Source: Dyella acidisoli
GTDB taxonomy: Bacteria; Pseudomonadota; Gammaproteobacteria; Xanthomonadales; Rhodanobacteraceae
DNA: 64,000 nucleotides
Direction: 5' to 3'
NCBI RefSeq assembly: GCF_030160295.1
Contig: NZ_BSOB01000046.1
Location: forward strand, 378,673 to 442,672
The position numbers were made by a program, and so were the translations under genes. The notes under the pieces were generated by a model. That model saw nothing but the letters and a program-made list of their open reading frames with translations. It was not told the origin of the DNA and made no database searches. Positions 1-64,000 of this stretch are shown one piece after another. Position 1 is the stretch's first letter; every line of letters begins with the position of its first letter.

Positions 1-236
1 ACCGGATGCGAAGCCGCCGCTGCATCGCCCAGCGCGAATCGACGCTGGCCGAGCGCGCGCAGCGCAGTGTACTTCCAGGCTTCCGCGCGCGTATCCGGCA
101 ACCCGGCCGTGATGAACGCTTCCAGATTTTCGCGCCGTGCTGCATCCAACCATGCCAGACCACTGCCCGGCAGGCGCAGGTTGCCCGCATCACGCAGCGC
201 GTCGATGAAAGGCATGGGTGCCGGTGACTGGCTCAT
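1..236 (-). CDS. sufD: SufD, Fe-S cluster assembly scaffold subunit (partial, N-terminal part only)
   Basis: Only about the first 78 codons are present; the gene runs off the left edge of the window. The translation begins MSQSPAPMPFIDALRDAG and contains the segment TRAEAWKYTALRAL, the usual N-terminal helical region of SufD before its beta-helix core. The start codon overlaps the sufC stop as ATGA, which indicates translational coupling. SufD is known to form the SufBC2D scaffold on which clusters are built. The identification rests on this short segment and on its position directly after sufC. Confidence 0.85.
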   Translation of the reverse strand, partial: MSQSPAPMPFIDALRDAGNLRLPGSGLAWLDAARRENLEAFITAGLPDTRAEAWKYTALRALGQRRFALGDAAAASHP

Positions 237-1006
237 GCACGCGCCTCGTTCGCCAAGGCTGGATCGTGATCGTTGACCCAGGCGTAACCGTGTTCTTCCA
301 GCTTCAGCGCCAGCGTCTTGTCGCCGCTCTCCACGATGCGGCCATCGGCCAGCACATGCACGAAATCCGGCTCGATGTAGTCGAGCAGGCGCTGGTAGTG
401 GGTGATGACAAGGAATGCACGATCCGGCGAACGCAGCGCATTCACACCCTGCGCCACTTGCTTGAGTGCATCAATGTCCAGACCGGAATCGGTCTCGTCC
501 AGAATCGCCAGCTTCGGTTCCAGCACCGCCATCTGGAAGATTTCGTTGCGCTTCTTCTCGCCGCCCGAAAAACCTTCGTTGACGGCGCGATGCAGCAACT
601 CGTCGGAGATCTGCATGATCTTCAGCTTTTCGCGCACGAGCTTGAGGAACTGCATGGAATCCAGCTCCGCTTCACCGCGCTGCTTGCGCTGTGCGTTGAG
701 TGCGGCGCGCAGGAAATACGTGTTGTTCACACCGGGGATTTCCACCGGATACTGGAACGCGAGAAACACACCGGCAGCCGCGCGATCTTCGGGTTCCAGC
801 GCGAGCAGATCGCGTCCTTCGAACGTCACGGAACCGGCCGTGACTTCATAGCCATCGCGGCCGGACAGTACGTTACCCAGCGTCGACTTGCCGGCCCCGT
901 TCGGGCCCATGATGGCGTGCACCTCGCCCGGGTTCACGGTAAGCGTGAGGCCCTTGAGGATGTCCTTGCCCTCGACGCGGGCGTGCAGGTTTTCGATCTT
1001 CAGCAT
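233..1006 (-). CDS. sufC: SufC, Fe-S assembly ATPase
   Basis: A 257-residue ABC-type ATPase of the usual SufC length. Walker A is GPNGAGKST at about residues 34-42, the signature segment is FSGGEKKRNE, and Walker B is followed by DETDSGLD, the SufC-typical form. It lacks a membrane partner and instead powers the SufBCD scaffold in the cytoplasm. It sits between a lysozyme-inhibitor-like gene and sufD, whose start it overlaps by 4 bp. The start at MLKIENLHARV fits the family N-terminus exactly. Confidence 0.96.
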   Translation of the reverse strand: MLKIENLHARVEGKDILKGLTLTVNPGEVHAIMGPNGAGKSTLGNVLSGRDGYEVTAGSVTFEGRDLLALEPEDRAAAGVFLAFQYPVEIPGVNNTYFLRAALNAQRKQRGEAELDSMQFLKLVREKLKIMQISDELLHRAVNEGFSGGEKKRNEIFQMAVLEPKLAILDETDSGLDIDALKQVAQGVNALRSPDRAFLVITHYQRLLDYIEPDFVHVLADGRIVESGDKTLALKLEEHGYAWVNDHDPALANEARA

Positions 1007-1021
1007 GGTTAAAAAGTCACA

Positions 1022-1504
1022 TCAAGGTTGATGAGGTACGACGGTGGGGTGAGCCACCAGATCGGCGCATGACGCGTTATCTCGCTCGCCATAGGCATCG
1101 CCGCGTAGAAATTCGCAAAGACGGGCGACGCGTTCGAGCACCAGACCCGTTTGATAAAGATTCCGCGCCATGGGATATGCCGTGCCCGCAGTGCCAGCGG
1201 CCCGATCTTGATCGGCGATGGCAAAGTGAGCGGCGACATCCGCGTCGCGATAAGTCAGCCAGCCGCGCTGGGCTTGGCGGACCTTCGTAGTCATGGCCGG
1301 AAACGCGGCCCATTTCTTCAGCACCGCTTGATAGGTTGCGTTGAGTTGGTGGTTGGCATCGCTCAGCGCAGCGGCGGAACACTCATCCATGTCGCGCTGG
1401 GTATTGGCCTTGGCGCAGTAGCGGTCCACGACCTGCTGATCTGACATGGGTTGGTCGGCGTGTACAGCACCAACCGCACCAAGCAACAGCAAACCAAGCA
1501 ACAT
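1022..1504 (-). CDS. Secreted LprI/DUF1311-like protein inserted in the suf operon
   Basis: The chosen start at 1504 gives a 160-residue protein beginning MLLGLLLLGAVGAVHADQ, a clean cleavable signal peptide, so it is probably periplasmic. The mature part has four widely spaced cysteines (DRYCAKA, DMDECSAA, ARLCEFL, NASCADL) and the segment QAQRGWLTYRDADVAAHF, typical of the LprI/DUF1311 lysozyme-inhibitor-like family. A longer frame from 1585 exists, but its first 27 codons are a translated intergenic palindrome (PHPNPLPGGERE) and were rejected. Its place between sufB and sufC is odd, since Fe-S assembly is cytoplasmic. The family assignment is moderately sure; a role in Fe-S assembly is not implied. 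Confidence 0.75.
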   Translation of the reverse strand: MLLGLLLLGAVGAVHADQPMSDQQVVDRYCAKANTQRDMDECSAAALSDANHQLNATYQAVLKKWAAFPAMTTKVRQAQRGWLTYRDADVAAHFAIADQDRAAGTAGTAYPMARNLYQTGLVLERVARLCEFLRGDAYGERDNASCADLVAHPTVVPHQP

Positions 1505-1520
1505 CTTCTCGAGTGCAAGC

Positions 1521-1680
1521 TCCCTCTCCCCTCCGGGGAGAGGGTTGGGGTGAGGGGCTGCGCTTGCCATAACAGCTGTAGTCATAACGAAAGGTTTTGC
1601 CTTTTAATTCTTTAGCTAGGAAGCAACTGTCTCGCGAGGTTGCCCCCTCACCCCAGCCCTCTCCCCGGAGGGGAGAGCGA
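1521..1680. repeat. Inverted pair of CCCTCTCCCC-type palindromes
   Basis: Two copies of the same palindromic unit face each other: 1521-1558 reads TCCCTCTCCCCTCCGGGGAG then AGGGTTGGGGTGAGGGG, and 1643-1680 is its inverted copy. They flank an 80 bp spacer and fill the gap between sufB and the LprI-like gene. The same arrangement recurs at least six more times in this window. Confidence 0.9.
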
Positions 1681-1699
1681 GTGAGAAGCTGAGGCATCC

Positions 1700-3166
1700 T
1701 TAGCCCACTGCACCTTCCAACGAAACCTCCAGCAGCTTCTTCGCCTCCACCGCAAACTCCATCGGCAGCTCGCGGAACACCTGCTTGCAGAAACCGTCCA
1801 CGATCATCGACACCGCATCTTCTTCACCAATACCGCGCGAGCGGCAGTAGAAGAGCTGATCGTCCGAAATCTTGGAGGTGGTGGCTTCGTGCTCGACGAT
1901 TGCCGTGGGATTTTTCACTTCCATATACGGGAAGGTGTGCGCGCCGCATTTCTTGCCGATCAGCAGTGAATCGCACTGCGTGTAGTTGCGCGCGCCTTCA
2001 GCGCCCTTCTCCACCTTCACCAGACCGCGATAGCTGTTGGAGCTCTTGCCGGCACTGATGCCCTTGGAAACAATCTTGGATTTGGTGCCTTTGCCGATGT
2101 GGATCATCTTGGTGCCGGTGTCGGCTTGCTGGCGATGGTGTGTGAGCGCCACCGAATAGAACTCGCCAACCGAGCGATCGCCGCGCAGCACGCAACTCGG
2201 ATACTTCCAGGTAATCGCGGAACCCGTTTCGACCTGCGTCCAGGAAATCTTCGAATCGCCGCCGCGGCAATCACCGCGCTTCGTAACGAAGTTGTAGATG
2301 CCGCCGCGACCTTCTTCATCGCCCGGATACCAGTTCTGCACGGTGGAATATTTGATCTGCGCTTTTTCGAGCGCGACCAGTTCCACTACCGCGGCGTGCA
2401 ACTGATTCTCGTCGCGCATCGGCGCGGTGCAGCCCTCGAGGTAGGAAACGTAGGCGCCGTCTTCGGCGATGATCAGCGTGCGCTCGAACTGGCCGGTGTG
2501 GCCGGCGTTGATGCGGAAATAGGTCGACAACTCCATCGGGCAACGCACACCCTTCGGAATGAACACGAACGAGCCATCAGAGAACACCGCCGAGTTCAGC
2601 GCGGCAAAGTAGTTGTCACCGGTCGGCACGACGCTGCCCAGGTACTTCTGTACCAGTTCCGGATATTCGCGGATCGCTTCGCTCATTGAGCAGAAGATCA
2701 CGCCGGCTTCCGCCAGCTCTTTACGGAAAGTGGTGCCCACGGATACGGAATCGAACACCGCATCCACCGCCACGCCCGCGAGCCTGGCGCGCTCGTGCAG
2801 CGGCACACCGAGCTTGTCGTAGGTTTCCAGCAGCTTGGGATCGACCTCGTCGAGCGATTTCGGCTTGTTCTTCGGCGAGGCGTAGTAGCTGATCGCCTGG
2901 AAGTCGATCGGCGCAATGCTGAGCTTGGCCCAGTGCGGCGTGGGCATGGTGAGCCAGTGGCGATACGCCTTCAGGCGCCACTCGGTCATCCACTCCGGCT
3001 CGCCTTTCAATGCCGACAGCTGGCGCACGATATCTTCCGACAAACCCGGCGGCAGGCTGTCTGTTTCGATGTCGGTGACGAACCCGGCTTCGTAGCGACG
3101 GCCGAGCGCGGCGGCGACTTCAGCGTTGTCGCGCAGCACGACGGGGCTATCGTTCTCGATGGTCAT
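1700..3166 (-). CDS. sufB: SufB, Fe-S cluster scaffold subunit
   Basis: A 488-residue SufB of normal length. The start [14 protein letters not shown] at 3166 overlaps the stop of the Rrf2 regulator as ATGA; a longer frame upstream is only an overlap with that regulator. The C-terminal beta-helix core and the family-typical stretches [33 protein letters not shown] and [15 protein letters not shown] are present. SufB accepts sulfur from SufE/SufS and carries the nascent cluster in the SufBC2D complex. It is the first structural gene after the regulator. Confidence 0.97.
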
Positions 3167-3624
3167 GATGCTGTCCTGCCTTTCAATTCGGTAAGCGCCA
3201 CGGTCGCAACGGGTGACGGCGCGGGATGCAGCATGTCGGCCAAGCTCATCGTGCGCAGCGCGTTGTCGAGTACGTGGTTGATGCGTTGCCAGCTGCCGCG
3301 CACGCCGCATTGGGCTTCGCGTTCGCACTGGCCTTCGCCGAGGGTGCATTCGGTCATGCCGAGCGGGCCTTCGATCGCCTCAACGATGTCGGCCACGCTG
3401 ATCTGCTGCGCGGGCCGCGCCAGGCGATAGCCGCCGTTTACACCGCGGAAGGATTCCACCAGTCCCGCATGCCCCAGCGACTTCAGCAGCTTACTGACGG
3501 TAGGCAGTTCCAGATGCGCCTCTTCGGCGATCTGGGCCGTGCTGAGGACGTCGTCGCCAGGATGCGTGGCGATGCAAGTCATCACCACAGTGGCGTAGTC
3601 CGTTAGTCGGCTGACACGAAACAT
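3163..3624 (-). CDS. Rrf2-family regulator of the suf operon
   Basis: This 153-residue protein has an N-terminal winged helix ([19 protein letters not shown]) with the recognition segment [19 protein letters not shown] and an Rrf2 wing, [12 protein letters not shown]. Three cysteines ([16 protein letters not shown]) lie in the cluster-binding loop at the usual spacing, so it probably binds a [2Fe-2S] cluster and senses Fe-S status. It is the first gene of the operon and overlaps sufB by 4 bp, which fits autoregulation of suf. It belongs to the Rrf2 subgroup linked to SUF systems rather than to IscR proper; the subgroup call is inference from context. Confidence 0.92.
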
Positions 3625-3645
3625 GGGGAAAAAGAGACACGGCTT

Positions 3646-3670
3646 AATTCGTACCGAAATGGTACAGATT
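3646..3670 (-). promoter_or_regulatory. Palindromic operator candidate upstream of the suf operon
   Basis: A 25 bp imperfect palindrome with core GTACCGAAATGGTAC (3651-3665) and matching AAT/ATT flanks lies 22-46 bp upstream of the Rrf2 regulator start, in the promoter zone. Eight of ten positions in each arm match. It is the natural candidate for the binding site of the adjacent Rrf2 protein. This is inference from position and symmetry. Confidence 0.55.
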
Positions 3671-3728
3671 AGTGGTTAATGGGTCAAACCTAGCCTGCTC
3701 GCCGCCCCGGCGAAGAGTGAGGTCAATT

Positions 3729-3745
3729 TGCGCCATAACGGTGCA
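3729..3745 (+). promoter_or_regulatory. NtrC-binding site upstream of glnK
   Basis: The 17-mer TGCGCCATAACGGTGCA matches the NtrC palindrome TGCACC-N5-GGTGCA with a single mismatch (A to G in the left arm). It lies about 100 bp upstream of the sigma-54 core at 3842-3857, a normal enhancer distance. A lone half-site TGCACC follows at 3751-3756 and may be a weaker second site. Confidence 0.75.
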
Positions 3746-3841
3746 AAGCATGCACCAAATCATTCTTCATCTCGGCCTGACTATCCTCATCCCATCGCCA
3801 GAAATGGCGCTCTGGCGGGGCCTGACGCCTCCCGCTCACGC

Positions 3842-3857
3842 TTGGCACATATTCTGC
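3842..3857 (+). promoter_or_regulatory. Sigma-54 (RpoN) promoter of glnK-amtB
   Basis: The sequence TTGGCACATATTCTGC carries the -24 element TGGCAC, five intervening bases, and the -12 element CTGC. The invariant GG and GC are separated by exactly 10 bases. Transcription would start near 3869, about 27 bases ahead of glnK. A ribosome binding site ACGGAG follows at 3881-3886. Confidence 0.85.
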
Positions 3858-3862
3858 TGTGA

Positions 3863-4234
<372 letters not shown>

Positions 4235-4259
4235 CATGCGGGGAAATGGGGAACGGGGG

Positions 4260-5594
4260 ATGACCAAGTATCGACATGTTTTGCGGCTTATCGTCGCCAT
4301 GCTGGCAGCCGGCTTGGCCGTGCCGGCTTTTGCGCAGGCCACGCCTGCTCCCGTGCTCAACGGCGGCGACACCGCCTGGATGCTCGTCGCCAGCGCATTC
4401 GTCTTGATGATGACGATTCCCGGCGTGGCGCTGTTCTACGGCGGCATGGTGCGCGCAAAGAACCTGCTGTCGGTGATGATGCAGTGCCTGGCAATCACCG
4501 CCCTGGTAACGGTGCAGTGGATGATCTACGGCTATTCGCTGGCCTTCAGCACCGAAGGCATGCACGCAGGTATTACCAACTGGCATTCGTTTCTCGGCGC
4601 CTTCGATCGGGTCATGCTGGCAGGGCTTACGCCTTCCACGCTGTATCAGACCGTGCCGGAAAGCGTGTTTGTGATGTTCCAGCTGACCTTCGCGATCATC
4701 ACTCCGGCGCTGATCATCGGCGCGTATGCGGAGCGCATGAAGTTCAGCGCCATGTTGTGGTTCAGTGGCTTGTGGCTGACGTTCGTCTACCTGCCGATCG
4801 CACACATGGTGTGGAGCGGCCCAGGCTCGCTGCTGGGCGATCTGGGCGTGCTCGATTTCGCCGGCGGCACGGTGGTGCATATCAACGCAGGTATCGCCGG
4901 TCTGGTCGCCTGCCTGGTGATCGGCAAGCGCCGCGGCTTTCCGCATACGCATATGCCGCCGCATAACCTGGGCTATACGGTGATCGGCGCGGCCCTGCTG
5001 TGGCTGGGTTGGTTTGGTTTCAATGCGGGCTCTGCCGTGGCTGCCAACGGCAACGCCAGCATGGCCATGCTGGTGACCCAGATCGCCACTGCTGCAGCCG
5101 TGATCGGCTGGGTGGCGGTGGAGTGGCTCGTGCACAAACGCGCCAGCGTGCTCGGCGCGGCTTCAGGCGCAGTCGCCGGGCTGGTTGCGATCACTCCCGC
5201 GGCGGGCACGGCAGGGCCTGGCGGCGCACTGATCATCGGCTTCGCCGCGGGTGCTGCGTGTTTCTTCACCGCAACCAAGCTCAAGCACAAGCTCGGTTAC
5301 GACGACACACTCGACGTATTCGGCGTGCACGCCATCGCCGGCATCATCGGCGCGCTGCTTACCGGTGTGTTCGCAGCGCCAAAGCTGGGTGGCTTTGGTA
5401 CGGTGATTTCACCGCTGGCGCAGTTGTGGATCCAGGCGAAAGGCGTGGGCTTCACCATCGTGTGGAGCGGCGTGTTGAGCTGGGTGATCCTGAAGCTGGT
5501 GGATCTGACGATCGGCTTGCGCGTGGGGCCCGAGCAGGAACAGGTGGGCCTGGATATCGCCGAGCATGAGGAGCGGGCGTACAACCTGTCTTGA
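4260..5594 (+). CDS. amtB: AmtB, ammonium transporter
   Basis: The 444-residue product starts at MTKYRHVLRLIVAMLAAGLA, giving a cleavable signal peptide ending near PAFAQA, as in other AmtB proteins; a slightly longer frame from 4224 is unlikely. About eleven membrane helices follow. The twin pore histidines are visible in GGTVVHINAGIAGL and in DVFGVHAIAGIIGALLTG. It conducts ammonium or ammonia across the inner membrane and is blocked by GlnK. It shares the NtrC/sigma-54 promoter of glnK. Confidence 0.96.
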   Translation: MTKYRHVLRLIVAMLAAGLAVPAFAQATPAPVLNGGDTAWMLVASAFVLMMTIPGVALFYGGMVRAKNLLSVMMQCLAITALVTVQWMIYGYSLAFSTEGMHAGITNWHSFLGAFDRVMLAGLTPSTLYQTVPESVFVMFQLTFAIITPALIIGAYAERMKFSAMLWFSGLWLTFVYLPIAHMVWSGPGSLLGDLGVLDFAGGTVVHINAGIAGLVACLVIGKRRGFPHTHMPPHNLGYTVIGAALLWLGWFGFNAGSAVAANGNASMAMLVTQIATAAAVIGWVAVEWLVHKRASVLGAASGAVAGLVAITPAAGTAGPGGALIIGFAAGAACFFTATKLKHKLGYDDTLDVFGVHAIAGIIGALLTGVFAAPKLGGFGTVISPLAQLWIQAKGVGFTIVWSGVLSWVILKLVDLTIGLRVGPEQEQVGLDIAEHEERAYNLS

Positions 5595-5596
5595 TG

Positions 5597-5628
5597 CTAT
5601 CTCCCTCCCCTGCTTGCAGGGGAGGGAG
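5597..5628. repeat. Perfect hairpin after amtB, short form of the CTCCCTCCCC repeat
   Basis: The sequence forms a 13 bp stem (CTCCCTCCCCTGC with GCAGGGGAGGGAG) and a 2-base loop directly after the amtB stop. It could help stop or stabilise the glnK-amtB transcript. There is no strong T-run after it. Confidence 0.7.
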
Positions 5629-5696
5629 CAAATCAATGGTATCGCCGTGATGCGCGCAAGCTCTAAGCTTTGTATGTGTCCGCAACGAATGCCCTC

Positions 5697-6710
5697 ATGC
5701 AAAGCATCACCGACCGCGCCGCTGCTCGCCTCACCTGGACGCGCGCAGCACTTGGCGATCATTCGCTAACACTCGAACCTGCCTCCTCCGACGCCAGCTT
5801 CCGCAGCTACTGGCGCACGCATTACGACGGACAAAGCTGGATCGTGATGGATTCACCACCCGCGCAGGAAGATCCGCGCCCGTGGCTGAAGATCGGCCAG
5901 CAACTCGCCGATGCAGGCTTGCATGTTCCGACTGTGCACGCGCAGGACCTCGAACAAGGCTTTCTGCTGATCGAGGATCTTGGCACGCGGCTTTATCTCA
6001 ACGAGCTCAACGACCATAACGCCGACGCGCTCTACAGCGATGCCATGGATGCACTGCTGCGCATGCAGACACGCATGGATTACGGCGAATTGCCGCCCTT
6101 CGATCACCGTATATTGGCGAGCGGGCTGGAAGTGATGCCTGAATGGTTCCTCGGCCGTCATCTCGGGCACACACCCGAGTGCGGCGAATGGGACGTTCTG
6201 AAAGCCGCATTCGGTGTGATCATCCGCAACGCGCAGGAACAACCGCGTTGCTTCGTGCATCGCGATTACCACAGCCGCAACCTGCTGGTGGTGGAACACA
6301 ATAATCCCGGCATCATCGATTTTCAGGGCGCGCTCGCCGGCCCTATCACGTATGACCTAGCTTCGTTGTTGCGCGATGCTTACATCGTATGGCCGCGCGA
6401 ACGCGTGGAAGACTGGGTGGAATCCTATCGGCAGCGATTGCACAAGGCTTGTGTGATCGGTGCCGACATCGATTGCGAGCACTTTCTGCGCTGGTTCGAC
6501 CTCACTGGTTTGCATCGCCACGTGCGCGTGCTGGGCCAGTTCTATCGACTGTGGTATCGCGACGGCAAACCGGGTTATCTCGCAGATGTGCCGCGCGTCT
6601 ATCACTATGTCATTTCGGTGGCGCGCAGCTATCCCGAATTGACCGACTTCGTAGCGCTGATCGAACGTCACGCGGAAGGACGCGACCTCACCCAGGTAAC
6701 CCTCGCATGA
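5697..6710 (+). CDS. amgK: AmgK, anomeric MurNAc/GlcNAc kinase
   Basis: A 337-residue aminoglycoside-phosphotransferase-fold kinase. The catalytic loop FVHRDYHSRNLLV and the metal-binding segment GIIDFQGALAGP are both intact. The start at MQSITDRAAARL is preferred over a TTG 27 bp upstream. It overlaps murU by 4 bp (ATGA). In the known pathway AmgK phosphorylates the anomeric hydroxyl of MurNAc and MurU then makes UDP-MurNAc, returning peptidoglycan sugars to cell-wall synthesis without MurA. The fixed pairing with murU makes this assignment firm. Confidence 0.9.
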   Translation: MQSITDRAAARLTWTRAALGDHSLTLEPASSDASFRSYWRTHYDGQSWIVMDSPPAQEDPRPWLKIGQQLADAGLHVPTVHAQDLEQGFLLIEDLGTRLYLNELNDHNADALYSDAMDALLRMQTRMDYGELPPFDHRILASGLEVMPEWFLGRHLGHTPECGEWDVLKAAFGVIIRNAQEQPRCFVHRDYHSRNLLVVEHNNPGIIDFQGALAGPITYDLASLLRDAYIVWPRERVEDWVESYRQRLHKACVIGADIDCEHFLRWFDLTGLHRHVRVLGQFYRLWYRDGKPGYLADVPRVYHYVISVARSYPELTDFVALIERHAEGRDLTQVTLA

Positions 6711-7414
6711 GGCATGCACTGATCTTTGCCGCCGGCCTGGGCGAACGCATGCGTCCTCTCACTAACCACACGCCCAAGCCGCTACTCACCGTGCGCGGCA
6801 AACCGCTGATCGCGTGGCATCTGGAAAAACTTGCATCGATGGGCGTGCATTACGTGGTGATCAACACGTCGCATCTGGCTGAGCAGTTCCCGGAAGTGCT
6901 CGGCGATGGTGCGCAATGGGGCTTGCGCATTCGCTACGCGTACGAAGGCCCCACGCCGCTCGAAACCGGCGGCGGCATGCTGCACGCGCTGCCGCTGCTA
7001 GGGCCGGAGCCGTTCATTGTGATCAATGGCGACGTGTGGACGGATGCGGATTTCGCTGCGCTGCCAGCGGAGCCTGATGGCGTTGCGCATCTGCTGATGG
7101 TGGACAACCCGCCACATCATCCGCAGGGAGATTTTGCGCTGGATGAGCAGGGCAAGTTGCACACCGAAGGCGATCAACGACTCACCTATAGCGGAATCGG
7201 TGTTTATCGGCGCGAGCTTTTGAATGATTGGCAAAGCATCATCGGCGATTCAACGAATAACAAGCACCCGTGCTTCAAGCTCGCACCACTATTGCGCGCA
7301 GCGATGCAACGGGGCTGGGTGAACGGCAGCCATCATCGGGGCGAATGGACGGATGTAGGTTCGCCTGAAAGGTTGGCAGCGTTGAACGCAGAACGTTCGG
7401 ATGAAAATGCGTAG
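6707..7414 (+). CDS. murU: MurU, MurNAc-1-phosphate uridylyltransferase
   Basis: This 235-residue nucleotidyltransferase begins MRHALIFAAGLGERMRPLT, the glycine-rich nucleotide-binding signature, followed by HTPKPLL. A metal-binding aspartate lies in VINGDVW and the sugar-binding loop is LETGGGM. Its length is that of the short MurU type rather than of GlmU or glucose-1-phosphate uridylyltransferases. It overlaps amgK by 4 bp, so the two enzymes are made together for UDP-MurNAc recycling. A longer reading frame upstream is the antisense-free overlap with amgK and was discarded. Confidence 0.9.
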   Translation: MRHALIFAAGLGERMRPLTNHTPKPLLTVRGKPLIAWHLEKLASMGVHYVVINTSHLAEQFPEVLGDGAQWGLRIRYAYEGPTPLETGGGMLHALPLLGPEPFIVINGDVWTDADFAALPAEPDGVAHLLMVDNPPHHPQGDFALDEQGKLHTEGDQRLTYSGIGVYRRELLNDWQSIIGDSTNNKHPCFKLAPLLRAAMQRGWVNGSHHRGEWTDVGSPERLAALNAERSDENA

Positions 7415-7439
7415 TTGGATTGCAAACGCAAACCTCAAC

Positions 7440-8384
7440 CTACGGCGCACCTGACGCAAGCGGCGTAATCGTGACCGGTGAGGGTAATGTGCGTGACGGC
7501 ACAGCCTCCGCTTGTTCCTGCGAAAGCGCTGCATCCTGGGCTTGCTTGGTCATCATGATGATGCTGATGCGCCGATTGATCGGATCGCTAGGATTGACTT
7601 TGTCGAACGGCACTGAAGCCGCCAGCCCCACCACGCGCGCAATCTTTCCTTCTTCAAGGCCAGCATCCAGCAAGGCACGCCGCGCTGCATTGGCGCGATC
7701 TGCGGAAAGCTCCCAATTGCTGTACTGGCTGACGCCACTGTACGGCGCATCGTCAGTATGTCCCGAAATACTGACCTTGTTGGGCGCCTGATCGATGAAG
7801 CCCGCCAGCTCGTGCAAGATCGCCACGGTATAAGACTTGAGCGTAGCGCTGCCGGTATCGAACATCGGTCGGTTCTGTTTATCTACGATCTGGATGCGCA
7901 AGCCTTCGGGCGTGATGTCGAGCAGTAACTGATCCTTGAATGGCTCCAGCGCCTGGCTCTTTTCAATCGCCGCACGCAATTGCTGCATGAGGTTTTCCAG
8001 GCGTTCCTTCTCGTGTTCGCGCGCCTGCTTTTCCACGTCCGCGGCATCCGCGCGTGACGCGCGGCGATCCTTGCCCGGGCCGTGCGGGATGTCCATCGCG
8101 CCGCCCAGTTTGATCATGCTGTCGCTTGCGCCACCCGGCCCCATTCTGCCTGGCGGCGCCATCGTGGCATTGCCTTGCGCCATGCTGGGATTTTTGAAGT
8201 ATTCGGCGATCGCTGCGCGCTGCTGGCGCGTGCCCACGCCGAGCAGCCACATGACCAGGAAGAACGCCATCATCGCGGTGACGAAGTCGGCATACGCCAC
8301 CTTCCACGCACCACCGTGATGACCGTGTTTCTTGCGCCGCGAACGGCGCACCACGATCACCATGTCGCGATCCTGCTCGCTCAC
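7440..8384 (-). CDS. motB: MotB, flagellar stator subunit
   Basis: The 314-residue protein has a short cytoplasmic basic N-terminus, one membrane helix with the proton-carrying aspartate in VAYADFVTAMMAFFLVMWLL, a linker, and a C-terminal OmpA-like peptidoglycan-binding domain (SISGHTDDAPY, LSADRANAARRAL, NRRISIIMM). It forms the A5B2 stator with MotA and anchors it to the cell wall. Its start overlaps the motA stop by 4 bp. The plus-strand gene murU ends 25 bp before it, so the two transcripts converge. Confidence 0.95.
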   Translation of the reverse strand: MSEQDRDMVIVVRRSRRKKHGHHGGAWKVAYADFVTAMMAFFLVMWLLGVGTRQQRAAIAEYFKNPSMAQGNATMAPPGRMGPGGASDSMIKLGGAMDIPHGPGKDRRASRADAADVEKQAREHEKERLENLMQQLRAAIEKSQALEPFKDQLLLDITPEGLRIQIVDKQNRPMFDTGSATLKSYTVAILHELAGFIDQAPNKVSISGHTDDAPYSGVSQYSNWELSADRANAARRALLDAGLEEGKIARVVGLAASVPFDKVNPSDPINRRISIIMMTKQAQDAALSQEQAEAVPSRTLPSPVTITPLASGAP

Positions 8385-9253
8385 GCCGCCGCTCCCGCGC
8401 GTGCCGCATCTTTCAGATGATCCTCGAAATCCTGGAAGTTAGGCCGTGCCTGCGGCGACAACGACTTGCGTGCAAACTCCACGGATACCTTTGGGTTATA
8501 GCCCCGCAGGGAAGCCAGCAAGGCCACCTTCACGCACTCAAACGCTTTGCCGTCTTCCTGCACGCGGCTTTCCATCGCCGCCGCCAGCGGGCCGACAAAG
8601 CCGTAGCACAACAAAATGCCAAGGAAGGTGCCCACCAGCGCGCCGGCAATATGCTCACCAATCTGCGAAGTGTCCCCACCAAGCTGAGACATGGTGGTAA
8701 CGATGCCGAGCACCGCTGCCACAATACCGAAGCCCGGCAACGCATCTGCCATCTTCATCACGGCCAGCGCAGGTGCTTCCGCTTCGTGATGATGGGTTTC
8801 CAATTCCACCTCCAGCAACTGTTCCAGCTCATGCGGATTCATGTTGCCGCCCACCATCAATCGCAGACAGTCAGTGATGAATTCGATCAGGTGATGCTCA
8901 TTCACCAGGCGAGGATAGGCACCGAAGATCGAGCTCGATTGCGGATCTTCGATGTGCGACTCCAGCGCAAGCAGACCTTGCTTGCGCATCACGCTAAAAA
9001 TGTCGTACAGCAGTGACAGCAGGTCGACGTAATCCTGCTTGCGATACGTGGGCCCTTTGAACAGCGCGGCCACATTCTGCAACGCACCTTTCACAATCTT
9101 CGGCGGGTTGGCCGAGAGGAACGCACCCATCGCGCCGCCACCGATGATCATCAGTTCACTCGGCTGCCATAGCGCAAGAATATGGCCGTGCGAAAGCAGG
9201 TAACCGCCCAGGACGCAGGAAAGCACCACCAGGGAACCGATCACGACAAGCAT
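8381..9253 (-). CDS. motA: MotA, flagellar stator subunit
   Basis: The 290-residue protein starts MLVVIGSLVVLSCVLGG and has the four membrane segments of MotA, with the large cytoplasmic loop between helices 2 and 3. The segment MADALPGFGIVAAVLGIVTTM carries the conserved helix-3 proline, and GTFLGILLCYGFVGPLA is helix 4. It drives flagellar rotation using proton flow. It heads a two-gene motA-motB unit behind a sigma-28 promoter. No other flagellar genes are in the window. Confidence 0.95.
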   Translation of the reverse strand: MLVVIGSLVVLSCVLGGYLLSHGHILALWQPSELMIIGGGAMGAFLSANPPKIVKGALQNVAALFKGPTYRKQDYVDLLSLLYDIFSVMRKQGLLALESHIEDPQSSSIFGAYPRLVNEHHLIEFITDCLRLMVGGNMNPHELEQLLEVELETHHHEAEAPALAVMKMADALPGFGIVAAVLGIVTTMSQLGGDTSQIGEHIAGALVGTFLGILLCYGFVGPLAAAMESRVQEDGKAFECVKVALLASLRGYNPKVSVEFARKSLSPQARPNFQDFEDHLKDAARAGAAA

Positions 9254-9291
9254 GGGGGGACTCCATTCGGGACGTTAGCGTCCTTCCCTGC

Positions 9292-9318
9292 TTATCGACC
9301 GATGGAGTACAAAATTTA
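9292..9318 (-). promoter_or_regulatory. Sigma-28 (FliA) promoter of motA-motB
   Basis: On the minus strand TAAATTTT and GTCGATAA are separated by exactly 11 bases, matching the sigma-28 consensus TAAAGTTT-N11-GCCGATAA with one mismatch in each element. Transcription would begin about 30 bases ahead of motA. Confidence 0.85.
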
Positions 9319-9405
9319 GATCGAAAAGTTTGCGTAATGTGATGCGCATCAAGCGCAAACTGTTGTCATATACGTGCGCACTGCGTCAGTTACGTAACAG
9401 CGGAT

Positions 9406-9433
9406 GTAGGCTGGGGTTTGCATCCCAACCTAC
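9406..9433. repeat. GTAGG-type REP palindrome
   Basis: GTAGGCTGGGGTTTGCATCC followed by CAACCTAC forms a near-perfect hairpin. Related units occur at 24680-24707 and as an inverted pair at 25924-25997. It lies directly next to the secF terminator. Confidence 0.8.
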
Positions 9434-9464
9434 AAAAAAACGGCCCGGGAGACCGGGCCGTTTT
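9434..9464 (-). terminator. Rho-independent terminator after secF
   Basis: On the minus strand AACGGCCCGG, loop TCTC and CCGGGCCGTT are followed by a T-run. It lies 24 bp past the secF stop and ends the queA-tgt-yajC-secD-secF unit. Confidence 0.9.
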
Positions 9465-9487
9465 GCATGCACATGACGCGATGAAAA

Positions 9488-10453
9488 TTACGGACGGCGA
9501 GCCAGTTCCGGATTTTCCTTGGTCACCGGCATCAGATCCTTCTTCGACACGCCCAGCCACAACAGAATGGGGCTTGCCACGAAGATCGATGACAGCGTAC
9601 CGACCAGGATGCCGATCAGCATCGTAATCGCGAAACCATGCACCGAGGGACCACCGAAGAAATACAGCGCGGCCATCGCAATACTGGTGAACGTCGAGGT
9701 GATGATGGTTCGCGACAGCGTGCTGTTGATCGAACGATTGAGCACTTCTTCCGGATCGGCCTTGCGCGAGGAGCGGAACAGTTCGCGAATACGGTCGAAC
9801 ACCACCACCTTGTCGTTGATCGAATAACCGATCACCGCCAGCACCGAAGCCAGCACGGTCAGGTCGAATTCGCGCTGCACCAACGAGATCACGCCCAGCG
9901 TCACCAACACGTCATGCACTTCGGTGGCGAGCGCGGCAATCGCGAAGCGACGTTCGAAACGGATCCACAAATACAGACCGATACCGATGATCACGAAGAT
10001 CGCGGCGGTAACGCCATCGCTACGCAGCTGTTCGCCCACCTGCGGGCCTACGTAGTTCTTGCCGGCGATCTTGGCATCAGGGCGCGCGGTTTGCAGAGCC
10101 TTCGCCACGTCGTTGGAGATCAAATCAAGATTGGGCGATTTACCCTCTTGCAGCACGTAGTGCTTGTCGTCTTTGGGCTGAAAGCGGAGAGACACCTGAC
10201 GGGTGCCGCCGACGCTCTGCACGACGGCATTCTCGATGCCCCCCTTGTCCAGGGCACTGCGGACATCCTCGACCGATACCGGGTTGTCATAGGTGGCATC
10301 CACGCTTACGCCGCCGGTGAAGTCCAGGCCGTAATTCAGACTGCGCGTAGCAAGCAGCACGATCGAGGCCAGCATAAGCAGAACCGCGATGCCAATGCTG
10401 ACCTTGCGAAGACCCAGGAAATGGACGTTGCTGTTGTGACTAAAAATTTCCAT
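9488..10453 (-). CDS. secF: SecF, protein translocase accessory subunit
   Basis: A 321-residue inner-membrane protein with six predicted helices and one periplasmic domain. The segment LNYGLDFTGGVSVDATY is the SecD/SecF signature after helix 1, and VIGYSINDKVVVFDRIRE carries the helix-4/5 aspartate and arginine used in proton-coupled export. SecDF pulls translocating proteins through SecYEG. It follows secD after a 12 bp gap and is the last gene before the terminator. Confidence 0.96.
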   Translation of the reverse strand: MEIFSHNSNVHFLGLRKVSIGIAVLLMLASIVLLATRSLNYGLDFTGGVSVDATYDNPVSVEDVRSALDKGGIENAVVQSVGGTRQVSLRFQPKDDKHYVLQEGKSPNLDLISNDVAKALQTARPDAKIAGKNYVGPQVGEQLRSDGVTAAIFVIIGIGLYLWIRFERRFAIAALATEVHDVLVTLGVISLVQREFDLTVLASVLAVIGYSINDKVVVFDRIRELFRSSRKADPEEVLNRSINSTLSRTIITSTFTSIAMAALYFFGGPSVHGFAITMLIGILVGTLSSIFVASPILLWLGVSKKDLMPVTKENPELARRP

Positions 10454-10465
10454 GATCGTCTCCGA

Positions 10466-12358
10466 TTACACCGACAGCGTCTTGAGCTTGCGGCCGCCGT
10501 GGATAAGCGCGGTGATCGCATGGGTAACCGTTACCGAGGTGAACATCGAGGTGAGGATACCGATCAGCAGCGTGACGCCGAAGCCCTTGATCGGGCCGGA
10601 GCCCATCGTGGTCAGCGCCAGCGCGGCGATAAGGTGGGTGACGTTGGCGTCGAGAATGGTCGCCCAGGCTTTTTCATAACCGGCGCGGATCGCAGCCAAC
10701 GGCGTGGAGCCGTTGCGCAATTCCTCGCGCACGCGTTCGCAGATCAGCACGTTGGCGTCGATCGCCATACCCAGCGTCAGCACGATACCGGCGATGCCTG
10801 GCATGGTCAGCGTCACGCCGATCATCGACATCACCGCCACCAGGATCACCAGGTTGAAGAACAGCGCGACGTCTGCCACCAGACCGAACAGCTTGTAGTA
10901 GATCGCAGCTGCCAGCAGCACGAGGCCCAGGCCGAGCAACACGGCCTTCAGGCCCTTCTCGATGTTGTCTTGACCGAGGCTGGGACCGATCACGCCTTCC
11001 TGCACGATGTCCATGCGTGCGGCGAGCGAGCCGCCCTTCAGCATCAGCGCCAGTTCCGATGCGGCCTTGGAACTCTGGAGGCCGGTAGTTTGGAACTTGT
11101 TGCTGAAGACGCCATTGATGGTGGCGTAATTGATCACCGAATAGGTGGTCTTGGGCGTACGCACTTCCTTGCCGTCGACAATCTTGGTGTCGGTGGTGTT
11201 TTCCACGTAAACCACGGCCATCGGCTTGCCGACGTTGTCGCGCGTGAAATCGAGCATCTTCGCCGCGCCTGCCGAGTTCAGCGTGACGCTGACCATCGGC
11301 GAGCCGGATTGCGGATCGTTGCCAGACGCAGCATCCACCAGCTCGTCACCGCTAGCGATGATGTTCTTGCTGACCAGGAATGGTTCACCGTGCTGGCCGT
11401 AATACAGATGCGCATCCGGCGGCACGTTGCCCGTCTTCGCCGCATCTTGCACGGCGGGGTCACGGGCATCACCCAACCCTGCTACGTACTGCAGAGTAGC
11501 CGTGGCGCCAATCACCTTCTTCGCCTCGGCCGGATCTTGCACGCCAGCCAGTTCCACCGAGATGTGGTCTTCGCCTTGCACCTGGATCACCGGCTCGGAC
11601 ACACCTAGCGCGTTGATGCGATTGCTCAGCGTGGCGAGGTTCTGGCGGATCGCATTGACTTGCAGGTCATGCAGCTTGTTCGGTTTGATCGAAGCGTTGA
11701 GCGCGAAGCGATCGCCGGTGCTAGCGCCATCCGTCACACCCAGATCGGTGTATTCGGAGGCGATGGCATCGCTGGCCGCGGTGCGATCGGCAGCGGAGCT
11801 CAGCATGACGTTCACGCCCTGACCGCGCGTGGCATTGCGCGCTACGGAAATGAAGGGAATCTTCCTGTCCTTCAGCAGCGCAGCAATATCTTGTGTATAG
11901 CGATTTTCCTGCCGGTCGACGATGTCGTCCTGGTCAACCGCCATCAGGAAGCGCACGCCACCCTGCAGATCCAGACCCAGCGGCATGGCACGACCGCCGA
12001 TTGCGGTGAGCCAACGCGGCACGGTGGGCTCGAGGTTGAAGGCGACGGTGTAGCTGTCACCCAGCGTGGCCTTCAGCGCGTCAGCCGCATTCTTCTGCAA
12101 GTCACCGTTGGCGAAGCCGATCACGATGTAATCGCCGCGACTGGCATCGTGCTTCAAGCTTTCGTTGACGTAGGGAATCTTGGCGGACTGCAGCGCGGTG
12201 ATGACCTTCTGCTGCGCGGCCGGATCAAGAGACGTACTCTGGTTGGCCGTTACCTGCACGGCCTGCAATGGCACGTACACGTTCGGCAACCCGTACAAGA
12301 TGCCCAGCACCAGTACGACGGCGACCAGAAAGTATCTCCAGCGTGGAAAATCACTCAT
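10466..12358 (-). CDS. secD: SecD, protein translocase accessory subunit
   Basis: A roughly 630-residue protein with an N-terminal membrane helix (FPRWRYFLVAVVLVLGILYGLP), large periplasmic P1 domain, and a C-terminal six-helix block with LGLDLQGGVRFLM and TLGMAIDANVLICERVREE. The start MSDFPRWRYF at 12358 matches the usual SecD N-terminus; an ATG three codons earlier at 12367 is equally open and neither has a strong ribosome binding site. It acts with SecF and YajC at the translocon. Confidence 0.95.
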   Translation of the reverse strand: MSDFPRWRYFLVAVVLVLGILYGLPNVYVPLQAVQVTANQSTSLDPAAQQKVITALQSAKIPYVNESLKHDASRGDYIVIGFANGDLQKNAADALKATLGDSYTVAFNLEPTVPRWLTAIGGRAMPLGLDLQGGVRFLMAVDQDDIVDRQENRYTQDIAALLKDRKIPFISVARNATRGQGVNVMLSSAADRTAASDAIASEYTDLGVTDGASTGDRFALNASIKPNKLHDLQVNAIRQNLATLSNRINALGVSEPVIQVQGEDHISVELAGVQDPAEAKKVIGATATLQYVAGLGDARDPAVQDAAKTGNVPPDAHLYYGQHGEPFLVSKNIIASGDELVDAASGNDPQSGSPMVSVTLNSAGAAKMLDFTRDNVGKPMAVVYVENTTDTKIVDGKEVRTPKTTYSVINYATINGVFSNKFQTTGLQSSKAASELALMLKGGSLAARMDIVQEGVIGPSLGQDNIEKGLKAVLLGLGLVLLAAAIYYKLFGLVADVALFFNLVILVAVMSMIGVTLTMPGIAGIVLTLGMAIDANVLICERVREELRNGSTPLAAIRAGYEKAWATILDANVTHLIAALALTTMGSGPIKGFGVTLLIGILTSMFTSVTVTHAITALIHGGRKLKTLSV

Positions 12359-12437
12359 GCCTTGCATCCGGGTGAACCGCGGCGTCTTAGCCGCGGGTAG
12401 CGTGAATTAACTAAAGGGAAGGAACGAGCCGCCGCAA

Positions 12438-12770
12438 TTAGGACGACTTCAGCGTGCCCTTCGGCAGCACCTGCTGCACGGCGCTCTTCTGCAGCTTGAT
12501 CTTCACGTTCGGGGCGATCTCGACCGTGATGAAGGTCTCGCCCACGTCGTCGACGCGGCCAGCGATGCCACCGTTGGTGACCACTTCGTCGCCCTTGGCC
12601 AGGCTGGACACCATCTGGCGGTGTTCCTTCTGCCGCTTCATCTGCGGGCGGATCATCATGAAATACATCAGGCCGAACAGCACGATCATCATGATGATCA
12701 TGGAAATGCCGCCATTGGCAGCACCGCCAGGCGCGGCCTGCGCCAGCACGAAAGTCGTCGGAAGAGTCAT
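12438..12770 (-). CDS. yajC: YajC, Sec translocase auxiliary subunit
   Basis: A 110-residue protein with one N-terminal membrane helix (SMIIMMIVLFGLMYFMMIRPQMKRQKEH) followed by a small cytoplasmic beta domain with GDEVVTNGGIAGRV, the YajC signature. The ATG at 12770 is preferred over a TTG five codons upstream. It forms a complex with SecD and SecF and is placed between tgt and secD as in most proteobacteria. Confidence 0.95.
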   Translation of the reverse strand: MTLPTTFVLAQAAPGGAANGGISMIIMMIVLFGLMYFMMIRPQMKRQKEHRQMVSSLAKGDEVVTNGGIAGRVDDVGETFITVEIAPNVKIKLQKSAVQQVLPKGTLKSS

Positions 12771-12868
12771 CTGCTTATCCCGCAAGTTGTGGCTGCGACT
12801 GGAGTTTTTGTCGCAAGCCCAATAAAAAGACGTTGGATTATGCCATGAGAATGGCTCTTTGCGTTCGC

Positions 12869-13056
12869 CTCCTCTCCCCTCCGGGGAGAGGATTGAGGTG
12901 AGGGGTCAACCTCGCCACAGACCTTCGATTTCGTGTCTAAAAACAGCCTGAAAGTTCGCTGTCATTAGCCAAGTTTCACGCAAGATTTGCCCCTCATCCC
13001 GTCCCTTTTCCCTCGAAAAAAGGGAAAAGGGAATGTTCTCCCCGAAGGGGAGAGGG
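12869..13056. repeat. Inverted pair of CCTCTCCCC-type palindromes between tgt and yajC
   Basis: A left unit at 12869-12905 and a right, more complex unit at 12989-13056 face each other. The right unit contains an extra hairpin, CCCTTTTCCC...GGGAAAAGGG. The spacer ends in AACCTCGCC and CGCAAGATTTGCCCC, as in other copies, so these edges belong to the element. No gene was found in this 288 bp gap. Confidence 0.85.
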
Positions 13057-13058
13057 AG

Positions 13059-14350
<1,292 letters not shown>

Positions 14351-14362
14351 AATGCGCGTGCA

Positions 14363-15394
14363 TCATGAACCCTGCGGCAAGATCAACATCGCATCCCCAT
14401 ACGAGAAAAACCGATACCGCGCCTGCACCGCATGCCGATAAGCCCCCAGCATGAACTCCCTCCCCGCCAAGGCCGACACCAGCATCAAAAGGGTCGATTG
14501 CGGCAGATGGAAGTTGGTAATCAATCCGTCGATGCTGGTAATGCGATAGCCGGGGAAGATAAAGATCTGCGTTTCGCCGGCGAACGGGCGTAGCTCGCCG
14601 TTCACCGTGGCGCTTTCCAATGCGCGCACCACCGTCGTGCCGACCGCAATCACCCGACCACCTGCGCGGCGCGTGCGATGAATCTGCTCGACCAGCCCCG
14701 CGCCGACGTTGAGCCATTCGCGATGCATTTTGTGATGGGAAAGTTCTTCGGTGCGCATGGGCTGGAATGTGCCCGCGCCGACATGCAAGGTCACGTATCC
14801 GAAATCCACGCCCATTTCGCGCAGCTGCTTCAGCGATGTCTCGTCGAAATGCAAACCAGCCGTCGGCGCAGCCACCGCGCCCGGCTCGCGCGCATACACC
14901 GTCTGGTAGCGCTCCATGTCGCTGGCATCCGCGTGCCGTGAGATGTACGGAGGCAGTGGCATTTCGCCGAGTTTCAGCAGCAAGCGTTCCAGTGGCTCGG
15001 GTGATTCGAAGCGCAAATGGAAAAAGCTGTCGTCACGTCCAAGCACCGTGGCATGGCTGCCGTCCGCCAGCACGATCACCGTGCCTTCGCGCGGCTTCTT
15101 GCTTACGCCGAGCTGCACAGTGGCTTCATGCGCGCCGGTCACACGCTCGATCAGGATCTCTACCGCGCCGCCGCTTGGCTTCTGCCCATACAAGCGCGCT
15201 GGCAGCACACGCGTGTCGTTGAACACGAGCAAATCGCCCTTGCGCAACATGGAAGGCAGGTCGCGAAACATCCGGTCCTGCCATGTATGCGTCGGCACGT
15301 TGAGCACCAACAGGCGGCTTGCGCTTCGCTGGGGTAGAGGTGCCTGAGCGATCAGTTCGGGCGGGAGATCGAAGTTGAAATCGGACTTCTTCAC
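14363..15394 (-). CDS. queA: QueA, S-adenosylmethionine:tRNA ribosyltransferase-isomerase
   Basis: A 343-residue enzyme of normal length that adds the epoxycyclopentanediol moiety to preQ1 at position 34, giving epoxyqueuosine. Family segments [39 protein letters not shown] and [11 protein letters not shown] are all present. It starts at MKKSDFNFD and is the first gene of its cluster. It lies downstream of the rtcB terminator on the same strand. Confidence 0.96.
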
Positions 15395-15489
15395 GGCGGG
15401 AGATTGGCTTGGGATGACGCATTATTGCGCAAATGGGAGCTCACCCGAGCCGGGAGCGCGGAGGCTGTCCAAACGGCAATTCAGGGTGC

Positions 15490-15524
15490 TCGTCATTCCC
15501 GCGCAGCCCGGAATGACTACGATG
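15490..15524. repeat. Divergent ATTCCCGC-type palindrome
   Basis: CGTCATTCCCGCGCAGCCCG followed by GAATGAC is a variant of the ATTCCCGC...GCGGGAAT palindrome found at 19190-19297 and 37139-37167. It lies in the gap between rtcB and queA. Confidence 0.6.
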
Positions 15525-15548
15525 CGAGAACCAAGCCTTTCGACGGAT

Positions 15549-15575
15549 AAAAAAAAACCGCCTCATCGAGGCGGC
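15549..15575 (-). terminator. Rho-independent terminator after rtcB
   Basis: The minus-strand hairpin CCGCCTCGATGAGGCGG is followed by nine T residues and begins 14 bp past the rtcB stop. It separates the slipin-rtcB unit from queA. Confidence 0.92.
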
Positions 15576-15588
15576 GCAAGCTGATCAT

Positions 15589-16812
15589 TCAACCCTTCAC
15601 GCACAGTACCTGCCGTAGCGTATGCACCACTTCCACCAAGTCAGTCTGCGCAGCCATCACCGCATCGATCGACTTGTACGCCGCAGGTGATTCATCGATC
15701 ACACCCGCGTCCTTGCGGCATTCGACGTGCGCGGTTGCCTGGCGATGTTGCGACAACGTGATGTTCTGGCGCGCGGCGGTACGACTCATCACACGCCCGG
15801 CGCCGTGACTGCAGCTGTGGAAACTTTCCGGGTTGCCCTTGCCACGCACGATGTAGCTGCGTGTGCCCATGCTGCCCGGGATGATCCCCAACTCGCCTTC
15901 CCTGGCGCTCACCGCACCTTTACGCGTGACCAGCAGCGATTCACCGCCATGCGTTTCGCGCTGCACATAGTTGTGGTGGCAGTTCACGGCCATCTTCTCC
16001 AGTTGGAACTTCGGCAGGCGATGGCGCATTTCGCCCAGTACCCGCTCCAGCATCGCTTCACGGTTGTGCCGGGCGTAGTCCTGCGCCCAAGACACGGCCT
16101 CCACGTAATCGTCGAACAGCGGCTCGCCTTCCATGAAGAAGGCTAGATCCTTGTCCGGCAGATGGAAGCCGAGCACGCGATGCGCCAGTTGCTCACGCGC
16201 ACGCTCGATGAAGTACGTACCGATCAAGTTGCCAGTGCCACGCGAACCGGAGTGCAGCATCACCCACACTGCGTCTGTCTCGTCGAGACAGATTTCGATG
16301 AAGTGATTGCCGCCGCCTAGCGTGCCGAGCTGCTTGTCGAGCTTGTCGATGCGAATGTGGCGATGCTTGGCCTTGATCGCTTCCAGACGCTCGTACAGTC
16401 CTGACTCAGTCAACCGCGTTTCGATACTGGCTGGCATGCGGTGATGATCGCCGCCACGTCCGTTGCCGACCGGCACGCCACGCTCGATGCTCGAGCGCAG
16501 TTGTGCGAGGTTGTCCGGCAGATCCTTCGCACGCAACGTTGTGCGCACCGCGGCCATGCCGCAGCCGATATCCACGCCGACCGCGGCCGGAATGATCGCG
16601 CCGCGCGTAGGCACTACCGAACCGACCGTTGCACCTTTGCCGAGGTGCACGTCCGGCATCACCGCCACCCACGGACCGACGAACGGCAACGCGGCGATGT
16701 TCTTCAGTTGGCGATGAGCTTGCTCTTCCAGCGGCACGCCGCGCACCCAGCCTTTGATCGGCGTGGCGCTACCTTCGGCATGCAGCAGCTTGTATTGGGA
16801 TTGCGTTTCCAT
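15589..16812 (-). CDS. rtcB: RtcB, RNA-splicing/repair ligase
   Basis: A 407-residue ligase that joins RNA 2',3'-cyclic phosphate or 3'-phosphate ends to 5'-hydroxyl ends using GTP and Mn2+. Metal ligands are visible as Cys84 in GVDIGCGM, His170 in LGGGNHFIE, His187 in MLHSGSRG and His279/His280 in NCHHNYV. The guanylylated histidine is His336 in SCSHGAGRV. No residue is missing. It follows the slipin gene by 52 bp and ends at a strong terminator. No RtcA cyclase and no RtcR activator are in the window. Confidence 0.97.
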   Translation of the reverse strand: METQSQYKLLHAEGSATPIKGWVRGVPLEEQAHRQLKNIAALPFVGPWVAVMPDVHLGKGATVGSVVPTRGAIIPAAVGVDIGCGMAAVRTTLRAKDLPDNLAQLRSSIERGVPVGNGRGGDHHRMPASIETRLTESGLYERLEAIKAKHRHIRIDKLDKQLGTLGGGNHFIEICLDETDAVWVMLHSGSRGTGNLIGTYFIERAREQLAHRVLGFHLPDKDLAFFMEGEPLFDDYVEAVSWAQDYARHNREAMLERVLGEMRHRLPKFQLEKMAVNCHHNYVQRETHGGESLLVTRKGAVSAREGELGIIPGSMGTRSYIVRGKGNPESFHSCSHGAGRVMSRTAARQNITLSQHRQATAHVECRKDAGVIDESPAAYKSIDAVMAAQTDLVEVVHTLRQVLCVKG

Positions 16813-16864
16813 GATTCATTCTTCCTAGGATCCAGCGCGGCAATTCCCTCTGCCGAACTGGATT

Positions 16865-17989
16865 TTACTGCTTGAGACTCACTAGCTGCGTCAGCACGCC
16901 GTCCAGGCCGCCGAACACGGTGAGCTTGTCGATCTTCTCGGTGACCTTTTCCAAGGACTCCAGCTCCTTCAAGCGCATCAGCGTCGGGCTTTCCTCGATC
17001 AGCTTGGCCGTGTTGAGCAAGGAGCGCGTCGCGTTCGCTTCCTCACGACGGCGGATCACGTTGGCTTGGGCCGCCTTCTCCGCCTGCACCACGCTGTTGA
17101 GGATCTCTTTCATCTCGCCCGGCAGGATCACGTCCTTCACGCCCACACCAAGCACTTCAAGACCCAGTTCGCTCACGCGACCACGTACGTACGCGAAGAT
17201 GTCGGCATCCAGTGAGGCCTTGTCGCCGAGCAATTCGTCCAGCGTTTTGGCAGATACCGCCTTGCGCAAGCCGTACTGCAGTTCGCGGTACAAATAATCC
17301 CCGTACTTGGCGACTTTGGTACGCGCGGTGACCGGATCGACCACACGCACGCTCGCTGCGAGGTTCACGCGCAGACTTACCTTGTCGCGCGTCAACAGTT
17401 CCTGGCCGGACACCTCCATCGACTGCACGCGCAGGTCGATCACCTCGGCCGCCACGTTCTTGCGGAAATTCCAGAACGCATAAGCACCTGGCGTCAATGC
17501 GCGCACCAGCTTGCCATCGACGAACAGCAGGCCTGTCGACTCCACTGGCACGTCAACCGTCACGCCCACCTTGGATAGCACGCCAAGCTGACGCAAACGC
17601 GCCACCACGTTGGCATCCATCGCCAGAGATTCGGACATCCACACCAGTTGCACTTCGATCTGCACCAATGCATTCCAGTACAGCTTGCGCGTACCCGGCG
17701 CCAGCACGTCCTCGAGCTTGCCGTTCTTCAACACCAGGCCAACTTGGTCGGTACCGACGTCGGCCACCAGAAAGTGCTTGGCAAGCTCCTTATCGGTAGA
17801 CGCCATCAGCACTTCCGCATCGTTGCCGCCATATTCCGGGCGCGCGACGTTGTGCACCACGATCGCCATGCGGTCGAACGGATCGAAGTAGCGATATACA
17901 CCGGCCGAAAGTACGGCCTGCACTTGACGGTTGCGATACAGCAAACCGCGCTCGCCGTCGCCGATCACGATTTGCTTGATCCATAACAT
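16865..17989 (-). CDS. Slipin (SPFH/band-7 family) upstream of rtcB
   Basis: A 374-residue protein with an N-terminal region lacking a strong membrane helix, an SPFH domain (for example LTRDKVSLRVNLAASVRVVDP and VSELGLEVLGVGVKDVILPGEMKEILN) and a C-terminal helical segment (QAEKAAQANVIRRREEANATRSLL). It has a good ribosome binding site (AAGGAG). Slipins are known as membrane-scaffold proteins and are repeatedly found beside rtcB in bacterial RNA repair loci. The role in RNA repair is not known and is inferred only from this link. Confidence 0.85.
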   Translation of the reverse strand: MLWIKQIVIGDGERGLLYRNRQVQAVLSAGVYRYFDPFDRMAIVVHNVARPEYGGNDAEVLMASTDKELAKHFLVADVGTDQVGLVLKNGKLEDVLAPGTRKLYWNALVQIEVQLVWMSESLAMDANVVARLRQLGVLSKVGVTVDVPVESTGLLFVDGKLVRALTPGAYAFWNFRKNVAAEVIDLRVQSMEVSGQELLTRDKVSLRVNLAASVRVVDPVTARTKVAKYGDYLYRELQYGLRKAVSAKTLDELLGDKASLDADIFAYVRGRVSELGLEVLGVGVKDVILPGEMKEILNSVVQAEKAAQANVIRRREEANATRSLLNTAKLIEESPTLMRLKELESLEKVTEKIDKLTVFGGLDGVLTQLVSLKQ

Positions 17990-18369
17990 GGGAATACTCC
18001 TTCTTCATTTTCCCTTTTCGATCCGCCTGGATAGTCCATCACGCCTTCGAATCGTTAATGCGTGATGGTTGTTTGGATAATCAGAGGCGTAGCAGACCAT
18101 CCCTCGCGGGATACGGCTCGAAAATGATTCGCGCCGACAAAACTCAAAAAATGGAAATGCCCCTATACGTATGCAAAGCGGAATATTCGTGCCTCGCTTG
18201 TGGAGATAATCCTTTCCGTCGCATCTGTGCGGCATGCCGCATCCGCTGCACTTCGAAGATCATCCGCCCAAGCTTGGGACGGACATCCGGCTATACATCC
18301 GCTGCGTGAGCTGGCCGGTCACCATCCTTGGTGATCCATCCCACCTACGCACGGGGCATTCCCTCCTGA
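17990..18369 (-). other. Long leader between the tRNA-like pair and the slipin gene
   Basis: About 380 bases with no convincing gene. It holds several inverted repeats on the minus strand: CCATCACGC/GCGTGATGG near 18032-18066, TGCGGCATGCCGCA near 18228-18241, TCCGTCCCAAG/CTTGGGCGGA near 18261-18281 and GGATCACC/GGTGACC near 18318-18338. A GCAGCGGATG decamer occurs twice. It probably forms a structured 5' leader for slipin-rtcB. A degenerate sigma-54-like motif lies at 18180-18195. Confidence 0.4.
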
Positions 18370-18382
18370 AGGGCTTTCGCCC

Positions 18383-18453
18383 TGGTTGGAGCGGGAGTCG
18401 AACCCGCGACACTCGGATTAACAGTCCGATGCTCTACCCATCTGAGCTATCCA
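18383..18453 (-). ncRNA. tRNA-like RNA 2, Asn-type anticodon GUU, shortened acceptor stem
   Basis: A 71-base cloverleaf. D-arm GCTC/GAGC, anticodon stem TCGGA/TCCGA with canonical loop CTGTTAA (anticodon GUU), a five-base variable loop and T-arm GCGGG-TTCGACT-CCCGC are all intact. The acceptor stem has only 4 bp (TGGA/TCCA) and then an encoded A-CCA. The next bases outward (CAC and ACC) do not pair. It begins one base after the CCA of the other tRNA-like RNA and is followed at once by a GGGC-GAAA-GCCC hairpin. A tRNA finder may call it tRNA-Asn, but a 4 bp acceptor is not normal. Confidence 0.75.
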
Positions 18454-18454
18454 G

Positions 18455-18530
18455 TGGCTCGACGTGCCGGATTCGAACCGGCGGCCAACGGCATCACGTG
18501 TCGTTGCTCTACCCTCTGAGCTAACGTCGA
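18455..18530 (-). ncRNA. tRNA-like RNA 1, His-type anticodon GUG, abnormal anticodon loop
   Basis: A 76-base cloverleaf with a perfect 7 bp acceptor stem (TCGACGT/ACGTCGA), D-arm GCTC/GAGC, T-arm GCCGG-TTCGAAT-CCGGC, discriminator G and encoded CCA. The anticodon stem has an A-C mismatch (positions 30-40) and the loop is ACGTGAT, which puts C rather than the invariant U at position 33 and GUG at 34-36. A true tRNA-His would have C73. It is therefore unlikely to be a normal elongator tRNA-His. It lies upstream of slipin-rtcB on the same strand. Confidence 0.75.
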
Positions 18531-18719
18531 CTTCTCGCAACACCTTCGCACAAGCTTCGGCATACGCTTGAGGCAAAACCCCGCGCACCGGATGGACTTT
18601 TGAACCCATACCGCTGAAACCTGCCGATTTGGTGCTGCGTATTGCCGACTGTTTCCAATCGGCAATTCGTTTGGGCATACACGCCCGAATACTTTTCCTA
18701 ATCCCGCCTTGCTCGCACC

Positions 18720-18797
18720 GAAGCACCCAGGTGCAGCGCACATGCGCCTATAGCAGCCGCGCCCTTCGCCACAGCGCGGGCCCGCGCCGGGTGCTTC
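18720..18797 (-). other. Structured segment closed by a perfect 9 bp stem
   Basis: On the minus strand GAAGCACCC (18789-18797) pairs perfectly with GGGTGCTTC (18720-18728). The 60-base interior contains the palindrome GCGCGGGCCCGCGC and the hairpin GCGCATGTGCGC. A further hairpin, ATTGCCGA/TCGGCAAT, follows downstream near 18640-18665. It lies between a terminator and the tRNA-like pair and could be an RNA gene or a leader. No family was recognised. Confidence 0.4.
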
Positions 18798-18867
18798 AGG
18801 GCGGAAGAAATCTTCCGGGAGCCGGATTGGTGATCTGTTTTCGCATGACCATCGCTTTGCGAACGCT

Positions 18868-18903
18868 AAAAACAAAACACCCCCGGGTTTGGCGACCCGA
18901 GGG
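18868..18903 (-). terminator. Rho-independent terminator after the 35-codon ORF
   Basis: On the minus strand CCCTCGGGT (18903-18895), a 6-base loop and ACCCGGGGG (18888-18880) form a 9 bp stem with one G-U pair, followed by TGTTTTGTTTTT. The G-U pair and the T-run set the direction as minus. Part of the 5' arm can instead pair with an upstream segment (see the findings). Confidence 0.85.
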
Positions 18904-18956
18904 CGTTCGCGTTGCCTCGGGAGATCGGGGTGACCGATCTCCGCGAGCGGATTCGG

Positions 18957-19064
18957 TCAATGAATGAAGTTCAGGGTGAGCCGATGCTGTTCATCGCGCA
19001 CACACGGCAGCGCAGCGCGATTTCCGCGCGACGGCAAACCGAATTTGACGACGTGATACAGCAT
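18957..19064 (-). CDS. Small ORF, 35 codons, with its own promoter and terminator
   Basis: The frame encodes a 35-residue basic peptide beginning MLYHVVKFGLPSRGNRAALP and ending TLNFIH. A ribosome binding site AAGGG lies 7 bases before the ATG, a promoter lies at 19109-19137, and a hairpin and a strong terminator follow the stop. It may be a leader peptide or a small protein. It is not rich in any single codon type, so a classical amino-acid attenuator is not obvious. No family was recognised. Confidence 0.55.
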   Translation of the reverse strand: MLYHVVKFGLPSRGNRAALPCVRDEQHRLTLNFIH

Positions 19065-19108
19065 GATTAAACCCTTGAATAAATCGCCGGAGTTGGCGAA
19101 GGATGCGA

Positions 19109-19137
19109 ACATTACGTGAGGTTTATTTCCAATGCAA
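19109..19137 (-). promoter_or_regulatory. Sigma-70 promoter of the 35-codon ORF
   Basis: On the minus strand TTGCAT and TAATGT are separated by exactly 17 bases. Transcription would start near 19102, about 38 bases ahead of the small ORF. Confidence 0.6.
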
Positions 19138-19189
19138 GAAATTTTCGCTAAGAAAATTTCTTATAAAATGATGTGTATATTTCCCCTGC

Positions 19190-19297
19190 ACGTCATTCCT
19201 GCGAAAGCGAAAGCGCTTTATAACAGCGAAGCTGGGCAATCCATTTTTTACTTTCGCCTAGGAGCAACATGGATTCCCGCTTTCGCGGGAATGACGT
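19190..19297. repeat. MITE-like element with ACGTCATTCC ends
   Basis: ACGTCATTCCTGCGAAAGCG at the left and its inverted counterpart CGCTTTCGCGGGAATGACGT at the right flank about 68 bp of AT-richer sequence. The right end itself is the palindrome ATTCCCGCTTTCGCGGGAAT. Related single units lie at 37139-37167 and 41840-41867. Confidence 0.75.
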
Positions 19298-19336
19298 CCG
19301 GAGAGTGGGGATGCACAAGGAAAGAACAAAGCGCAA

Positions 19337-19939
19337 CTAGAGCCAACCCTTCTGTCTCGCCAGGCGATACGCCTCAATGCGATTGGCCGCGCCGAGCTTG
19401 CCGATCGCCTCGGACAGATAATTACGCACGGTGCCATGCGACAGATTGAGCTTGGTCGCAATATCGCTCGCCGATTGCCCCTCGCCCGCAAGACGCAGTA
19501 CCTGTCGTTCGCGATCGTTCAAAGGATCGGCTTCCGACCACGCTTCCAGCGCCAACTGCGGATCGATCGATCGGCCACCACGATGCACGATGCGCAACGC
19601 TTCAGCGAGGTTTTCCGCAGGCGCGTCCTTCAAGAGGTAACCGGATACACCGGCATCCAGCGCACGGCGCAGAAATCCCGGCCGTGCAAACGTGGTCACG
19701 ATGATGCACTTCACCGGCAGCTCTTGGCGATGAATGCGCTGCGCCAACTCCAAACCAGTAAGGCCCGGCATTTCGATATCGGTTACCAGCACATCCGGCT
19801 TCAATCGCTGCACTTCGCGCCACGCCATTTCACCGTCGGACGCCGAACCCAGCACTTCGATATCCGACTCGAGATTGAGCAAGGCCGACAGCGCACCGCG
19901 CACCATCGCCTGATCTTCGGCCAGCAACACGCGAATCAT
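19337..19939 (-). CDS. NarL/DesR-type response regulator
   Basis: A 200-residue regulator with a receiver domain (phospho-acceptor Asp54 in LVTDIEMPG, conserved Lys in YLLKDAPAE) and a C-terminal LuxR-type helix-turn-helix (LNDRERQVLRLAGEGQSASDIATKLNLSHGTVRNYLSEAIGKL). It overlaps the kinase gene by 4 bp, so the two form a two-component pair. The downstream order after an ABC-2 exporter suggests that it controls that exporter, as in DesK/DesR- and LiaSR-like systems. Confidence 0.9.
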   Translation of the reverse strand: MIRVLLAEDQAMVRGALSALLNLESDIEVLGSASDGEMAWREVQRLKPDVLVTDIEMPGLTGLELAQRIHRQELPVKCIIVTTFARPGFLRRALDAGVSGYLLKDAPAENLAEALRIVHRGGRSIDPQLALEAWSEADPLNDRERQVLRLAGEGQSASDIATKLNLSHGTVRNYLSEAIGKLGAANRIEAYRLARQKGWL

Positions 19940-21120
19940 GCAGCGCTCCCCGCATAGCCCTTCTGCGAGGCTCCTTCTGAGCCACCACCTGCCTTTTGTG
20001 CGTGCAGCGATACGCTGATCAGCAAGCGCGTGCCGCGACGCGGCGGCGAATCGATCTGCAAGTTTCCTCCGACGGCGCGTATTCGCTCACACATGCCGCT
20101 GACACCGTTGCCATGCGTCACAAGGCCACCTTTTCCGTTATCGCTGATCTGCATGTCCAACTTTTCCGTGGTGCGAATAAAACGAACGCTGGCTTCTGTA
20201 GCTGCAGCGTGACGATGAATATTGGTCGTGGCTTCGCGGATGACCAGCGCAAGCGTACGTTCGATATCTTGCGGCAGCGCATCGGGCAGGCTGCCGTAAT
20301 CGAGGTGCACGCCAGACGATTCCAAGAGCAGACGCGCGGAAGCGAGTTCGGCTGCCAGATCGGTGGAACGAATGCCTGTAACCGCGGCGCGCACTTCCGC
20401 CAAAGCATGCCGCGCAACGCGCTCGGCTTCCTCCAATTCGCGCCGCGCAGCTGCACTATCGCGATCAAAGAGTTTGCGCGAAAGCTCCAGCTTCAAGGTA
20501 ATCAGCGATAGCGTATGTCCGAGCAAGTCATGCAGATCGCGTCCAATGCGCTCGCGCTCAGCCGTTGCGGCGAGCCGGCGCACCTCGTCGTGGGAAAGCT
20601 TGAGCTCCGCATCTTTTTCGTCGCTGAGCTTCTCCGCGGCGGTTACCAATCCGATGATGAAAGACACCAGCGGAATCGATATCACCGCCTGCCACGGATA
20701 GTGTAGAAACCAGGCCTCGACTAAACATGCGGCATTGAGCGCGGTAATCATCAGCAGATACGTGCGGAAGCCCGTCAGGCAGCCGCGCAGCATCACGCAA
20801 CCGAACACGAAGTACGTGAGTCCACTGGGATACCAGGCCATCAATGCCATAGAAAGCGCATTCATGCCCAGCGCATAGAGCCTGGTGGCTCGCCGCGACG
20901 AAACGATGCACTTGGCATAGAGGAACAGGAACACGGGATAGGACACCAGCGTCAATAGCGCCCACGTCCACGTGTAATGATCGAACATCGGCGTAACGAA
21001 AATCCACACCGACCACAGCAAATGCACGCCATCGATCCATGGCGACTTGCCTTTGCGTACGCTTCCCGCCGCATACGAATCGGGGGCCGGTCTAAACCAA
21101 GCTCGAATTTGCATGATCAT
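19936..21120 (-). CDS. DesK-type sensor histidine kinase
   Basis: The protein has an N-terminal block of five or six membrane helices with almost no periplasmic domain, then a HisKA_3 dimerisation segment (ERERIGRDLHDLLGHTLSLITLKLELSRKL) and a HATPase domain with DNGKGG. The lack of an external sensor domain suggests sensing within the membrane. The start MIMQIRAWF at 21120 has GGGGA upstream; an ATG at 21150 is also in frame. It follows the ABC permease gene by a short gap and overlaps the response regulator. Confidence 0.9.
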   Translation of the reverse strand: MIMQIRAWFRPAPDSYAAGSVRKGKSPWIDGVHLLWSVWIFVTPMFDHYTWTWALLTLVSYPVFLFLYAKCIVSSRRATRLYALGMNALSMALMAWYPSGLTYFVFGCVMLRGCLTGFRTYLLMITALNAACLVEAWFLHYPWQAVISIPLVSFIIGLVTAAEKLSDEKDAELKLSHDEVRRLAATAERERIGRDLHDLLGHTLSLITLKLELSRKLFDRDSAAARRELEEAERVARHALAEVRAAVTGIRSTDLAAELASARLLLESSGVHLDYGSLPDALPQDIERTLALVIREATTNIHRHAAATEASVRFIRTTEKLDMQISDNGKGGLVTHGNGVSGMCERIRAVGGNLQIDSPPRRGTRLLISVSLHAQKAGGGSEGASQKGYAGSAA

Positions 21121-21156
21121 GGCTTGTCCCCGAACCCTCGATGTCCACATCCTACT

Positions 21157-21954
21157 TCAACCGTAGCGCCGCAGCCTGCGCGCAGCGATGAAGAGAAACA
21201 CGCCCGCAAAACCTAACAGCATGGCGAAATGCATCATCACGCTACCGTGTTCCAACCCCAGCGCTGCCAGCCCAAGCTGATGCAGGTGGTAGGGAGGCCA
21301 CACCGGCGCAATCTGCTGCACGGCCTTTGGCAACATACCGAGCGGAACCCATAGGCCGGACAGGAACGACATGGGTAGGTAAACAAGGTTCAGCATGCCC
21401 GGTGCGCCCTGCCCTTTGATGAAGGTGCCCACCAGCATGCCCAGCGCGCAGAACGGCAATACGCCCAAGATGCCGGTAAGCAACATCAAGGCGACTTGCG
21501 GCAAAGACAAAGTGACGTGCCCCAGCGTCAAACCAATGGCGAGCAGCAGCAAAATGACGACCGCTGCGGCCACCATTGCCATCAGCATTTTGCCGAGCAG
21601 ATAAGCGCCGGGCGGCATCGGCAGAGCACGCTTATACGTGAGCAGGCCACCGTCGCGCTCCAGTGCCAGCGACACGCCGAAGCCGAACAAGCCGGGGCTC
21701 ATCACGCCGAACACGCCGTAGCTCACCAGCAGATAACGCAAGGTATCGGCGCCCGCGGAACCATTCATGATGACGCCGAACAGCAAATAGAACATGGTGG
21801 GAAACAATATGATCGGCAACATGAAGCCCGGTGCACGCATGTAGCGTAGGCATTCGCTGCGTGCCTCGGCCAGATAAGCGCCGATCACTCGCCGTGTACT
21901 CATAGCGCTAACAGATGATGCTATCGGTGTAGCGGGTATCGATACGCTGTTCAT
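21157..21954 (-). CDS. ABC-2 type transporter permease
   Basis: A 265-residue protein with six membrane helices and the ABC-2 layout: an amphipathic N-terminus, a first helix in RAPGFMLPIILFPTMFYLLFG, and the conserved late segment MLNLVYLPMSFLSGLWVPLGMLPKAVQQIAPVWPPYHL. It overlaps the ATPase gene by one base (TAATG). The substrate is unknown. A drug or lipid exporter controlled by the adjacent two-component pair is the likely class. Confidence 0.9.
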   Translation of the reverse strand: MNSVSIPATPIASSVSAMSTRRVIGAYLAEARSECLRYMRAPGFMLPIILFPTMFYLLFGVIMNGSAGADTLRYLLVSYGVFGVMSPGLFGFGVSLALERDGGLLTYKRALPMPPGAYLLGKMLMAMVAAAVVILLLLAIGLTLGHVTLSLPQVALMLLTGILGVLPFCALGMLVGTFIKGQGAPGMLNLVYLPMSFLSGLWVPLGMLPKAVQQIAPVWPPYHLHQLGLAALGLEHGSVMMHFAMLLGFAGVFLFIAARRLRRYG

Positions 21955-22868
21955 TACGCGGCCTCCTGTTCTGCGGTTTCTTCGCGTGTGAGTTCGGTGA
22001 ATGCTTCGGCCAGGCCCGCGCGCTGCACTTCCAGTTCGCTGAGCGCGAGATCGGCATCCAACAGACGTCGCAATACGTTTTCGGGTTCGTTGGTGCTGAT
22101 ACGTAAGCGCGCCCCTTCGCGCTCAGCCGATGCCACTTGCGGCCAGGCCGACACCGCCGCGACATCGAGGTCGGTAACGCAACGAATGCGTGACAGCGGC
22201 ACATGTGCGCGCAACGCATCGACGCTGCCTTCGCTTAGTACACGCCCTTTGGCCATCACGACGACGCGTTGTGCCAGCGCTTCGGCTTCTTCCAGGTAAT
22301 GCGTGGTCAGCACCACCGAGCAACCTTCGGCAACCAGCGTGCGCATCGCGTTCCATAGTTTGCGGCGCGCGTCGATATCCATGCCCACCGTCGGCTCGTC
22401 GAGAAACAGCAGTTCCGGTCGACCGCACAAAGCCAATGCAAATTGCACCCGCCGCTGCTGACCACCCGACAGCTTGCCGTAAGGCCGCTGCAGCAAATCG
22501 GCAATGCCGGCCAGCGCTGCGCTTTCATCCAACGCGCGTGGGTGGGGGTAGTAGCTGGATACCAGCCGCAGTAGTTCACCAACGCGCAATGTCGGCGGCA
22601 ACATGGCGGATTGCAGCATCACACCGATGCGGCGGCGTGCATCGATCTGCTGCGGATCCATGCCGAACAACTCCACACGGCCCGCATCGGGACGCATCAG
22701 GCCAAGCAGCAGACCGATGCTGGTGGTTTTGCCGGCGCCGTTGGGCCCCAACACGGCCAACAGTTCGCCGCGCTGCAACACAAGATCCACGCCGTCGAGC
22801 GCGGTAACACCGCCGTAACGCTTTACGACACCGCAAAGACGGGCTACGACATCAGATGAAGTATGCAT
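21954..22868 (-). CDS. ABC-2 type transporter ATPase
   Basis: A 304-residue ATPase with Walker A GPNGAGKTTS, signature YGKLSGGQQRRVQFALAL, Walker B ELLFLDEPTVGMD and an H-loop in VLTTHYLEEAEALA, followed by a C-terminal domain of about 90 residues. The start at 22868 is fixed by a strong ribosome binding site AGGAGG; a longer open frame upstream is not used. It is the first gene of the ABC-kinase-regulator operon. Confidence 0.93.
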   Translation of the reverse strand: MHTSSDVVARLCGVVKRYGGVTALDGVDLVLQRGELLAVLGPNGAGKTTSIGLLLGLMRPDAGRVELFGMDPQQIDARRRIGVMLQSAMLPPTLRVGELLRLVSSYYPHPRALDESAALAGIADLLQRPYGKLSGGQQRRVQFALALCGRPELLFLDEPTVGMDIDARRKLWNAMRTLVAEGCSVVLTTHYLEEAEALAQRVVVMAKGRVLSEGSVDALRAHVPLSRIRCVTDLDVAAVSAWPQVASAEREGARLRISTNEPENVLRRLLDADLALSELEVQRAGLAEAFTELTREETAEQEAA

Positions 22869-23142
22869 GGTGGTCCTCCTTGCACTGCAGCGTAGGGACG
22901 GCAAGCGCCTTTCTGCAGTTGCTCGCGTCAGCGATCCCGCATGACAGCCGTCATCCTTGGGGGTACCGCCGCCCTTTTCCACCGGGTATCCTGATAGCCC
23001 AGCGCCGGCGGTTTCCCCATACACGGCGCAGTGCGAACAGGGCGTATCGCCCGGGCTTTTACGCTTTTCACCGCACGCAACACATCCTGCCGGCCTGCTT
23101 CGCGTTGGGTGCGAGGCGCTGTCAGATTCGAGGAGAGTAGTC
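22869..23142. other. Divergent intergenic region, no gene seen
   Basis: This 274 bp gap separates the ABC operon (minus) from the aminotransferase gene (plus). It contains short hairpins such as GGGCG-TAT-CGCCC at 23040-23052 and GGTACCGCC/GGCGGT, but no recognised riboswitch or RNA. It must hold both promoters. The aminotransferase ribosome binding site AGGAGAG lies at 23131-23137. Confidence 0.4.
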
Positions 23143-24639
23143 ATGGGTGTCATCGATCAGCTGCGCGAACTGCGCGAATTTGGCGGCAAGCCGCGGACCA
23201 CTGGCCTGGACGACGCCACTATCGAGCGCATGGCCGCGTTGGACCCGCAACTCACGCAAGCCATTGCCGATGCGGTTGCGCGTCACCGCGAGTTGCGTGG
23301 CGAACTCGGCGATTTCCTGAAGCTGGATGAAGCCGAGCAGCTGACGCAGGCGCAACACGACCTGGTGAATTTCTATCCGGACGATGCGATCAATCCGTAC
23401 CTTCCTGCTGCTGCACGCGGCCCGTGGGTCGTCACGCTGAAGGGTGCGGTGGTGCACGACAATGGCGGCTACGGCATGCTCGGCTTCGGCCACAACAACG
23501 CTGCGATCGACGCCGCGCTATCGCGTCCGCAAGTGATGGCCAACGTGATGACGCCGAGCGTGTCGCAGATGCGTTTCTCGCAAGCGATGAAGCGCGAACT
23601 CGGCCATCACCGCGGCAACAATCCTTACACGCGCTATCTTTGTCTGAATTCCGGTTCGGAAGGGGTGGGCCTGGCTTGCCGCATCGCCGACGTGAACGCG
23701 AAGCTGATGACCGATCCGGGCGCACGCTATGCCGGGCGCACCATCAAGCGCATCGCGGTGAAAGGCGCGTTCCACGGGCGCACCGATCGGCCGGCGCTGT
23801 ATTCGGATTCCTCGCGTCGCACGTATGTGCAACATCTGGCGAGCTATCGCCACGAAGACACACTGCTTACGGTGGCGCCCTACGACGTCGCGCAACTGGA
23901 AGCCGTGTTCGCCGATGCAGACAAGCATGGCTGGTTCATCGAAGCGATGTTCCTGGAACCGGTAATGGGCGAAGGTGATCCGGGTCGTTCGGTGACGCCT
24001 GCGTTCTATCAGGCCGCGCGCGAGTTGACCGAATCGCATGGCTCGCTGCTGATGGTCGACTCCATCCAGGCGGGCCTGCGCGCGCACGGCGTGTTGTCGA
24101 TCATCGACTATCCCGGCTTCGAAAAACTCGCACCGCCGGATATGGAAACATTCTCCAAGGCGCTCAACGCTGGGCAATATCCGCTCTCGGTGCTGGCGGT
24201 GGGTGATCGCGTTGCCGGCCTGTATCGCAAGGGCATCTATGGCAACACCATGACTGCCAATCCGCGTGCGCTGGATGTGGCGCTGGCCACGCTGGATCAG
24301 CTCACGGATGAAGTGCGCGCCAACATCACCGCCCGCGGCAAGGAGTTCGTCGACAAGCTCAATGTGTTGAAGGACGAACTGGGTGGCCTGATCACCAAGG
24401 TGCAAGGCACCGGCCTGCTGTTCTCTTGCGAATTGGCGCCGCAGTTCAAGTGCTACGGCGCAGGCTCCACCGAGGAATACATGCGCGAACGCGGTATTGG
24501 CGTGATCCACGGCGGTGCCAACTCGTTGCGCTTTACGCCGCACTTCAAGATCACCGGCGCGGAAGTGGACATGGTGATCGACCATGTACGGCATGCTTTG
24601 TTGGAAGGGCCGCGCAAGAGCGAGGCGCAGGCGGCTTGA
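23143..24639 (+). CDS. Class III PLP-dependent aminotransferase, substrate unknown
   Basis: A 498-residue fold-type I aminotransferase. The PLP phosphate-binding segment is LNSGSEGVGLACRIADV and the Schiff-base lysine is Lys339 in METFSKALNAGQYPLSVLAVG. The start MGVIDQLRELREFG has ribosome binding site AGGAGAG. The usual D-E-x-Q motif before the PLP ring reads VDSIQAGLRAHG, with Ser in place of Glu, which separates it from ornithine, acetylornithine and GABA aminotransferases. The N-terminal 80 residues are longer than usual. It stands alone, so the context does not reveal the substrate. Confidence 0.8.
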   Translation: MGVIDQLRELREFGGKPRTTGLDDATIERMAALDPQLTQAIADAVARHRELRGELGDFLKLDEAEQLTQAQHDLVNFYPDDAINPYLPAAARGPWVVTLKGAVVHDNGGYGMLGFGHNNAAIDAALSRPQVMANVMTPSVSQMRFSQAMKRELGHHRGNNPYTRYLCLNSGSEGVGLACRIADVNAKLMTDPGARYAGRTIKRIAVKGAFHGRTDRPALYSDSSRRTYVQHLASYRHEDTLLTVAPYDVAQLEAVFADADKHGWFIEAMFLEPVMGEGDPGRSVTPAFYQAARELTESHGSLLMVDSIQAGLRAHGVLSIIDYPGFEKLAPPDMETFSKALNAGQYPLSVLAVGDRVAGLYRKGIYGNTMTANPRALDVALATLDQLTDEVRANITARGKEFVDKLNVLKDELGGLITKVQGTGLLFSCELAPQFKCYGAGSTEEYMRERGIGVIHGGANSLRFTPHFKITGAEVDMVIDHVRHALLEGPRKSEAQAA

Positions 24640-24649
24640 CAGCTTTTTG

Positions 24650-24707
24650 CCCCCCTCTCACGAAGGGAGAGGGGGCGTCGTAGGTTGGGGTGCAAACCTC
24701 AACCTAT
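24650..24707. repeat. Composite repeat: CCCCTCTC palindrome plus GTAGG unit
   Basis: A CCCCCTCTC-ACGAA-GGGAGAGGGGG hairpin at 24650-24675 is followed directly by GTAGGTTGGGGTGCAAACCT and CAACCTAT at 24680-24707. It shows two repeat families side by side downstream of the aminotransferase. Confidence 0.75.
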
Positions 24708-24848
24708 GAGACTCCTTCGCGGGGAACATAAAGCCCCGCGAAATGTTGATGTTCTCCGTTCCCTACTCCCCCGTTCCCCTCCTCCTTCACACGGCATAGA
24801 CTGCGCCAGCCGGTACCGCCACCGGTCATCACTTCAGGAGGAAGCATC

Positions 24849-25166
24849 ATGTCCATGCGTTTCAGCCTGCTCGCCGCCAGCGCCGGCCTGGTTTTCGCCA
24901 CCGCCGCTTTCGCAGCCGCACCGCAAAGCAAACCCCTTTCTTCGTCACAGCAGAAATTGGCCGATTGCAGCCACGCCGCCAAAGGCAAGACCGGCGCCGA
25001 CTACAAGAGCTCCGTAAGCAGCTGCATGAAAGGCGACAACACTGCCGCCGCCGCCCCTGCCAAGATGACTCAGCAGGAAAAGATGGCCGCATGCAGCAAG
25101 GAAAACGCCGGCAAGAAGGGCGCCGACTACAAGAGTGGCGTCAGTGCCTGCCTGAAGGCTCATTGA
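24849..25166 (+). CDS. PsiF-repeat secreted protein
   Basis: A 105-residue protein with a signal peptide (MSMRFSLLAASAGLVFATAAFAA) and two PsiF-type repeats, each of the form QQKLADCSHAAKGKTGADYK...C and QQEKMAACSKENAGKKGADY...C. Each repeat carries two cysteines. PsiF proteins are small periplasmic proteins linked in enterobacteria to phosphate starvation, with no known activity. The ribosome binding site AGGAGGAAG is strong. No pho box was recognised upstream. Confidence 0.85.
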   Translation: MSMRFSLLAASAGLVFATAAFAAAPQSKPLSSSQQKLADCSHAAKGKTGADYKSSVSSCMKGDNTAAAAPAKMTQQEKMAACSKENAGKKGADYKSGVSACLKAH

Positions 25167-25199
25167 TGCGCTGAACCGACCGGGGCTCACGAACGTTTC

Positions 25200-25230
25200 A
25201 AGGCGCTGCCAGGCATGGCGGCGCCTTTTT
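25200..25230 (+). terminator. Rho-independent terminator after the psiF-like gene
   Basis: AAGGCGC and GCGCCTT form the stem around an inner TGCC/GGCG pairing, followed by a five-base T-run. It lies 34 bp past the psiF-like stop and 50 bp before upp. Confidence 0.85.
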
Positions 25231-25279
25231 CATTTCCGGCTATGCTTGCGGCACTTCACTTCCTTCGCATCGCTGCCGC

Positions 25280-25918
25280 ATGAAGATCATCGAAGTCCGC
25301 CATCCTCTGATTCAGCACAAGCTCGGCCTTATGCGCCGCGCCGGCATCAGCACCAAGGAATTTCGCGAACTGGCTTCGGAAGTCGGCTCGCTGCTCACCT
25401 ACGAGGCCACCAAGGATCTGGAAACCGTCGAAACACAGATCGATGGTTGGGCCGGCCCGGTGCGCGTGCAGCGAATCAAAGGCAAGAAGATCACCATCGT
25501 GCCGATCCTGCGCGCAGGCTTAGGGATGCTGCCCGGCGTGCTGGAACTGATTCCCTCGGCAAAGGTGAGCGTGGTAGGTCTTCAACGCGACGAGCAGACG
25601 CTGCAGCCGATCACCTATTACGAGAAGCTCACCGGCCGCATGGACGAGCGCATCGCGTTGATCGTCGACCCGATGCTGGCCACCGCCGGCACCTTGGTCG
25701 CCACGGTGGACATGCTCAAGGCGGCCGGCTGCAAGCGCATTAAAGGGTTGTTCCTGGTAGCGGCGCCAGAAGGCTTGAAGCACATCGAGGCGACGCATCC
25801 GGATGTGGAGATTTACACCGCGGCGATCGATGAGCGGCTCAATGAGCACGGCTACATCCTGCCGGGGCTAGGCGATGCGGGGGACAAGATTTTCGGAACG
25901 AAGCAGCTGCCCGCGTGA
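25280..25918 (+). CDS. upp: Uracil phosphoribosyltransferase
   Basis: A 212-residue enzyme that makes UMP from uracil and PRPP in pyrimidine salvage. The PRPP-binding loop is [20 protein letters not shown], and the uracil-binding end [17 protein letters not shown] is intact. Its length and start ([19 protein letters not shown]) match the family. It is monocistronic here and converges with the proline iminopeptidase gene across a long palindrome. Confidence 0.96.
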
Positions 25919-25923
25919 CGCCC

Positions 25924-25997
25924 CGTAGGTTGAGGTGCAAACCCCAACATCGCCATGTATGAACATTACGGATGTTGGGGTTTGCACCCCAACCTAC
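25924..25997. repeat. Long inverted pair of GTAGG units between convergent genes
   Basis: GTAGGTTGAGGTGCAAACCC (plus CAACATC) and its inverted copy GATGTTGGGGTTTGCACCCC (plus AACCTAC) form a stem of about 27 bp around a 20-base loop. It sits exactly between the convergent stops of upp and pip and may act as a bidirectional terminator or as a barrier to antisense transcription. Confidence 0.85.
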
Positions 25998-25998
25998 A

Positions 25999-27172
<1,174 letters not shown>

Positions 27173-27180
27173 GTAGACGC

Positions 27181-28566
27181 TCAGGCAAACAACTTACCCG
27201 GATTCAAGATCCCGTTCGGATCAAACACCACTTTCACTCCGCGCATCAAGGCGATCTCCGCCGCACTGCGCGTGCTTTCAAGATACGCACGCTTCACCAA
27301 GCCAATGCCGTGTTCGGCAGAAATACTGCCGCCGTGACGCTGCAGCGTTTCGGCCAGCAATTTGGTGACATGCTCGCATTGCGCGATGAATTCCGCATCG
27401 GCCAGCGAAGCGGGCTTCAGTACATTAATGTGCAGATTGCCATCCCCGATATGGCCAAACCACACGACTTCCATCTGCGGATATTCACGCGTCAGCAACG
27501 CTTGTATTTCTTGCAGAAATCCCGGCACGGCGCCGATGCGCACGGAAATATCGTTTTTATAGGGCTTGTGTGCGGCAAGGCTCTCCGTGATGCCTTCGCG
27601 CAAACGCCACAGCGCGGCAGCTTGCGCATCGCTTTGCGCCATCACGCCATCGGCGATACATCCCTGCTCGACACCTTGCTCGAACACCGACAATGCTTCT
27701 TCCTGTGCGCGTTCGTCCGTGGCATCGAATTCGGTAACCACGTAATACGGATAATCGCCATCGATCGCACGCTGGGCACCGTGTGCCAACACGTGTTTCA
27801 GCGCGACATCGGTGAAGAACTCGAATGCCTGCAGCGACAATCGTGCGCGGAACAGCGCAAACACCTGCATCAACGCATCCATGTCCGGCAAGGCCAGAAG
27901 CATGACTTGCGAGGCGGGCGGCGGATCAGTGAGGCGCAGCGTCGCTTCCACCACAATGCCGAGCGTGCCTTCCGAGCCGATCATTAATTGCCGTAAGTCA
28001 TAACCACTGGAGTTTTTGATCAACCCGCGATTGAGATCGAGCAACTCGCCATTGCCGGCCACGACCTTGAGGCCGGCAATCCACTCACGCGTATTGCCAT
28101 AGCGGATCACTCGGATGCCGCCGGCATTGGTCGCGATATTGCCGCCGATAGAACAGGAACCGCGCGCAGCGAAATCCACCGGGTAGATCAGGTCGTGCTC
28201 CCGCGCCACCGTGTGCACGGCCTCCAGCGATATACCGGGCTGCACGGTCAGCGTGCGATCGACCACATCGAAACCCAGCACCCGGTTCATGCGCGCCAGG
28301 CTCAGCACCAATTCGCCGTTCGCCGCCACGGCGCCACCGGAGAGGCCTGTGCGGCCGCCGGATGGCACGATGGCCACGTGGTGCTGGTTGGCCCAGCGCA
28401 CGATGCCCTGCACTTCCTCGATCGACGCCGGCAGCGCGATGGCCAGCGGGGCCGGGGTCCAGCGCCGCGTCCAGTCCCGGCCGTAGTGTTCCAGGTCGCC
28501 GGGCTCGGTGAGCAGGCGCAGCTCGGGCAGGCGGCTGGAAAGATCGGCGAGGGCTTGCGGATTCAT
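27181..28566 (-). CDS. FAD-linked dehydrogenase, probable D-2-hydroxyglutarate dehydrogenase
   Basis: A 461-residue flavoenzyme of the GlcD/D2HGDH type. The FAD-binding PCMH domain has VPSGGRTGLSGGAVA, and SCSIGGNIATNAGGIRVIRYGNTREW carries the dinucleotide site. The C-terminal domain has the metal-binding segments WFGHIGDGNLHIN and SAEHGIGLVKR. The start MNPQALADLSSRL at 28566 is preferred; a longer frame upstream reaches into the divergent promoter. SerA is known to make D-2-hydroxyglutarate as a by-product, and this gene is divergent from serA, so D2HGDH is favoured over D-lactate or glycolate dehydrogenase. Confidence 0.8.
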   Translation of the reverse strand: MNPQALADLSSRLPELRLLTEPGDLEHYGRDWTRRWTPAPLAIALPASIEEVQGIVRWANQHHVAIVPSGGRTGLSGGAVAANGELVLSLARMNRVLGFDVVDRTLTVQPGISLEAVHTVAREHDLIYPVDFAARGSCSIGGNIATNAGGIRVIRYGNTREWIAGLKVVAGNGELLDLNRGLIKNSSGYDLRQLMIGSEGTLGIVVEATLRLTDPPPASQVMLLALPDMDALMQVFALFRARLSLQAFEFFTDVALKHVLAHGAQRAIDGDYPYYVVTEFDATDERAQEEALSVFEQGVEQGCIADGVMAQSDAQAAALWRLREGITESLAAHKPYKNDISVRIGAVPGFLQEIQALLTREYPQMEVVWFGHIGDGNLHINVLKPASLADAEFIAQCEHVTKLLAETLQRHGGSISAEHGIGLVKRAYLESTRSAAEIALMRGVKVVFDPNGILNPGKLFA

Positions 28567-28650
28567 GGCGGCTCCGGGAGGGAAGCTCCCAGCGTGCCAG
28601 TGCCTGCTCTGCACGTCTAGTGCTGCGACGCGACAAAATCTGGCATAGTG

Positions 28651-28664
28651 TTTGGACATCCAAA
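28651..28664. promoter_or_regulatory. Perfect palindrome in the divergent serA promoter region
   Basis: TTTGGACATCCAAA is a perfect 6+2+6 palindrome, 13 bp upstream of serA and 85 bp upstream of the divergent dehydrogenase gene. It is a candidate operator that could control both genes. No regulator was identified. Confidence 0.45.
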
Positions 28665-28676
28665 TACGACGCTCTC

Positions 28677-29909
28677 ATGAAGACTTCGTTCCCCAAGCAA
28701 GACATCAAGGTACTGCTGCTCGAAGGTGTGAGCCGTACGGCAGTGGAAACGTTCCAGCGCGCGGGTTACAGCCAGATCGAGTATCACGCCAAATCCTTGC
28801 CGGAGGACGAATTGAATGCGCGCATCGCCGATGCGCACATCATCGGCATTCGCTCACGCACGCATCTCACCGCCGACGTACTGGAACACGCCAAGCGTTT
28901 GATTGCAGTGGGCTGCTATTGCATCGGCACGAACCAGGTAGATCTCACGGCCGCGGGGCAGCTTGGCATTCCGGTGTTCAATGCGCCCTACTCCAATACG
29001 CGCAGCGTGGCGGAACTGGTCATCGCGGAAGCGATCATGCTGTTGCGCGGTATTCCGCAAAAGAACGCGCTATGCCATCGCGGTGGTTGGACCAAATCGG
29101 CTGCCGGCAGTTTCGAGGTGCGCGACAAGGTGATCGGCATCGTCGGCTACGGGCACATTGGCACGCAGGTTGGCGTGCTCGCTGAAAGTCTCGGCATGCG
29201 CGTGATCTTCCACGATATCGAAGCCAAGCTGTCGCTGGGCAATGCACGCGCTGCTGCCGGCCTGGACGATCTGCTAGAACGATCAGACGTTGTCACGCTG
29301 CACGTACCGGAAACGCCTTCCACGAAGCTGATGATCGGCCGCAACGAGCTGTCGAAGATGCGCAACGGCGCCTTGCTGATCAATGCTTCGCGCGGCACGG
29401 TGGTGGACATCGATGCACTGGCGGAAGCATTGCGCAACGAACATGTGGGTGGCGCGGCGATCGATGTGTTCCCGGCGGAACCGAAGGGTAATGACGATCC
29501 ATTCGTGTCGCCGCTGATCGGCATGGACAACGTCATCCTCACTCCGCACATCGGCGGCAGCACGCTCGAAGCGCAGGAGAATATCGGCATCGAAGTGGCC
29601 AGCAAGCTGGTGCGCTACAGCGACAACGGCTCGACGCTCTCTGCCGTCAACTTCCCCGAAGTCACTCTGCCTGAACACCCGCGCAGCCGTCGCTTGCTGC
29701 ACATCCATCGCAACATGCCGGGCGTGCTTTCGCGTATCAACGAACTGTTCTCCGCGGGCAACATGAACATCGACGCGCAGTTCTTGCAGACCAGCGCGGA
29801 CGTGGGCTATGTCGTGATCGACGTGTCCGCCGATGAACATCAGGCGGCTTCGCTGAAGGAGAAGCTGGCGGCGATTCCTGGCACTCTGCGCGCGCGCGTG
29901 CTGTATTGA
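28677..29909 (+). CDS. serA: D-3-phosphoglycerate dehydrogenase
   Basis: A 410-residue NAD-dependent enzyme for the first step of serine synthesis. The Rossmann segment is VIGIVGYGHIGTQVGVLAE, the catalytic His is in LTPHIGGSTLEAQENIG, and a C-terminal ACT domain (RRLLHIHRNMPGVLSRINELFSAGNMNI and on) binds serine for feedback control. The length is that of the E. coli type. The start MKTSFPKQDIKV at 28677 follows the divergent promoter. Confidence 0.97.
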   Translation: MKTSFPKQDIKVLLLEGVSRTAVETFQRAGYSQIEYHAKSLPEDELNARIADAHIIGIRSRTHLTADVLEHAKRLIAVGCYCIGTNQVDLTAAGQLGIPVFNAPYSNTRSVAELVIAEAIMLLRGIPQKNALCHRGGWTKSAAGSFEVRDKVIGIVGYGHIGTQVGVLAESLGMRVIFHDIEAKLSLGNARAAAGLDDLLERSDVVTLHVPETPSTKLMIGRNELSKMRNGALLINASRGTVVDIDALAEALRNEHVGGAAIDVFPAEPKGNDDPFVSPLIGMDNVILTPHIGGSTLEAQENIGIEVASKLVRYSDNGSTLSAVNFPEVTLPEHPRSRRLLHIHRNMPGVLSRINELFSAGNMNIDAQFLQTSADVGYVVIDVSADEHQAASLKEKLAAIPGTLRARVLY

Positions 29910-29918
29910 AGCACTGGC

Positions 29919-29956
29919 GTCAGGCCCAGGGACCCTAGCTACAAGCCGGGCCTGAC
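29919..29956 (+). terminator. Hairpin after serA
   Basis: GTCAGGCCC and GGGCCTGAC form a perfect 9 bp stem 10 bp past the serA stop. There is no T-run, so termination would be weak or Rho-assisted. Confidence 0.5.
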
Positions 29957-29966
29957 CGCCACATAC

Positions 29967-29993
29967 TCAAGAAAACCGCATTTATGCCGATAT
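29967..29993 (+). promoter_or_regulatory. Sigma-28 (FliA) promoter of the chemoreceptor gene
   Basis: TCAAGAAA and GCCGATAT are separated by exactly 11 bases. The -10 element has seven of eight consensus bases; the -35 element is weaker. Transcription would start near 30001. Confidence 0.75.
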
Positions 29994-30027
29994 TTTCTAT
30001 ACCTCGGCGTTTTCTTATGCGGTTTTC
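29971..30027 (+). promoter_or_regulatory. 11 bp inverted repeat spanning the chemoreceptor promoter and leader
   Basis: GAAAACCGCAT (29971-29981) and ATGCGGTTTTC (30017-30027) are perfect inverted repeats. An inner GCCGA/TCGGC pair extends the symmetry. The left arm overlaps the FliA -35 and spacer, and the right arm ends 2 bp before the start codon. Confidence 0.55.
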
Positions 30028-30029
30028 CC

Positions 30030-31691
30030 ATGCGTTTTCGGTTTCGTGATTTCCCCATCGCCGCCCGTCTCGGCCTGCTTGGCATCGTGATGCTGGCAGC
30101 CACGGTTATCGTCGGTTTCGGCGGCTGGCGCGGGCTCGTCCGCACCCATGATCTGCAGGTTCGTTCCGCCGAAACTGCGGCACAGTTTGCTGCGGCGGTC
30201 GATACCGCTCGCGTTGCGCAAGTCGATTTCAAGAAACAAGTGCAGGAGTGGAAAGATCTGCTGCTGCGCGGCGCGGATGCTGAGAAGTTCAAGAAATACC
30301 GCGATGCCTTCCTCGCACAGGCGCATGCCGTCGATACCGACCTGGCCACGCTCAAGCATCAAATGGCCGAGCTCGGCCTCGACACAGGCGGCGTGGACAA
30401 TGCCGTGGCCACGCACGCCGAACTCGGCGAGAAATATCTCGTCGCCATCCAGCATTACGATGCCAAGGACGAAAAGAGCGTGCACGTTGTCGACGGCCTG
30501 GTCGCCGGCATTGATCGCGCGCCCACCACGGCCATCGACGCGCTGGTCGCCGGCATGAAGAAAGAGGCCGACGACGCGTCAAAGCGCATCGATACCCAGA
30601 GCCGTACGGCATTCAGCGAGGCATGCATGCTGCTGGCCACGGTGGTGTTATGCGCGATGGTCGCGGGAGCTTTGTTAGTCTGGCTGCTGGCTTACAGCAT
30701 CACCGCGCCACTGGGGCACGCCGTGAAGGTCGCGCAGGCCGTTGCGGAAGGTGATCTCTCTACCGAGGTGATTGCAACGAGCCGCGACGAAACCGGTCGG
30801 TTGCTCTCTGCACTGGGCGTGATGAACAAACAACTTCGCAACGTGGTGAGTGTCATTCGCGCGGGCTCCACCGAAATCTCCGCGTCCACCCGGCAGATCG
30901 CCGTGGGTAATCAGGATCTCTCAGCGCGCACCAGCGAACAAGCTGCCGCGCTGGAGGAAACATCATCGTCGATGCAGGAATTCACGACCAGCGTGAATAC
31001 CAACGCGATGCGCGCCCATGAGGCTAGCCGCTTGGCTGAGTCCGCTTCGCACATTGCGCTCCAGAGCGGCGCGGCGATGTCCGAAGCAGTGGATGCCATG
31101 ACCCAGGTGCAAAACGTGGCAGGCCGCATTACCGAAATCACCGAAACGATGGATCGCATTGCCACGCAGACCCACATTCTCGCGCTCAATGCATCAGTGG
31201 AAGCGGCGCGTGCCGGTGAGGCGGGCAAAGGCTTCAACATCGTCGCAGCCGAGGTGCAGGGACTGGCACGCAATTCGCGCACAGCGTCGCGCGAGATCCG
31301 CGCCCTCATTGAAGAATCCGTCGCCATCATTGCAAGCGGCACGCAAAGCATCAGCCATGCTGAATCGATGGTTGGCAAATTGCTTAACAGCGTCGACGAC
31401 GTCACCAAGACGGTGGACGCCATCGCCACGCTGAGCATGGAACAGGCGAGCAGCATCCAGCAGGTGAATCGCGCCGTGCACCAGATGGATGAAGTCACAC
31501 AAAACAATGCTGCACTGGTGGAGGAAGCAGCTGCCGCAGCCGATACCGTGCAGGTGCGTGCGCGTTCGCTGGTCGAAAGCGTGGAGTTCTTTAAGCTTGG
31601 TGGGAAAGAAGCGACCAGCCATTCCACGGCGCCGATGTCGCATCAGGTTGAGTCAAAGCTGCTGTCGCGTCCTCAGTTGGAAGTGGCCTGA
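30030..31691 (+). CDS. Methyl-accepting chemotaxis protein
   Basis: A 553-residue chemoreceptor. Helix 1 is LGLLGIVMLAATVIVGFGGW, followed by a helical periplasmic domain of about 160 residues, helix 2 (MLLATVVLCAMVAGALLVWLLAYSI), a HAMP domain and a signalling domain with the hairpin tip RIATQTHILALNASVEAARAGEAGKGFNIVA. The tip reads THILALNAS, where ATNILALNAS is usual. There is no C-terminal CheR/CheB pentapeptide. The FliA-type promoter ties it to the flagellar regulon. The ligand is unknown. Confidence 0.93.
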   Translation: MRFRFRDFPIAARLGLLGIVMLAATVIVGFGGWRGLVRTHDLQVRSAETAAQFAAAVDTARVAQVDFKKQVQEWKDLLLRGADAEKFKKYRDAFLAQAHAVDTDLATLKHQMAELGLDTGGVDNAVATHAELGEKYLVAIQHYDAKDEKSVHVVDGLVAGIDRAPTTAIDALVAGMKKEADDASKRIDTQSRTAFSEACMLLATVVLCAMVAGALLVWLLAYSITAPLGHAVKVAQAVAEGDLSTEVIATSRDETGRLLSALGVMNKQLRNVVSVIRAGSTEISASTRQIAVGNQDLSARTSEQAAALEETSSSMQEFTTSVNTNAMRAHEASRLAESASHIALQSGAAMSEAVDAMTQVQNVAGRITEITETMDRIATQTHILALNASVEAARAGEAGKGFNIVAAEVQGLARNSRTASREIRALIEESVAIIASGTQSISHAESMVGKLLNSVDDVTKTVDAIATLSMEQASSIQQVNRAVHQMDEVTQNNAALVEEAAAAADTVQVRARSLVESVEFFKLGGKEATSHSTAPMSHQVESKLLSRPQLEVA

Positions 31692-31711
31692 TCACCATGC
31701 ACTGTCGTACC

Positions 31712-32055
31712 TGAGCGTCATTCCAGCAAAGATCCTCGACTGTTCGGGGAAAATTTCTGCGATCAGCAGAAACTCAGCTGCACATTGGCCTTGGAGGCAC
31801 TGCTTGATGTGCGGCGACTCGAAAACTCACTGAGTGAGCCCCTCTCCCTCCAGGAGAGGAGCCTGCCCCCGACCCGATCGGGGGTGCCGAGAGGCGGGTG
31901 GGGGGTTCGGACGAAGCGTGGCGCCCATTTCTCCCGCAAGTTTTGCCATCACGCGCTGATCGTACCCTCACCCCAACCCCTCTCCCGAAGGGAGAGGGGC
32001 AGGCGCTGTAAACTTTCCCGGACAGCAGTGAGCGAAGACCGGAATGACGCTGAGG
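31712..32055. repeat. Nested repeat block between the chemoreceptor and a hypothetical gene
   Basis: This gap of about 377 bp holds no gene. Its outer ends, GAGCGTCATTCC (31714-31725) and GGAATGACGCTGA (32041-32053), are inverted repeats of the ATTCC family. Inside lie an inverted pair of CCCTCTCC-type palindromes at 31838-31862 and 31966-32001. One repeat appears to have been nested within another. Confidence 0.7.
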
Positions 32056-32068
32056 CAAAATCCTGGCT

Positions 32069-32758
32069 CTATGTGCCTTGTCGAACGCGCTTAACAGTCT
32101 TCTTCATGGTAGCCGTACGCTTGCGAGTGGACCTGACGGCGTCATCAGCCGTCACATGCTGCTTGCTCACGCGCTGCTCTTCGCGAAATGCGGCCGCGTA
32201 ACTTTGCAGTTCTGCCTTCTTTACGCCAGCGGGTACCGCGTCGCGTGCTAGATGCTGTTCCATTCGGCGTAGCAAATCGTAGTCGTGATAATCGCGATAC
32301 GGTTTTAGGTCGAGATCGTCAGGCACTTTTGTCAGGCGTTCGTCACCAATGCGCTTCACGTATTTCTGCATGAAACGGTCGTAGGCCTTCCAGGTGATGC
32401 GCTGTGCGTGCACGGCGGCTTCCTCAGCGCGCGTGGCAATCTGATGGGCGTGCAGGTAGTGCAGGCCGAGTTGATCGATCAAGGTTTTCTCAACTTCCTC
32501 ATGCAGGATCAAAAAGCGATCCACTTCGACAGTGCGCCCACGGAAAATGAAGGAATTAGGCAGGTGGCGATCGATGTAGATGGTCTTGCCATCCTGGCTG
32601 TAGCCGGCAAGATAGGGAATGTCGTGTTTGCGGTCGAACTTCTTCACCCGGCGCAGGATGGCGTCGAGCGCGCGATCCAGCATGAGGGAGGAGATATACC
32701 AGTCAGGCGTTTTCAGCTTCTCGTGCGGGGCGTTCGGATGACAGGTGTTCGACTGCAT
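32069..32758 (-). CDS. Conserved hypothetical protein with an HExxE/HxxH-like helix
   Basis: A 229-residue soluble protein with ribosome binding site GGAG. The central part reads FLILHEEVEKTLIDQLGLHYLHAHQIATRAEEAAVHAQ, a histidine- and glutamate-rich helical stretch that resembles a zincin-like metal site but lacks a strict HExxH motif. The N-terminal part has YLAGYSQDGKTIYIDRHLP, and the C-terminus is basic (RKRTATMKKTVKRVRQGT). Neighbouring genes give no functional hint. A metal-dependent hydrolase is a possibility, not a call. Confidence 0.7.
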   Translation of the reverse strand: MQSNTCHPNAPHEKLKTPDWYISSLMLDRALDAILRRVKKFDRKHDIPYLAGYSQDGKTIYIDRHLPNSFIFRGRTVEVDRFLILHEEVEKTLIDQLGLHYLHAHQIATRAEEAAVHAQRITWKAYDRFMQKYVKRIGDERLTKVPDDLDLKPYRDYHDYDLLRRMEQHLARDAVPAGVKKAELQSYAAAFREEQRVSKQHVTADDAVRSTRKRTATMKKTVKRVRQGT

Positions 32759-32815
32759 GGCGATGACTCCTGATCTGCGCGGTGGTGCGTTCGCGCGAGA
32801 CTAGCAGCCGGAAAC

Positions 32816-32839
32816 GAAAAACGGCGCCCGAGGCGCCGC
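32816..32839 (-). terminator. Rho-independent terminator after tRNA-Pro
   Basis: The minus-strand hairpin CGGCGCC-TCG-GGCGCCG is followed by TTTTT, 17 bp past the CCA end of tRNA-Pro. Confidence 0.88.
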
Positions 32840-32856
32840 TTGTCGATTTTCTGAAT

Positions 32857-32933
32857 TGGTCGGGGCGGCCGGATTCGAACCGACGACCCTTTGCCCCCCA
32901 GGCAAATGCGCTACCAGGCTGCGCTACGCCCCG
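32857..32933 (-). tRNA. tRNA-Pro (anticodon GGG)
   Basis: A 77-base canonical cloverleaf: acceptor CGGGGCG/CGCCCCG, D-arm GCGC/GCGC, anticodon stem TTTGC/GCAAA with loop CTGGGGG, T-arm GTCGG-TTCGAAT-CCGGC with a wobble or mismatch pair, encoded A-CCA. It lies downstream of merR and may be co-transcribed with the pheS-pheT-ihfA-merR unit. Confidence 0.95.
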
Positions 32934-32991
32934 ACTGATCCAGCAAAGATGGAAATTGTAGCAGTACCGGCACGCATGCCGGTAGGTGGGC

Positions 32992-33348
32992 TCAGCGACG
33001 CAACAGCGCCAGCACTTCTTCCAGCTCCATGCGTACCTGACGCACGATTTGGTGCGACATGCTGGCTTCCATCCGGGCCTGCGGGCCTTCCAGGCGCGCA
33101 CGCGCACCGGTGATGGTGAAGCCTTCGTCGTACAGCAACGAGCGGATCTGCCGGATCATCAGCACGTCGTGGCGCTGATAATAGCGGCGGTTGCCGCGAC
33201 GCTTGACCGGGTTGAGCGCAGGAAATTCCTGCTCCCAATAGCGCAGCACATGGGGCTTCACGCCGCACAACTCGCTGACCTCACCAATGGTGAAGTAGCG
33301 CTTGGCCGGGATGGCGGGCAGCTCGGTGTTATTCCCCTGATCCAGCAT
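32992..33348 (-). CDS. MerR-family regulator after ihfA
   Basis: A 118-residue DNA-binding protein with a MerR helix-turn-helix ([28 protein letters not shown]) and wing ([23 protein letters not shown]), then a short helical tail. It lacks metal-binding cysteines in the C-terminal part, so it is not a metal sensor. Its start lies inside the ihfA 3' end (20 bp overlap). This small MerR protein after ihfA is widely conserved in gammaproteobacteria; its targets are unknown. Confidence 0.9.
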
Positions 33349-33631
33349 AGCCCTCGACTCTCACCTTGAGTTTTTGTCCTGGCCGGAACGTCACCACACG
33401 GCGGGCGGAGATGGGGATCTCCTCGCCGGTCTTGGGATTACGCCCCGGTCGCTGGTTCTTCTGCCGCAGGTCGAAGTTGCCGAAGCCGGACAGCTTGACC
33501 TGCTCGCCCCTTTCCAAAGCTTCACGGACGACCTCGAAGTAGGCGTCCACGAACTCTTTGGCTTCACGTTTGTTAAGGCCCACCTCGAGGAAGAGGCGCT
33601 CTGCCATCTCCGCCTTTGTCAGCGCCGCCAT
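33329..33631 (-). CDS. ihfA: Integration host factor alpha subunit
   Basis: A 100-residue histone-like protein (start [14 protein letters not shown] at 33631; earlier codons belong to pheT). The DNA-bending arm contains [20 protein letters not shown] with the intercalating proline, and the body has [12 protein letters not shown]. With IhfB it bends DNA at specific sites. It starts one base past the pheT stop, the usual pheT-ihfA arrangement. Confidence 0.96.
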
Positions 33632-33632
33632 C

Positions 33633-36044
33633 TTACCCTCGCAATTTCGCCTCGCATGCAGCCTCCAACGCAGACACCGCATTTCGTACGCAGTTGTCCG
33701 CGTCGTCGTCAGTAAGGGTGCGTGAAGCGTCCTGCAAAATCAAGCCCATAGCGAGACTCTTTCGGCCCGCTTCGACCCCCTTCCCGCTATAGCGATCGAA
33801 CAGCCGCAGGTCTGCCAGGGTCGTGCCCAGGGTGGCGCGAACGGCTTGCTCAATCTGTGACCAGCTTACCTGTTCAGGAACGTCAACGGCGATGTCCCGG
33901 CGTACGGATGGGAAACGGGGTACCGGCTGAGCCTTTGGCAGACGGCGGCCAAGCAGGGGCTCCAGAGCCAGTTCGAGCACATGCACGTCCGGCCCGAGGT
34001 CCAGGACTTTGGCCAAGCGAGGGTGCAGTGCGCCGAGGTAACCGACCGTCTGGCCATCACGTGTAACGCGTGCCGAGCGGCCGGGATGCAGCCACCCAGG
34101 TAAGCCATCAGCGTGGACGGCCCAGCGCTGGGGTTCGCCGCCCCATGCAATCAAGGCATCCAGATCGCCCTTGAGGTCGAAGAAATCGAGCGATCGGGCA
34201 GCCGCACCCCATTGTTCGGCGCGCGCCGTACCGCAAGCCACCATGGCCAACGCAGGCGTCTCGGTCGGCGCGTCCTTGCTTGCAGCGGCCTCTTCGCTGA
34301 TGCGGAACGTGCGGCCCAGCTCGAACAGGCGCACCCGCTCCTGTTGGCGGGCACGGTTGTGCGACAACGCCGCGATCAGGCCCGGCAATAGAGATGGACG
34401 CATCACGGCCAAGTCCGCCGAAAGCGGATTGGCCAGCGGCACCAACTGCTCAGTCATGCCCCAGCGCTGAAGCACGTCATTACTGATGAAGGCAAGGTTC
34501 ACCGCTTCGTAGTAGTCGCGCGCCGCCAGTTGCTCGCGCACAGCCAGCTCATTGAGGCGGGCTTCGGGTTCCGCGGCGAGCGTCAGCGCGCCGGCCGGCG
34601 TGTGCGTGGGAATGTTTTCATAGCCGTGGATGCGCGCAACCTCTTCGATCAGGTCTTCCTCGCGCTCGATGTCAAAGCGGCGACTAGGCGCGGTGATGTG
34701 CCAACCATCCGCCAACGGTTCGACCTTCATGCCGAGCGCCGTGAAGATACGCACGACTTCGTCATCGGCGACGGTCAAGCCAAGCACGCGCGCCAGCCGC
34801 GCTCGGCGCAGGAGGATCGGCTTCGGCGACTGCAAGTGTTCCGGCAATGTAACGTCCGTCAGCGGACCGGGGACACCGCCGGCGATCTCAAGGATCAGTC
34901 GCGTCGCATATTCGACGGCGATGCCAGGCAGTTCCGGATCGACGCCGCGTTCGAAGCGGTGCGCGGCATCGGTATGCATACCCAGCTTGCGGCTGCGGCC
35001 AATGATGGCCGAGGGAATCCAGTGCGCGGCTTCCAGAAAGACGCTGCGCGTGTCGTCAGTGACCCGTGTATCCAATCCCCCCATGATCCCGCCAAGCGCA
35101 ACGGCACGTTCTCCTCTGCCGCCACGGCTATCGGAAACCACGAGAAAGTCTTCATCCAGCTCGACGGTACGGCCGTCAAGCAACGCGAGTGGTTCGCGCG
35201 CACGCGCAGCACGCACGACAATCTCGCCGTCCAGCTTATCTTTGTCGAAGGCATGCATGGGCTGGCCAAGCTCCAGCATGACGTACTGCGTGACGTCGAC
35301 GAGAAAGCTGATCGGACGCAAGCCACTGCGACGCAACCGCTCGGCCATCCACACGGGTGTTTCGACTTTGGCGTTCACGATGTCGATGACCCGACCCGCA
35401 AAGCGGGGCACGCGCGGACCCGCATCGAGCACGACCTTCATCGTGGCATCGCTCTGGACCGGCATCGACGCCCGATCGAGCGGGATCACCTCGCTACCCA
35501 GCGCTGCAGCGACATCGAATGCGATACCACGCACGCTGAAGCAATCCGCACGGTTAGGCGTAAGTTTGATTTCGATACTGGCATCCGGCAGACCGAGGTA
35601 CGTCGCCAACTGCGTTCCAATCGGCGCATCGGCGGGGAGTTCGAGCAGGCCCGACGCATCGGGATCGACGCCCAACTCCTTGGCCGAGCAAAGCATGCCG
35701 AACGATTCAACCCCGCGCAGCTTCGCCGCCTTGATCGCGATGCCGCCAGGCAGGTTGGCGCCAACGATTGCCAACGGAGCGACCAGGCCAGCACGGGCAT
35801 TGGCGGCTCCGCAGACGATCTGGACGACGCCGTTGCCCGTGTCCACTTCACAGACCTGCAAGCGATCGGCCTCTGGGTGTTTCTGAGCGCTAATGATGCG
35901 CGCAACGATCACGCCATCAAGTGAGTTGCCCAATGGAGTGACGTCTTCGACCTCCAGGCCGATTGCCGTCAGCGTCGCAGCAAGTTCGTCGCGCGAAGCG
36001 CGGGTCGGAACATGGTGACGCAGCCAATTTTCGGAGAATTTCAT
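33633..36044 (-). CDS. pheT: Phenylalanyl-tRNA synthetase beta subunit
   Basis: An 803-residue subunit, the usual size. It has the N-terminal EMAP/tRNA-binding domain ([27 protein letters not shown]), the B3/B4 editing domain, the B5 domain and the C-terminal ferredoxin-like anticodon-binding domain ([27 protein letters not shown]). It pairs with PheS in an alpha2-beta2 enzyme. It follows pheS by 21 bp. Confidence 0.97.
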
Positions 36045-36065
36045 GCGTATCGATTCCTGCTGCGT

Positions 36066-37167
<1,102 letters not shown>

Positions 37168-37224
37168 ACAAAGAAATCACCGCGATGAATAGGTATCTGT
37201 GCTTTCTAACAGAAGCTCAAATAA

Positions 37225-37260
37225 AAACGGGGAGAAGGCTTAAGGCCTTCTCCCCGCTTG
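37225..37260 (-). terminator. Rho-independent terminator after rplT
   Basis: The minus-strand hairpin CGGGGAGAAGGCC-TTAA-GCCTTCTCCCCG is followed by TTTTTATTT, about 30 bp past the rplT stop. It ends the thrS-infC-rpmI-rplT unit, or allows partial read-through into pheST. Confidence 0.93.
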
Positions 37261-37289
37261 ATTCACATCATTTCGTCAGTGTTTGACGA

Positions 37290-37649
37290 TCAAGCGGCCA
37301 GACTGGCCTTCGCCTTTTCCGCGATGGCCCCAAACGCCTTGATGTCGTGCACGGCGATGTCAGCCAGCACTTTGCGGTCCACCGTGATACCGGCCTTGGC
37401 AAGACCGTTGATCAGGCGGCTGTAGGACAGACCGAACTGACGGGCAGCAGCATTGATACGCACGATCCACAGGGCGCGGAACTGGCGCTTCTTCTGCTTG
37501 CGGCCGATATAAGCGTATTGACCGGCCTTGATGACGGCCTGGTTGGCAACGCGGAAGACCTTGCGACGGGCGTTGTAGTAGCCCTTCGCACGGCCAATGA
37601 TTTTCTTATGACGACGACGGGCGGTAACGCCACGCTTTACACGAGCCAT
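37290..37649 (-). CDS. rplT: 50S ribosomal protein L20
   Basis: A 119-residue basic protein, [25 protein letters not shown], the family signature. L20 binds 23S rRNA early in large-subunit assembly. In E. coli it also represses its own operon by binding the mRNA. It lies 16 bp after rpmI. Confidence 0.98.
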
Positions 37650-37665
37650 GGTTTAGTCCTCCGCC

Positions 37666-37863
37666 TTAGAGATACGGCAACATGCGTGCTACACCCTTGG
37701 TGTCGCAAGCCTTGACGTGGTTGGTGGCGCGCAGGTTGCGCTTACGCTTGGTCGACTTCTTGGTCAGAATGTGCGACTTGAACGCATGACCGGCCTTGAA
37801 CTTGCCGGACGCGGTCTTGCGAAAACGCTTCGCCGCCGCGCGGTTGGTCTTGATCTTGGGCAT
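37666..37863 (-). CDS. rpmI: 50S ribosomal protein L35
   Basis: A 65-residue basic protein starting [20 protein letters not shown] at 37863, the standard L35 N-terminus. A longer open frame upstream is non-coding. It sits between infC and rplT as in most bacteria. Confidence 0.98.
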
Positions 37864-38050
37864 TTGAGTGCTCCTTGATGGGGATGCCTGCTCAATGAAG
37901 AGCAGCCCCGGTTTCTGACTGATCTGGCGGTGGTCCCTAAAGGCCACGCTTTCCGTCCTGCCATGATCGGTTCACGACCCTTCCTTGCGGGTCGAACCGG
38001 CGATTATACGGAGGTTGGTTACTTAAAACCAGCCCAACGTGCAGCATTTG

Positions 38051-38076
38051 GCCCCTCTCCCCGATGGAGAGAGGGG
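38051..38076. repeat. Single CCCCTCTCC-type palindrome between infC and rpmI
   Basis: GCCCCTCTCCCC-GA-TGGAGAGAGGGG is a solitary hairpin of the CCCTCTCCCC family in the 227 bp gap between infC and rpmI. It lies in a co-transcribed ribosomal operon and so could affect mRNA stability. No gene was seen in the gap. Confidence 0.75.
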
Positions 38077-38090
38077 AAAAACGAGCGGAC

Positions 38091-38615
38091 TTACTTCTTC
38101 TTCGGCCCGATCATCATCACCATCTGGCGCCCTTCCAGGCGCGGGAAGGACTCAACCACCCCGGTCTCACCCACATCCTCCTGGATGCGCTTGGCGAGAT
38201 CCTGGCCGAGGTCCTGGTGGGACATCTCGCGGCCGCGGAAGCGGATGGTGACCTTGACCTTGTCGCCTTCTTCCAGGAAGCGAAGCATGTTGCGCAGCTT
38301 GATCTGGTAGTCGCCCACGTCCGTGACCGGACGGAACTTCACTTCCTTGATCTCGACCTGCTTCTGCTTCTTCTTGGCGGCCTGGGCCTTCTTCTGGGCT
38401 TCGAACTTGAACTTGCCGTAGTCCATGATTCGACAGACCGGTGGGTCGCCGTTCGGCTGAATCTCGACCAAGTCGAGCCCCGCCTCCTCGGCGGCGCGCA
38501 GCGCCTCGTCGCGAGTCAGGATGCCGAGCTGTTCGGAATCCGGTCCAATCACGCGCACGCGAGGTACGCGGATTTCATGGTTGCGGCGGTTACCCTTAGT
38601 TTCTGTGGTGGCGAT
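38091..38615 (-). CDS. infC: Translation initiation factor IF-3, initiated at AUC
   Basis: The product is 174 residues and binds the 30S subunit to control start-codon fidelity. The conserved N-terminal stretch [16 protein letters not shown] is encoded upstream of the first GTG (38558), with no ATG, GTG or TTG in that stretch. An ATC at 38615 has a perfect GGAGG eight bases upstream and begins (M)[17 protein letters not shown]. Use of a rare start codon (AUU, AUC or AUA) in infC is a known autoregulatory device, because IF-3 rejects such starts. The C-terminal domain ends [10 protein letters not shown]. Confidence 0.93.
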
Positions 38616-38660
38616 ACCACTATCCTCCAGAAGATGTTTCAGTTTGGCCGGACGGCGGCA

Positions 38661-40562
38661 TCAGCGCCGTGTCTCGGTCTCCAGGCGTTCGATGAAGCTG
38701 GCCAGCGGCATGCTGCCAAGGTCTTCGCCCGAGCGCGTACGCACAGAAACAGCCCCCGAAGCCTTTTCGCGATCGCCGACCACAAGCAGGTAGGGCACTT
38801 TCTGAAGCGTATGTTCGCGGATTTTATAGCCGACCTTTTCGTTGCGCAAATCGGCGTGCACGCGGAAGCCTTTATCGACAAGGGCTTGCGCCACCTCGCG
38901 GACATAGTCGGACTGCGCATCTGTAATGCTGAAGACCTGCGCCTGCACCGGCGCCAGCCAGGCGGGCAGATTGCCGGCATGATGCTCGATCAGGATGCCG
39001 ATGAAGCGTTCCATCGAACCCACGATGGCCCGATGCAGCATCACCGGGTGCCGGCGCTGGCTGTGCTCGTCCACGTATTCGGCGCCTAGACGCTCCGGCA
39101 TCATGAAATCCACCTGCATGGTGCCGACCTGCCAGGCGCGTCCGATCGAATCCTTCATGTGGTACTCGATCTTCGGGCCATAGAACGCACCTTCGCCCGG
39201 CAACTCTTCCCATTGCACACCGGCCGAACGCAGCGCGGCACGCAGGGCGTTCTCGGCGCGATCCCACACGTCGTCGCTGCCGAGGCGCTTGTCGGGACGC
39301 ATGGCGATCTTCAAGGCAATGTCTTCGAAGCCGAAGTCGGCGTACACCTGCATGGCCTGCTGGTGGAACGCAGTGACCTCCGATTCAATCTGCTCTTCCG
39401 TGCAGAAGATGTGACCGTCGTCCTGCGTGAAGGCGCGCACGCGCATGATGCCGTGCAAGGCACCCGAGGGCTCGTTGCGATGGCATCCGCCGAATTCGCC
39501 GTAGCGGATCGGCAGGTCACGATAGCTGTGCAGCGACGTGTTGTAGATCTGCACGTGGCCGGGGCAATTCATCGGCTTGAGCGCATACGTGCGCTTTTCC
39601 GATTCCGTAAAGAACATGTTTTCCTGGTAGTTGTCCCAGTGGCCGGACTTCTTCCACAGGCTCACATCCATGATCTGCGGGCCGCGCACTTCCCGGTAAC
39701 CGCTCTTGCGGTACACGCCACGCACGTACTGCTCCACCGTCTGCCAGATGGCCCAGCCATTCGGATGCCAGAACACCATGCCAGGCGCTTCTTCCTGCTG
39801 GTGGAACAAGTCCAGCGCCTTGCCGATCTTGCGATGGTCGCGCTTCTCGGCTTCTTCGAGCTGATGCAGGTGGGCTTTCAGATCCTTGTCGTTCAACCAC
39901 GCTGTACCGTAGATGCGCGTGAGCATCGCGTTGTTGGAATCGCCGCGCCAATAGGCGCCAGCCACCTTCATCAGCTTGAACGCGCGCAGCTTGCCGGTAT
40001 TGGGTACGTGCGGGCCACGGCACAGGTCCGTGAATTCGCCTTGCGTGTAGAGCGAAAGCTCCTCATTGGACGGAATGCTCTCGATGATCTCGGCCTTATA
40101 CGCCTCGCCAAGGCCGCGGAAGAACGTGACTGCATCGTCGCGCGACTTCACGCTGCGCGTGACGGGCAGCTGCTCTTTCACGATCGTTTCCATCTCCGCC
40201 TCGATCTTCACCAGATCGTCCGGCGTGAAGGGGCGCTCGTAGGCAAAGTCGTAATAGAAGCCGCTGTCGATCACCGGACCGATCGTCACCTGCGCGCCGG
40301 GGAACAGGCGCTGCACGGCCTGCGCCAGCAGGTGCGCCGTGGAGTGACGCAGGATCTCGAGCGCTTCGGGGCTTTTCTCAGTGACGATCTCGAGGCTGGC
40401 GTTGTGGCCGATGGTGAAGCCGGCGTCTACTAGCTTGCCGTCCACCTTGCCTGCCAAGGTAGCTTTAGCCAATCCGGCGCCAATGGAGGCAGCCACGTCC
40501 TGCACCGTGACGGGATGGTCGAAGGGGCGCTTGCTGCCGTCTGGGAGCGTGATTTCGATCAT
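38661..40562 (-). CDS. thrS: Threonyl-tRNA synthetase
   Basis: A 633-residue class II synthetase. It has the N-terminal TGS domain ([20 protein letters not shown]), the editing domain with [11 protein letters not shown], the catalytic core with zinc ligands (Cys in [10 protein letters not shown] and downstream His residues), and the C-terminal anticodon-binding domain. The start at 40562 lies 15 bp after a strong terminator-like hairpin. It is the first structural gene of thrS-infC-rpmI-rplT. Confidence 0.97.
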
Positions 40563-40577
40563 GGAGTTGGATCTCGG

Positions 40578-40610
40578 AAAAACAAAAGGGCGCCACACGC
40601 GCCCTTTTGT
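40578..40610 (-). terminator. Attenuator-type terminator in the thrS leader
   Basis: On the minus strand ACAAAAGGGCGC, loop GTGTG and GCGCCCTTTTGT form a perfect 12 bp stem, followed by TTTT. It lies between the thrS promoter and the thrS start, so it must be overcome for thrS to be expressed. An upstream leader segment can pair with its 5' arm. Confidence 0.85.
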
Positions 40611-40631
40611 GAAAAGACAGGCGTGGCGGAA

Positions 40632-40658
40632 TCAGCGTTGGAAGCTCGTAGTTGCCAT
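40632..40658 (-). CDS. Candidate thrS leader peptide MATTSFQR
   Basis: An eight-codon frame, ATG GCA ACT ACG AGC TTC, then CAA CGC TGA, carries two adjacent Thr codons. It lies between the thrS promoter and the terminator at 40578-40610, 22 bases before the hairpin. The ribosome binding site is weak (GAG about 10 bases upstream). Its position and Thr pair fit a translation-coupled attenuator. Confidence 0.55.
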   Translation of the reverse strand: MATTSFQR

Positions 40659-40718
40659 GTCGCACACTCGACCGGCGCGTGGGCGCGGGCCACCTTGTCT
40701 CTGAATGTTGGGAAACGA

Positions 40719-40747
40719 ACGCTAGTTCAGCGCGGCGGCCGTGTCAA
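40719..40747 (-). promoter_or_regulatory. Sigma-70 promoter of the thrS leader
   Basis: On the minus strand a consensus TTGACA and a weaker TAGCGT are separated by exactly 17 bases. Transcription would begin near 40711, giving a leader of about 150 bases before thrS. Confidence 0.7.
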
Positions 40748-40802
40748 TTCAGCTACGGCGACCGAGCTATACAATAGCGACCTCATTCCCAAGGACATCG
40801 CG

Positions 40803-41813
40803 ATGCGTGTACTCGTCACCGGCTCGGCTGGCTTCATCGGCGCAGCTCTCACGGAGCGTTTGTTGGCTCGGGGCGATCAGGTCCAAGGCATTGACAACCA
40901 CAACGACTACTACGATCCATCGTTGAAAGAAGCCCGCCTGGCGCGCTTCGCCAATCACCCGAACTACACCCACCTGCGCGCCGATCTGGCCGATGCCGAA
41001 GCGCTGAATCGACTCTTTCGAGAATTCCGGCCAGAACGCGTGGCGAACTTGGCCGCTCAGGCAGGCGTGCGTTATTCGCTTAAGAACCCGCAGGCTTACG
41101 CGCAAAGCAATCTGGTCGGTTTCATCAACATTCTGGAGGCTTGCCGGCATCACAAGGTGGAGCACCTGGTCTACGCCTCCTCCAGCTCTGTCTATGGCGC
41201 AAACCGCAAACTGCCGTTCGCGGTGGAAGACGCCGTCGACCACCCGGTAAGCCTGTACGCCGCCAGCAAGAAGGCCAACGAGTTGATGGCGCATACCTAC
41301 AGCCATCTGTACGACCTGCCCACCACTGGCCTGCGCTTCTTCACTGTGTACGGCCCATGGGGGCGCCCGGACATGTCGCCGATCCTGTTTGCCGACCGCA
41401 TCGTGCGTGGTGAACCGATCGACGTCTTCAACTACGGCAACCACAGCCGCGATTTCACCTACATCGACGACATCGTCGAAGGCGTGATTCGCACGCTGGA
41501 TCATGTTGCCGAGCCGGATTTGAATTACGACGCGACGCAACCCAACCCTGGCGCGTCGAATGCACCGTATCGCGTCTACAACATCGGCAACGACCAGCCG
41601 GTGCAGTTGATGCACTTCATCGAACTGATGGAGCAGAGCCTTGGTCGTACAGTGGAAAAGCGCTTGCTGCCGATGCAACCCGGCGACGTGCCGGATACGT
41701 GGGCCGATGTCTCCGCGCTGCGGCGTGATGTGGGTTACACGCCGAATACATCGATCGAGGACGGTGTGGCGAAATTTGTGAAGTGGTATCGGGAATACCA
41801 CCACATCGCCTGA
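40803..41813 (+). CDS. NAD-dependent sugar epimerase (UDP-glucuronate 4-epimerase type)
   Basis: A 336-residue extended short-chain dehydrogenase. The NAD-binding motif is VTGSAGFIGAALTERLL, the catalytic serine is in YASSSSVYGANRKLPF, and Tyr/Lys are in SLYAASKKANELMAHTYSHL. The GPWGRPDMSPILFADRI segment is typical of the UDP-glucuronate 4-epimerase/CapI group. The start MRVLVTG follows the divergent thrS promoter. It stands alone, outside any visible polysaccharide cluster, so the exact sugar is inferred. Confidence 0.85.
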   Translation: MRVLVTGSAGFIGAALTERLLARGDQVQGIDNHNDYYDPSLKEARLARFANHPNYTHLRADLADAEALNRLFREFRPERVANLAAQAGVRYSLKNPQAYAQSNLVGFINILEACRHHKVEHLVYASSSSVYGANRKLPFAVEDAVDHPVSLYAASKKANELMAHTYSHLYDLPTTGLRFFTVYGPWGRPDMSPILFADRIVRGEPIDVFNYGNHSRDFTYIDDIVEGVIRTLDHVAEPDLNYDATQPNPGASNAPYRVYNIGNDQPVQLMHFIELMEQSLGRTVEKRLLPMQPGDVPDTWADVSALRRDVGYTPNTSIEDGVAKFVKWYREYHHIA

Positions 41814-41839
41814 TTGCAGCTCATTCCTCGCGCCCTGCC

Positions 41840-41867
41840 GTCATTCCTGTTTTCGCGGGATGACGGC
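41840..41867. repeat. Degenerate ATTCCCGC-type palindrome
   Basis: CCGTCATTCCTGTTTTCGCG followed by GGATGACGG is a decayed copy of the palindrome at 37139-37167. It lies between the convergent epimerase and hemJ genes. Confidence 0.65.
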
Positions 41868-41899
41868 CAGGCAAAATTGGCGTATACGCCAGGAACAAA

Positions 41900-42349
41900 T
41901 CAGAACGGCTTGGCGATCACCAAGAACACCACACCCAGCAACACCAGTACCGGCAACTCGTTCATCAACCGCAATGTGCGCGACGAAGGCAGCGCCCCAC
42001 CTTTTTCGCTGCGTTTGAGTAAACGCCCAATCCATACGAAATAAATCAGCAACACGACTACCAGGGTCAGCTTGGCGTCGATCCAGTGCAATGGGCCAGT
42101 GACGTTCGGCAAGGCATGAGGAAACACGCGCCAACCTTGCCACAGGGTAAGCCCCAACAAAGACGCGAGGCCAAACAGGTTGTGACCGAAGCCATACAGG
42201 CGGCGCCCCATCAAACACAAGCGCGCTTTTACGGCAGCATCCTCACCAGCCTCAGCGATGTTTACCAGAATGCGTGGCAGATAGAACACTGATGACATCC
42301 ATGCGATCACGAACAGCACATGGAAGCTTTTGATCCAAAGATAAACCAT
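41900..42349 (-). CDS. hemJ: HemJ, protoporphyrinogen IX oxidase
   Basis: A 149-residue protein with four membrane helices. The N-terminal MVYLWIKSFHVLFVIAWMSSVFYLPRILV carries the conserved His of the HemJ family, and WIDAKLTLVVVLLIYFVWIGRLLK contains the conserved Lys. HemJ oxidises protoporphyrinogen IX in haem synthesis in bacteria that lack HemG or HemY. The length and motifs fit; no other haem gene is adjacent. Confidence 0.85.
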   Translation of the reverse strand: MVYLWIKSFHVLFVIAWMSSVFYLPRILVNIAEAGEDAAVKARLCLMGRRLYGFGHNLFGLASLLGLTLWQGWRVFPHALPNVTGPLHWIDAKLTLVVVLLIYFVWIGRLLKRSEKGGALPSSRTLRLMNELPVLVLLGVVFLVIAKPF

Positions 42350-42373
42350 GCGTGGTCAGCCTCTTCGCAGACG

Positions 42374-42402
42374 AAAAACGGCGCGTAATGCCGTGCGCCG
42401 TT
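42374..42402 (-). terminator. Second terminator downstream of tRNA-Val
   Basis: On the minus strand AACGGCGC, a 10-base loop and GCGCCGTT are followed by TTTTT. It lies about 100 bp past the first tRNA-Val terminator and 25 bp ahead of hemJ. Confidence 0.75.
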
Positions 42403-42501
42403 GTATCGGCAACTGAAGATATACGCAAGACGGAAAAGCGCGTGGTCACCCAGCAGTGAACTCAAGCCTCAGGCAACGTCAATGCAGCGTGTACCCGTTC
42501 G

Positions 42502-42540
42502 AAAAAAACAACGGCGCAACTTTTCAGTTGCGCCGTTGTG
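42502..42540 (-). terminator. Rho-independent terminator after tRNA-Val
   Basis: The minus-strand hairpin ACAACGGCGCAACTG-AAAA-GTTGCGCCGTTGT has a long stem and is followed by TTTTTT. It lies 12 bp past the tRNA-Val CCA. Confidence 0.93.
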
Positions 42541-42552
42541 ACATCTAGAATT

Positions 42553-42627
42553 TGGTGGGCGGTACAAGGATCGAACTTGTGACCCCTTCCATGTCAAGGA
42601 AGTGCTCTACCGCTGAGCTAACCGCCC
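42553..42627 (-). tRNA. tRNA-Val (anticodon GAC)
   Basis: A 75-base canonical cloverleaf: acceptor GGGCGGT/ACCGCCC, D-arm GCTC/GAGC, anticodon stem CTTCC/GGAAG with loop TTGACAT, T-arm ACAAG-TTCGATC-CTTGT, A-CCA encoded. It lies 53 bp after uvrB on the same strand. Confidence 0.96.
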
Positions 42628-42680
42628 ATAAGCTCGCCCGGCAAACCGCGCGAGCCGCGTAGTGTAGCGGAAGACCCTAT

Positions 42681-44714
42681 CTAGCGCAAAGCCCGCTCGC
42701 GCAGTTGGTGGATGCGGTCGCGCAGCCGGGCAGCCTCCTCGAACTCCAGGTTTTCCGCGTGCTTGCGCATCTCGGCTTCCAACCGCTTGATCATGGCGGC
42801 GGCCTGGTCGGCATCCAGGCTCGCATACTCCGCAGCCTGCTCGGCCACTGCAGCAGCGGCGCGACCACGCGAAGCCTTGCCCCGCCCCCGACCGGGCACC
42901 TCGCTGCGAGCGCCTTCCATGATGTCGGCAATGCGACGCACCACGGATTGTGGCGTAATGCCCTGCTCCTGGTTCCAGGCCACCTGCTTTTCGCGACGGC
43001 GGCTCGTCTCATCCATCGCCGCCTGCATCGAACGAGTCACTTCATCGGCATAGAGAATGGCCTTGCCGCGCACGTTGCGCGCGGCGCGGCCGATGGTCTG
43101 GATCAGCGAGCCGGTGGAACGCAGGAAACCTTCCTTGTCGGCATCGAGGATCGCCACAAGCGATACCTCGGGCATGTCCAAACCCTCACGCAGCAGGTTG
43201 ATGCCCACCAGCACATCGAACTCGCCCAGGCGCAGGTCGCGGATGATCTCCACGCGCTCCACGGTTTCGATGTCCGAGTGCAGATAACGCACCTTTACGT
43301 CGTGCTCACTGAGGTACTCGGTAAGGTTCTCCGCCATGCGCTTGGTAAGCGTGGTAACCAGCACGCGATCGCCCATTGCGATGCGCTTTTTCGCCTCGCT
43401 GAGCAAATCGTCCACCTGGGTACGCACCGGCCGTACTTCCACTTCCGGGTCGACCAGGCCAGTGGGGCGCACCACCAACTCCACCACCGCATCGCCGGAT
43501 TTCTCCAACTCGTAATTGCGGGGCGTAGCGGATACGTAAATCGAACGTGGCGCGCGGCGCTCGAATTCCTCGAAGCGCAGCGGGCGATTGTCCATCGCCG
43601 ACGGCAGACGGAAACCGAACTCCACCAGCGTCTCCTTGCGCGAGCGATCACCCTTGTACATGGCGCCGAGCTGCGGCACGGTGACGTGCGATTCGTCGAT
43701 GACCAGCAACGCATCCGGCGGCAGATAGTCGAACAGCGTCGGCGGTGGCTCGCCCGGAGCACGACGGGTCAGATGGCGCGAGTAGTTTTCGATACCCTGG
43801 CAGTAGCCCACTTCGGCCATCATCTCGATATCGAAGCGTGTGCGCTGATCCAGGCGCTGCGCCTCCACCAGCCGGTTTTGCTGGTACAGCAGCTCCAGAC
43901 GATCTTTCAGTTCGACCTTGATCGTCTCGATGGCATTGAGCACGCTTTCGCGTGTGCTGGCGTAATGCGTACGCGGATACACGGTGTAGCGCGGCACCTT
44001 GCGGATCGTCTCGCCCGTGAGCGGGTCGAACAGCGAAAGATTCTCCACTTCGCCGTCGAACAATTCGATGCGTAACGCCTCAGTTTCCGATTCGGCCGGG
44101 AACACGTCGATGACCTCGCCACGCACGCGATAAGTACCGCGACGCAGCTCCATCTCGTTGCGGGTGTACTGCAGCTCAGTAAGTTGGCGGATCAAGGCGC
44201 GCTGATCGATGCGCTCGCCGCGCGCAAGAATCAGGCGCAACGAAAGGTAATCTTCTGGGTCGCCGAGACCGTAGATGGCCGAGACAGTGGCCACGATCAA
44301 CGAATCCTTGCGTGAGAGCAGCGCCTTGGTCGCTGCCAGACGCATCTGCTCGATGTGATCGTTGATCGAGGCATCTTTTTCGATATAGGTATCCGATGCG
44401 ACCACGTACGCTTCGGGCTGGTAGTAGTCGTAGTAGCTGACGAAGTATTCCACCGCGTTGTGCGGGAAGAATTCCTTGAATTCGCCGTAGAGCTGCGCCG
44501 CCAGCGTCTTGTTCGGCGCCAGCACGATGGTGGGTCGTTGCACCTGCGCAACCACGTTGGCAATGGTGAAGGTCTTGCCGGAGCCGGTCACGCCGAGCAG
44601 CGTCTGCCCGGCAAGGCCCGACTCGAAGCCCTCGACCAGGCGCGCAATGGCGCTCGGCTGGTCACCGGCGGGCTTGTAGTTGGAAACGAGTTCGAAACGG
44701 TCGCGTTCGGTCAT
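42681..44714 (-). CDS. uvrB: UvrB, excinuclease subunit
   Basis: A 677-residue helicase-like subunit of nucleotide excision repair. Walker A is [15 protein letters not shown], the damage-probing beta-hairpin is in [25 protein letters not shown], and the helicase motifs [33 protein letters not shown] and [10 protein letters not shown] follow. The C-terminal UVR domain ([25 protein letters not shown]) binds UvrC. No LexA box of the Xanthomonas type was seen upstream. Confidence 0.97.
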
Positions 44715-44844
44715 AGCGGCTCAGCATGCGGGCGTTTCGGGGATTTTAAACGCCGAGTGCTGACACAACCTGTCAGCAGGGTCTGACGCCAGCCCCACCC
44801 TATGGCGGGTTGGTCCGCTGAAGTCGCGGTTTAGCATCAACTAA

Positions 44845-45405
44845 ATGAAATCATGGCATGCCAACGGTCTCACTGAGCACAAAAATAGAGGATTCGGTCT
44901 CGCCGAACAGCTGATCGCACTGGCAGTACTGGCCGTGGTGACCGCGATGGCCGTCCCTTCCTTTAACCGGATGCTGATCGGGCACGAGTTACGCGCAGCC
45001 CAAAGTGACTACATGGCCGCTTTGCACCATGCGCGCAATCTTGCCGTGAATGAACAGGTACGCACTATTCTTTGTCCCAGCCACGATGCGCTCACGTGCA
45101 ACGGCGACAACAAATGGCAAGACGGCTGGTTGATCGGACGCGATCCTGACGGTAAGCAAGAGGTAGACGGAAAGCCACTTTACACAGGCGGCAAATACTC
45201 AAACTCAATCCGCATCTTAGGCAGCAGCAAGCAGTATTTCTGGTTCAAACCAGATGGCAGTTCCGCTGGCACCTTTCAAAGTCTCGTATTTTGTACACGG
45301 GAAACTTCGCCACGTGTTTTGGTAGTGCGCGTAGCCAGGGAAGGACGTATCAGGGCGGCAGCACCTGAGCCGGAGGATGTAGCCAAGTGCGCTTCGGACA
45401 ACTGA
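44845..45405 (+). CDS. FimT/GspH-type prepilin-like protein
   Basis: A 186-residue protein with a type IV prepilin signal: a basic leader ending in NRG, then FGLAEQLIALAVLAVVTAMAVPSFNRML with Glu5 in AEQ. The cleavage would be after Gly, before Phe. The body carries cysteines at ILCPSHDALTC and VFCTRETS and is GspH/FimT-like. No pilM-Q, pilV-W-X or secretion genes are next to it, so this is an orphan minor pilin gene. Confidence 0.82.
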   Translation: MKSWHANGLTEHKNRGFGLAEQLIALAVLAVVTAMAVPSFNRMLIGHELRAAQSDYMAALHHARNLAVNEQVRTILCPSHDALTCNGDNKWQDGWLIGRDPDGKQEVDGKPLYTGGKYSNSIRILGSSKQYFWFKPDGSSAGTFQSLVFCTRETSPRVLVVRVAREGRIRAAAPEPEDVAKCASDN

Positions 45406-45417
45406 TCAGCCGACCAT

Positions 45418-45924
45418 TCATAGCAACACTGGCCGATCCGGCAATTCATCCGGACGTGGCTTGCCATGACTCGGAAAGTGCTTTGCCAGCAACGCATGCA
45501 CTTGAGTAATGCCATGCAAGGCACCTGCACGCCACTGCCCGGCTGCAAAGTTCTCCCGCATGCCATTGCAGATCGCCACCCACTCTGCCGGCTGCACGCG
45601 TCGCGCGATACCGCGGTCCGCAACGATTTCGATGCGATGCTCGGACATCAGCACGTAGATCAGCACGCCGCAGTTATGCTCGGTATCCCACACGCCAAGT
45701 TGACCGAACACCTGCCGTGCGCGCGTACCAGCGTCCAGCCCAACCCACACCGCTGGCAACGGTAACCGCGATTCGATCGCAAAACGCACTTCGCCAAGAT
45801 GGGTGTGCTCGCCATCGGCGATCGCCGCCGTCATATCGTCCAGCAATTCGGGCGAAAAGCGCCGATGCAGTTGGAACCAGCCCTCGAACAGATTCGCGAA
45901 GATCCTTTGGCCGCGTGCAGACAT
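45418..45924 (-). CDS. TPM-domain protein (second copy)
   Basis: A 168-residue soluble TPM-domain protein, start MSARGQRIFANLFEGW at 45924; a longer frame upstream reads the glycine-rich tail of the neighbouring gene in another frame. Core features are THLGEVRFAIESRLPL and CGVLIYVLMSEHRIEIVADRGIARRV. It lacks the signal peptide and membrane helices of the first copy. It begins two bases after the neighbour's stop, so lemA and the two TPM genes are one operon. Confidence 0.82.
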   Translation of the reverse strand: MSARGQRIFANLFEGWFQLHRRFSPELLDDMTAAIADGEHTHLGEVRFAIESRLPLPAVWVGLDAGTRARQVFGQLGVWDTEHNCGVLIYVLMSEHRIEIVADRGIARRVQPAEWVAICNGMRENFAAGQWRAGALHGITQVHALLAKHFPSHGKPRPDELPDRPVLL

Positions 45925-45925
45925 G

Positions 45926-46816
45926 TCACCAGCTCCCTGAGGCGCCGCCGCCACCAAAGCTGCCACCGCCACCACTAAACCCACCGCCGCTACCACCGCC
46001 GAAGCCGCCACCACCAAAACCGCCGCCGCCCCAACCACCGAAGCCACCCCAGCCACCGCCGCCGATCGATCGACCCGATCCCCGCGGCAGCAGCATGAAC
46101 AGGCCGCCGAGAACGCCGCCGAGAATGCCAATGCCCATCGATACCAGCATCCAGAGCAAGGCCCCGATGACCAGCCCGCCCAGCGGCGCTCGCACCAGCG
46201 CGGGCGCGCGCCCGAATATGCCGCGCATGACGATCAGCGCAAAAAGCGCCAGAAAGAAAAAGCCTTGCAGATTCTGGCCATGCGCGACCTCGTTACCGCG
46301 CACGGGCGGCGGCAACGGCTCGCCATTGACCAATAACGTCAACGCACCGAGCGCATCGCTGATGCCGCCGAAGTAATCGTTGTTGCGAAACTTCGGCGCG
46401 AGGTATTCGCGAATAATGCGCGCCGCAGCGGCATCGGGAATTGCACCTTCCAGGCCATACCCCACTTCGATGCGTACCTGACGATCGTTTTTGGCGATGA
46501 ATAGCAACACGCCATCATCGATACCCTTGCGACCAACCTTGTTCGCTTCGGAAACACGCAGGGAATAATCTTCGATGTCATCAGGCTGTGTGCTGCCGAT
46601 CATCAGCACGACCAGCTGCGCGCCTTTTTGTTTTTCCAGATTGGCCAGTCGCGCGTCGAGCTGATCAATCTGCTGCGGTGTCAGCGTGGCGGTGAGATCC
46701 GTGACGTGCCGCGCCAGCTTGGGCACTGCCGGCTGATCGTCGGCATGCAACGAAGTCCATGGCGATAGCAAGGCTATCGCCAGCGTCATCCAAAGGCGCA
46801 GCCAGCGCCGGGTCAT
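45926..46816 (-). CDS. YgcG-type TPM-domain membrane protein
   Basis: A 296-residue protein with signal peptide (MTRRWLRLWMTLAIALLSPWTSLHA), a periplasmic TPM domain (LDARLANLEKQKGAQLVVLMIGSTQPDDIEDYSLRV, DDGVLLFIAKNDRQVRIEVGYGLEG), membrane helices near residues 190-250 and a C-terminal tail of about 45 residues made mostly of Gly, Ser, Phe and Trp. This pattern matches YgcG/LemA-associated TPM proteins. The function is unknown; a role in membrane-protein quality control is only suggested for the family. Confidence 0.85.
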   Translation of the reverse strand: MTRRWLRLWMTLAIALLSPWTSLHADDQPAVPKLARHVTDLTATLTPQQIDQLDARLANLEKQKGAQLVVLMIGSTQPDDIEDYSLRVSEANKVGRKGIDDGVLLFIAKNDRQVRIEVGYGLEGAIPDAAAARIIREYLAPKFRNNDYFGGISDALGALTLLVNGEPLPPPVRGNEVAHGQNLQGFFFLALFALIVMRGIFGRAPALVRAPLGGLVIGALLWMLVSMGIGILGGVLGGLFMLLPRGSGRSIGGGGWGGFGGWGGGGFGGGGFGGGSGGGFSGGGGSFGGGGASGSW

Positions 46817-46817
46817 A

Positions 46818-47438
46818 TCAGTGTGCCGACGCAGCAGGAGCCGGCGCACCGGTACCGAAATCCACCGTCGGCGCCGTGGAAATCGCCTTCTCGTTCTCTA
46901 CCGAGAAATTTGGCTTGACCTGATAGCCGAACATCTTGGCGGTGAGGTTGTTGGGGAAGGTGCGGATCAACGAGTTGTATTGCTGCACCGCCTGGATGTA
47001 GCGATTGCGTGCAACGGCAATGCGATTCTCAGTGCCTTCCAATTGCGCCTGCAGATTCTGGAATACACCGTTCGCCTTCAAATCGGGATAGCGCTCGCTG
47101 ACAGCCATCAGTCGCGACAATGCGCCGGTGAGTTGGCCTTGGGCGGCCTGGAATTTCGAAAGCGCTTCAGGATCGTTGGCCAGTTCAGGCGTCACCTGGA
47201 TGCTGCCTACGCGTGAACGTGCCTCGGTCACTTCGGAAAAAACCTTTTCCTCGTGCGCGGCGTAACCCTTCACGGTATTCACCAGATTCGGCACCAGGTC
47301 GGCACGGCGCTGATATTGATTGAGCACTTCGGACCATTGCGCCTTGACCACTTCGTCCTGTTTCTGGATCGCGTTGTAGCCACAACCCGAAAGCATGGAC
47401 ACCAGCAGCAACAGCACCAAGACACGCAGGGTTTTCAT
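46818..47438 (-). CDS. lemA: LemA-family lipoprotein
   Basis: A 206-residue protein with lipoprotein signal MKTLRVLVLLLLVSMLSGC (lipid-attached Cys19), then a LemA domain of long helices (QWSEVLNQYQRRADLVPNLVNTVKGYA, YNSLIRTFPNNLTAKMFGYQ). LemA proteins are usually followed by TPM-domain genes, as here. The cellular role is not established. Confidence 0.9.
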   Translation of the reverse strand: MKTLRVLVLLLLVSMLSGCGYNAIQKQDEVVKAQWSEVLNQYQRRADLVPNLVNTVKGYAAHEEKVFSEVTEARSRVGSIQVTPELANDPEALSKFQAAQGQLTGALSRLMAVSERYPDLKANGVFQNLQAQLEGTENRIAVARNRYIQAVQQYNSLIRTFPNNLTAKMFGYQVKPNFSVENEKAISTAPTVDFGTGAPAPAASAH

Positions 47439-47516
47439 TGGAATGCTCCTTTCCCGTAGGCATTCATTGCAGCATTTGACCTGATGGGATGCAATTGCCG
47501 CTCAGGCTTGCGCGAA

Positions 47517-47891
47517 TCAAAACCAGCGTGGCCCCAGAATCAGGCCCCAGCACAACACCACCAGCACCAACAGCAGAAACACTGCTGCCGAGCCCATGTC
47601 CTTGGCCCGTCCGGCCAGCTCGTGAAATTCAGGACTGACCTTGTCCACAACCGCCTCGATCGCCGAATTGAGCAGCTCTACCGACAGCACCAGGATCACC
47701 GGCGATACCAGGGCGATCTTCTCAAGCGCCCCGTTACCCACCCACAGTCCGAGAGGGACAAGGATGACGGTAAGCATAGCTTCCAACCGAAACGACGCCT
47801 CGTGCCGCCAGCCCGCACGCAGGCCGCTCATCGACCATCGAAAAGCACGCCACAACTGACGCGGATCACCGCGAAATCCGTTACCGGGCAT
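47517..47891 (-). CDS. dgkA: Diacylglycerol kinase
   Basis: A 124-residue integral-membrane kinase with three helices. The active-site segment ELLNSAIEAVVDKVSPEFHELAGRAKDMGSAAV is the DgkA signature. It recycles diacylglycerol to phosphatidic acid in the inner membrane. It is monocistronic, between lemA and the divergent peptide transporter gene. Confidence 0.95.
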   Translation of the reverse strand: MPGNGFRGDPRQLWRAFRWSMSGLRAGWRHEASFRLEAMLTVILVPLGLWVGNGALEKIALVSPVILVLSVELLNSAIEAVVDKVSPEFHELAGRAKDMGSAAVFLLLVLVVLCWGLILGPRWF

Positions 47892-48142
47892 GGTTAAAAA
47901 CGCTTACCGACAAGGGAATTACGGCGCTTTTCGGCATAACGGTCGACTCTCCCTGAACGTGGCAACGGGCGCGCCATGATGCCACAAGCCAGCCTAGGCA
48001 CCGATTTCCCGCAGGATTTTGCTTGCCGCAGTGCAACTTTCGGCTAACGGCGAATCAGGTAGGCTTCGCCGGATGTGCCTCGCCAAGGTCCACAAAAACA
48101 AGCCCATTTTGGCTTTGCAGTACACGTAATCCGGAAGCATCC

Positions 48143-49693
48143 ATGGCCATCCAAACCCGATCCGTTTCGCAGACCCGCTCCTTTACCACCGTATTCCTGA
48201 TCGAAATGTGGGAGCGCTTCGGCTTCTACGGCATGCAGGTGCTGATGGTCACCTTCATGATGAAGAAGCTGGGCTTCGTGGATACCAAGGCCAACCTGGT
48301 CTGGGGTGCCGCGGCGGCGCTTATCTATGCCACGCCGGCGATCGGCGGCTGGGTCGGTGACAAGCTGATCGGCACGCGGCGCACCATGTTGCTCGGCGCA
48401 GTCATTCTCGCCATCGGTTACGCGATGCTGTGGATACCCACCGATAACGCCTACATCACTTATCTCTCGCTCGGTGTGATCGTGGTCGGCAATGGTTTCT
48501 TCAAACCGAATGCCGGCAACCTGGTACGCAAAATCTACGAAGGCGACGAAACACGCATCGATAGCGCCTTCACCATCTACTACATGGCAGTGAATATCGG
48601 CTCGATGATCTCGATGACGGCCACGCCATGGATTCGCGATTACATCGGCAAACGCTATGGTGACGACCTGGGCTGGCACACTGCGTTCGGCGTCTGCTCC
48701 ATCGGCCTAGTGCTTGGCTTGATCAATTACACGCTGATGAAGCGCACGCTGTCGCACATCGGCTCGCCCAGCGACGATCGTGCGATCGATTTCAAACGAG
48801 TGATGGGCGTGATGCTGGCAGCACTAGCCACCGTATTCATTTCCGCTTTCATCCTGCAAAGCGAAACCGTCGCCAAGTGGTGCGTATATGGCGCGGGTAT
48901 CGTGATCCTCGGCATCTTCATTCACCTGATTCGCAGCAGCCGCCCCAGCGAGCGCGCCGGTTTGACGGCAGCGCTGGTGCTGACGGTACAGACGATCTTT
49001 TTCTTCATCTTCTACGCGCAGATGGCGACGTCGCTGAATCTGTTCGCGCAGCGCAATGTTGATCTGTCGTTCTACGTCTTTGGCGTTCACCTGTTCAATT
49101 GGATTCCCGAGCAGTACCAGAACTTGAACGCCATCTGGATTGTGCTGCTCAGCCCAGTGCTGGTCTTCATCTACAACTCGCTTGGCAAACTCGGCAAGGA
49201 TCCGTCGGTGGCGACGAAGTTTGCCTGGGGCTTTGCAGCAGTAGCGCTGGGCTTCTTCATGTATGGCTTCGGTGCGAACGGGGCAGTCAACGGCCAGGTT
49301 TCTTCGTGGGTGATGATCTGGGGCTACGGCCTCTATTCGCTGGGCGAGCTGCTGGTGAGCGGCCTGGGCTTGGCGATGATCGCGCGCTACGTGCCCGAAC
49401 GCATGGGCGGTTTCATGATGGGCGCCTACTACGTGGCGGTGGGCATCTCGCAATACCTCGGCAGCGTGGCAGCCAACATCGCGCACATCCCGGACAACCT
49501 CACAGATCCGGTGCAGTCGCTAGCCATCTATACGCACCTGTTCAATGTCCTCGGTTTCGTCGGCATCGGCTGCACGCTTGTCGCTATTGCTGTGTTGCCG
49601 CTGATGAACAAGCTTTCGGCTAGCCATTCGGACGCTGCCACTAACTACGAGCCGCTGCCGGCCGTGCGCTCCGAGGAATTCAACACCCCATGA
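48143..49693 (+). CDS. POT-family proton-coupled oligopeptide transporter
   Basis: A 516-residue transporter with 12-14 helices. The proton-coupling ExxER motif is in FLIEMWERFGFYGMQ and the family signature GNGFFKPNAGNLVRKIYE is intact. The start MAIQTRSVSQTRSF at 48143 is preferred; the frame extends upstream without a likely start. It imports di- and tripeptides across the inner membrane. It is near, but not fused to, the RegB-like kinase gene, 52 bp downstream. Confidence 0.93.
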   Translation: MAIQTRSVSQTRSFTTVFLIEMWERFGFYGMQVLMVTFMMKKLGFVDTKANLVWGAAAALIYATPAIGGWVGDKLIGTRRTMLLGAVILAIGYAMLWIPTDNAYITYLSLGVIVVGNGFFKPNAGNLVRKIYEGDETRIDSAFTIYYMAVNIGSMISMTATPWIRDYIGKRYGDDLGWHTAFGVCSIGLVLGLINYTLMKRTLSHIGSPSDDRAIDFKRVMGVMLAALATVFISAFILQSETVAKWCVYGAGIVILGIFIHLIRSSRPSERAGLTAALVLTVQTIFFFIFYAQMATSLNLFAQRNVDLSFYVFGVHLFNWIPEQYQNLNAIWIVLLSPVLVFIYNSLGKLGKDPSVATKFAWGFAAVALGFFMYGFGANGAVNGQVSSWVMIWGYGLYSLGELLVSGLGLAMIARYVPERMGGFMMGAYYVAVGISQYLGSVAANIAHIPDNLTDPVQSLAIYTHLFNVLGFVGIGCTLVAIAVLPLMNKLSASHSDAATNYEPLPAVRSEEFNTP

Positions 49694-49745
49694 CTAGCCT
49701 GCGATCCGACGTAATATCGGCGGATCACAGCCACCTCAGCCGGTC

Positions 49746-51026
49746 ATGCCGCAACACCAACTCAAGCAACCCATCGGACCTTTTGCGCTGACACGCACGC
49801 TTGCGTGGCTGCGCCTGTGCGCCATCGCCGGTCAGAGCATGGCGGTAATGGTGTGCTCCTGGTGGATGCACATCGACATTCCCACGCTGTCGCTGCTGCT
49901 CGGCATCGACCTGCTCGCCGTATTCGCAGTGTTTGCCGCGTGGCGGATCAGTCAGCCCTGGCCGGTGCGCGAATGGGAGGCGGTGTGTCATATCGTCGCG
50001 GACACACTGGTGCTGAGTTACTTGCTCTACTTCACTGGCGGCGCCAGGAATCCATTCGTCACGTTGCTGCTAGTACCTATCGCGCTCAGTGCCGCAGCCT
50101 TGTCAGTACGCGCCATTCTCGCCGTGGCTGCCGCTGCCGGCGCGGCGTACTTCGTGCTGTTGCTTTGGTTTGTGCCATTGCCGATGAATGAGCTGACGGC
50201 CAACGATCATGGCTTCTCGCTGCACGTAGCAGGCATGGGCGTGAACTTCGGCATTACTGCCCTACTGCTTGGCTTCTTCATCAACAGGCTGGCGACTGCG
50301 GTGCGCCAGCAGCAACAGGAAGTGCAGCGCGTGCGTGAGCGTGCCTTGCGCGACGAAGGCATCATGGCCATCGCTACACAAGCTGCCGGCGCAGCGCATG
50401 AACTGAACACGCCGCTTTCGACCATGCGTACGCTGTTACCGGAACTGCGGCGCGAACATGCCGCCGATGCGACGCTGGACGAAGACCTGGCCTTGCTGGA
50501 AGGCCAAGTGGAACGCTGCCGCACCATCCTTCGTGAGATGGTCGCCTTCGGCAAGACACAGCTGTCGCAGGAGTTCGAACGGATCACGCTATCGACTTTC
50601 ATCCATGGCTGCCTCAAGCGCTTCCAGCTCCTGCGCCCGGAAGCGGAGCTGGAACTGCGCGTGGTGCCACAACTCGATCAGCTTGTGCTTCGCACACCGC
50701 CGGGCCTGCGCCATGCCTTGCTCAATCTTCTGAATAACGCGGTCGACGCTTCCGCATTGCGCGACTCAAACAGCGTCACGCTCGAAGTGCGCCGCGACGG
50801 AGAGTGGCTTGATTGGATCGTCAGCGACCGCGGCCCGGGCTTCGCCCCCACTGGCGTTCGCGCGGCGCTTGGCGAGAGCGGCAAGCAGAGCGGCCTTGGT
50901 ATTGGCCTGGCGCTGGCCGAAGCCACCGCCGAAAGGCTGTCTGGCGAACTGATCACCAGGAACACCGAAAACGGCGCGGAAATGTGTCTGCGGCTGCCCT
51001 TGTCGACCATCGCCGAGGGTGCGTAG
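49746..51026 (+). CDS. RegB/PrrB-type redox sensor kinase
   Basis: A 426-residue kinase with six membrane helices. The quinone-binding signature FTGGARNPFVTLLLVP lies at about residues 97-112. The H-box is GAAHELNTPLSTM (His218), and Cys258 in QVERCRTIL matches the redox-active cysteine of RegB. The HATPase domain has NLLNNAVDAS and SDRGPGF. It pairs with the RegA-like regulator 113 bp downstream and probably controls respiratory genes. The equivalence to RegB is by sequence; the targets are not shown. Confidence 0.88.
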   Translation: MPQHQLKQPIGPFALTRTLAWLRLCAIAGQSMAVMVCSWWMHIDIPTLSLLLGIDLLAVFAVFAAWRISQPWPVREWEAVCHIVADTLVLSYLLYFTGGARNPFVTLLLVPIALSAAALSVRAILAVAAAAGAAYFVLLLWFVPLPMNELTANDHGFSLHVAGMGVNFGITALLLGFFINRLATAVRQQQQEVQRVRERALRDEGIMAIATQAAGAAHELNTPLSTMRTLLPELRREHAADATLDEDLALLEGQVERCRTILREMVAFGKTQLSQEFERITLSTFIHGCLKRFQLLRPEAELELRVVPQLDQLVLRTPPGLRHALLNLLNNAVDASALRDSNSVTLEVRRDGEWLDWIVSDRGPGFAPTGVRAALGESGKQSGLGIGLALAEATAERLSGELITRNTENGAEMCLRLPLSTIAEGA

Positions 51027-51139
51027 GGCACATTTGTGATGAGCCTGCGTGGCTTTGCCTAGTTCTTGAGATATCCAAACGCGCACACAGGCCTGCTTAT
51101 CCGGCAAAATAGTCCGGTAAATTCGAGCAGAAGCGGCAC

Positions 51140-51730
51140 ATGAATCACCCCATCCCCACCGGCGGCACGCGTCCATTGTTGATCGTGGACGACGACGCCA
51201 CCTTTGTACGTGTACTCACCCGAGCACTAACCTCGCGCGGTTTCGAAGTGATCACCGCCGGCAACGCCGACGAAGCACGCGCGCTGTCGCAACGTCATCA
51301 GCCTCGCCATTGCGTGCTGGATCTGAAACTAGGCGAAGAAAATGGTTTGCGCCTGATCCCGGAATTGCGCGAGTTGGTTCCCGACTTACGCATCCTGCTG
51401 CTGACCGGCTACGCCTCCATCGCTACGGCTGTCGAAGCCATCAAGCGCGGCGCGCATGATTACCTCGCCAAGCCGGTCGACGCCGATGCCGTGGTACGAG
51501 CGTTGCTCGAAGGAGGCGACACGGTGCCCCAAGGCGAAGACGAGGTCATCGACGCCCCCGAAGCTCCGCTTGCACTACGTCGCCTTGAGTGGGAACACAT
51601 CCAGCGCGTGCTTACGGAATGCGACGGCAATATTTCCGAAACCGCGCGGCGCCTGGGCATGCATCGCCGCACGCTGCAGCGTAAGTTGAGCAAACACCCA
51701 GTGCGCGAGCGACCGAACCAGGGTAGTTAA
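51140..51730 (+). CDS. RegA/PrrA-type response regulator
   Basis: A 196-residue regulator with a receiver domain (Asp61 in CVLDLKLGEENGL, Lys in DYLAKPVDADAV) and a Fis-type helix-turn-helix (EWEHIQRVLTECDGNISETARRLGMHRRTLQRKLSKHP). The recognition helix has the RRLGMHRRTLQRKL form shared by RegA, PrrA, ActR and RoxR. It is downstream of the RegB-like kinase and probably forms its partner. Confidence 0.9.
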   Translation: MNHPIPTGGTRPLLIVDDDATFVRVLTRALTSRGFEVITAGNADEARALSQRHQPRHCVLDLKLGEENGLRLIPELRELVPDLRILLLTGYASIATAVEAIKRGAHDYLAKPVDADAVVRALLEGGDTVPQGEDEVIDAPEAPLALRRLEWEHIQRVLTECDGNISETARRLGMHRRTLQRKLSKHPVRERPNQGS

Positions 51731-51746
51731 ACGACCCAAGGCTGCG

Positions 51747-53840
51747 CTATTGCACGCTGATCGCGTCGAGTGCAATACGCAGCTTTGCCGTTGGGGTACC
51801 GGGCCGCAATTCCAATTTGCGAAAATAGCCTTCACCAGTGACGCCTGGCACCTCGAACACCCACGTGCGGCAGCCATCATTCGCCATATGGCAACTGCCG
51901 ACGCGCTTGCCATCAGACCACGCTTCCAACTCCATCGCCATCGACTTTCCGGTGTTCGCGCGATGAAGATTGATTTGCACATTCAACGGCCGCTGTGTGT
52001 CGGAGCCATCCGGAACGAACAAGGTCGCCCTATCGTCAAGGCTCATGACACCCTCACCCGTCGCATCCCATCCTTCGGCCACCAACAAACGTCCGTGGCT
52101 CGTTTGGGTGAAATCACTCTGAAACGGCAAATTAAACGGCGATGTTGACGCCGTCGCACGCAGATCGATAGCTGAAGACGGCAACGGCGCAGTCCATGCG
52201 GGAGCCAGCACGTTCTTGCCATCCAACTGGAACAAGGCGGCACGTGACGCAGGTATGGCGCGTGCTACGGCAAGCTCACGGTCATCCAGCAGGTAAAGTG
52301 TGCGTGTGTCCAGATTGCCGCTCAACAGCGCAGTTTGCTGATCGTTGTAGAGCACATGAAATTTGTCCATGTCGATACGCGCCAGTTGCACGGCATCGAA
52401 GCCCATGCGCTGGCTGTTCGCATAAAACGCAAGTTGCTCCCAGCCAGAAGGCTTCGCAAGCGGCACGACTCTAAGCGTGGTATAGCGCTGCCCTGCCGTA
52501 TCCCAGAAAGCGCCATGCAAACCCGGCACCGAATCATTGCGCGCTCGCGCCGCCAACGTTGCATGCAAATTGGCGAAGCCGGGCGCAATATCCAAACACT
52601 GCAGAACGATTGCCCCGAACAACACGGCGATTTGCCAGCGCACGGAACACGATTGCAGCAGCACGAATAAGGACGCTACCAGCACGACGTAGTAGCTAGC
52701 CCAGAACAAGCGCCCGGTGGATTGCAGCGGCACGCGGGAAAGTGCAGCCCACCATTTCTCCGGCAACGGCATATGCCATTGCAGGCTGCCGATGCCGACA
52801 TTGCAAGTCACAGCGGCTATCGCCAGCAACAATGCCATCCATAAGAGCGGGCCAGGTATGCGTCGAGTGCGTAAAGCGCGCCGGCGAGCCATCGTTATCA
52901 CAGCAGCCGACAGGATCAACACCAAGCCGCCCAGGCCGAAATAATTGAAGCCCTCGTATTCGCCTGTAGCCTCGGGAAAATTCAATCCTAGATGCGACCA
53001 GCCAGCTCCATTGAAAGGCGCCAGCACGTTCATCTTGTAATAGCCGAAACCTTCGGCCTGCGCGCCGTGGCCTGACACCATGAACAATCCGGCTATCCAG
53101 GCGGCGAATACAGCAACAGCGACAACAGAAAGCAGCTCGGACAAAAGCGTTTTGATGCGCGCGTTTGCCGCGTCTGGCCCAGATACACGAAAACGCTGCA
53201 CCACATCTGCCAGCCAGATCGCCCCAGCCATGGCGAAGAGATAGGCATGCACCGTTATCGCCACAGCCAGCAACAACCCCCAATAGAGCGCTTGGCGCCT
53301 GCGATCGGGGCGAAGGCAAAGATAGACCGCGGCAAGCACGATCCAATGGCCAACCAGCGCCATATGCCCGCCAAGCCGCAACAACATCGGCGGTGCGAAT
53401 ACGAAGAACGGCACCCCCAACGCTTTCACCACCGGGTTCTGCGTCGCCAAGCCGAGCAGGCGCCATGCAAACCATGCTTGCAGTACGAAGCAGGCTAGAA
53501 CCCACAGACCAAAGTATTGGAACGGCTCAGGCAGCCACGATGCCCATGGCTTGAGCAACATCGCCAGCAACGGAATGGAATCGGAGTAGTAAACCGAGGT
53601 ATGCAGCCCTGCGCCATAAAGCGAATTGGCTCCGGGCGGCCAACCCCATGGGGCATGGCGGTAAAACGCCCAGCCTAGATAGCTCTGCGCGAGGTCACCG
53701 TGCGTAAGCCAGTTGACGTTGCCGGGGGCCAGCATCGCACTGCCTGTGATGAGCAGACAGGCCACCACGCCAATCAGGACGGGCATCAGCCACGAATCAA
53801 GAGTGCGAGATATCCATCCTGTCCTGTACGCCACGCGCAT
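51747..53840 (-). CDS. Large polytopic membrane protein, DUF6311-like
   Basis: A 697-residue protein with about twelve predicted membrane helices in the first 440 residues and a soluble C-terminal part of about 250 residues. The helical part has a glycosyltransferase-C-like look: an extracytoplasmic loop with THGDLAQSYLGWAFYRHAPWGWPPGANSLYG after helix 1. The tail ends in a beta-sandwich-like segment with two cysteines (GSCHMANDGC). A role in transfer of lipid-linked sugars is possible. The start ATG at 53840 is preferred over an in-frame GTG at 53873. Confidence 0.7.
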   Translation of the reverse strand: MRVAYRTGWISRTLDSWLMPVLIGVVACLLITGSAMLAPGNVNWLTHGDLAQSYLGWAFYRHAPWGWPPGANSLYGAGLHTSVYYSDSIPLLAMLLKPWASWLPEPFQYFGLWVLACFVLQAWFAWRLLGLATQNPVVKALGVPFFVFAPPMLLRLGGHMALVGHWIVLAAVYLCLRPDRRRQALYWGLLLAVAITVHAYLFAMAGAIWLADVVQRFRVSGPDAANARIKTLLSELLSVVAVAVFAAWIAGLFMVSGHGAQAEGFGYYKMNVLAPFNGAGWSHLGLNFPEATGEYEGFNYFGLGGLVLILSAAVITMARRRALRTRRIPGPLLWMALLLAIAAVTCNVGIGSLQWHMPLPEKWWAALSRVPLQSTGRLFWASYYVVLVASLFVLLQSCSVRWQIAVLFGAIVLQCLDIAPGFANLHATLAARARNDSVPGLHGAFWDTAGQRYTTLRVVPLAKPSGWEQLAFYANSQRMGFDAVQLARIDMDKFHVLYNDQQTALLSGNLDTRTLYLLDDRELAVARAIPASRAALFQLDGKNVLAPAWTAPLPSSAIDLRATASTSPFNLPFQSDFTQTSHGRLLVAEGWDATGEGVMSLDDRATLFVPDGSDTQRPLNVQINLHRANTGKSMAMELEAWSDGKRVGSCHMANDGCRTWVFEVPGVTGEGYFRKLELRPGTPTAKLRIALDAISVQ

Positions 53841-53921
53841 AACCGCTTTGATGAGGGCGCAAGAGCATTGCACATCGGGAAGGTGGACAACACTTCCGTC
53901 ATTGCGCCGCTGCGCCAGGCC

Positions 53922-54980
53922 TTACTCCGTCGAAGATGGCTCCGCTGGCGACGGCTGATGATTCGACGGATCCGGTTCATCGTCGTAGATCGCCACATGC
54001 GGTACGCCGTCCGCACCGATCCAGCCACGAAACATACCGTCGGTATTGAACGGCATCGCGATGTTGCCATCCGAATCCAGCGCAATGGCACCGCCATTGC
54101 CGCCCATGGATGGAATTTCCTGGTTGATCACTTCGGCAGCGGCGCGCTGTACCGGTTCATCCAGCATCGACACCTTCATGCAGATTTCGTGCGCCGCCAC
54201 GGTGCGCATGTAGAACTCACCCCAACCGGTGCCTGATACGGCGCACTGCGCATTCGCATAAGTGCCGGCGCCGATGATTGGCGAATCACCTATGCGCCCC
54301 CAGCGCTTGTCGGTCATACCACCGGTGGACGTGCCCGCAGCAAGGCGACCCTGGCTATCGAGCGCTACCGCGCCGACGGTGCCGAAATGCTTGGTTATAT
54401 CTGCACTCGCACGCGCTGGGTCGTTGTGCGGCTTCTTTTCGCTGTCTTCCTTCAATGCTTTCTGTAGCTGCTGCCAGCGTTCCTCGGTACGAAAGTAGGA
54501 AGGATCGACCAGCGCGACGCCCTGCTCCTTCGCAAACGCTTCCGCGCCTTCGCCAACCAGCATGACATGCGGCGAATGGTCCATGACCGCACGTGCCAAC
54601 AGAATGGGATTCTTCACCCGGTGCAAGCCCGCCACCGAACCCGCGCGCAAGCTCTCGCCATCCATCACCGCGGCGTCCATCTCATTCTTGCCGTCATGCG
54701 TGAACACCGAACCTTTGCCGGCATTAAACTCGGAATCGTCCTCCAGGGCGACGATGGCCGTCGTCACTGCATCCATCGCAGACTTGCCGGCCCTGAGCTG
54801 GGCATAGCCATCTTGTAGTGCCTTGGCCATCGCAGCGCGCACCGCCTTTTCCTTGGCTGGACTCATGTCGCGCTTGATCACGCCGGCGCCACCGTGGATC
54901 ACCAGTACTGGCGTGGTGGCATGCGTCATGGCGGCGATTCCCAAGGCAGTAAGCGCAACAGACAGACAAAACGGCTTCAC
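53922..54980 (-). CDS. Isoaspartyl peptidase/L-asparaginase (plant type), exported
   Basis: A 352-residue Ntn-hydrolase precursor with signal peptide (MKPFCLSVALTALGIAAMTHA). Autocleavage would expose Thr201 in ITKHFGTVGAVALDSQG as the nucleophile. The substrate segments TSTGGMTDKRWGRIGDSPIIGAGTYA and GWGEFYMR are intact. It removes isoaspartyl dipeptides and asparagine. A 22-residue acidic and proline-rich tail extends beyond the fold. Confidence 0.92.
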   Translation of the reverse strand: MKPFCLSVALTALGIAAMTHATTPVLVIHGGAGVIKRDMSPAKEKAVRAAMAKALQDGYAQLRAGKSAMDAVTTAIVALEDDSEFNAGKGSVFTHDGKNEMDAAVMDGESLRAGSVAGLHRVKNPILLARAVMDHSPHVMLVGEGAEAFAKEQGVALVDPSYFRTEERWQQLQKALKEDSEKKPHNDPARASADITKHFGTVGAVALDSQGRLAAGTSTGGMTDKRWGRIGDSPIIGAGTYANAQCAVSGTGWGEFYMRTVAAHEICMKVSMLDEPVQRAAAEVINQEIPSMGGNGGAIALDSDGNIAMPFNTDGMFRGWIGADGVPHVAIYDDEPDPSNHQPSPAEPSSTE

Positions 54981-55150
54981 GTCGCACCTCTCGCGGTATG
55001 GGCCGAGTATAGCCAGCCGTCATGACGTGCTCAGCCGTATGGCACATTGATGACACTCAAAGCCGCATCTTTCGACCTTCGTACAACATGTCCCGTCGTC
55101 GATCCGTCGTATCCTAGGGAGCTAATTCCCCCCGCAAGAAAGGCATCCTC

Positions 55151-56506
55151 ATGGAAAAGGTTTATGCAAGCGCAACCAAGGCTCTCGACGGTCTGCTGTT
55201 TGATGGCATGACCATTGCTGCAGGCGGCTTTGGTCTTTGCGGCATTCCCGAGAACCTGATCGGCGCCCTGCTCGCCGCCGGTACAAAAGGTTTGACCATC
55301 GTCGGCAATAACGCTGGCGTGGATGATTTCGGCATGGGTCCGCTGTTGAAAACACGCCAGGTCAAGCGCGTCTATGCGTCCTATGTAGGAGAGAACAAGG
55401 AATTTGAGCGCCAGGTACTGGCCGGCGAGTTGGAATTGCACCTGGTGCCGCAAGGCACGTTGGCGGAAAAGCTGCGCGCTGGGGGTGCTGGCATTCCGGG
55501 GTTCTATACACGTACGGCGTTCGGCACCAAGCTGGCCGAGGGTAAGGAAACCAAGCGCTTCGGCGATAAGGAATACGTGCTGGAAGAGGCGATCCATGCC
55601 GACGTGTCGATCGTGAAGGCGTGGAAAGCCGACAAACTGGGCAACCTCGTATTCCGCAAGACAGCGCGCAACTTCAATCCGATGATCGCCACCTGCGGCA
55701 AGGTGTGCGTGGCCGAAGTGGAAGAACTGGTGGAAGTGGGTGAATTGGAGCCGGATCAGATCCACGTGCCGGGCATCTATGTCGACCGCATCATCAAGGG
55801 CGAACACTACGAAAAGCGCATCGAGTTCCGCACCGTTGCCGGCGCCAACACCGGCAAGGAAAGCCCGATTCGTATGGCCATGGCACAGCGCGCAGCGAAG
55901 GAATTGCGCGACGGCTTCTACGTGAACCTGGGCATCGGCATTCCCACGCTGGTGGCCAACTTCATTCCGCCGGGCATGGATGTAACGCTGCAATCGGAGA
56001 ACGGCCTGCTCGGCATCGGCCCGTTCCCGGACGACGCCCACGTTGATCCTGATTTGATCAATGCTGGTAAGCAGACCATCACTGCCCTGCCTGGCTCGAG
56101 CTATTTCTCCAGCGCCGAATCGTTCGCGATGATTCGCGGCGGGCATATCGACCTGTCGATTCTCGGCGGCCTGGAAGTGTCCTGCACCGGCGATCTCGCC
56201 AACTGGATGGTGCCGGGCAAGATGGTGAAGGGGCCGGGTGGTGCGATGGATCTGGTCAGCGGTGTCAAACGTGTCGTGGTGCTGATGGAACACACCGCGA
56301 AAGACGGTTCGCCGAAGATCAAGATGCAGTGCGATCTGCCACTCACCGGCCAGCAGGTGGTGGATCTGATCATCACCGATCTGTGCGTGTTCGAAGTGGC
56401 GAAGGGCAAGGGGCTGACGCTGATCGAACTGCAGGAAGGTGTGACGGTGGACGAGGTGAAGGCGAAGACGGGGTGCACGTTCGAGGTGAGTGCGTCACTG
56501 CGTTGA
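55151..56506 (+). CDS. Succinyl-CoA:3-ketoacid CoA-transferase, fused A and B subunits
   Basis: One 451-residue chain holds both subunits: the A part at residues 1-225 ([40 protein letters not shown]) and the B part from about 241 ([28 protein letters not shown]). The catalytic Glu283 is in [11 protein letters not shown]. The linker is only about 15-20 residues. It activates acetoacetate with succinyl-CoA. In most bacteria the two subunits are separate genes (scoA/scoB, lpsI/lpsJ). No frameshift is visible, so this looks like a true fusion. Confidence 0.92.
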
Positions 56507-56514
56507 CGCGCTTT

Positions 56515-56549
56515 ACTCCCTCCCCTACTTCACGTGGGGGAGGGAGCCA
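56515..56549. repeat. CTCCCTCCCC-type palindrome after the CoA transferase
   Basis: CTCCCTCCCCTACTTCACGT followed by GGGGGAGGGAGCC is a hairpin between the convergent stops of the CoA-transferase and kinase genes. It may end both transcripts. Confidence 0.75.
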
Positions 56550-56573
56550 TTTGCGGCAAGCACGAGTTTGACG

Positions 56574-57560
56574 CTACGCAGAAACCGGCAACGGTTTCGG
56601 AAACCGGATCTCCGCCACATAGCGATTGCCGCCCTGCACATGCAGACTCAGCGGCCACGCAAAACGCTCGCTGATGCGTTGCGCGATGGCGTATTCAAAG
56701 CCTCGCTGTCCGGGAGCGGGCGGATGTTCCTGCTCACTACCCGCGATGGCGCTTACGCTCACCATACCGGGCGTCACCGTGACCTGCACGATGCCCTGTC
56801 CGGTGTATTGGCTGGCATGTCGAATCAGTTGCCAGCAAAGCACCGCGAATACGCGCGGCGAGCCATGCAGTGCGAATGAAGCCGGCTCTTCCAACTGCAG
56901 TTCGATCGGATGGCCGTGCAGCATCTCGCGCGCGTTGGCGAGTTCGTCGCGCAATATGTCGTTCACCACGAAATCCTGCTCGCCCTGGCCGTTGTCGGCT
57001 TCGCGCGCCAAGATCAGCAAGGCCTCCACCAGCGCTTCCATTTCCCGCGTGGCGCGACGAATGCGCTGCACGGAACGTTTGCCGAAATCGCTCAGGCCCG
57101 CTTCGTCCGACAGCATATCGGTGGACATCTTGATCACCGTGAGCGGGCTGCGCAGTTCGTGGCTGGCGTCGCGGGTGAAGTTGCGCTCGCGTTCGTTGTA
57201 ACCGGCGATGCGGCTGGCGAAGGTGTGGAAACCGCGCGCCAAGGTAGCGATGTCGCTATCCGTTTGACGCAGGCGCTCGGGCTGGATGGCATCCAGATCG
57301 GGCTGCCCTTCTTTCCAGTTACCCACCCATTGCGCCAACGTGCTGACTTGCCGCCAAGCGCGCTCCGTAGCAAGCCAGGTCAGTGCGCTCACGATCACGA
57401 TCAGCAGCAGCACCGCGGCCGCCGGCGCCACGTTGTAGTAACCCATCAGGCACGCCACCACCACCGCCACGAGTTGCATGCCGAAAATCAGCAGCAACCG
57501 GCGTTGAAAGCCGCCGCGCGCGGGCTCGTCGCGCGGCATCGGGGCACCCATTGTCGACAT
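56574..57560 (-). CDS. Sensor histidine kinase with degenerate ATP-binding domain
   Basis: A 328-residue protein with two membrane helices close together (residues 22-64), a HAMP-like linker and a good dimerisation H-box (FTRDASHELRSPLTVIK, His134). The catalytic domain is unusual: the N-box reads QLIRHASQYT, with the two key asparagines replaced by Gln and His, and the D-box DxGxG is AIAGSE. ATP binding may be lost, leaving a phosphatase or a pseudokinase. It is downstream of, and on the same strand as, an OmpR-family regulator. Confidence 0.85.
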   Translation of the reverse strand: MSTMGAPMPRDEPARGGFQRRLLLIFGMQLVAVVVACLMGYYNVAPAAAVLLLIVIVSALTWLATERAWRQVSTLAQWVGNWKEGQPDLDAIQPERLRQTDSDIATLARGFHTFASRIAGYNERERNFTRDASHELRSPLTVIKMSTDMLSDEAGLSDFGKRSVQRIRRATREMEALVEALLILAREADNGQGEQDFVVNDILRDELANAREMLHGHPIELQLEEPASFALHGSPRVFAVLCWQLIRHASQYTGQGIVQVTVTPGMVSVSAIAGSEQEHPPAPGQRGFEYAIAQRISERFAWPLSLHVQGGNRYVAEIRFPKPLPVSA

Positions 57561-57575
57561 GCAAGTATCGGGTGG

Positions 57576-58310
57576 TTACGCAATATGACTGATGGGAGCG
57601 GTCGCCTCAGTCTCCAGATCGGCCAAGCGATAACCGGCCGAATGAATGGTGTGTAGCAAAGCCCGATCGAACGGTTTGTCGATCACCCGGCGCAAGTTGT
57701 AGAGATGCGAACGCAGGGTGTCGGAGTCGGGCAAGGTATCGCCCCAAATTTCCCGCTCGATATCGCGCCGGCTTACCACGCGCGGCGATTCGCGCATCAG
57801 GATCGCCAGCAGCTTCAGGCCAATCGGGGAAACGGTCAGCTCCTGCCCAGCCCGGGTCAGGCGCAGGGTGGCGGTGTCCAGGGTCATGTCGCCCACGGTC
57901 AGCACTTCGCTGGATACCTGGCGGCGGTCACGGCGGATCAGGGCGCGCAGGCGCGCCTCCAGTTCGCGTACCTCGAAAGGCTTCACCAGGTAGTCGTCGG
58001 CGCCGGCTTCCAGGCCGATCAGTTTGTCTTCCAGAGTGTCGCGCGCCGTCAGCATCAGCACGGGGGTGGATTTCTTGGCGTCTCCGCGCAGCTTGCGACA
58101 TACGTCCAGGCCGTCGATGCCCGGAAGCATCAAATCCAGCACCACCACGTCGTAACTATTGGACACCGCCAGATGTAAACCGCTCACACCATCTTGAGCA
58201 AAATCAACGGAATAGCCTCGGCGCTCCAGAAACTCGCCCACCATTTCCGCGATCTGACGGTTGTCTTCCACTAGCAGGATCAGCCCTGCATGCTCGTCAC
58301 GTGAACTCAT
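57576..58310 (-). CDS. OmpR-family response regulator
   Basis: A 244-residue regulator: receiver domain (Asp59 in YDVVVLDLMLPGIDGL, Lys in DDYLVKPFEVREL) and a winged-helix domain (LTVSPIGLKLLAILMRESPRVVSRRDIEREIWGD, TLRSHLYNLRRVIDKPF). The start MSSRDEHAGLIL at 58310 is preferred over a GTG at 58340, which would put a 20 bp palindrome partly within the gene. The kinase gene follows after 15 bp. Confidence 0.92.
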   Translation of the reverse strand: MSSRDEHAGLILLVEDNRQIAEMVGEFLERRGYSVDFAQDGVSGLHLAVSNSYDVVVLDLMLPGIDGLDVCRKLRGDAKKSTPVLMLTARDTLEDKLIGLEAGADDYLVKPFEVRELEARLRALIRRDRRQVSSEVLTVGDMTLDTATLRLTRAGQELTVSPIGLKLLAILMRESPRVVSRRDIEREIWGDTLPDSDTLRSHLYNLRRVIDKPFDRALLHTIHSAGYRLADLETEATAPISHIA

Positions 58311-58332
58311 GATTCGCCTCGTCGCCGTTACG

Positions 58333-58352
58333 GTCTTCACATTTGTGAAGAC
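58333..58352 (-). promoter_or_regulatory. 20 bp palindrome upstream of the regulator-kinase operon
   Basis: GTCTTCACATTTGTGAAGAC has perfect 9 bp arms around a two-base centre. It begins 23 bp upstream of the regulator start. It could be an operator or a leader hairpin. Confidence 0.6.
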
Positions 58353-58458
58353 TAACGTTCGGGGTAGTAAGACCGATGTGAAATTCTTTCGACGAATATG
58401 TGGTGATGATCCCGTTGCGGTTTGTTCAGGGAGCTATTTGAGCTTATGGAACAGGCTC

Positions 58459-59082
58459 TTACAGCAGCGGCTTGAGCGTCGGCCATACGTTGTCCAACAC
58501 CATCGGCTCTCCGGCCGCCACCGGATGCAGACCATCCTCCTGCATCAATGCCGGATTCAAAGCCACGCCATCCAGCAGAAACGGTACCAGCGCGGCGTGC
58601 TTTTCCCGGGCGAGATCGGCATAGACCGCACGCAAGCCGTCGCGGTATTGCGGCCCGTAATTCACCGGCATTTCGATACCGAGCAGCAGCACTTTGGCGC
58701 CTGCGTGCTGGGCCGCATCGATCATCGCGGCCAGATGAGTGCGCAAATCCGTCAACGGCAGACCGCGCAATCCATCGTTGGCGCCCAGCTCGATCACCAC
58801 TACACGCGGGTGGTATTGCGCCAGCAGCGCTGGCAGCCGGTTGCGCCCGCTCACCGACGTTTCGCCGCTGATGCTGGCATTGATCACCGTCCAGCCCGGC
58901 TCCATCTGTTTGAGACGTACTTCCAGCAGATGCACCCAGCCTGCTTCTACCGGAATGTTGTGCGCGGCGGATAGCGAATCGCCCAGCACGAGCAAATTTT
59001 TCGCGGAAACGTTCGGCGTAGACGCCGCCTGCACCACCCCGATACCGAACAACAGCACGAACAGATATAGGAAACGACGCAT
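58459..59082 (-). CDS. tesA: TesA-type SGNH esterase/thioesterase I
   Basis: A 207-residue secreted esterase with signal peptide ([19 protein letters not shown]). The SGNH blocks are all present: GDSLSA, SGETSVSG, ELGANDGLRG, and DGLHP. It hydrolyses acyl-CoA and other esters in the periplasm. Its start codon overlaps that of the divergent ABC ATPase gene. The tesA, ybbA, ybbP grouping is known from enterobacteria. Confidence 0.92.
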   Translation of the reverse strand: MRRFLYLFVLLFGIGVVQAASTPNVSAKNLLVLGDSLSAAHNIPVEAGWVHLLEVRLKQMEPGWTVINASISGETSVSGRNRLPALLAQYHPRVVVIELGANDGLRGLPLTDLRTHLAAMIDAAQHAGAKVLLLGIEMPVNYGPQYRDGLRAVYADLAREKHAALVPFLLDGVALNPALMQEDGLHPVAAGEPMVLDNVWPTLKPLL

Positions 59083-59797
59083 GAGTGGTGGTTCTCGTCC
59101 GGTAGTTGAAAGATCGGGGCTTGAAAAGCATGTTCTCGAAGTTCGCGATGTTAGCAAGTCGGTGAACGGTCCCGAGGGAAGGCTGGATATCCTCAACAAC
59201 GTAGCCATGCAGGTGAGCGCGGGCGAAAGCTTCGCCATCGTCGGCGCTTCCGGCTCTGGCAAAACCACCCTGCTCGGCCTGCTCGCCGGACTGGACACAC
59301 CCACCAGCGGCAGCATCCATCTGGACGGCCATGCGCTGGAGCAGCTCGATGAAGAAGCGCGCGCAGACTTACGTCGGCGCCTGGTCGGCTTCGTGTTCCA
59401 GTCGTTCCATCTGCTGCCAGCTTTGACCGCCGAACAGAACGTCATGCTGCCACTGGAATTGGAAGGCCATGCTGATGCACGTGAACGCGCACGTGCTGCG
59501 CTGGATGCGGTCGAGCTCGGCACGCGGCGCAAGCACTATCCCGCGCAACTTTCCGGCGGCGAGCAACAGCGCGTGGCCATCGCGCGCGCCTTCGTGCATG
59601 GACCACGCGTACTTTTCGCGGATGAGCCTACGGGCAATCTGGATCGACGCACCGGACGACATGTGTGCGATCTGTTGTTCGCGCTAAATCGCGATCATCA
59701 CACGACCTTGATACTTGTCACGCACGATATGCAATTGGCGGAACGATGCATGCGGCGCGCGGAACTGCAGGAAGGTCACTTAGAGTCGCTATCATGA
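59081..59797 (+). CDS. ybbA: YbbA-type ABC transporter ATPase
   Basis: A 238-residue ATPase of the LolD/MacB group: Walker [20 protein letters not shown], signature [15 protein letters not shown], Walker [13 protein letters not shown], and [20 protein letters not shown], the Q-loop form of this group. The start ATG at 59081 has ribosome binding site AGGAAA. It overlaps the permease gene by 4 bp (ATGA). It is expected to power the YbbP permease in a lipoprotein- or toxin-related role at the inner membrane. Confidence 0.92.
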
Positions 59798-62277
59798 GAA
59801 TTCTGTTGCTAGCCTTGCGCAGCCTGCGGCGCGAATGGCATCTGCCGGAACTGCGCACGCTCGCGGCGTCGTTGGTGCTAGCGGTGGTGGCGCTCGGTGT
59901 CGTGGCCACGCTTGCCACGCGCATGGAACGCGGCGTGCTTGCCAGCGCCGCCGAACTTATCGGTGGTGATGTAGGTGTTTCGGCACCGCAGAACATCCCA
60001 GGCAAATTTGCCGTGGCCGGAAGCCAGCGCGGCTTGGCGGTCACCCAGACCGCCAGCTTTCCCAGCGTCGCCTTCGCGCAGCAGCAGAGTCAGCTGCTGG
60101 ACGTGCTTGCTACCGACTCGGGCTATCCGCTACGCGGCACGTTGCTGATCGCTGATACGAATGGGCGGCAAGTCGTCAGTCATGGACCTGCAGCTGGAAC
60201 GGTCTATCTCGATCACCGTGCGCTCGTGGCATTGGATCGTCATGTCGGTAATAGCGTGCAGTTGGGTGGCCGCGATCTGCGCATTGCCGGCGAATTGCTG
60301 CAACAACCGGACGGCGGCGAACTGGTGGCCATGGCGCCTCGCGCGCTGATGAACCTGGGCGATGCGCAGCAGGCGGGTCTGTTAAGCGTTGGCAGTCGCG
60401 CGCGACATAACGTGCTGTTGGCGGGCGAGCCCGCTGCCGTGCAAAGTTGGCGCGCGTGGGCGCAATCCACCACGCTGCCGCAAGGTGGCGAATTGATCAC
60501 GCCGGAACAGACGCAGGAACGCATGCGCAGCGCATTCGATCGCGCCGGCTCGTTCTTGCGGCTGACGGCGCTGCTCTCTGCATTGCTCTCTGGTGTAGCC
60601 ATCGCACTGGCATCGCAGCGCTACGCGCGCCGCAAAACCAGTGAAGTGTCGTTGTTGCGCGCGCTCGGCACATCACGTGCGCGAGTGTTTGGCTTGTTGC
60701 TCGGCACGATGGGTGGTCTCGCATTGCCAGCTGCTTTGCTCGGCGTGCTGCTGGCATTGCTTCTGGCGCAAGGTGCGTGGATGTTTGCCAGCCAGTTGTT
60801 CTCGGGTGTGCCGACGGTATTGCCGATACTGCCCGCCTTCGCCGCGGCCGGCATGGGCATCGCCGTACTGATCGGCTTTGCCTTGCCGCCACTGGTGCGG
60901 CTTGCCGATGTGCCGCCGGTGGCGGTGTTTCGCGCCAGCATGGCGCGGCGTATCCGACGCTTCGATGTGCTGTATCTCATTCCTGCCGTGGTGGCGTTGG
61001 CGCTGATCTGGAATCTCAGCGGCTCCGCCAAACTTGCTGGCATCCTCGCGGTGAGTTTGCTGGGCGTTGCGCTGTTCGCCGCCCTGCTGGCGGCGTTGCT
61101 GCTGTGGACGGTGCGACGCATTGCACCCGGTGGACATCCAGCGCTGCGGCTGGGCATGGCGGCGCTGGCGCGTCGCCGTGGCTTGAGCATCGTGCAGGCG
61201 ACTGCACTGAGCATGGGCCTTACCGCGCTTCTGCTGCTCGCTGTAGTAGCGCCTGCATTGCTCGATGGCTGGCGCAAGGAATTGCCCACCGATACGCCGA
61301 ACTGGTTCGTGCTCAACCTGCAGGACGATCAGCGCGACGGTTTCAACAAGGCACTCGCAAGCCTCGACGCCAATCAGCTCAACATGATGCCGCTGGCAGT
61401 CGGCAAGCTCACTGCCATCAACGGCCATCCAATCGACACCCTGACATTCAAGGACGAACGCGCGAAAGAGTGGAGCGATCGCCAGTTGCGCCTGTCGTGG
61501 GCGAACGATCTGCCTCCATCCAACACAGTGGTCGCTGGCCAATGGTTTGCGCCGCAGCCAGCACAGGCCGAGGTGTCGGTGGATACGATGTGGCGCGACA
61601 TGTATGCGCTGAAACTCGGCGACATCATGCGCTTCGATGTAGGCGAGGGTCAGATCGACGCCAAAATCACCAGTTTCCGGCATGTGGATTGGACATCTTT
61701 CCGCGTGAACTTCTTCCTGCTGATGGATCCGACGCACGCAAACACGCTGCCGCATACCTGGCTGGCCAGTTTCTATTTGCCGCGCGGCCATACCGAAGCC
61801 CTGGCTGCGGTTTCCCGCAACTACTCCAACTTGAGCCTGGTGGATGTGGATGCACTGCTCGATCGCGTGCGCGATATCGTGCAACGCGTAACAGGTGCTG
61901 TGCGTTGGGTGCTGGGTTTCAGCTTGCTGGCCGGCGCGCTGGTGCTGGCGGCAGCGCTGGCCACCAGCGGGCAGGAACGTCGACACGAAGCAGCCTTGCT
62001 GCGCACGTTGGGTGCACGCCGCGGTTTGCTGCGTATCGCCGCGGCATGCGAATTTGCCCTGCTCGGCTTGATTGCCGGCATTACCGCCGCATGCGGCTCG
62101 ATGGTCGGTGGGTGGTGGCTGGGACGCAGCGTATTCCACATCAAGGATTTCATGCCGCAACCGGTGCCGCTTCTGCTGTCGGCACTCGCTGCGGCGATCG
62201 TGGTGATGCTGCTTGGTCTAGCCGGCACGCGGAAAGTCACGCATACGCCGCCGATGCGTTTGTTGCGCGCGGAATGA
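59794..62277 (+). CDS. ybbP: YbbP-type ABC transporter permease
   Basis: An 827-residue permease with ten predicted helices: one N-terminal helix (LAASLVLAVVALGVVATLA), a large periplasmic domain, three helices at about 265-400 (first FtsX domain), further helices, a second periplasmic domain, and a C-terminal FtsX domain (WVLGFSLLAGALVLAAALATSGQERRHEAALLRTLGARRG). This double-FtsX plan matches YbbP. It overlaps ybbA by 4 bp. Confidence 0.92.
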   Translation: MRILLLALRSLRREWHLPELRTLAASLVLAVVALGVVATLATRMERGVLASAAELIGGDVGVSAPQNIPGKFAVAGSQRGLAVTQTASFPSVAFAQQQSQLLDVLATDSGYPLRGTLLIADTNGRQVVSHGPAAGTVYLDHRALVALDRHVGNSVQLGGRDLRIAGELLQQPDGGELVAMAPRALMNLGDAQQAGLLSVGSRARHNVLLAGEPAAVQSWRAWAQSTTLPQGGELITPEQTQERMRSAFDRAGSFLRLTALLSALLSGVAIALASQRYARRKTSEVSLLRALGTSRARVFGLLLGTMGGLALPAALLGVLLALLLAQGAWMFASQLFSGVPTVLPILPAFAAAGMGIAVLIGFALPPLVRLADVPPVAVFRASMARRIRRFDVLYLIPAVVALALIWNLSGSAKLAGILAVSLLGVALFAALLAALLLWTVRRIAPGGHPALRLGMAALARRRGLSIVQATALSMGLTALLLLAVVAPALLDGWRKELPTDTPNWFVLNLQDDQRDGFNKALASLDANQLNMMPLAVGKLTAINGHPIDTLTFKDERAKEWSDRQLRLSWANDLPPSNTVVAGQWFAPQPAQAEVSVDTMWRDMYALKLGDIMRFDVGEGQIDAKITSFRHVDWTSFRVNFFLLMDPTHANTLPHTWLASFYLPRGHTEALAAVSRNYSNLSLVDVDALLDRVRDIVQRVTGAVRWVLGFSLLAGALVLAAALATSGQERRHEAALLRTLGARRGLLRIAAACEFALLGLIAGITAACGSMVGGWWLGRSVFHIKDFMPQPVPLLLSALAAAIVVMLLGLAGTRKVTHTPPMRLLRAE

Positions 62278-62284
62278 TGCGTTA

Positions 62285-62400
62285 TGCCCCCTCTCCCCTT
62301 CGGGGGAGAGGGCTGGGGTGAGGGGCCAACCTCGCCATGAAGTGACTGATACGCAAGATTGTCCCCTCAACCTAACCCTCTCCCCGAAGGGGAGAGGGAA
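62285..62400. repeat. Inverted pair of CCCTCTCCCC-type palindromes
   Basis: The left unit starts CCCCCTCTCCCCTTCGGGGG and the right unit (from about 62362) is its inverted copy. The spacer edges CCAACCTCGCC and CGCAAGATTGTCCCC match the other copies. It lies between ybbP and the GST gene. Confidence 0.9.
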
Positions 62401-62447
62401 TAAATGCATGCGGTACGATGCGCCTTCCTTCCCGACAAGGACCGCAC

Positions 62448-63077
62448 ATGTACACGCTCTACTATTCCCCCGGCACCGCCAGCATGGTCGTCCATCTCGC
62501 CTTGCTGGAAATCGGCGCACCCTATCAGCTGAAGCTGGTGGACATCGACAACAAAGCGCAATACGACGCCGAGTATCTGAAGCTCAATCCTGGCGCCAAG
62601 GTACCGACGCTGCTAATCGATGGCCGAGCGGTGTACGAGTCGGGAGCACTGCTGATCATCCTGGCCGAGCGTCATCCGGAAGCGAAGTTGATCCCACCAG
62701 TGGGGACGCCCGAACGCGAGACGTGGTTGCAATGGACGGTATTCCTCAGCAACGCGCTGATGTCGACGTATCGGTTCTGGTTCTATCCGCAGGAACTCGG
62801 CCATCAGGAATCGCCGCCGGATATCCGCGCCGCCGTGCAACACAAGATCGAGGGAATCTGGGATCGCCTTGAAGCGCATCTCTCTGCGCATGGTCCCTAC
62901 ATGCTCGGCACCGATTTCTCCGGCGTGGATTTGATGCTCACCATGCTGATGCGTTGGTCGCGCAACATGCCGCGCCCGGCGACCGAATGGTCGGCGCTGA
63001 AACGATTGGCCGATAACGTGCGTGCGCGACCAAGCTGGAAGAAGTTGTATGAACTGGAAGGGCTGACGGAGTGGTGA
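62448..63077 (+). CDS. Glutathione S-transferase family protein
   Basis: A 209-residue GST. The N-terminal thioredoxin-like domain has MYTLYYSPGTASMVVHLALLE, the KVPTLLIDG cis-proline loop and VYESGALLIILAERHP glutathione-binding segment. The C-terminal helical domain includes DFSGVDLMLTMLMRWS. The family spans many substrates. The start at 62448 follows a repeat element by 48 bp. Confidence 0.9.
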   Translation: MYTLYYSPGTASMVVHLALLEIGAPYQLKLVDIDNKAQYDAEYLKLNPGAKVPTLLIDGRAVYESGALLIILAERHPEAKLIPPVGTPERETWLQWTVFLSNALMSTYRFWFYPQELGHQESPPDIRAAVQHKIEGIWDRLEAHLSAHGPYMLGTDFSGVDLMLTMLMRWSRNMPRPATEWSALKRLADNVRARPSWKKLYELEGLTEW

Positions 63078-63087
63078 GGCAGTTTTT

Positions 63088-63225
63088 CTCCCTCTCCCTC
63101 CCGGGGAGAGGGCTGGGGTGAGGAGTCAAGGCTTGCCTCAGGCTCCATAAAAGCCACGCTTCGATTTACTTGCACCGCAAGATTGTCCCCTCACCCTAAC
63201 CCTCTCCCCGGAGGGGAGAGGGAAC
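63088..63225. repeat. Inverted pair of CCCTCTCCC-type palindromes
   Basis: The left unit at 63088-63125 and the right unit at 63185-63225 face each other between the GST gene and the transporter gene. The right unit ends GGAGGGGAGAGGGAACAGGA, 23 bp before the transporter ATG. Confidence 0.9.
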
Positions 63226-63247
63226 AGGAATATCGCGCATATCGACG

Positions 63248-64000
63248 ATGACCTCGCAGACATCTACCACCCACACCTGGCTCGACCGTCTCAAGCACGA
63301 ATGGCTGCTGCTGTTGTTCACTGCGCTTACCGTGCTGCTGGCCTTTGTCGATCCGCAACCGTGGGCGCGCTACCAACGTTGGCTGCAAGTACCCACCTTG
63401 TGCGGCTTGCTGGGGCTGATGATCGCGATTCAAGGCATTCGCGACAGCGGGCTGGTGCAACGCTTGGCGGGCATGCTGGTGGCACGCATGCATTCGCTGC
63501 GCGGCGTGGGCCTGGTGCTGGTGAGCATGACGGCGGTGTTGTCGATGGTGCTCACCAACGATGTGAGCCTGTTCCTGGTGGTGCCGCTGACGGTGGCGAT
63601 CGGCGGCATGTCCAATTTGCCGATCCTGCGCTTGGCGGTGCTGGAAGCGCTGGCCGTCAACGCCGGCTCCACGCTCAGTCCGATCGGCAATCCGCAGAAT
63701 CTGCTGATTTGGCAGCATGCGCAGATTCCTTTCCTGCAATTCGTCGGCAGCCTGCTGCCCGCGTCCGCAGTGATGTTCGTGATGGTCGCCGTGCTCACCT
63801 GGTTCTGGCTACCAAAAGAACGTGTGGAACTGCAGGCCGACAAGCTCGATGGGCACCCAATTTCGGTATCGCTGGCAGTGCTGTCCCTGGTCGCACTCGC
63901 CATGATGGTACTGATGATGGAACGCGGCTATGCACCGCTTGGTGCGCTGCTGTTGGTGATTCCCTTCGCCTCATTTTCCTGGCGCACGCTTCGGTGCATC
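63248..64000 (+). CDS. SLC13/ArsB-type anion transporter (partial, truncated by window end)
   Basis: The first 251 codons are present; the frame is open to the window end. The protein starts MTSQTSTTHTWLDRLKHEW and has helices from residue 20 on. The segments LTNDVSLFLVVPLTVAI and EALAVNAGSTLSPIGNPQNLLIW resemble the conserved TNDV and P-IGNPQN stretches of the ArsB/NhaD/CitM ion-transporter superfamily. The substrate cannot be fixed from this part. The start ATG follows a repeat element by 23 bp. Confidence 0.82.
   Translation, partial: MTSQTSTTHTWLDRLKHEWLLLLFTALTVLLAFVDPQPWARYQRWLQVPTLCGLLGLMIAIQGIRDSGLVQRLAGMLVARMHSLRGVGLVLVSMTAVLSMVLTNDVSLFLVVPLTVAIGGMSNLPILRLAVLEALAVNAGSTLSPIGNPQNLLIWQHAQIPFLQFVGSLLPASAVMFVMVAVLTWFWLPKERVELQADKLDGHPISVSLAVLSLVALAMMVLMMERGYAPLGALLLVIPFASFSWRTLRCI

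What the first reader, a model, noticed from the sequence alone, without database searches (positions are those of the whole stretch)
18383..18530. Tandem tRNA-like RNAs with GUN anticodons upstream of slipin-rtcB
Seen: two complete cloverleaves in tandem, one base apart, both with encoded CCA. The first has anticodon GUG, C33 instead of U33, and an A-C mismatch in the anticodon stem. The second has anticodon GUU but only a 4 bp acceptor stem. Known: RtcB repairs 2',3'-cyclic-phosphate/5'-OH breaks, such as those made by anticodon nucleases, and tRNA-like or Y RNAs occur in some rtc loci. Colicin E5 cuts GUN-anticodon tRNAs between positions 34 and 35. Inference: these RNAs could be decoys, damage sensors or repair substrates for RtcB rather than elongator tRNAs.
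Basis: partly seen in the sequence, partly recalled or inferred. Interest (0 to 1): 0.88.

Follow-up and report, generated by a model that had tools for sequence, protein, structure and literature searches.

The report
Slipin-linked RNA with tRNA mimics
The two odd tRNA genes are probably not tRNAs for translation but parts of a roughly 490-letter folded RNA that sits just before a slipin gene in many bacteria, often in RNA-repair operons, and may work with that protein when tRNAs are damaged.

Summary
In detail: two tRNA-like cloverleaves lie in tandem on the minus strand before slipin-rtcB. They do not look like ordinary tRNA genes. The genome has separate tRNA-His(GUG) and tRNA-Asn(GUU) genes, and in relatives the anticodons drift while D and T arms stay nearly fixed. 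The cloverleaves are the middle of a larger conserved RNA of about 490 nt (18639-18153, minus): a 5' three-way junction, two tRNA mimics, a hairpin and a 3' domain closed by a long-range helix. Covariation is strong; Rfam 15 recognises only the tRNA parts. The 5' domain was aligned or found in 90 of 95 slipin loci of Gamma- and Betaproteobacteria. Searched for on its own, it was followed by slipin in 13 of 14 places; the 14th is cut by a contig end. It tracks slipin more closely than RtcB (50 of 80 loci). Where RtcR lies directly divergent, a sigma-54 site precedes the RNA in 12 of 12. The GUN/colicin E5 idea gains little support. Best reading: a dedicated RNA partner of slipin, comparable to Y RNA with Ro; a cis leader is the main rival.

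The parts
18641..18666 (-). conserved inverted repeat ATTGCCGATT..AGTCGGCAAT just before the RNA; operator/promoter element or extra hairpin
   Evidence: 11 pairs, 90.2% of cells paired, 8 with changes on both sides, 0 of 200 shuffles as high; coordinates
18536..18639 (-). 5' domain: 9-bp outer helix (18639-18631 with 18544-18536) enclosing a three-way junction (18624-18549)
   Evidence: covariance models R1 and R2; 92.2% of cells paired, 15 of 27 pairs with changes on both sides, 0 of 500 shuffles; coordinates
18458..18530 (-). TLS1, first tRNA mimic (called tRNA-His gtg), acceptor UCGACGU/ACGUCGA, followed by CCA 18457-18455
18387..18453 (-). TLS2, second tRNA mimic (called tRNA-Asn gtt) with 4-bp acceptor UGGA/UCCA
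   Evidence: the 4-bp acceptor pairs in 96.5% of cells of 43 relatives
18370..18383 (-). hairpin with GAAA tetraloop (AGGGCGAAAGCCCU)
   Evidence: 5 pairs, 93.5% of cells paired, 3 with changes on both sides; coordinates
18153..18363 (-). 3' domain closed by the 11-bp long-range helix GGGAAUGCCCC (18363-18353) with GGGGCAUUUCC (18163-18153), enclosing a long hairpin (18302-18167)
   Evidence: long-range helix 93.8% of cells paired, 8 of 11 pairs with changes on both sides, 0 of 200 shuffles; pairs only 40-60% when slid; coordinates
18141..18152 (-). T-rich tail after the closing helix (ATTTTTTGAGTT); possible terminator or attenuator
   Evidence: T fraction 0.44 in the tails of 27 selected loci against 0.18 in their leaders, 0 of 2000 random placements
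16865..17989 (-). slipin: SPFH/Band_7 protein, 374 aa, no predicted membrane span, extra N-terminal beta-rich part
   Evidence: PF01145, E 9.2e-28; hydropathy; AlphaFold2 model pLDDT 84.7
15589..16812 (-). rtcB, RNA ligase, 407 aa, 52 nt after slipin
   Evidence: PF01139, E 4.2e-125

Best explanation
The two cloverleaves are parts of one dedicated structured RNA of about 490 nt, encoded just ahead of a particular, probably soluble SPFH protein (slipin). Shown here: conserved architecture, covariation, position upstream of slipin on the same strand, drifting anticodons, and sigma-54 sites where RtcR is directly divergent. Inferred: the RNA is made when RNA damage switches the operon on; it presents two tRNA elbows (D/T-arm mimics) as docking sites, while the 5' and 3' domains bind slipin or a partner; the RNA-slipin particle then gathers tRNA-handling repair enzymes (RtcB, RtcA, RlaP) on damaged RNAs. 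It would do for slipin what Y RNA does for the Ro protein Rsr, which can fill the same slot in rtc operons. Identification as a dedicated non-translational RNA: about 0.95. Trans-acting partner/scaffold role: about 0.5.
For: Covariation along nearly the whole RNA. The 5' domain was found at E <= 0.05 in 47 of 52 slipin loci not used to build R1. R2 search of whole genomes, independent of slipin: 10 of 274 class and 5 of 299 phylum genomes; of 14 distinct places, 13 are followed by slipin on the same strand and 1 is cut by a contig end; two of the 14 (the window's genome and G057) had served to build the models. Twelve loci of other SPFH paralogs gave no R1 match at E <= 1 and one noise-level R2 match, L059 at E 0.45. 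One Beggiatoa locus carries three tandem copies of the unit before one slipin, which suits a self-contained RNA gene. T-rich tails follow the closing helix. RtcR lies near 16 of 80 loci; in 12 of 12 where it is directly divergent, a sigma-54 site lies just upstream of the 5' domain. RtcB, RtcA and RlaP accompany it. Slipin of this lineage lacks a clear membrane span. Literature: P. aeruginosa 'tRNA gene' PA4581.1, which by tag order precedes PA4582 of the RtcR-regulated operon, was among the most increased transcripts in a later isolate (passages of PMC8743555 and PMC8619066).
Against: No binding, expression or phenotype data. Every match at E <= 0.05 lies before slipin in the same orientation, which a trans-acting RNA would not need; this favours a cis leader. 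The RNA also occurs without rtcB nearby (14 of 54 fully flanked loci lack all five tested genes), so its role need not involve ligation. Some true-tRNA features persist: CCA after TLS1 in 29 of 43, and in TLS2 a 7-nt loop in 37 of 43 with U33 in 26 of those. The window genome has no RtcR, so induction by RNA damage is not indicated there. E. coli and Citrobacter leaders look reduced to a variant 5' domain and one T-arm and match neither ARAGORN nor R2.
Confidence: 0.5

Rival explanations
1. Cis-acting leader: the tRNA mimics in the 5' part of the slipin mRNA bind a tRNA-binding factor (an aminoacyl-tRNA synthetase, a nuclease or RtcB itself), or are cut and religated, and thereby set termination or translation of slipin-rtcB.
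For: Every match at E <= 0.05 is 5' of slipin on the same strand, also when the RNA stands between rtcA or rtcB and slipin inside the operon (L123, L127, L131, L139). The closing helix plus T-rich tail could be an attenuator.
Against: Three tandem units before one slipin in L122. In the loci where the closing helix is recognisable it ends 82 to 200 nt before the ATG, so there is no constant contact with the ribosome-binding site. Large and elaborate for a leader.
Confidence: 0.33
2. Decoy: the mimics occupy anticodon nucleases or other tRNA-attacking toxins and spare real tRNAs, with RtcB mending the decoy.
For: Association with RtcR/RtcB/RtcA/RlaP; variable loops could reflect an arms race; [quoted passage not shown]
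Against: TLS1 has no 7-nt anticodon loop in 32 of 43 relatives; loop sequence is not conserved; some loci keep the RNA without rtcB nearby.
Confidence: 0.1
3. One reading: GUN-anticodon RNAs as substrates or sensors of colicin-E5-like cleavage for RtcB.
For: Window anticodons are GUG and GUU. GUN is more frequent than 1 in 16: 4 of 11 seven-nt TLS1 loops, 10 of 37 TLS2 loops, 14 of 83 three-nt ARAGORN anticodons; odds raised from 0.03 to 0.05 after this recount.
Against: GUN is a minority everywhere and the loci share ancestry; 32 of 43 TLS1 have no 7-nt loop; the RNA tracks slipin more closely than RtcB.
Confidence: 0.05
4. Ordinary extra tRNA genes, or decayed tRNA pseudogenes, that translate His and Asn codons or do nothing.
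For: Good tRNA-model scores; CCA after TLS1 in 29 of 43 relatives.
Against: Normal tRNA-His(gtg) and tRNA-Asn(gtt) exist elsewhere. TLS1 and TLS2 are only 66% and 65% identical to them. TLS1 has G73 where the genuine tRNA-His has C73; TLS2 lacks a full acceptor stem. Structure is kept by compensatory changes while anticodons drift.
Confidence: 0.02

Closest known systems
The 'novel tRNA-like molecule' of SPFH/Band-7 RNA-repair modules (Burroughs & Aravind 2016, Nucleic Acids Res, gkw722; abstract recalled, paper not held)
   Same: tRNA-like RNA linked to an SPFH protein in RtcB-type RNA-repair systems; by my recollection the abstract names SPFH/Band-7 modules as scaffolds with a cognate tRNA-like RNA. 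Very probably the same RNA.
   Different: I could not read how far that paper describes it. The 5' three-way junction, tandem mimics, long-range closed 3' domain, anticodon drift, sigma-54 starts, threefold copy and slipin-only loci are worked out here and may or may not be in it.
Y RNA / YrlA with the Ro protein Rsr in rsr-yrlBA-rtcBA (Rfam RF02553)
   Same: tRNA-mimicking RNA beside a non-ligase partner protein in an RtcR-controlled rtc operon.
   Different: Sequence and order of arms differ. RF02553 scores only 37.3 bits (gathering score 69) across the TLS1-TLS2 junction; tandem real tRNAs of this genome give 24-26 bits. No TROVE protein in this genome.
tRNA-mimic translational operators (E. 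coli thrS type; recalled)
   Same: tRNA-like elements in an mRNA leader.
   Different: Much larger RNA, no synthetase gene directly downstream here (slipin and rtcB follow), anticodon not conserved.
tRNA arrays with translation-stress control (Anabaena trn operon, TrcR, PMC10272220; passages seen)
   Same: tRNA genes under a regulator whose target list also holds rtcB and a slipin-family gene.
   Different: Those tRNAs form a long array on a megaplasmid; the mimics here have no conserved anticodon. Nine of 95 loci here also carry ordinary-looking tRNA arrays upstream.

Membership tests
Elongator tRNA (His, Asn) | 7-nt anticodon loop with a conserved, decodable anticodon | tested here: not met
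   TLS1 loop 7 nt in 11 of 43 (not met); TLS2 loop 7 nt in 37 of 43 with U33 in 26 of 37, but the anticodon is not conserved; 41 anticodons and 28 non-3-nt calls among 111
Elongator tRNA (His, Asn) | 7-bp acceptor stem and identity elements (G-1:C73 for His; recalled) | tested here: not met
   TLS2 acceptor 4 bp; TLS1 has a 7-bp acceptor but G73; the genuine tRNA-His of the genome has C73
Elongator tRNA (His, Asn) | charged and used on ribosomes | not testable with these tools
   needs experiment
YrlA / Y RNA | match to RF02553 at gathering score | tested here: not met
   37.3 bits against 69
YrlA / Y RNA | partner Ro/TROVE protein (PF05731) | tested here: not met
   none found in the genome
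SPFH-associated tRNA-like molecule (Burroughs & Aravind 2016) | tRNA-like RNA adjacent to an SPFH/Band-7 gene in RNA-repair loci | tested here: met
   the definition itself is recalled from the abstract
SPFH-associated tRNA-like molecule (Burroughs & Aravind 2016) | sequence and structure equal to the published one | not testable with these tools
   paper not held
RtcR/sigma-54 regulon | -24/-12 site just upstream of the RNA | tested here: inconclusive
   12 of 12 loci with RtcR directly divergent; the window locus gave no site and its genome no RtcR

The most novel reading that the evidence does not exclude
A third kind of bacterial tRNA-mimic ribonucleoprotein, beside tmRNA-SmpB and Y RNA-Ro: a ~490-nt RNA with paired tRNA elbows forms the core of a soluble SPFH (slipin) particle that organises RNA repair. 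Tools such as ARAGORN call its mimics as stray tRNA genes, and E. coli carries a shrunken version that keeps one T-arm.
Probability: 0.4. Interest if true: 0.85.

Novelty: new variant of a known kind. Interest (0 to 1): 0.62.

Why it matters
SPFH proteins are known mainly as membrane scaffolds. A soluble lineage tied to a large tRNA-mimicking RNA would give them an RNA-based role and supply a missing partner of many RtcR/RtcB operons. It makes the question 'what is slipin doing in RNA repair?' directly testable. It also means that 'tRNA' genes next to slipin may be misannotated non-coding RNAs; ARAGORN makes such calls in 82 of 95 loci, and P. aeruginosa PA4581.1, whose rise in a later isolate was left unexplained (PMC8743555), may be one. 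Natural E. coli strains carry a slipin-RlaP version (1621 of 5426 genomes hold at least 80% of the slipin-plus-leader query).

Tried and rejected
GUN/colicin-E5 substrate: not the conserved feature, though GUN is over-represented. Extra or decayed tRNA genes: rejected. Y RNA membership: rejected. The YrlA hit over the TLS1-TLS2 junction probably reflects T-arm-then-D-arm order; real tandem tRNAs give 24-26 bits, less than the 37.3 here, and I had no control with real tRNAs equally close together. Vault idea: full-length slipin hits major vault protein in Foldseek (E about 1e-10 to 1e-8), but stomatins rank higher, and the N-terminal part modelled alone (pLDDT 92.7) had no match at E <= 0.001 and no vault protein in the 50 of 674 rows shown; not supported. 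A profile search of PDB sequences gave 22 sequences at E <= 1, SPFH proteins by name except one 'hypothetical membrane protein'. Link to queA-tgt (queuosine in GUN tRNAs), which lies next to rtcB here: tblastn found queA in 4 of 98 held loci, close kin only (L034, L038, L063, L064); many loci have short flanks, so this is weak evidence for chance synteny. Mobility: slipin at E <= 1e-30 in 9 of 72,556 plasmid records, all typed non-mobilizable and 7 of them over 1 Mb, and in no phage record at E <= 1e-10. The outermost helix 24-30/682-688 of the consensus was not supported (25 of 200 shuffles as high). I had first taken the encoded CCA for unconserved; a recount corrected this for TLS1.

Full report
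Observation. Two tRNA-like genes lie head to tail on the minus strand before slipin and rtcB: ARAGORN tRNA-His(gtg) 18530-18455 and tRNA-Asn(gtt) 18456-18383, 54.3 and 55.3 bits with Rfam's tRNA model. C33, the A-C mismatch and the 4-bp acceptor of the second are as described. The genome has 48 tRNA-model matches, four of them in the window. I took the other 44 places; ARAGORN reads 44 tRNAs there, among them one normal tRNA-His(gtg) and one normal tRNA-Asn(gtt). The two mimics are 66% and 65% identical to these, and at best 70% and 71% to any of the 44; the median nearest-neighbour identity among the 44 is 0.79.

Relatives. A slipin search of 61 genomes gave 18 with a strong ortholog (E 2.1e-38 or better), in 6 of the 16 genomes of the genus, so the trait is patchy. 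ARAGORN saw tRNA-like genes just upstream in 16 of 18; the other two, L041 and L049, show degenerate versions by eye. A scan of named genomes returned 80 more loci from Gamma- and Betaproteobacteria (the best 80 of at least 352 relatives). Over the 95 of 98 loci with at least 700 nt upstream, ARAGORN calls a tRNA-like gene between -700 and -200 in 82 (two calls in 29) and none in 13. The 111 calls carry 41 different anticodons, and 28 have no 3-nt anticodon.

The larger RNA. Alignment and RNAalifold of 43 close loci (columns with half or more gaps dropped, 725 of 1355 kept) show one RNA: a 5' three-way junction (consensus CAGCGG..CGGGUUC...CCCG.CYGGYGC...GYRUAYCG), TLS1, TLS2, hairpins, and a 3' domain closed by GGAAACGCCCC/GGGGCGUUUCC with a T-rich tail. 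For the 5' domain, 92.2% of cells pair, 15 of 27 pairs have changes on both sides, and 0 of 500 shuffles reach the observed values. By helix, 19 of 21 exceed all 200 shuffles; the TLS2 D-arm hardly varies and says nothing, and the outermost helix 24-30/682-688 is not supported (25 of 200). Shuffles do not remove relatedness; the sliding controls partly do. The TLS1 loop is 7 nt in 11 and 4 nt in 14 of 43 (ten of these 14 are GCAN, four are strict GNRA); the TLS2 loop is 7 nt in 37 of 43; D and T arms are nearly invariant (loops were cut assuming 5-bp stems). Features that still look like tRNA: CCA after TLS1 in 29 of 43 (after TLS2 in 12), and U33 in 26 of 37 seven-nt TLS2 loops. GUN anticodons: 4 of 11 seven-nt TLS1 loops, 10 of 37 TLS2 loops, 14 of 83 three-nt ARAGORN calls, above 1 in 16 but a minority among related loci. 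The window copy alone folds into the two long helices, z = -4.5. Rfam at gathering score finds only tRNA in this RNA, in the window and in four of the seven other loci that I searched; in L136, L158 and L159 it finds nothing there.

Distribution. Model R1, built on the 43, and R2 found the 5' domain at E <= 0.05 in 47 of the 52 loci not used for R1 (40, 7 more). Not found at that level: L050, L110, L134, L135, L140; the last four give weak hits in the expected place. With the 43 aligned loci that makes 90 of 95. E-values are rough. Twelve loci of other SPFH paralogs gave no R1 match at E <= 1; R2 gave one noise-level match, L059 at E 0.45. Whole-genome searches with R2 gave 10 of 274 class genomes and 5 of 299 phylum genomes, the window's own genome being in both; the filters are strict, so these are lower bounds. 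Of the 14 distinct places, 12 have slipin within the held 3 kb, a 13th has it 1.4 kb downstream (L157), and the 14th (L152) ends at a contig edge. Two of the 14 (the window's genome and G057, which is L044's) had served to build the models, and L144 seems to be the contig of L121 (both 21,139 bases). The window genome has one copy.

Neighbours. Pfam names recurrent neighbours RtcB, RtcR, RtcA, RlaP and an HNH protein. In 80 loci, by tblastn with one query each: rtcB 50, RtcR 16, RtcA 10, RlaP 8, HNH 9; of 54 loci with at least 4 kb on both sides, 37 have rtcB and 14 have none of the five. In 12 of 12 loci where RtcR is directly divergent from the RNA, a TGGCACR-N4-TTGCW-like site (score 10 or more of 12) lies just upstream of the 5' domain. 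Taking a start about 12 nt after its GC (recalled), transcription would begin some 8-16 nt before the domain in 11 of them and farther in L111. Elsewhere such scores occurred in L080, L120 and L125 only. In L123, L127, L131 and L139, rtcB (and in L123 and L139 rtcA) stands between rtcR and the RNA, and the RNA stays with slipin. The window genome has no RtcR and no TROVE protein.

Unit character. L122 (Beggiatoa MAG) has three tandem copies of the unit before one slipin (R1 detects two 5' domains, the third is read by eye; ARAGORN calls three pairs of mimics). The tail after the closing helix is T-rich in 27 loci chosen by the look of the helix (0.44 against 0.18; 0 of 2000 random placements); two of the 27, L067 and L132, probably hold another helix. 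Both points suit a self-contained RNA gene with its own 3' end, though an attenuator is possible.

Slipin. The protein is Band_7/SPFH. The 16 sequences of A1 lack a strong hydrophobic span (maximum 19-residue hydropathy 0.97-1.78, L043 highest), while the 10 SPFH paralogs tested have one (2.09-3.21). So this lineage is probably soluble. AlphaFold2 and Foldseek place the core with stomatin and leave the N-terminal beta-rich part without a clear solved relative.

E. coli. Slipin followed by RlaP occurs between yjbD and lysC; 1621 of 5426 genomes hold at least 80% of the slipin-plus-leader query. The leader has a sigma-54-like site and a T-arm hairpin but no cloverleaf (by eye), and neither R2 nor ARAGORN finds it.

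Literature seen. Passages of PMC7790460 (YrlA as possible nuclease inhibitor), PMC9650030, PMC8619066 (P. aeruginosa operon with PA4582, rtcB, PA4584, rtcA and divergent rtcR), PMC8743555 (tRNA gene PA4581.1 among the most increased transcripts), PMC1250226 (PA4582 3.2-fold in the hydrogen peroxide table), PMC13086221 (an SPFH gene inside the rtc locus), PMC10272220, and PMC6514570, PMC11090510 and PMC5870498. That PA4581.1 is this RNA is inferred from tag order; its sequence was not examined. Burroughs & Aravind 2016 is recalled only. In the listings and passages that I saw from the searches for a slipin/SPFH-RtcB-tRNA-like link there was no other description of it.

Conclusion. The finding is real but was read too narrowly. 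The conserved object is a slipin-linked RNA with two tRNA mimics, often in RNA-repair loci. I favour a Y-RNA-like partner or scaffold role (about 0.5) over a cis leader (about 0.33). After the final recount I raised the odds of the GUN reading from 0.03 to 0.05; the others are unchanged.

Noticed in passing
L122 2395-3975: Three tandem copies of the RNA unit before one slipin in a Beggiatoa MAG.
   Followed up: partly
L077, L105, L109, L112, L113, L116, L118, L129, L141 upstream of slipin; also L157: Arrays of ordinary-looking tRNA genes (3 to 24 further ARAGORN calls in nine of 95 loci) precede the RNA, as if the repair operon also supplied replacement tRNAs.
   Followed up: partly
window 18641-18666: Conserved inverted repeat ATTGCCGA..TCGGCAAT just before the RNA in the close set; may be the operator of an unknown regulator replacing RtcR.
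   Followed up: partly
L161 4599-6523 and the yjbD-lysC interval of many E. coli: Slipin-RlaP island with a sigma-54-like leader and T-arm hairpin; 1621 of 5426 E. coli genomes hold at least 80% of the query; a zeta-toxin-family gene sits beside it in L161.
   Followed up: partly
window 16865-17989: The slipin has three similar beta motifs (around residues 13-48, 82-115, 152-185; by eye) and no clear membrane span; the N-terminal part has no clear solved relative.
   Followed up: partly
window 13059-15394: tgt and queA (queuosine for GUN tRNAs) lie next to rtcB; queA was found near slipin in 4 of 98 held loci, close kin only.
   Followed up: partly
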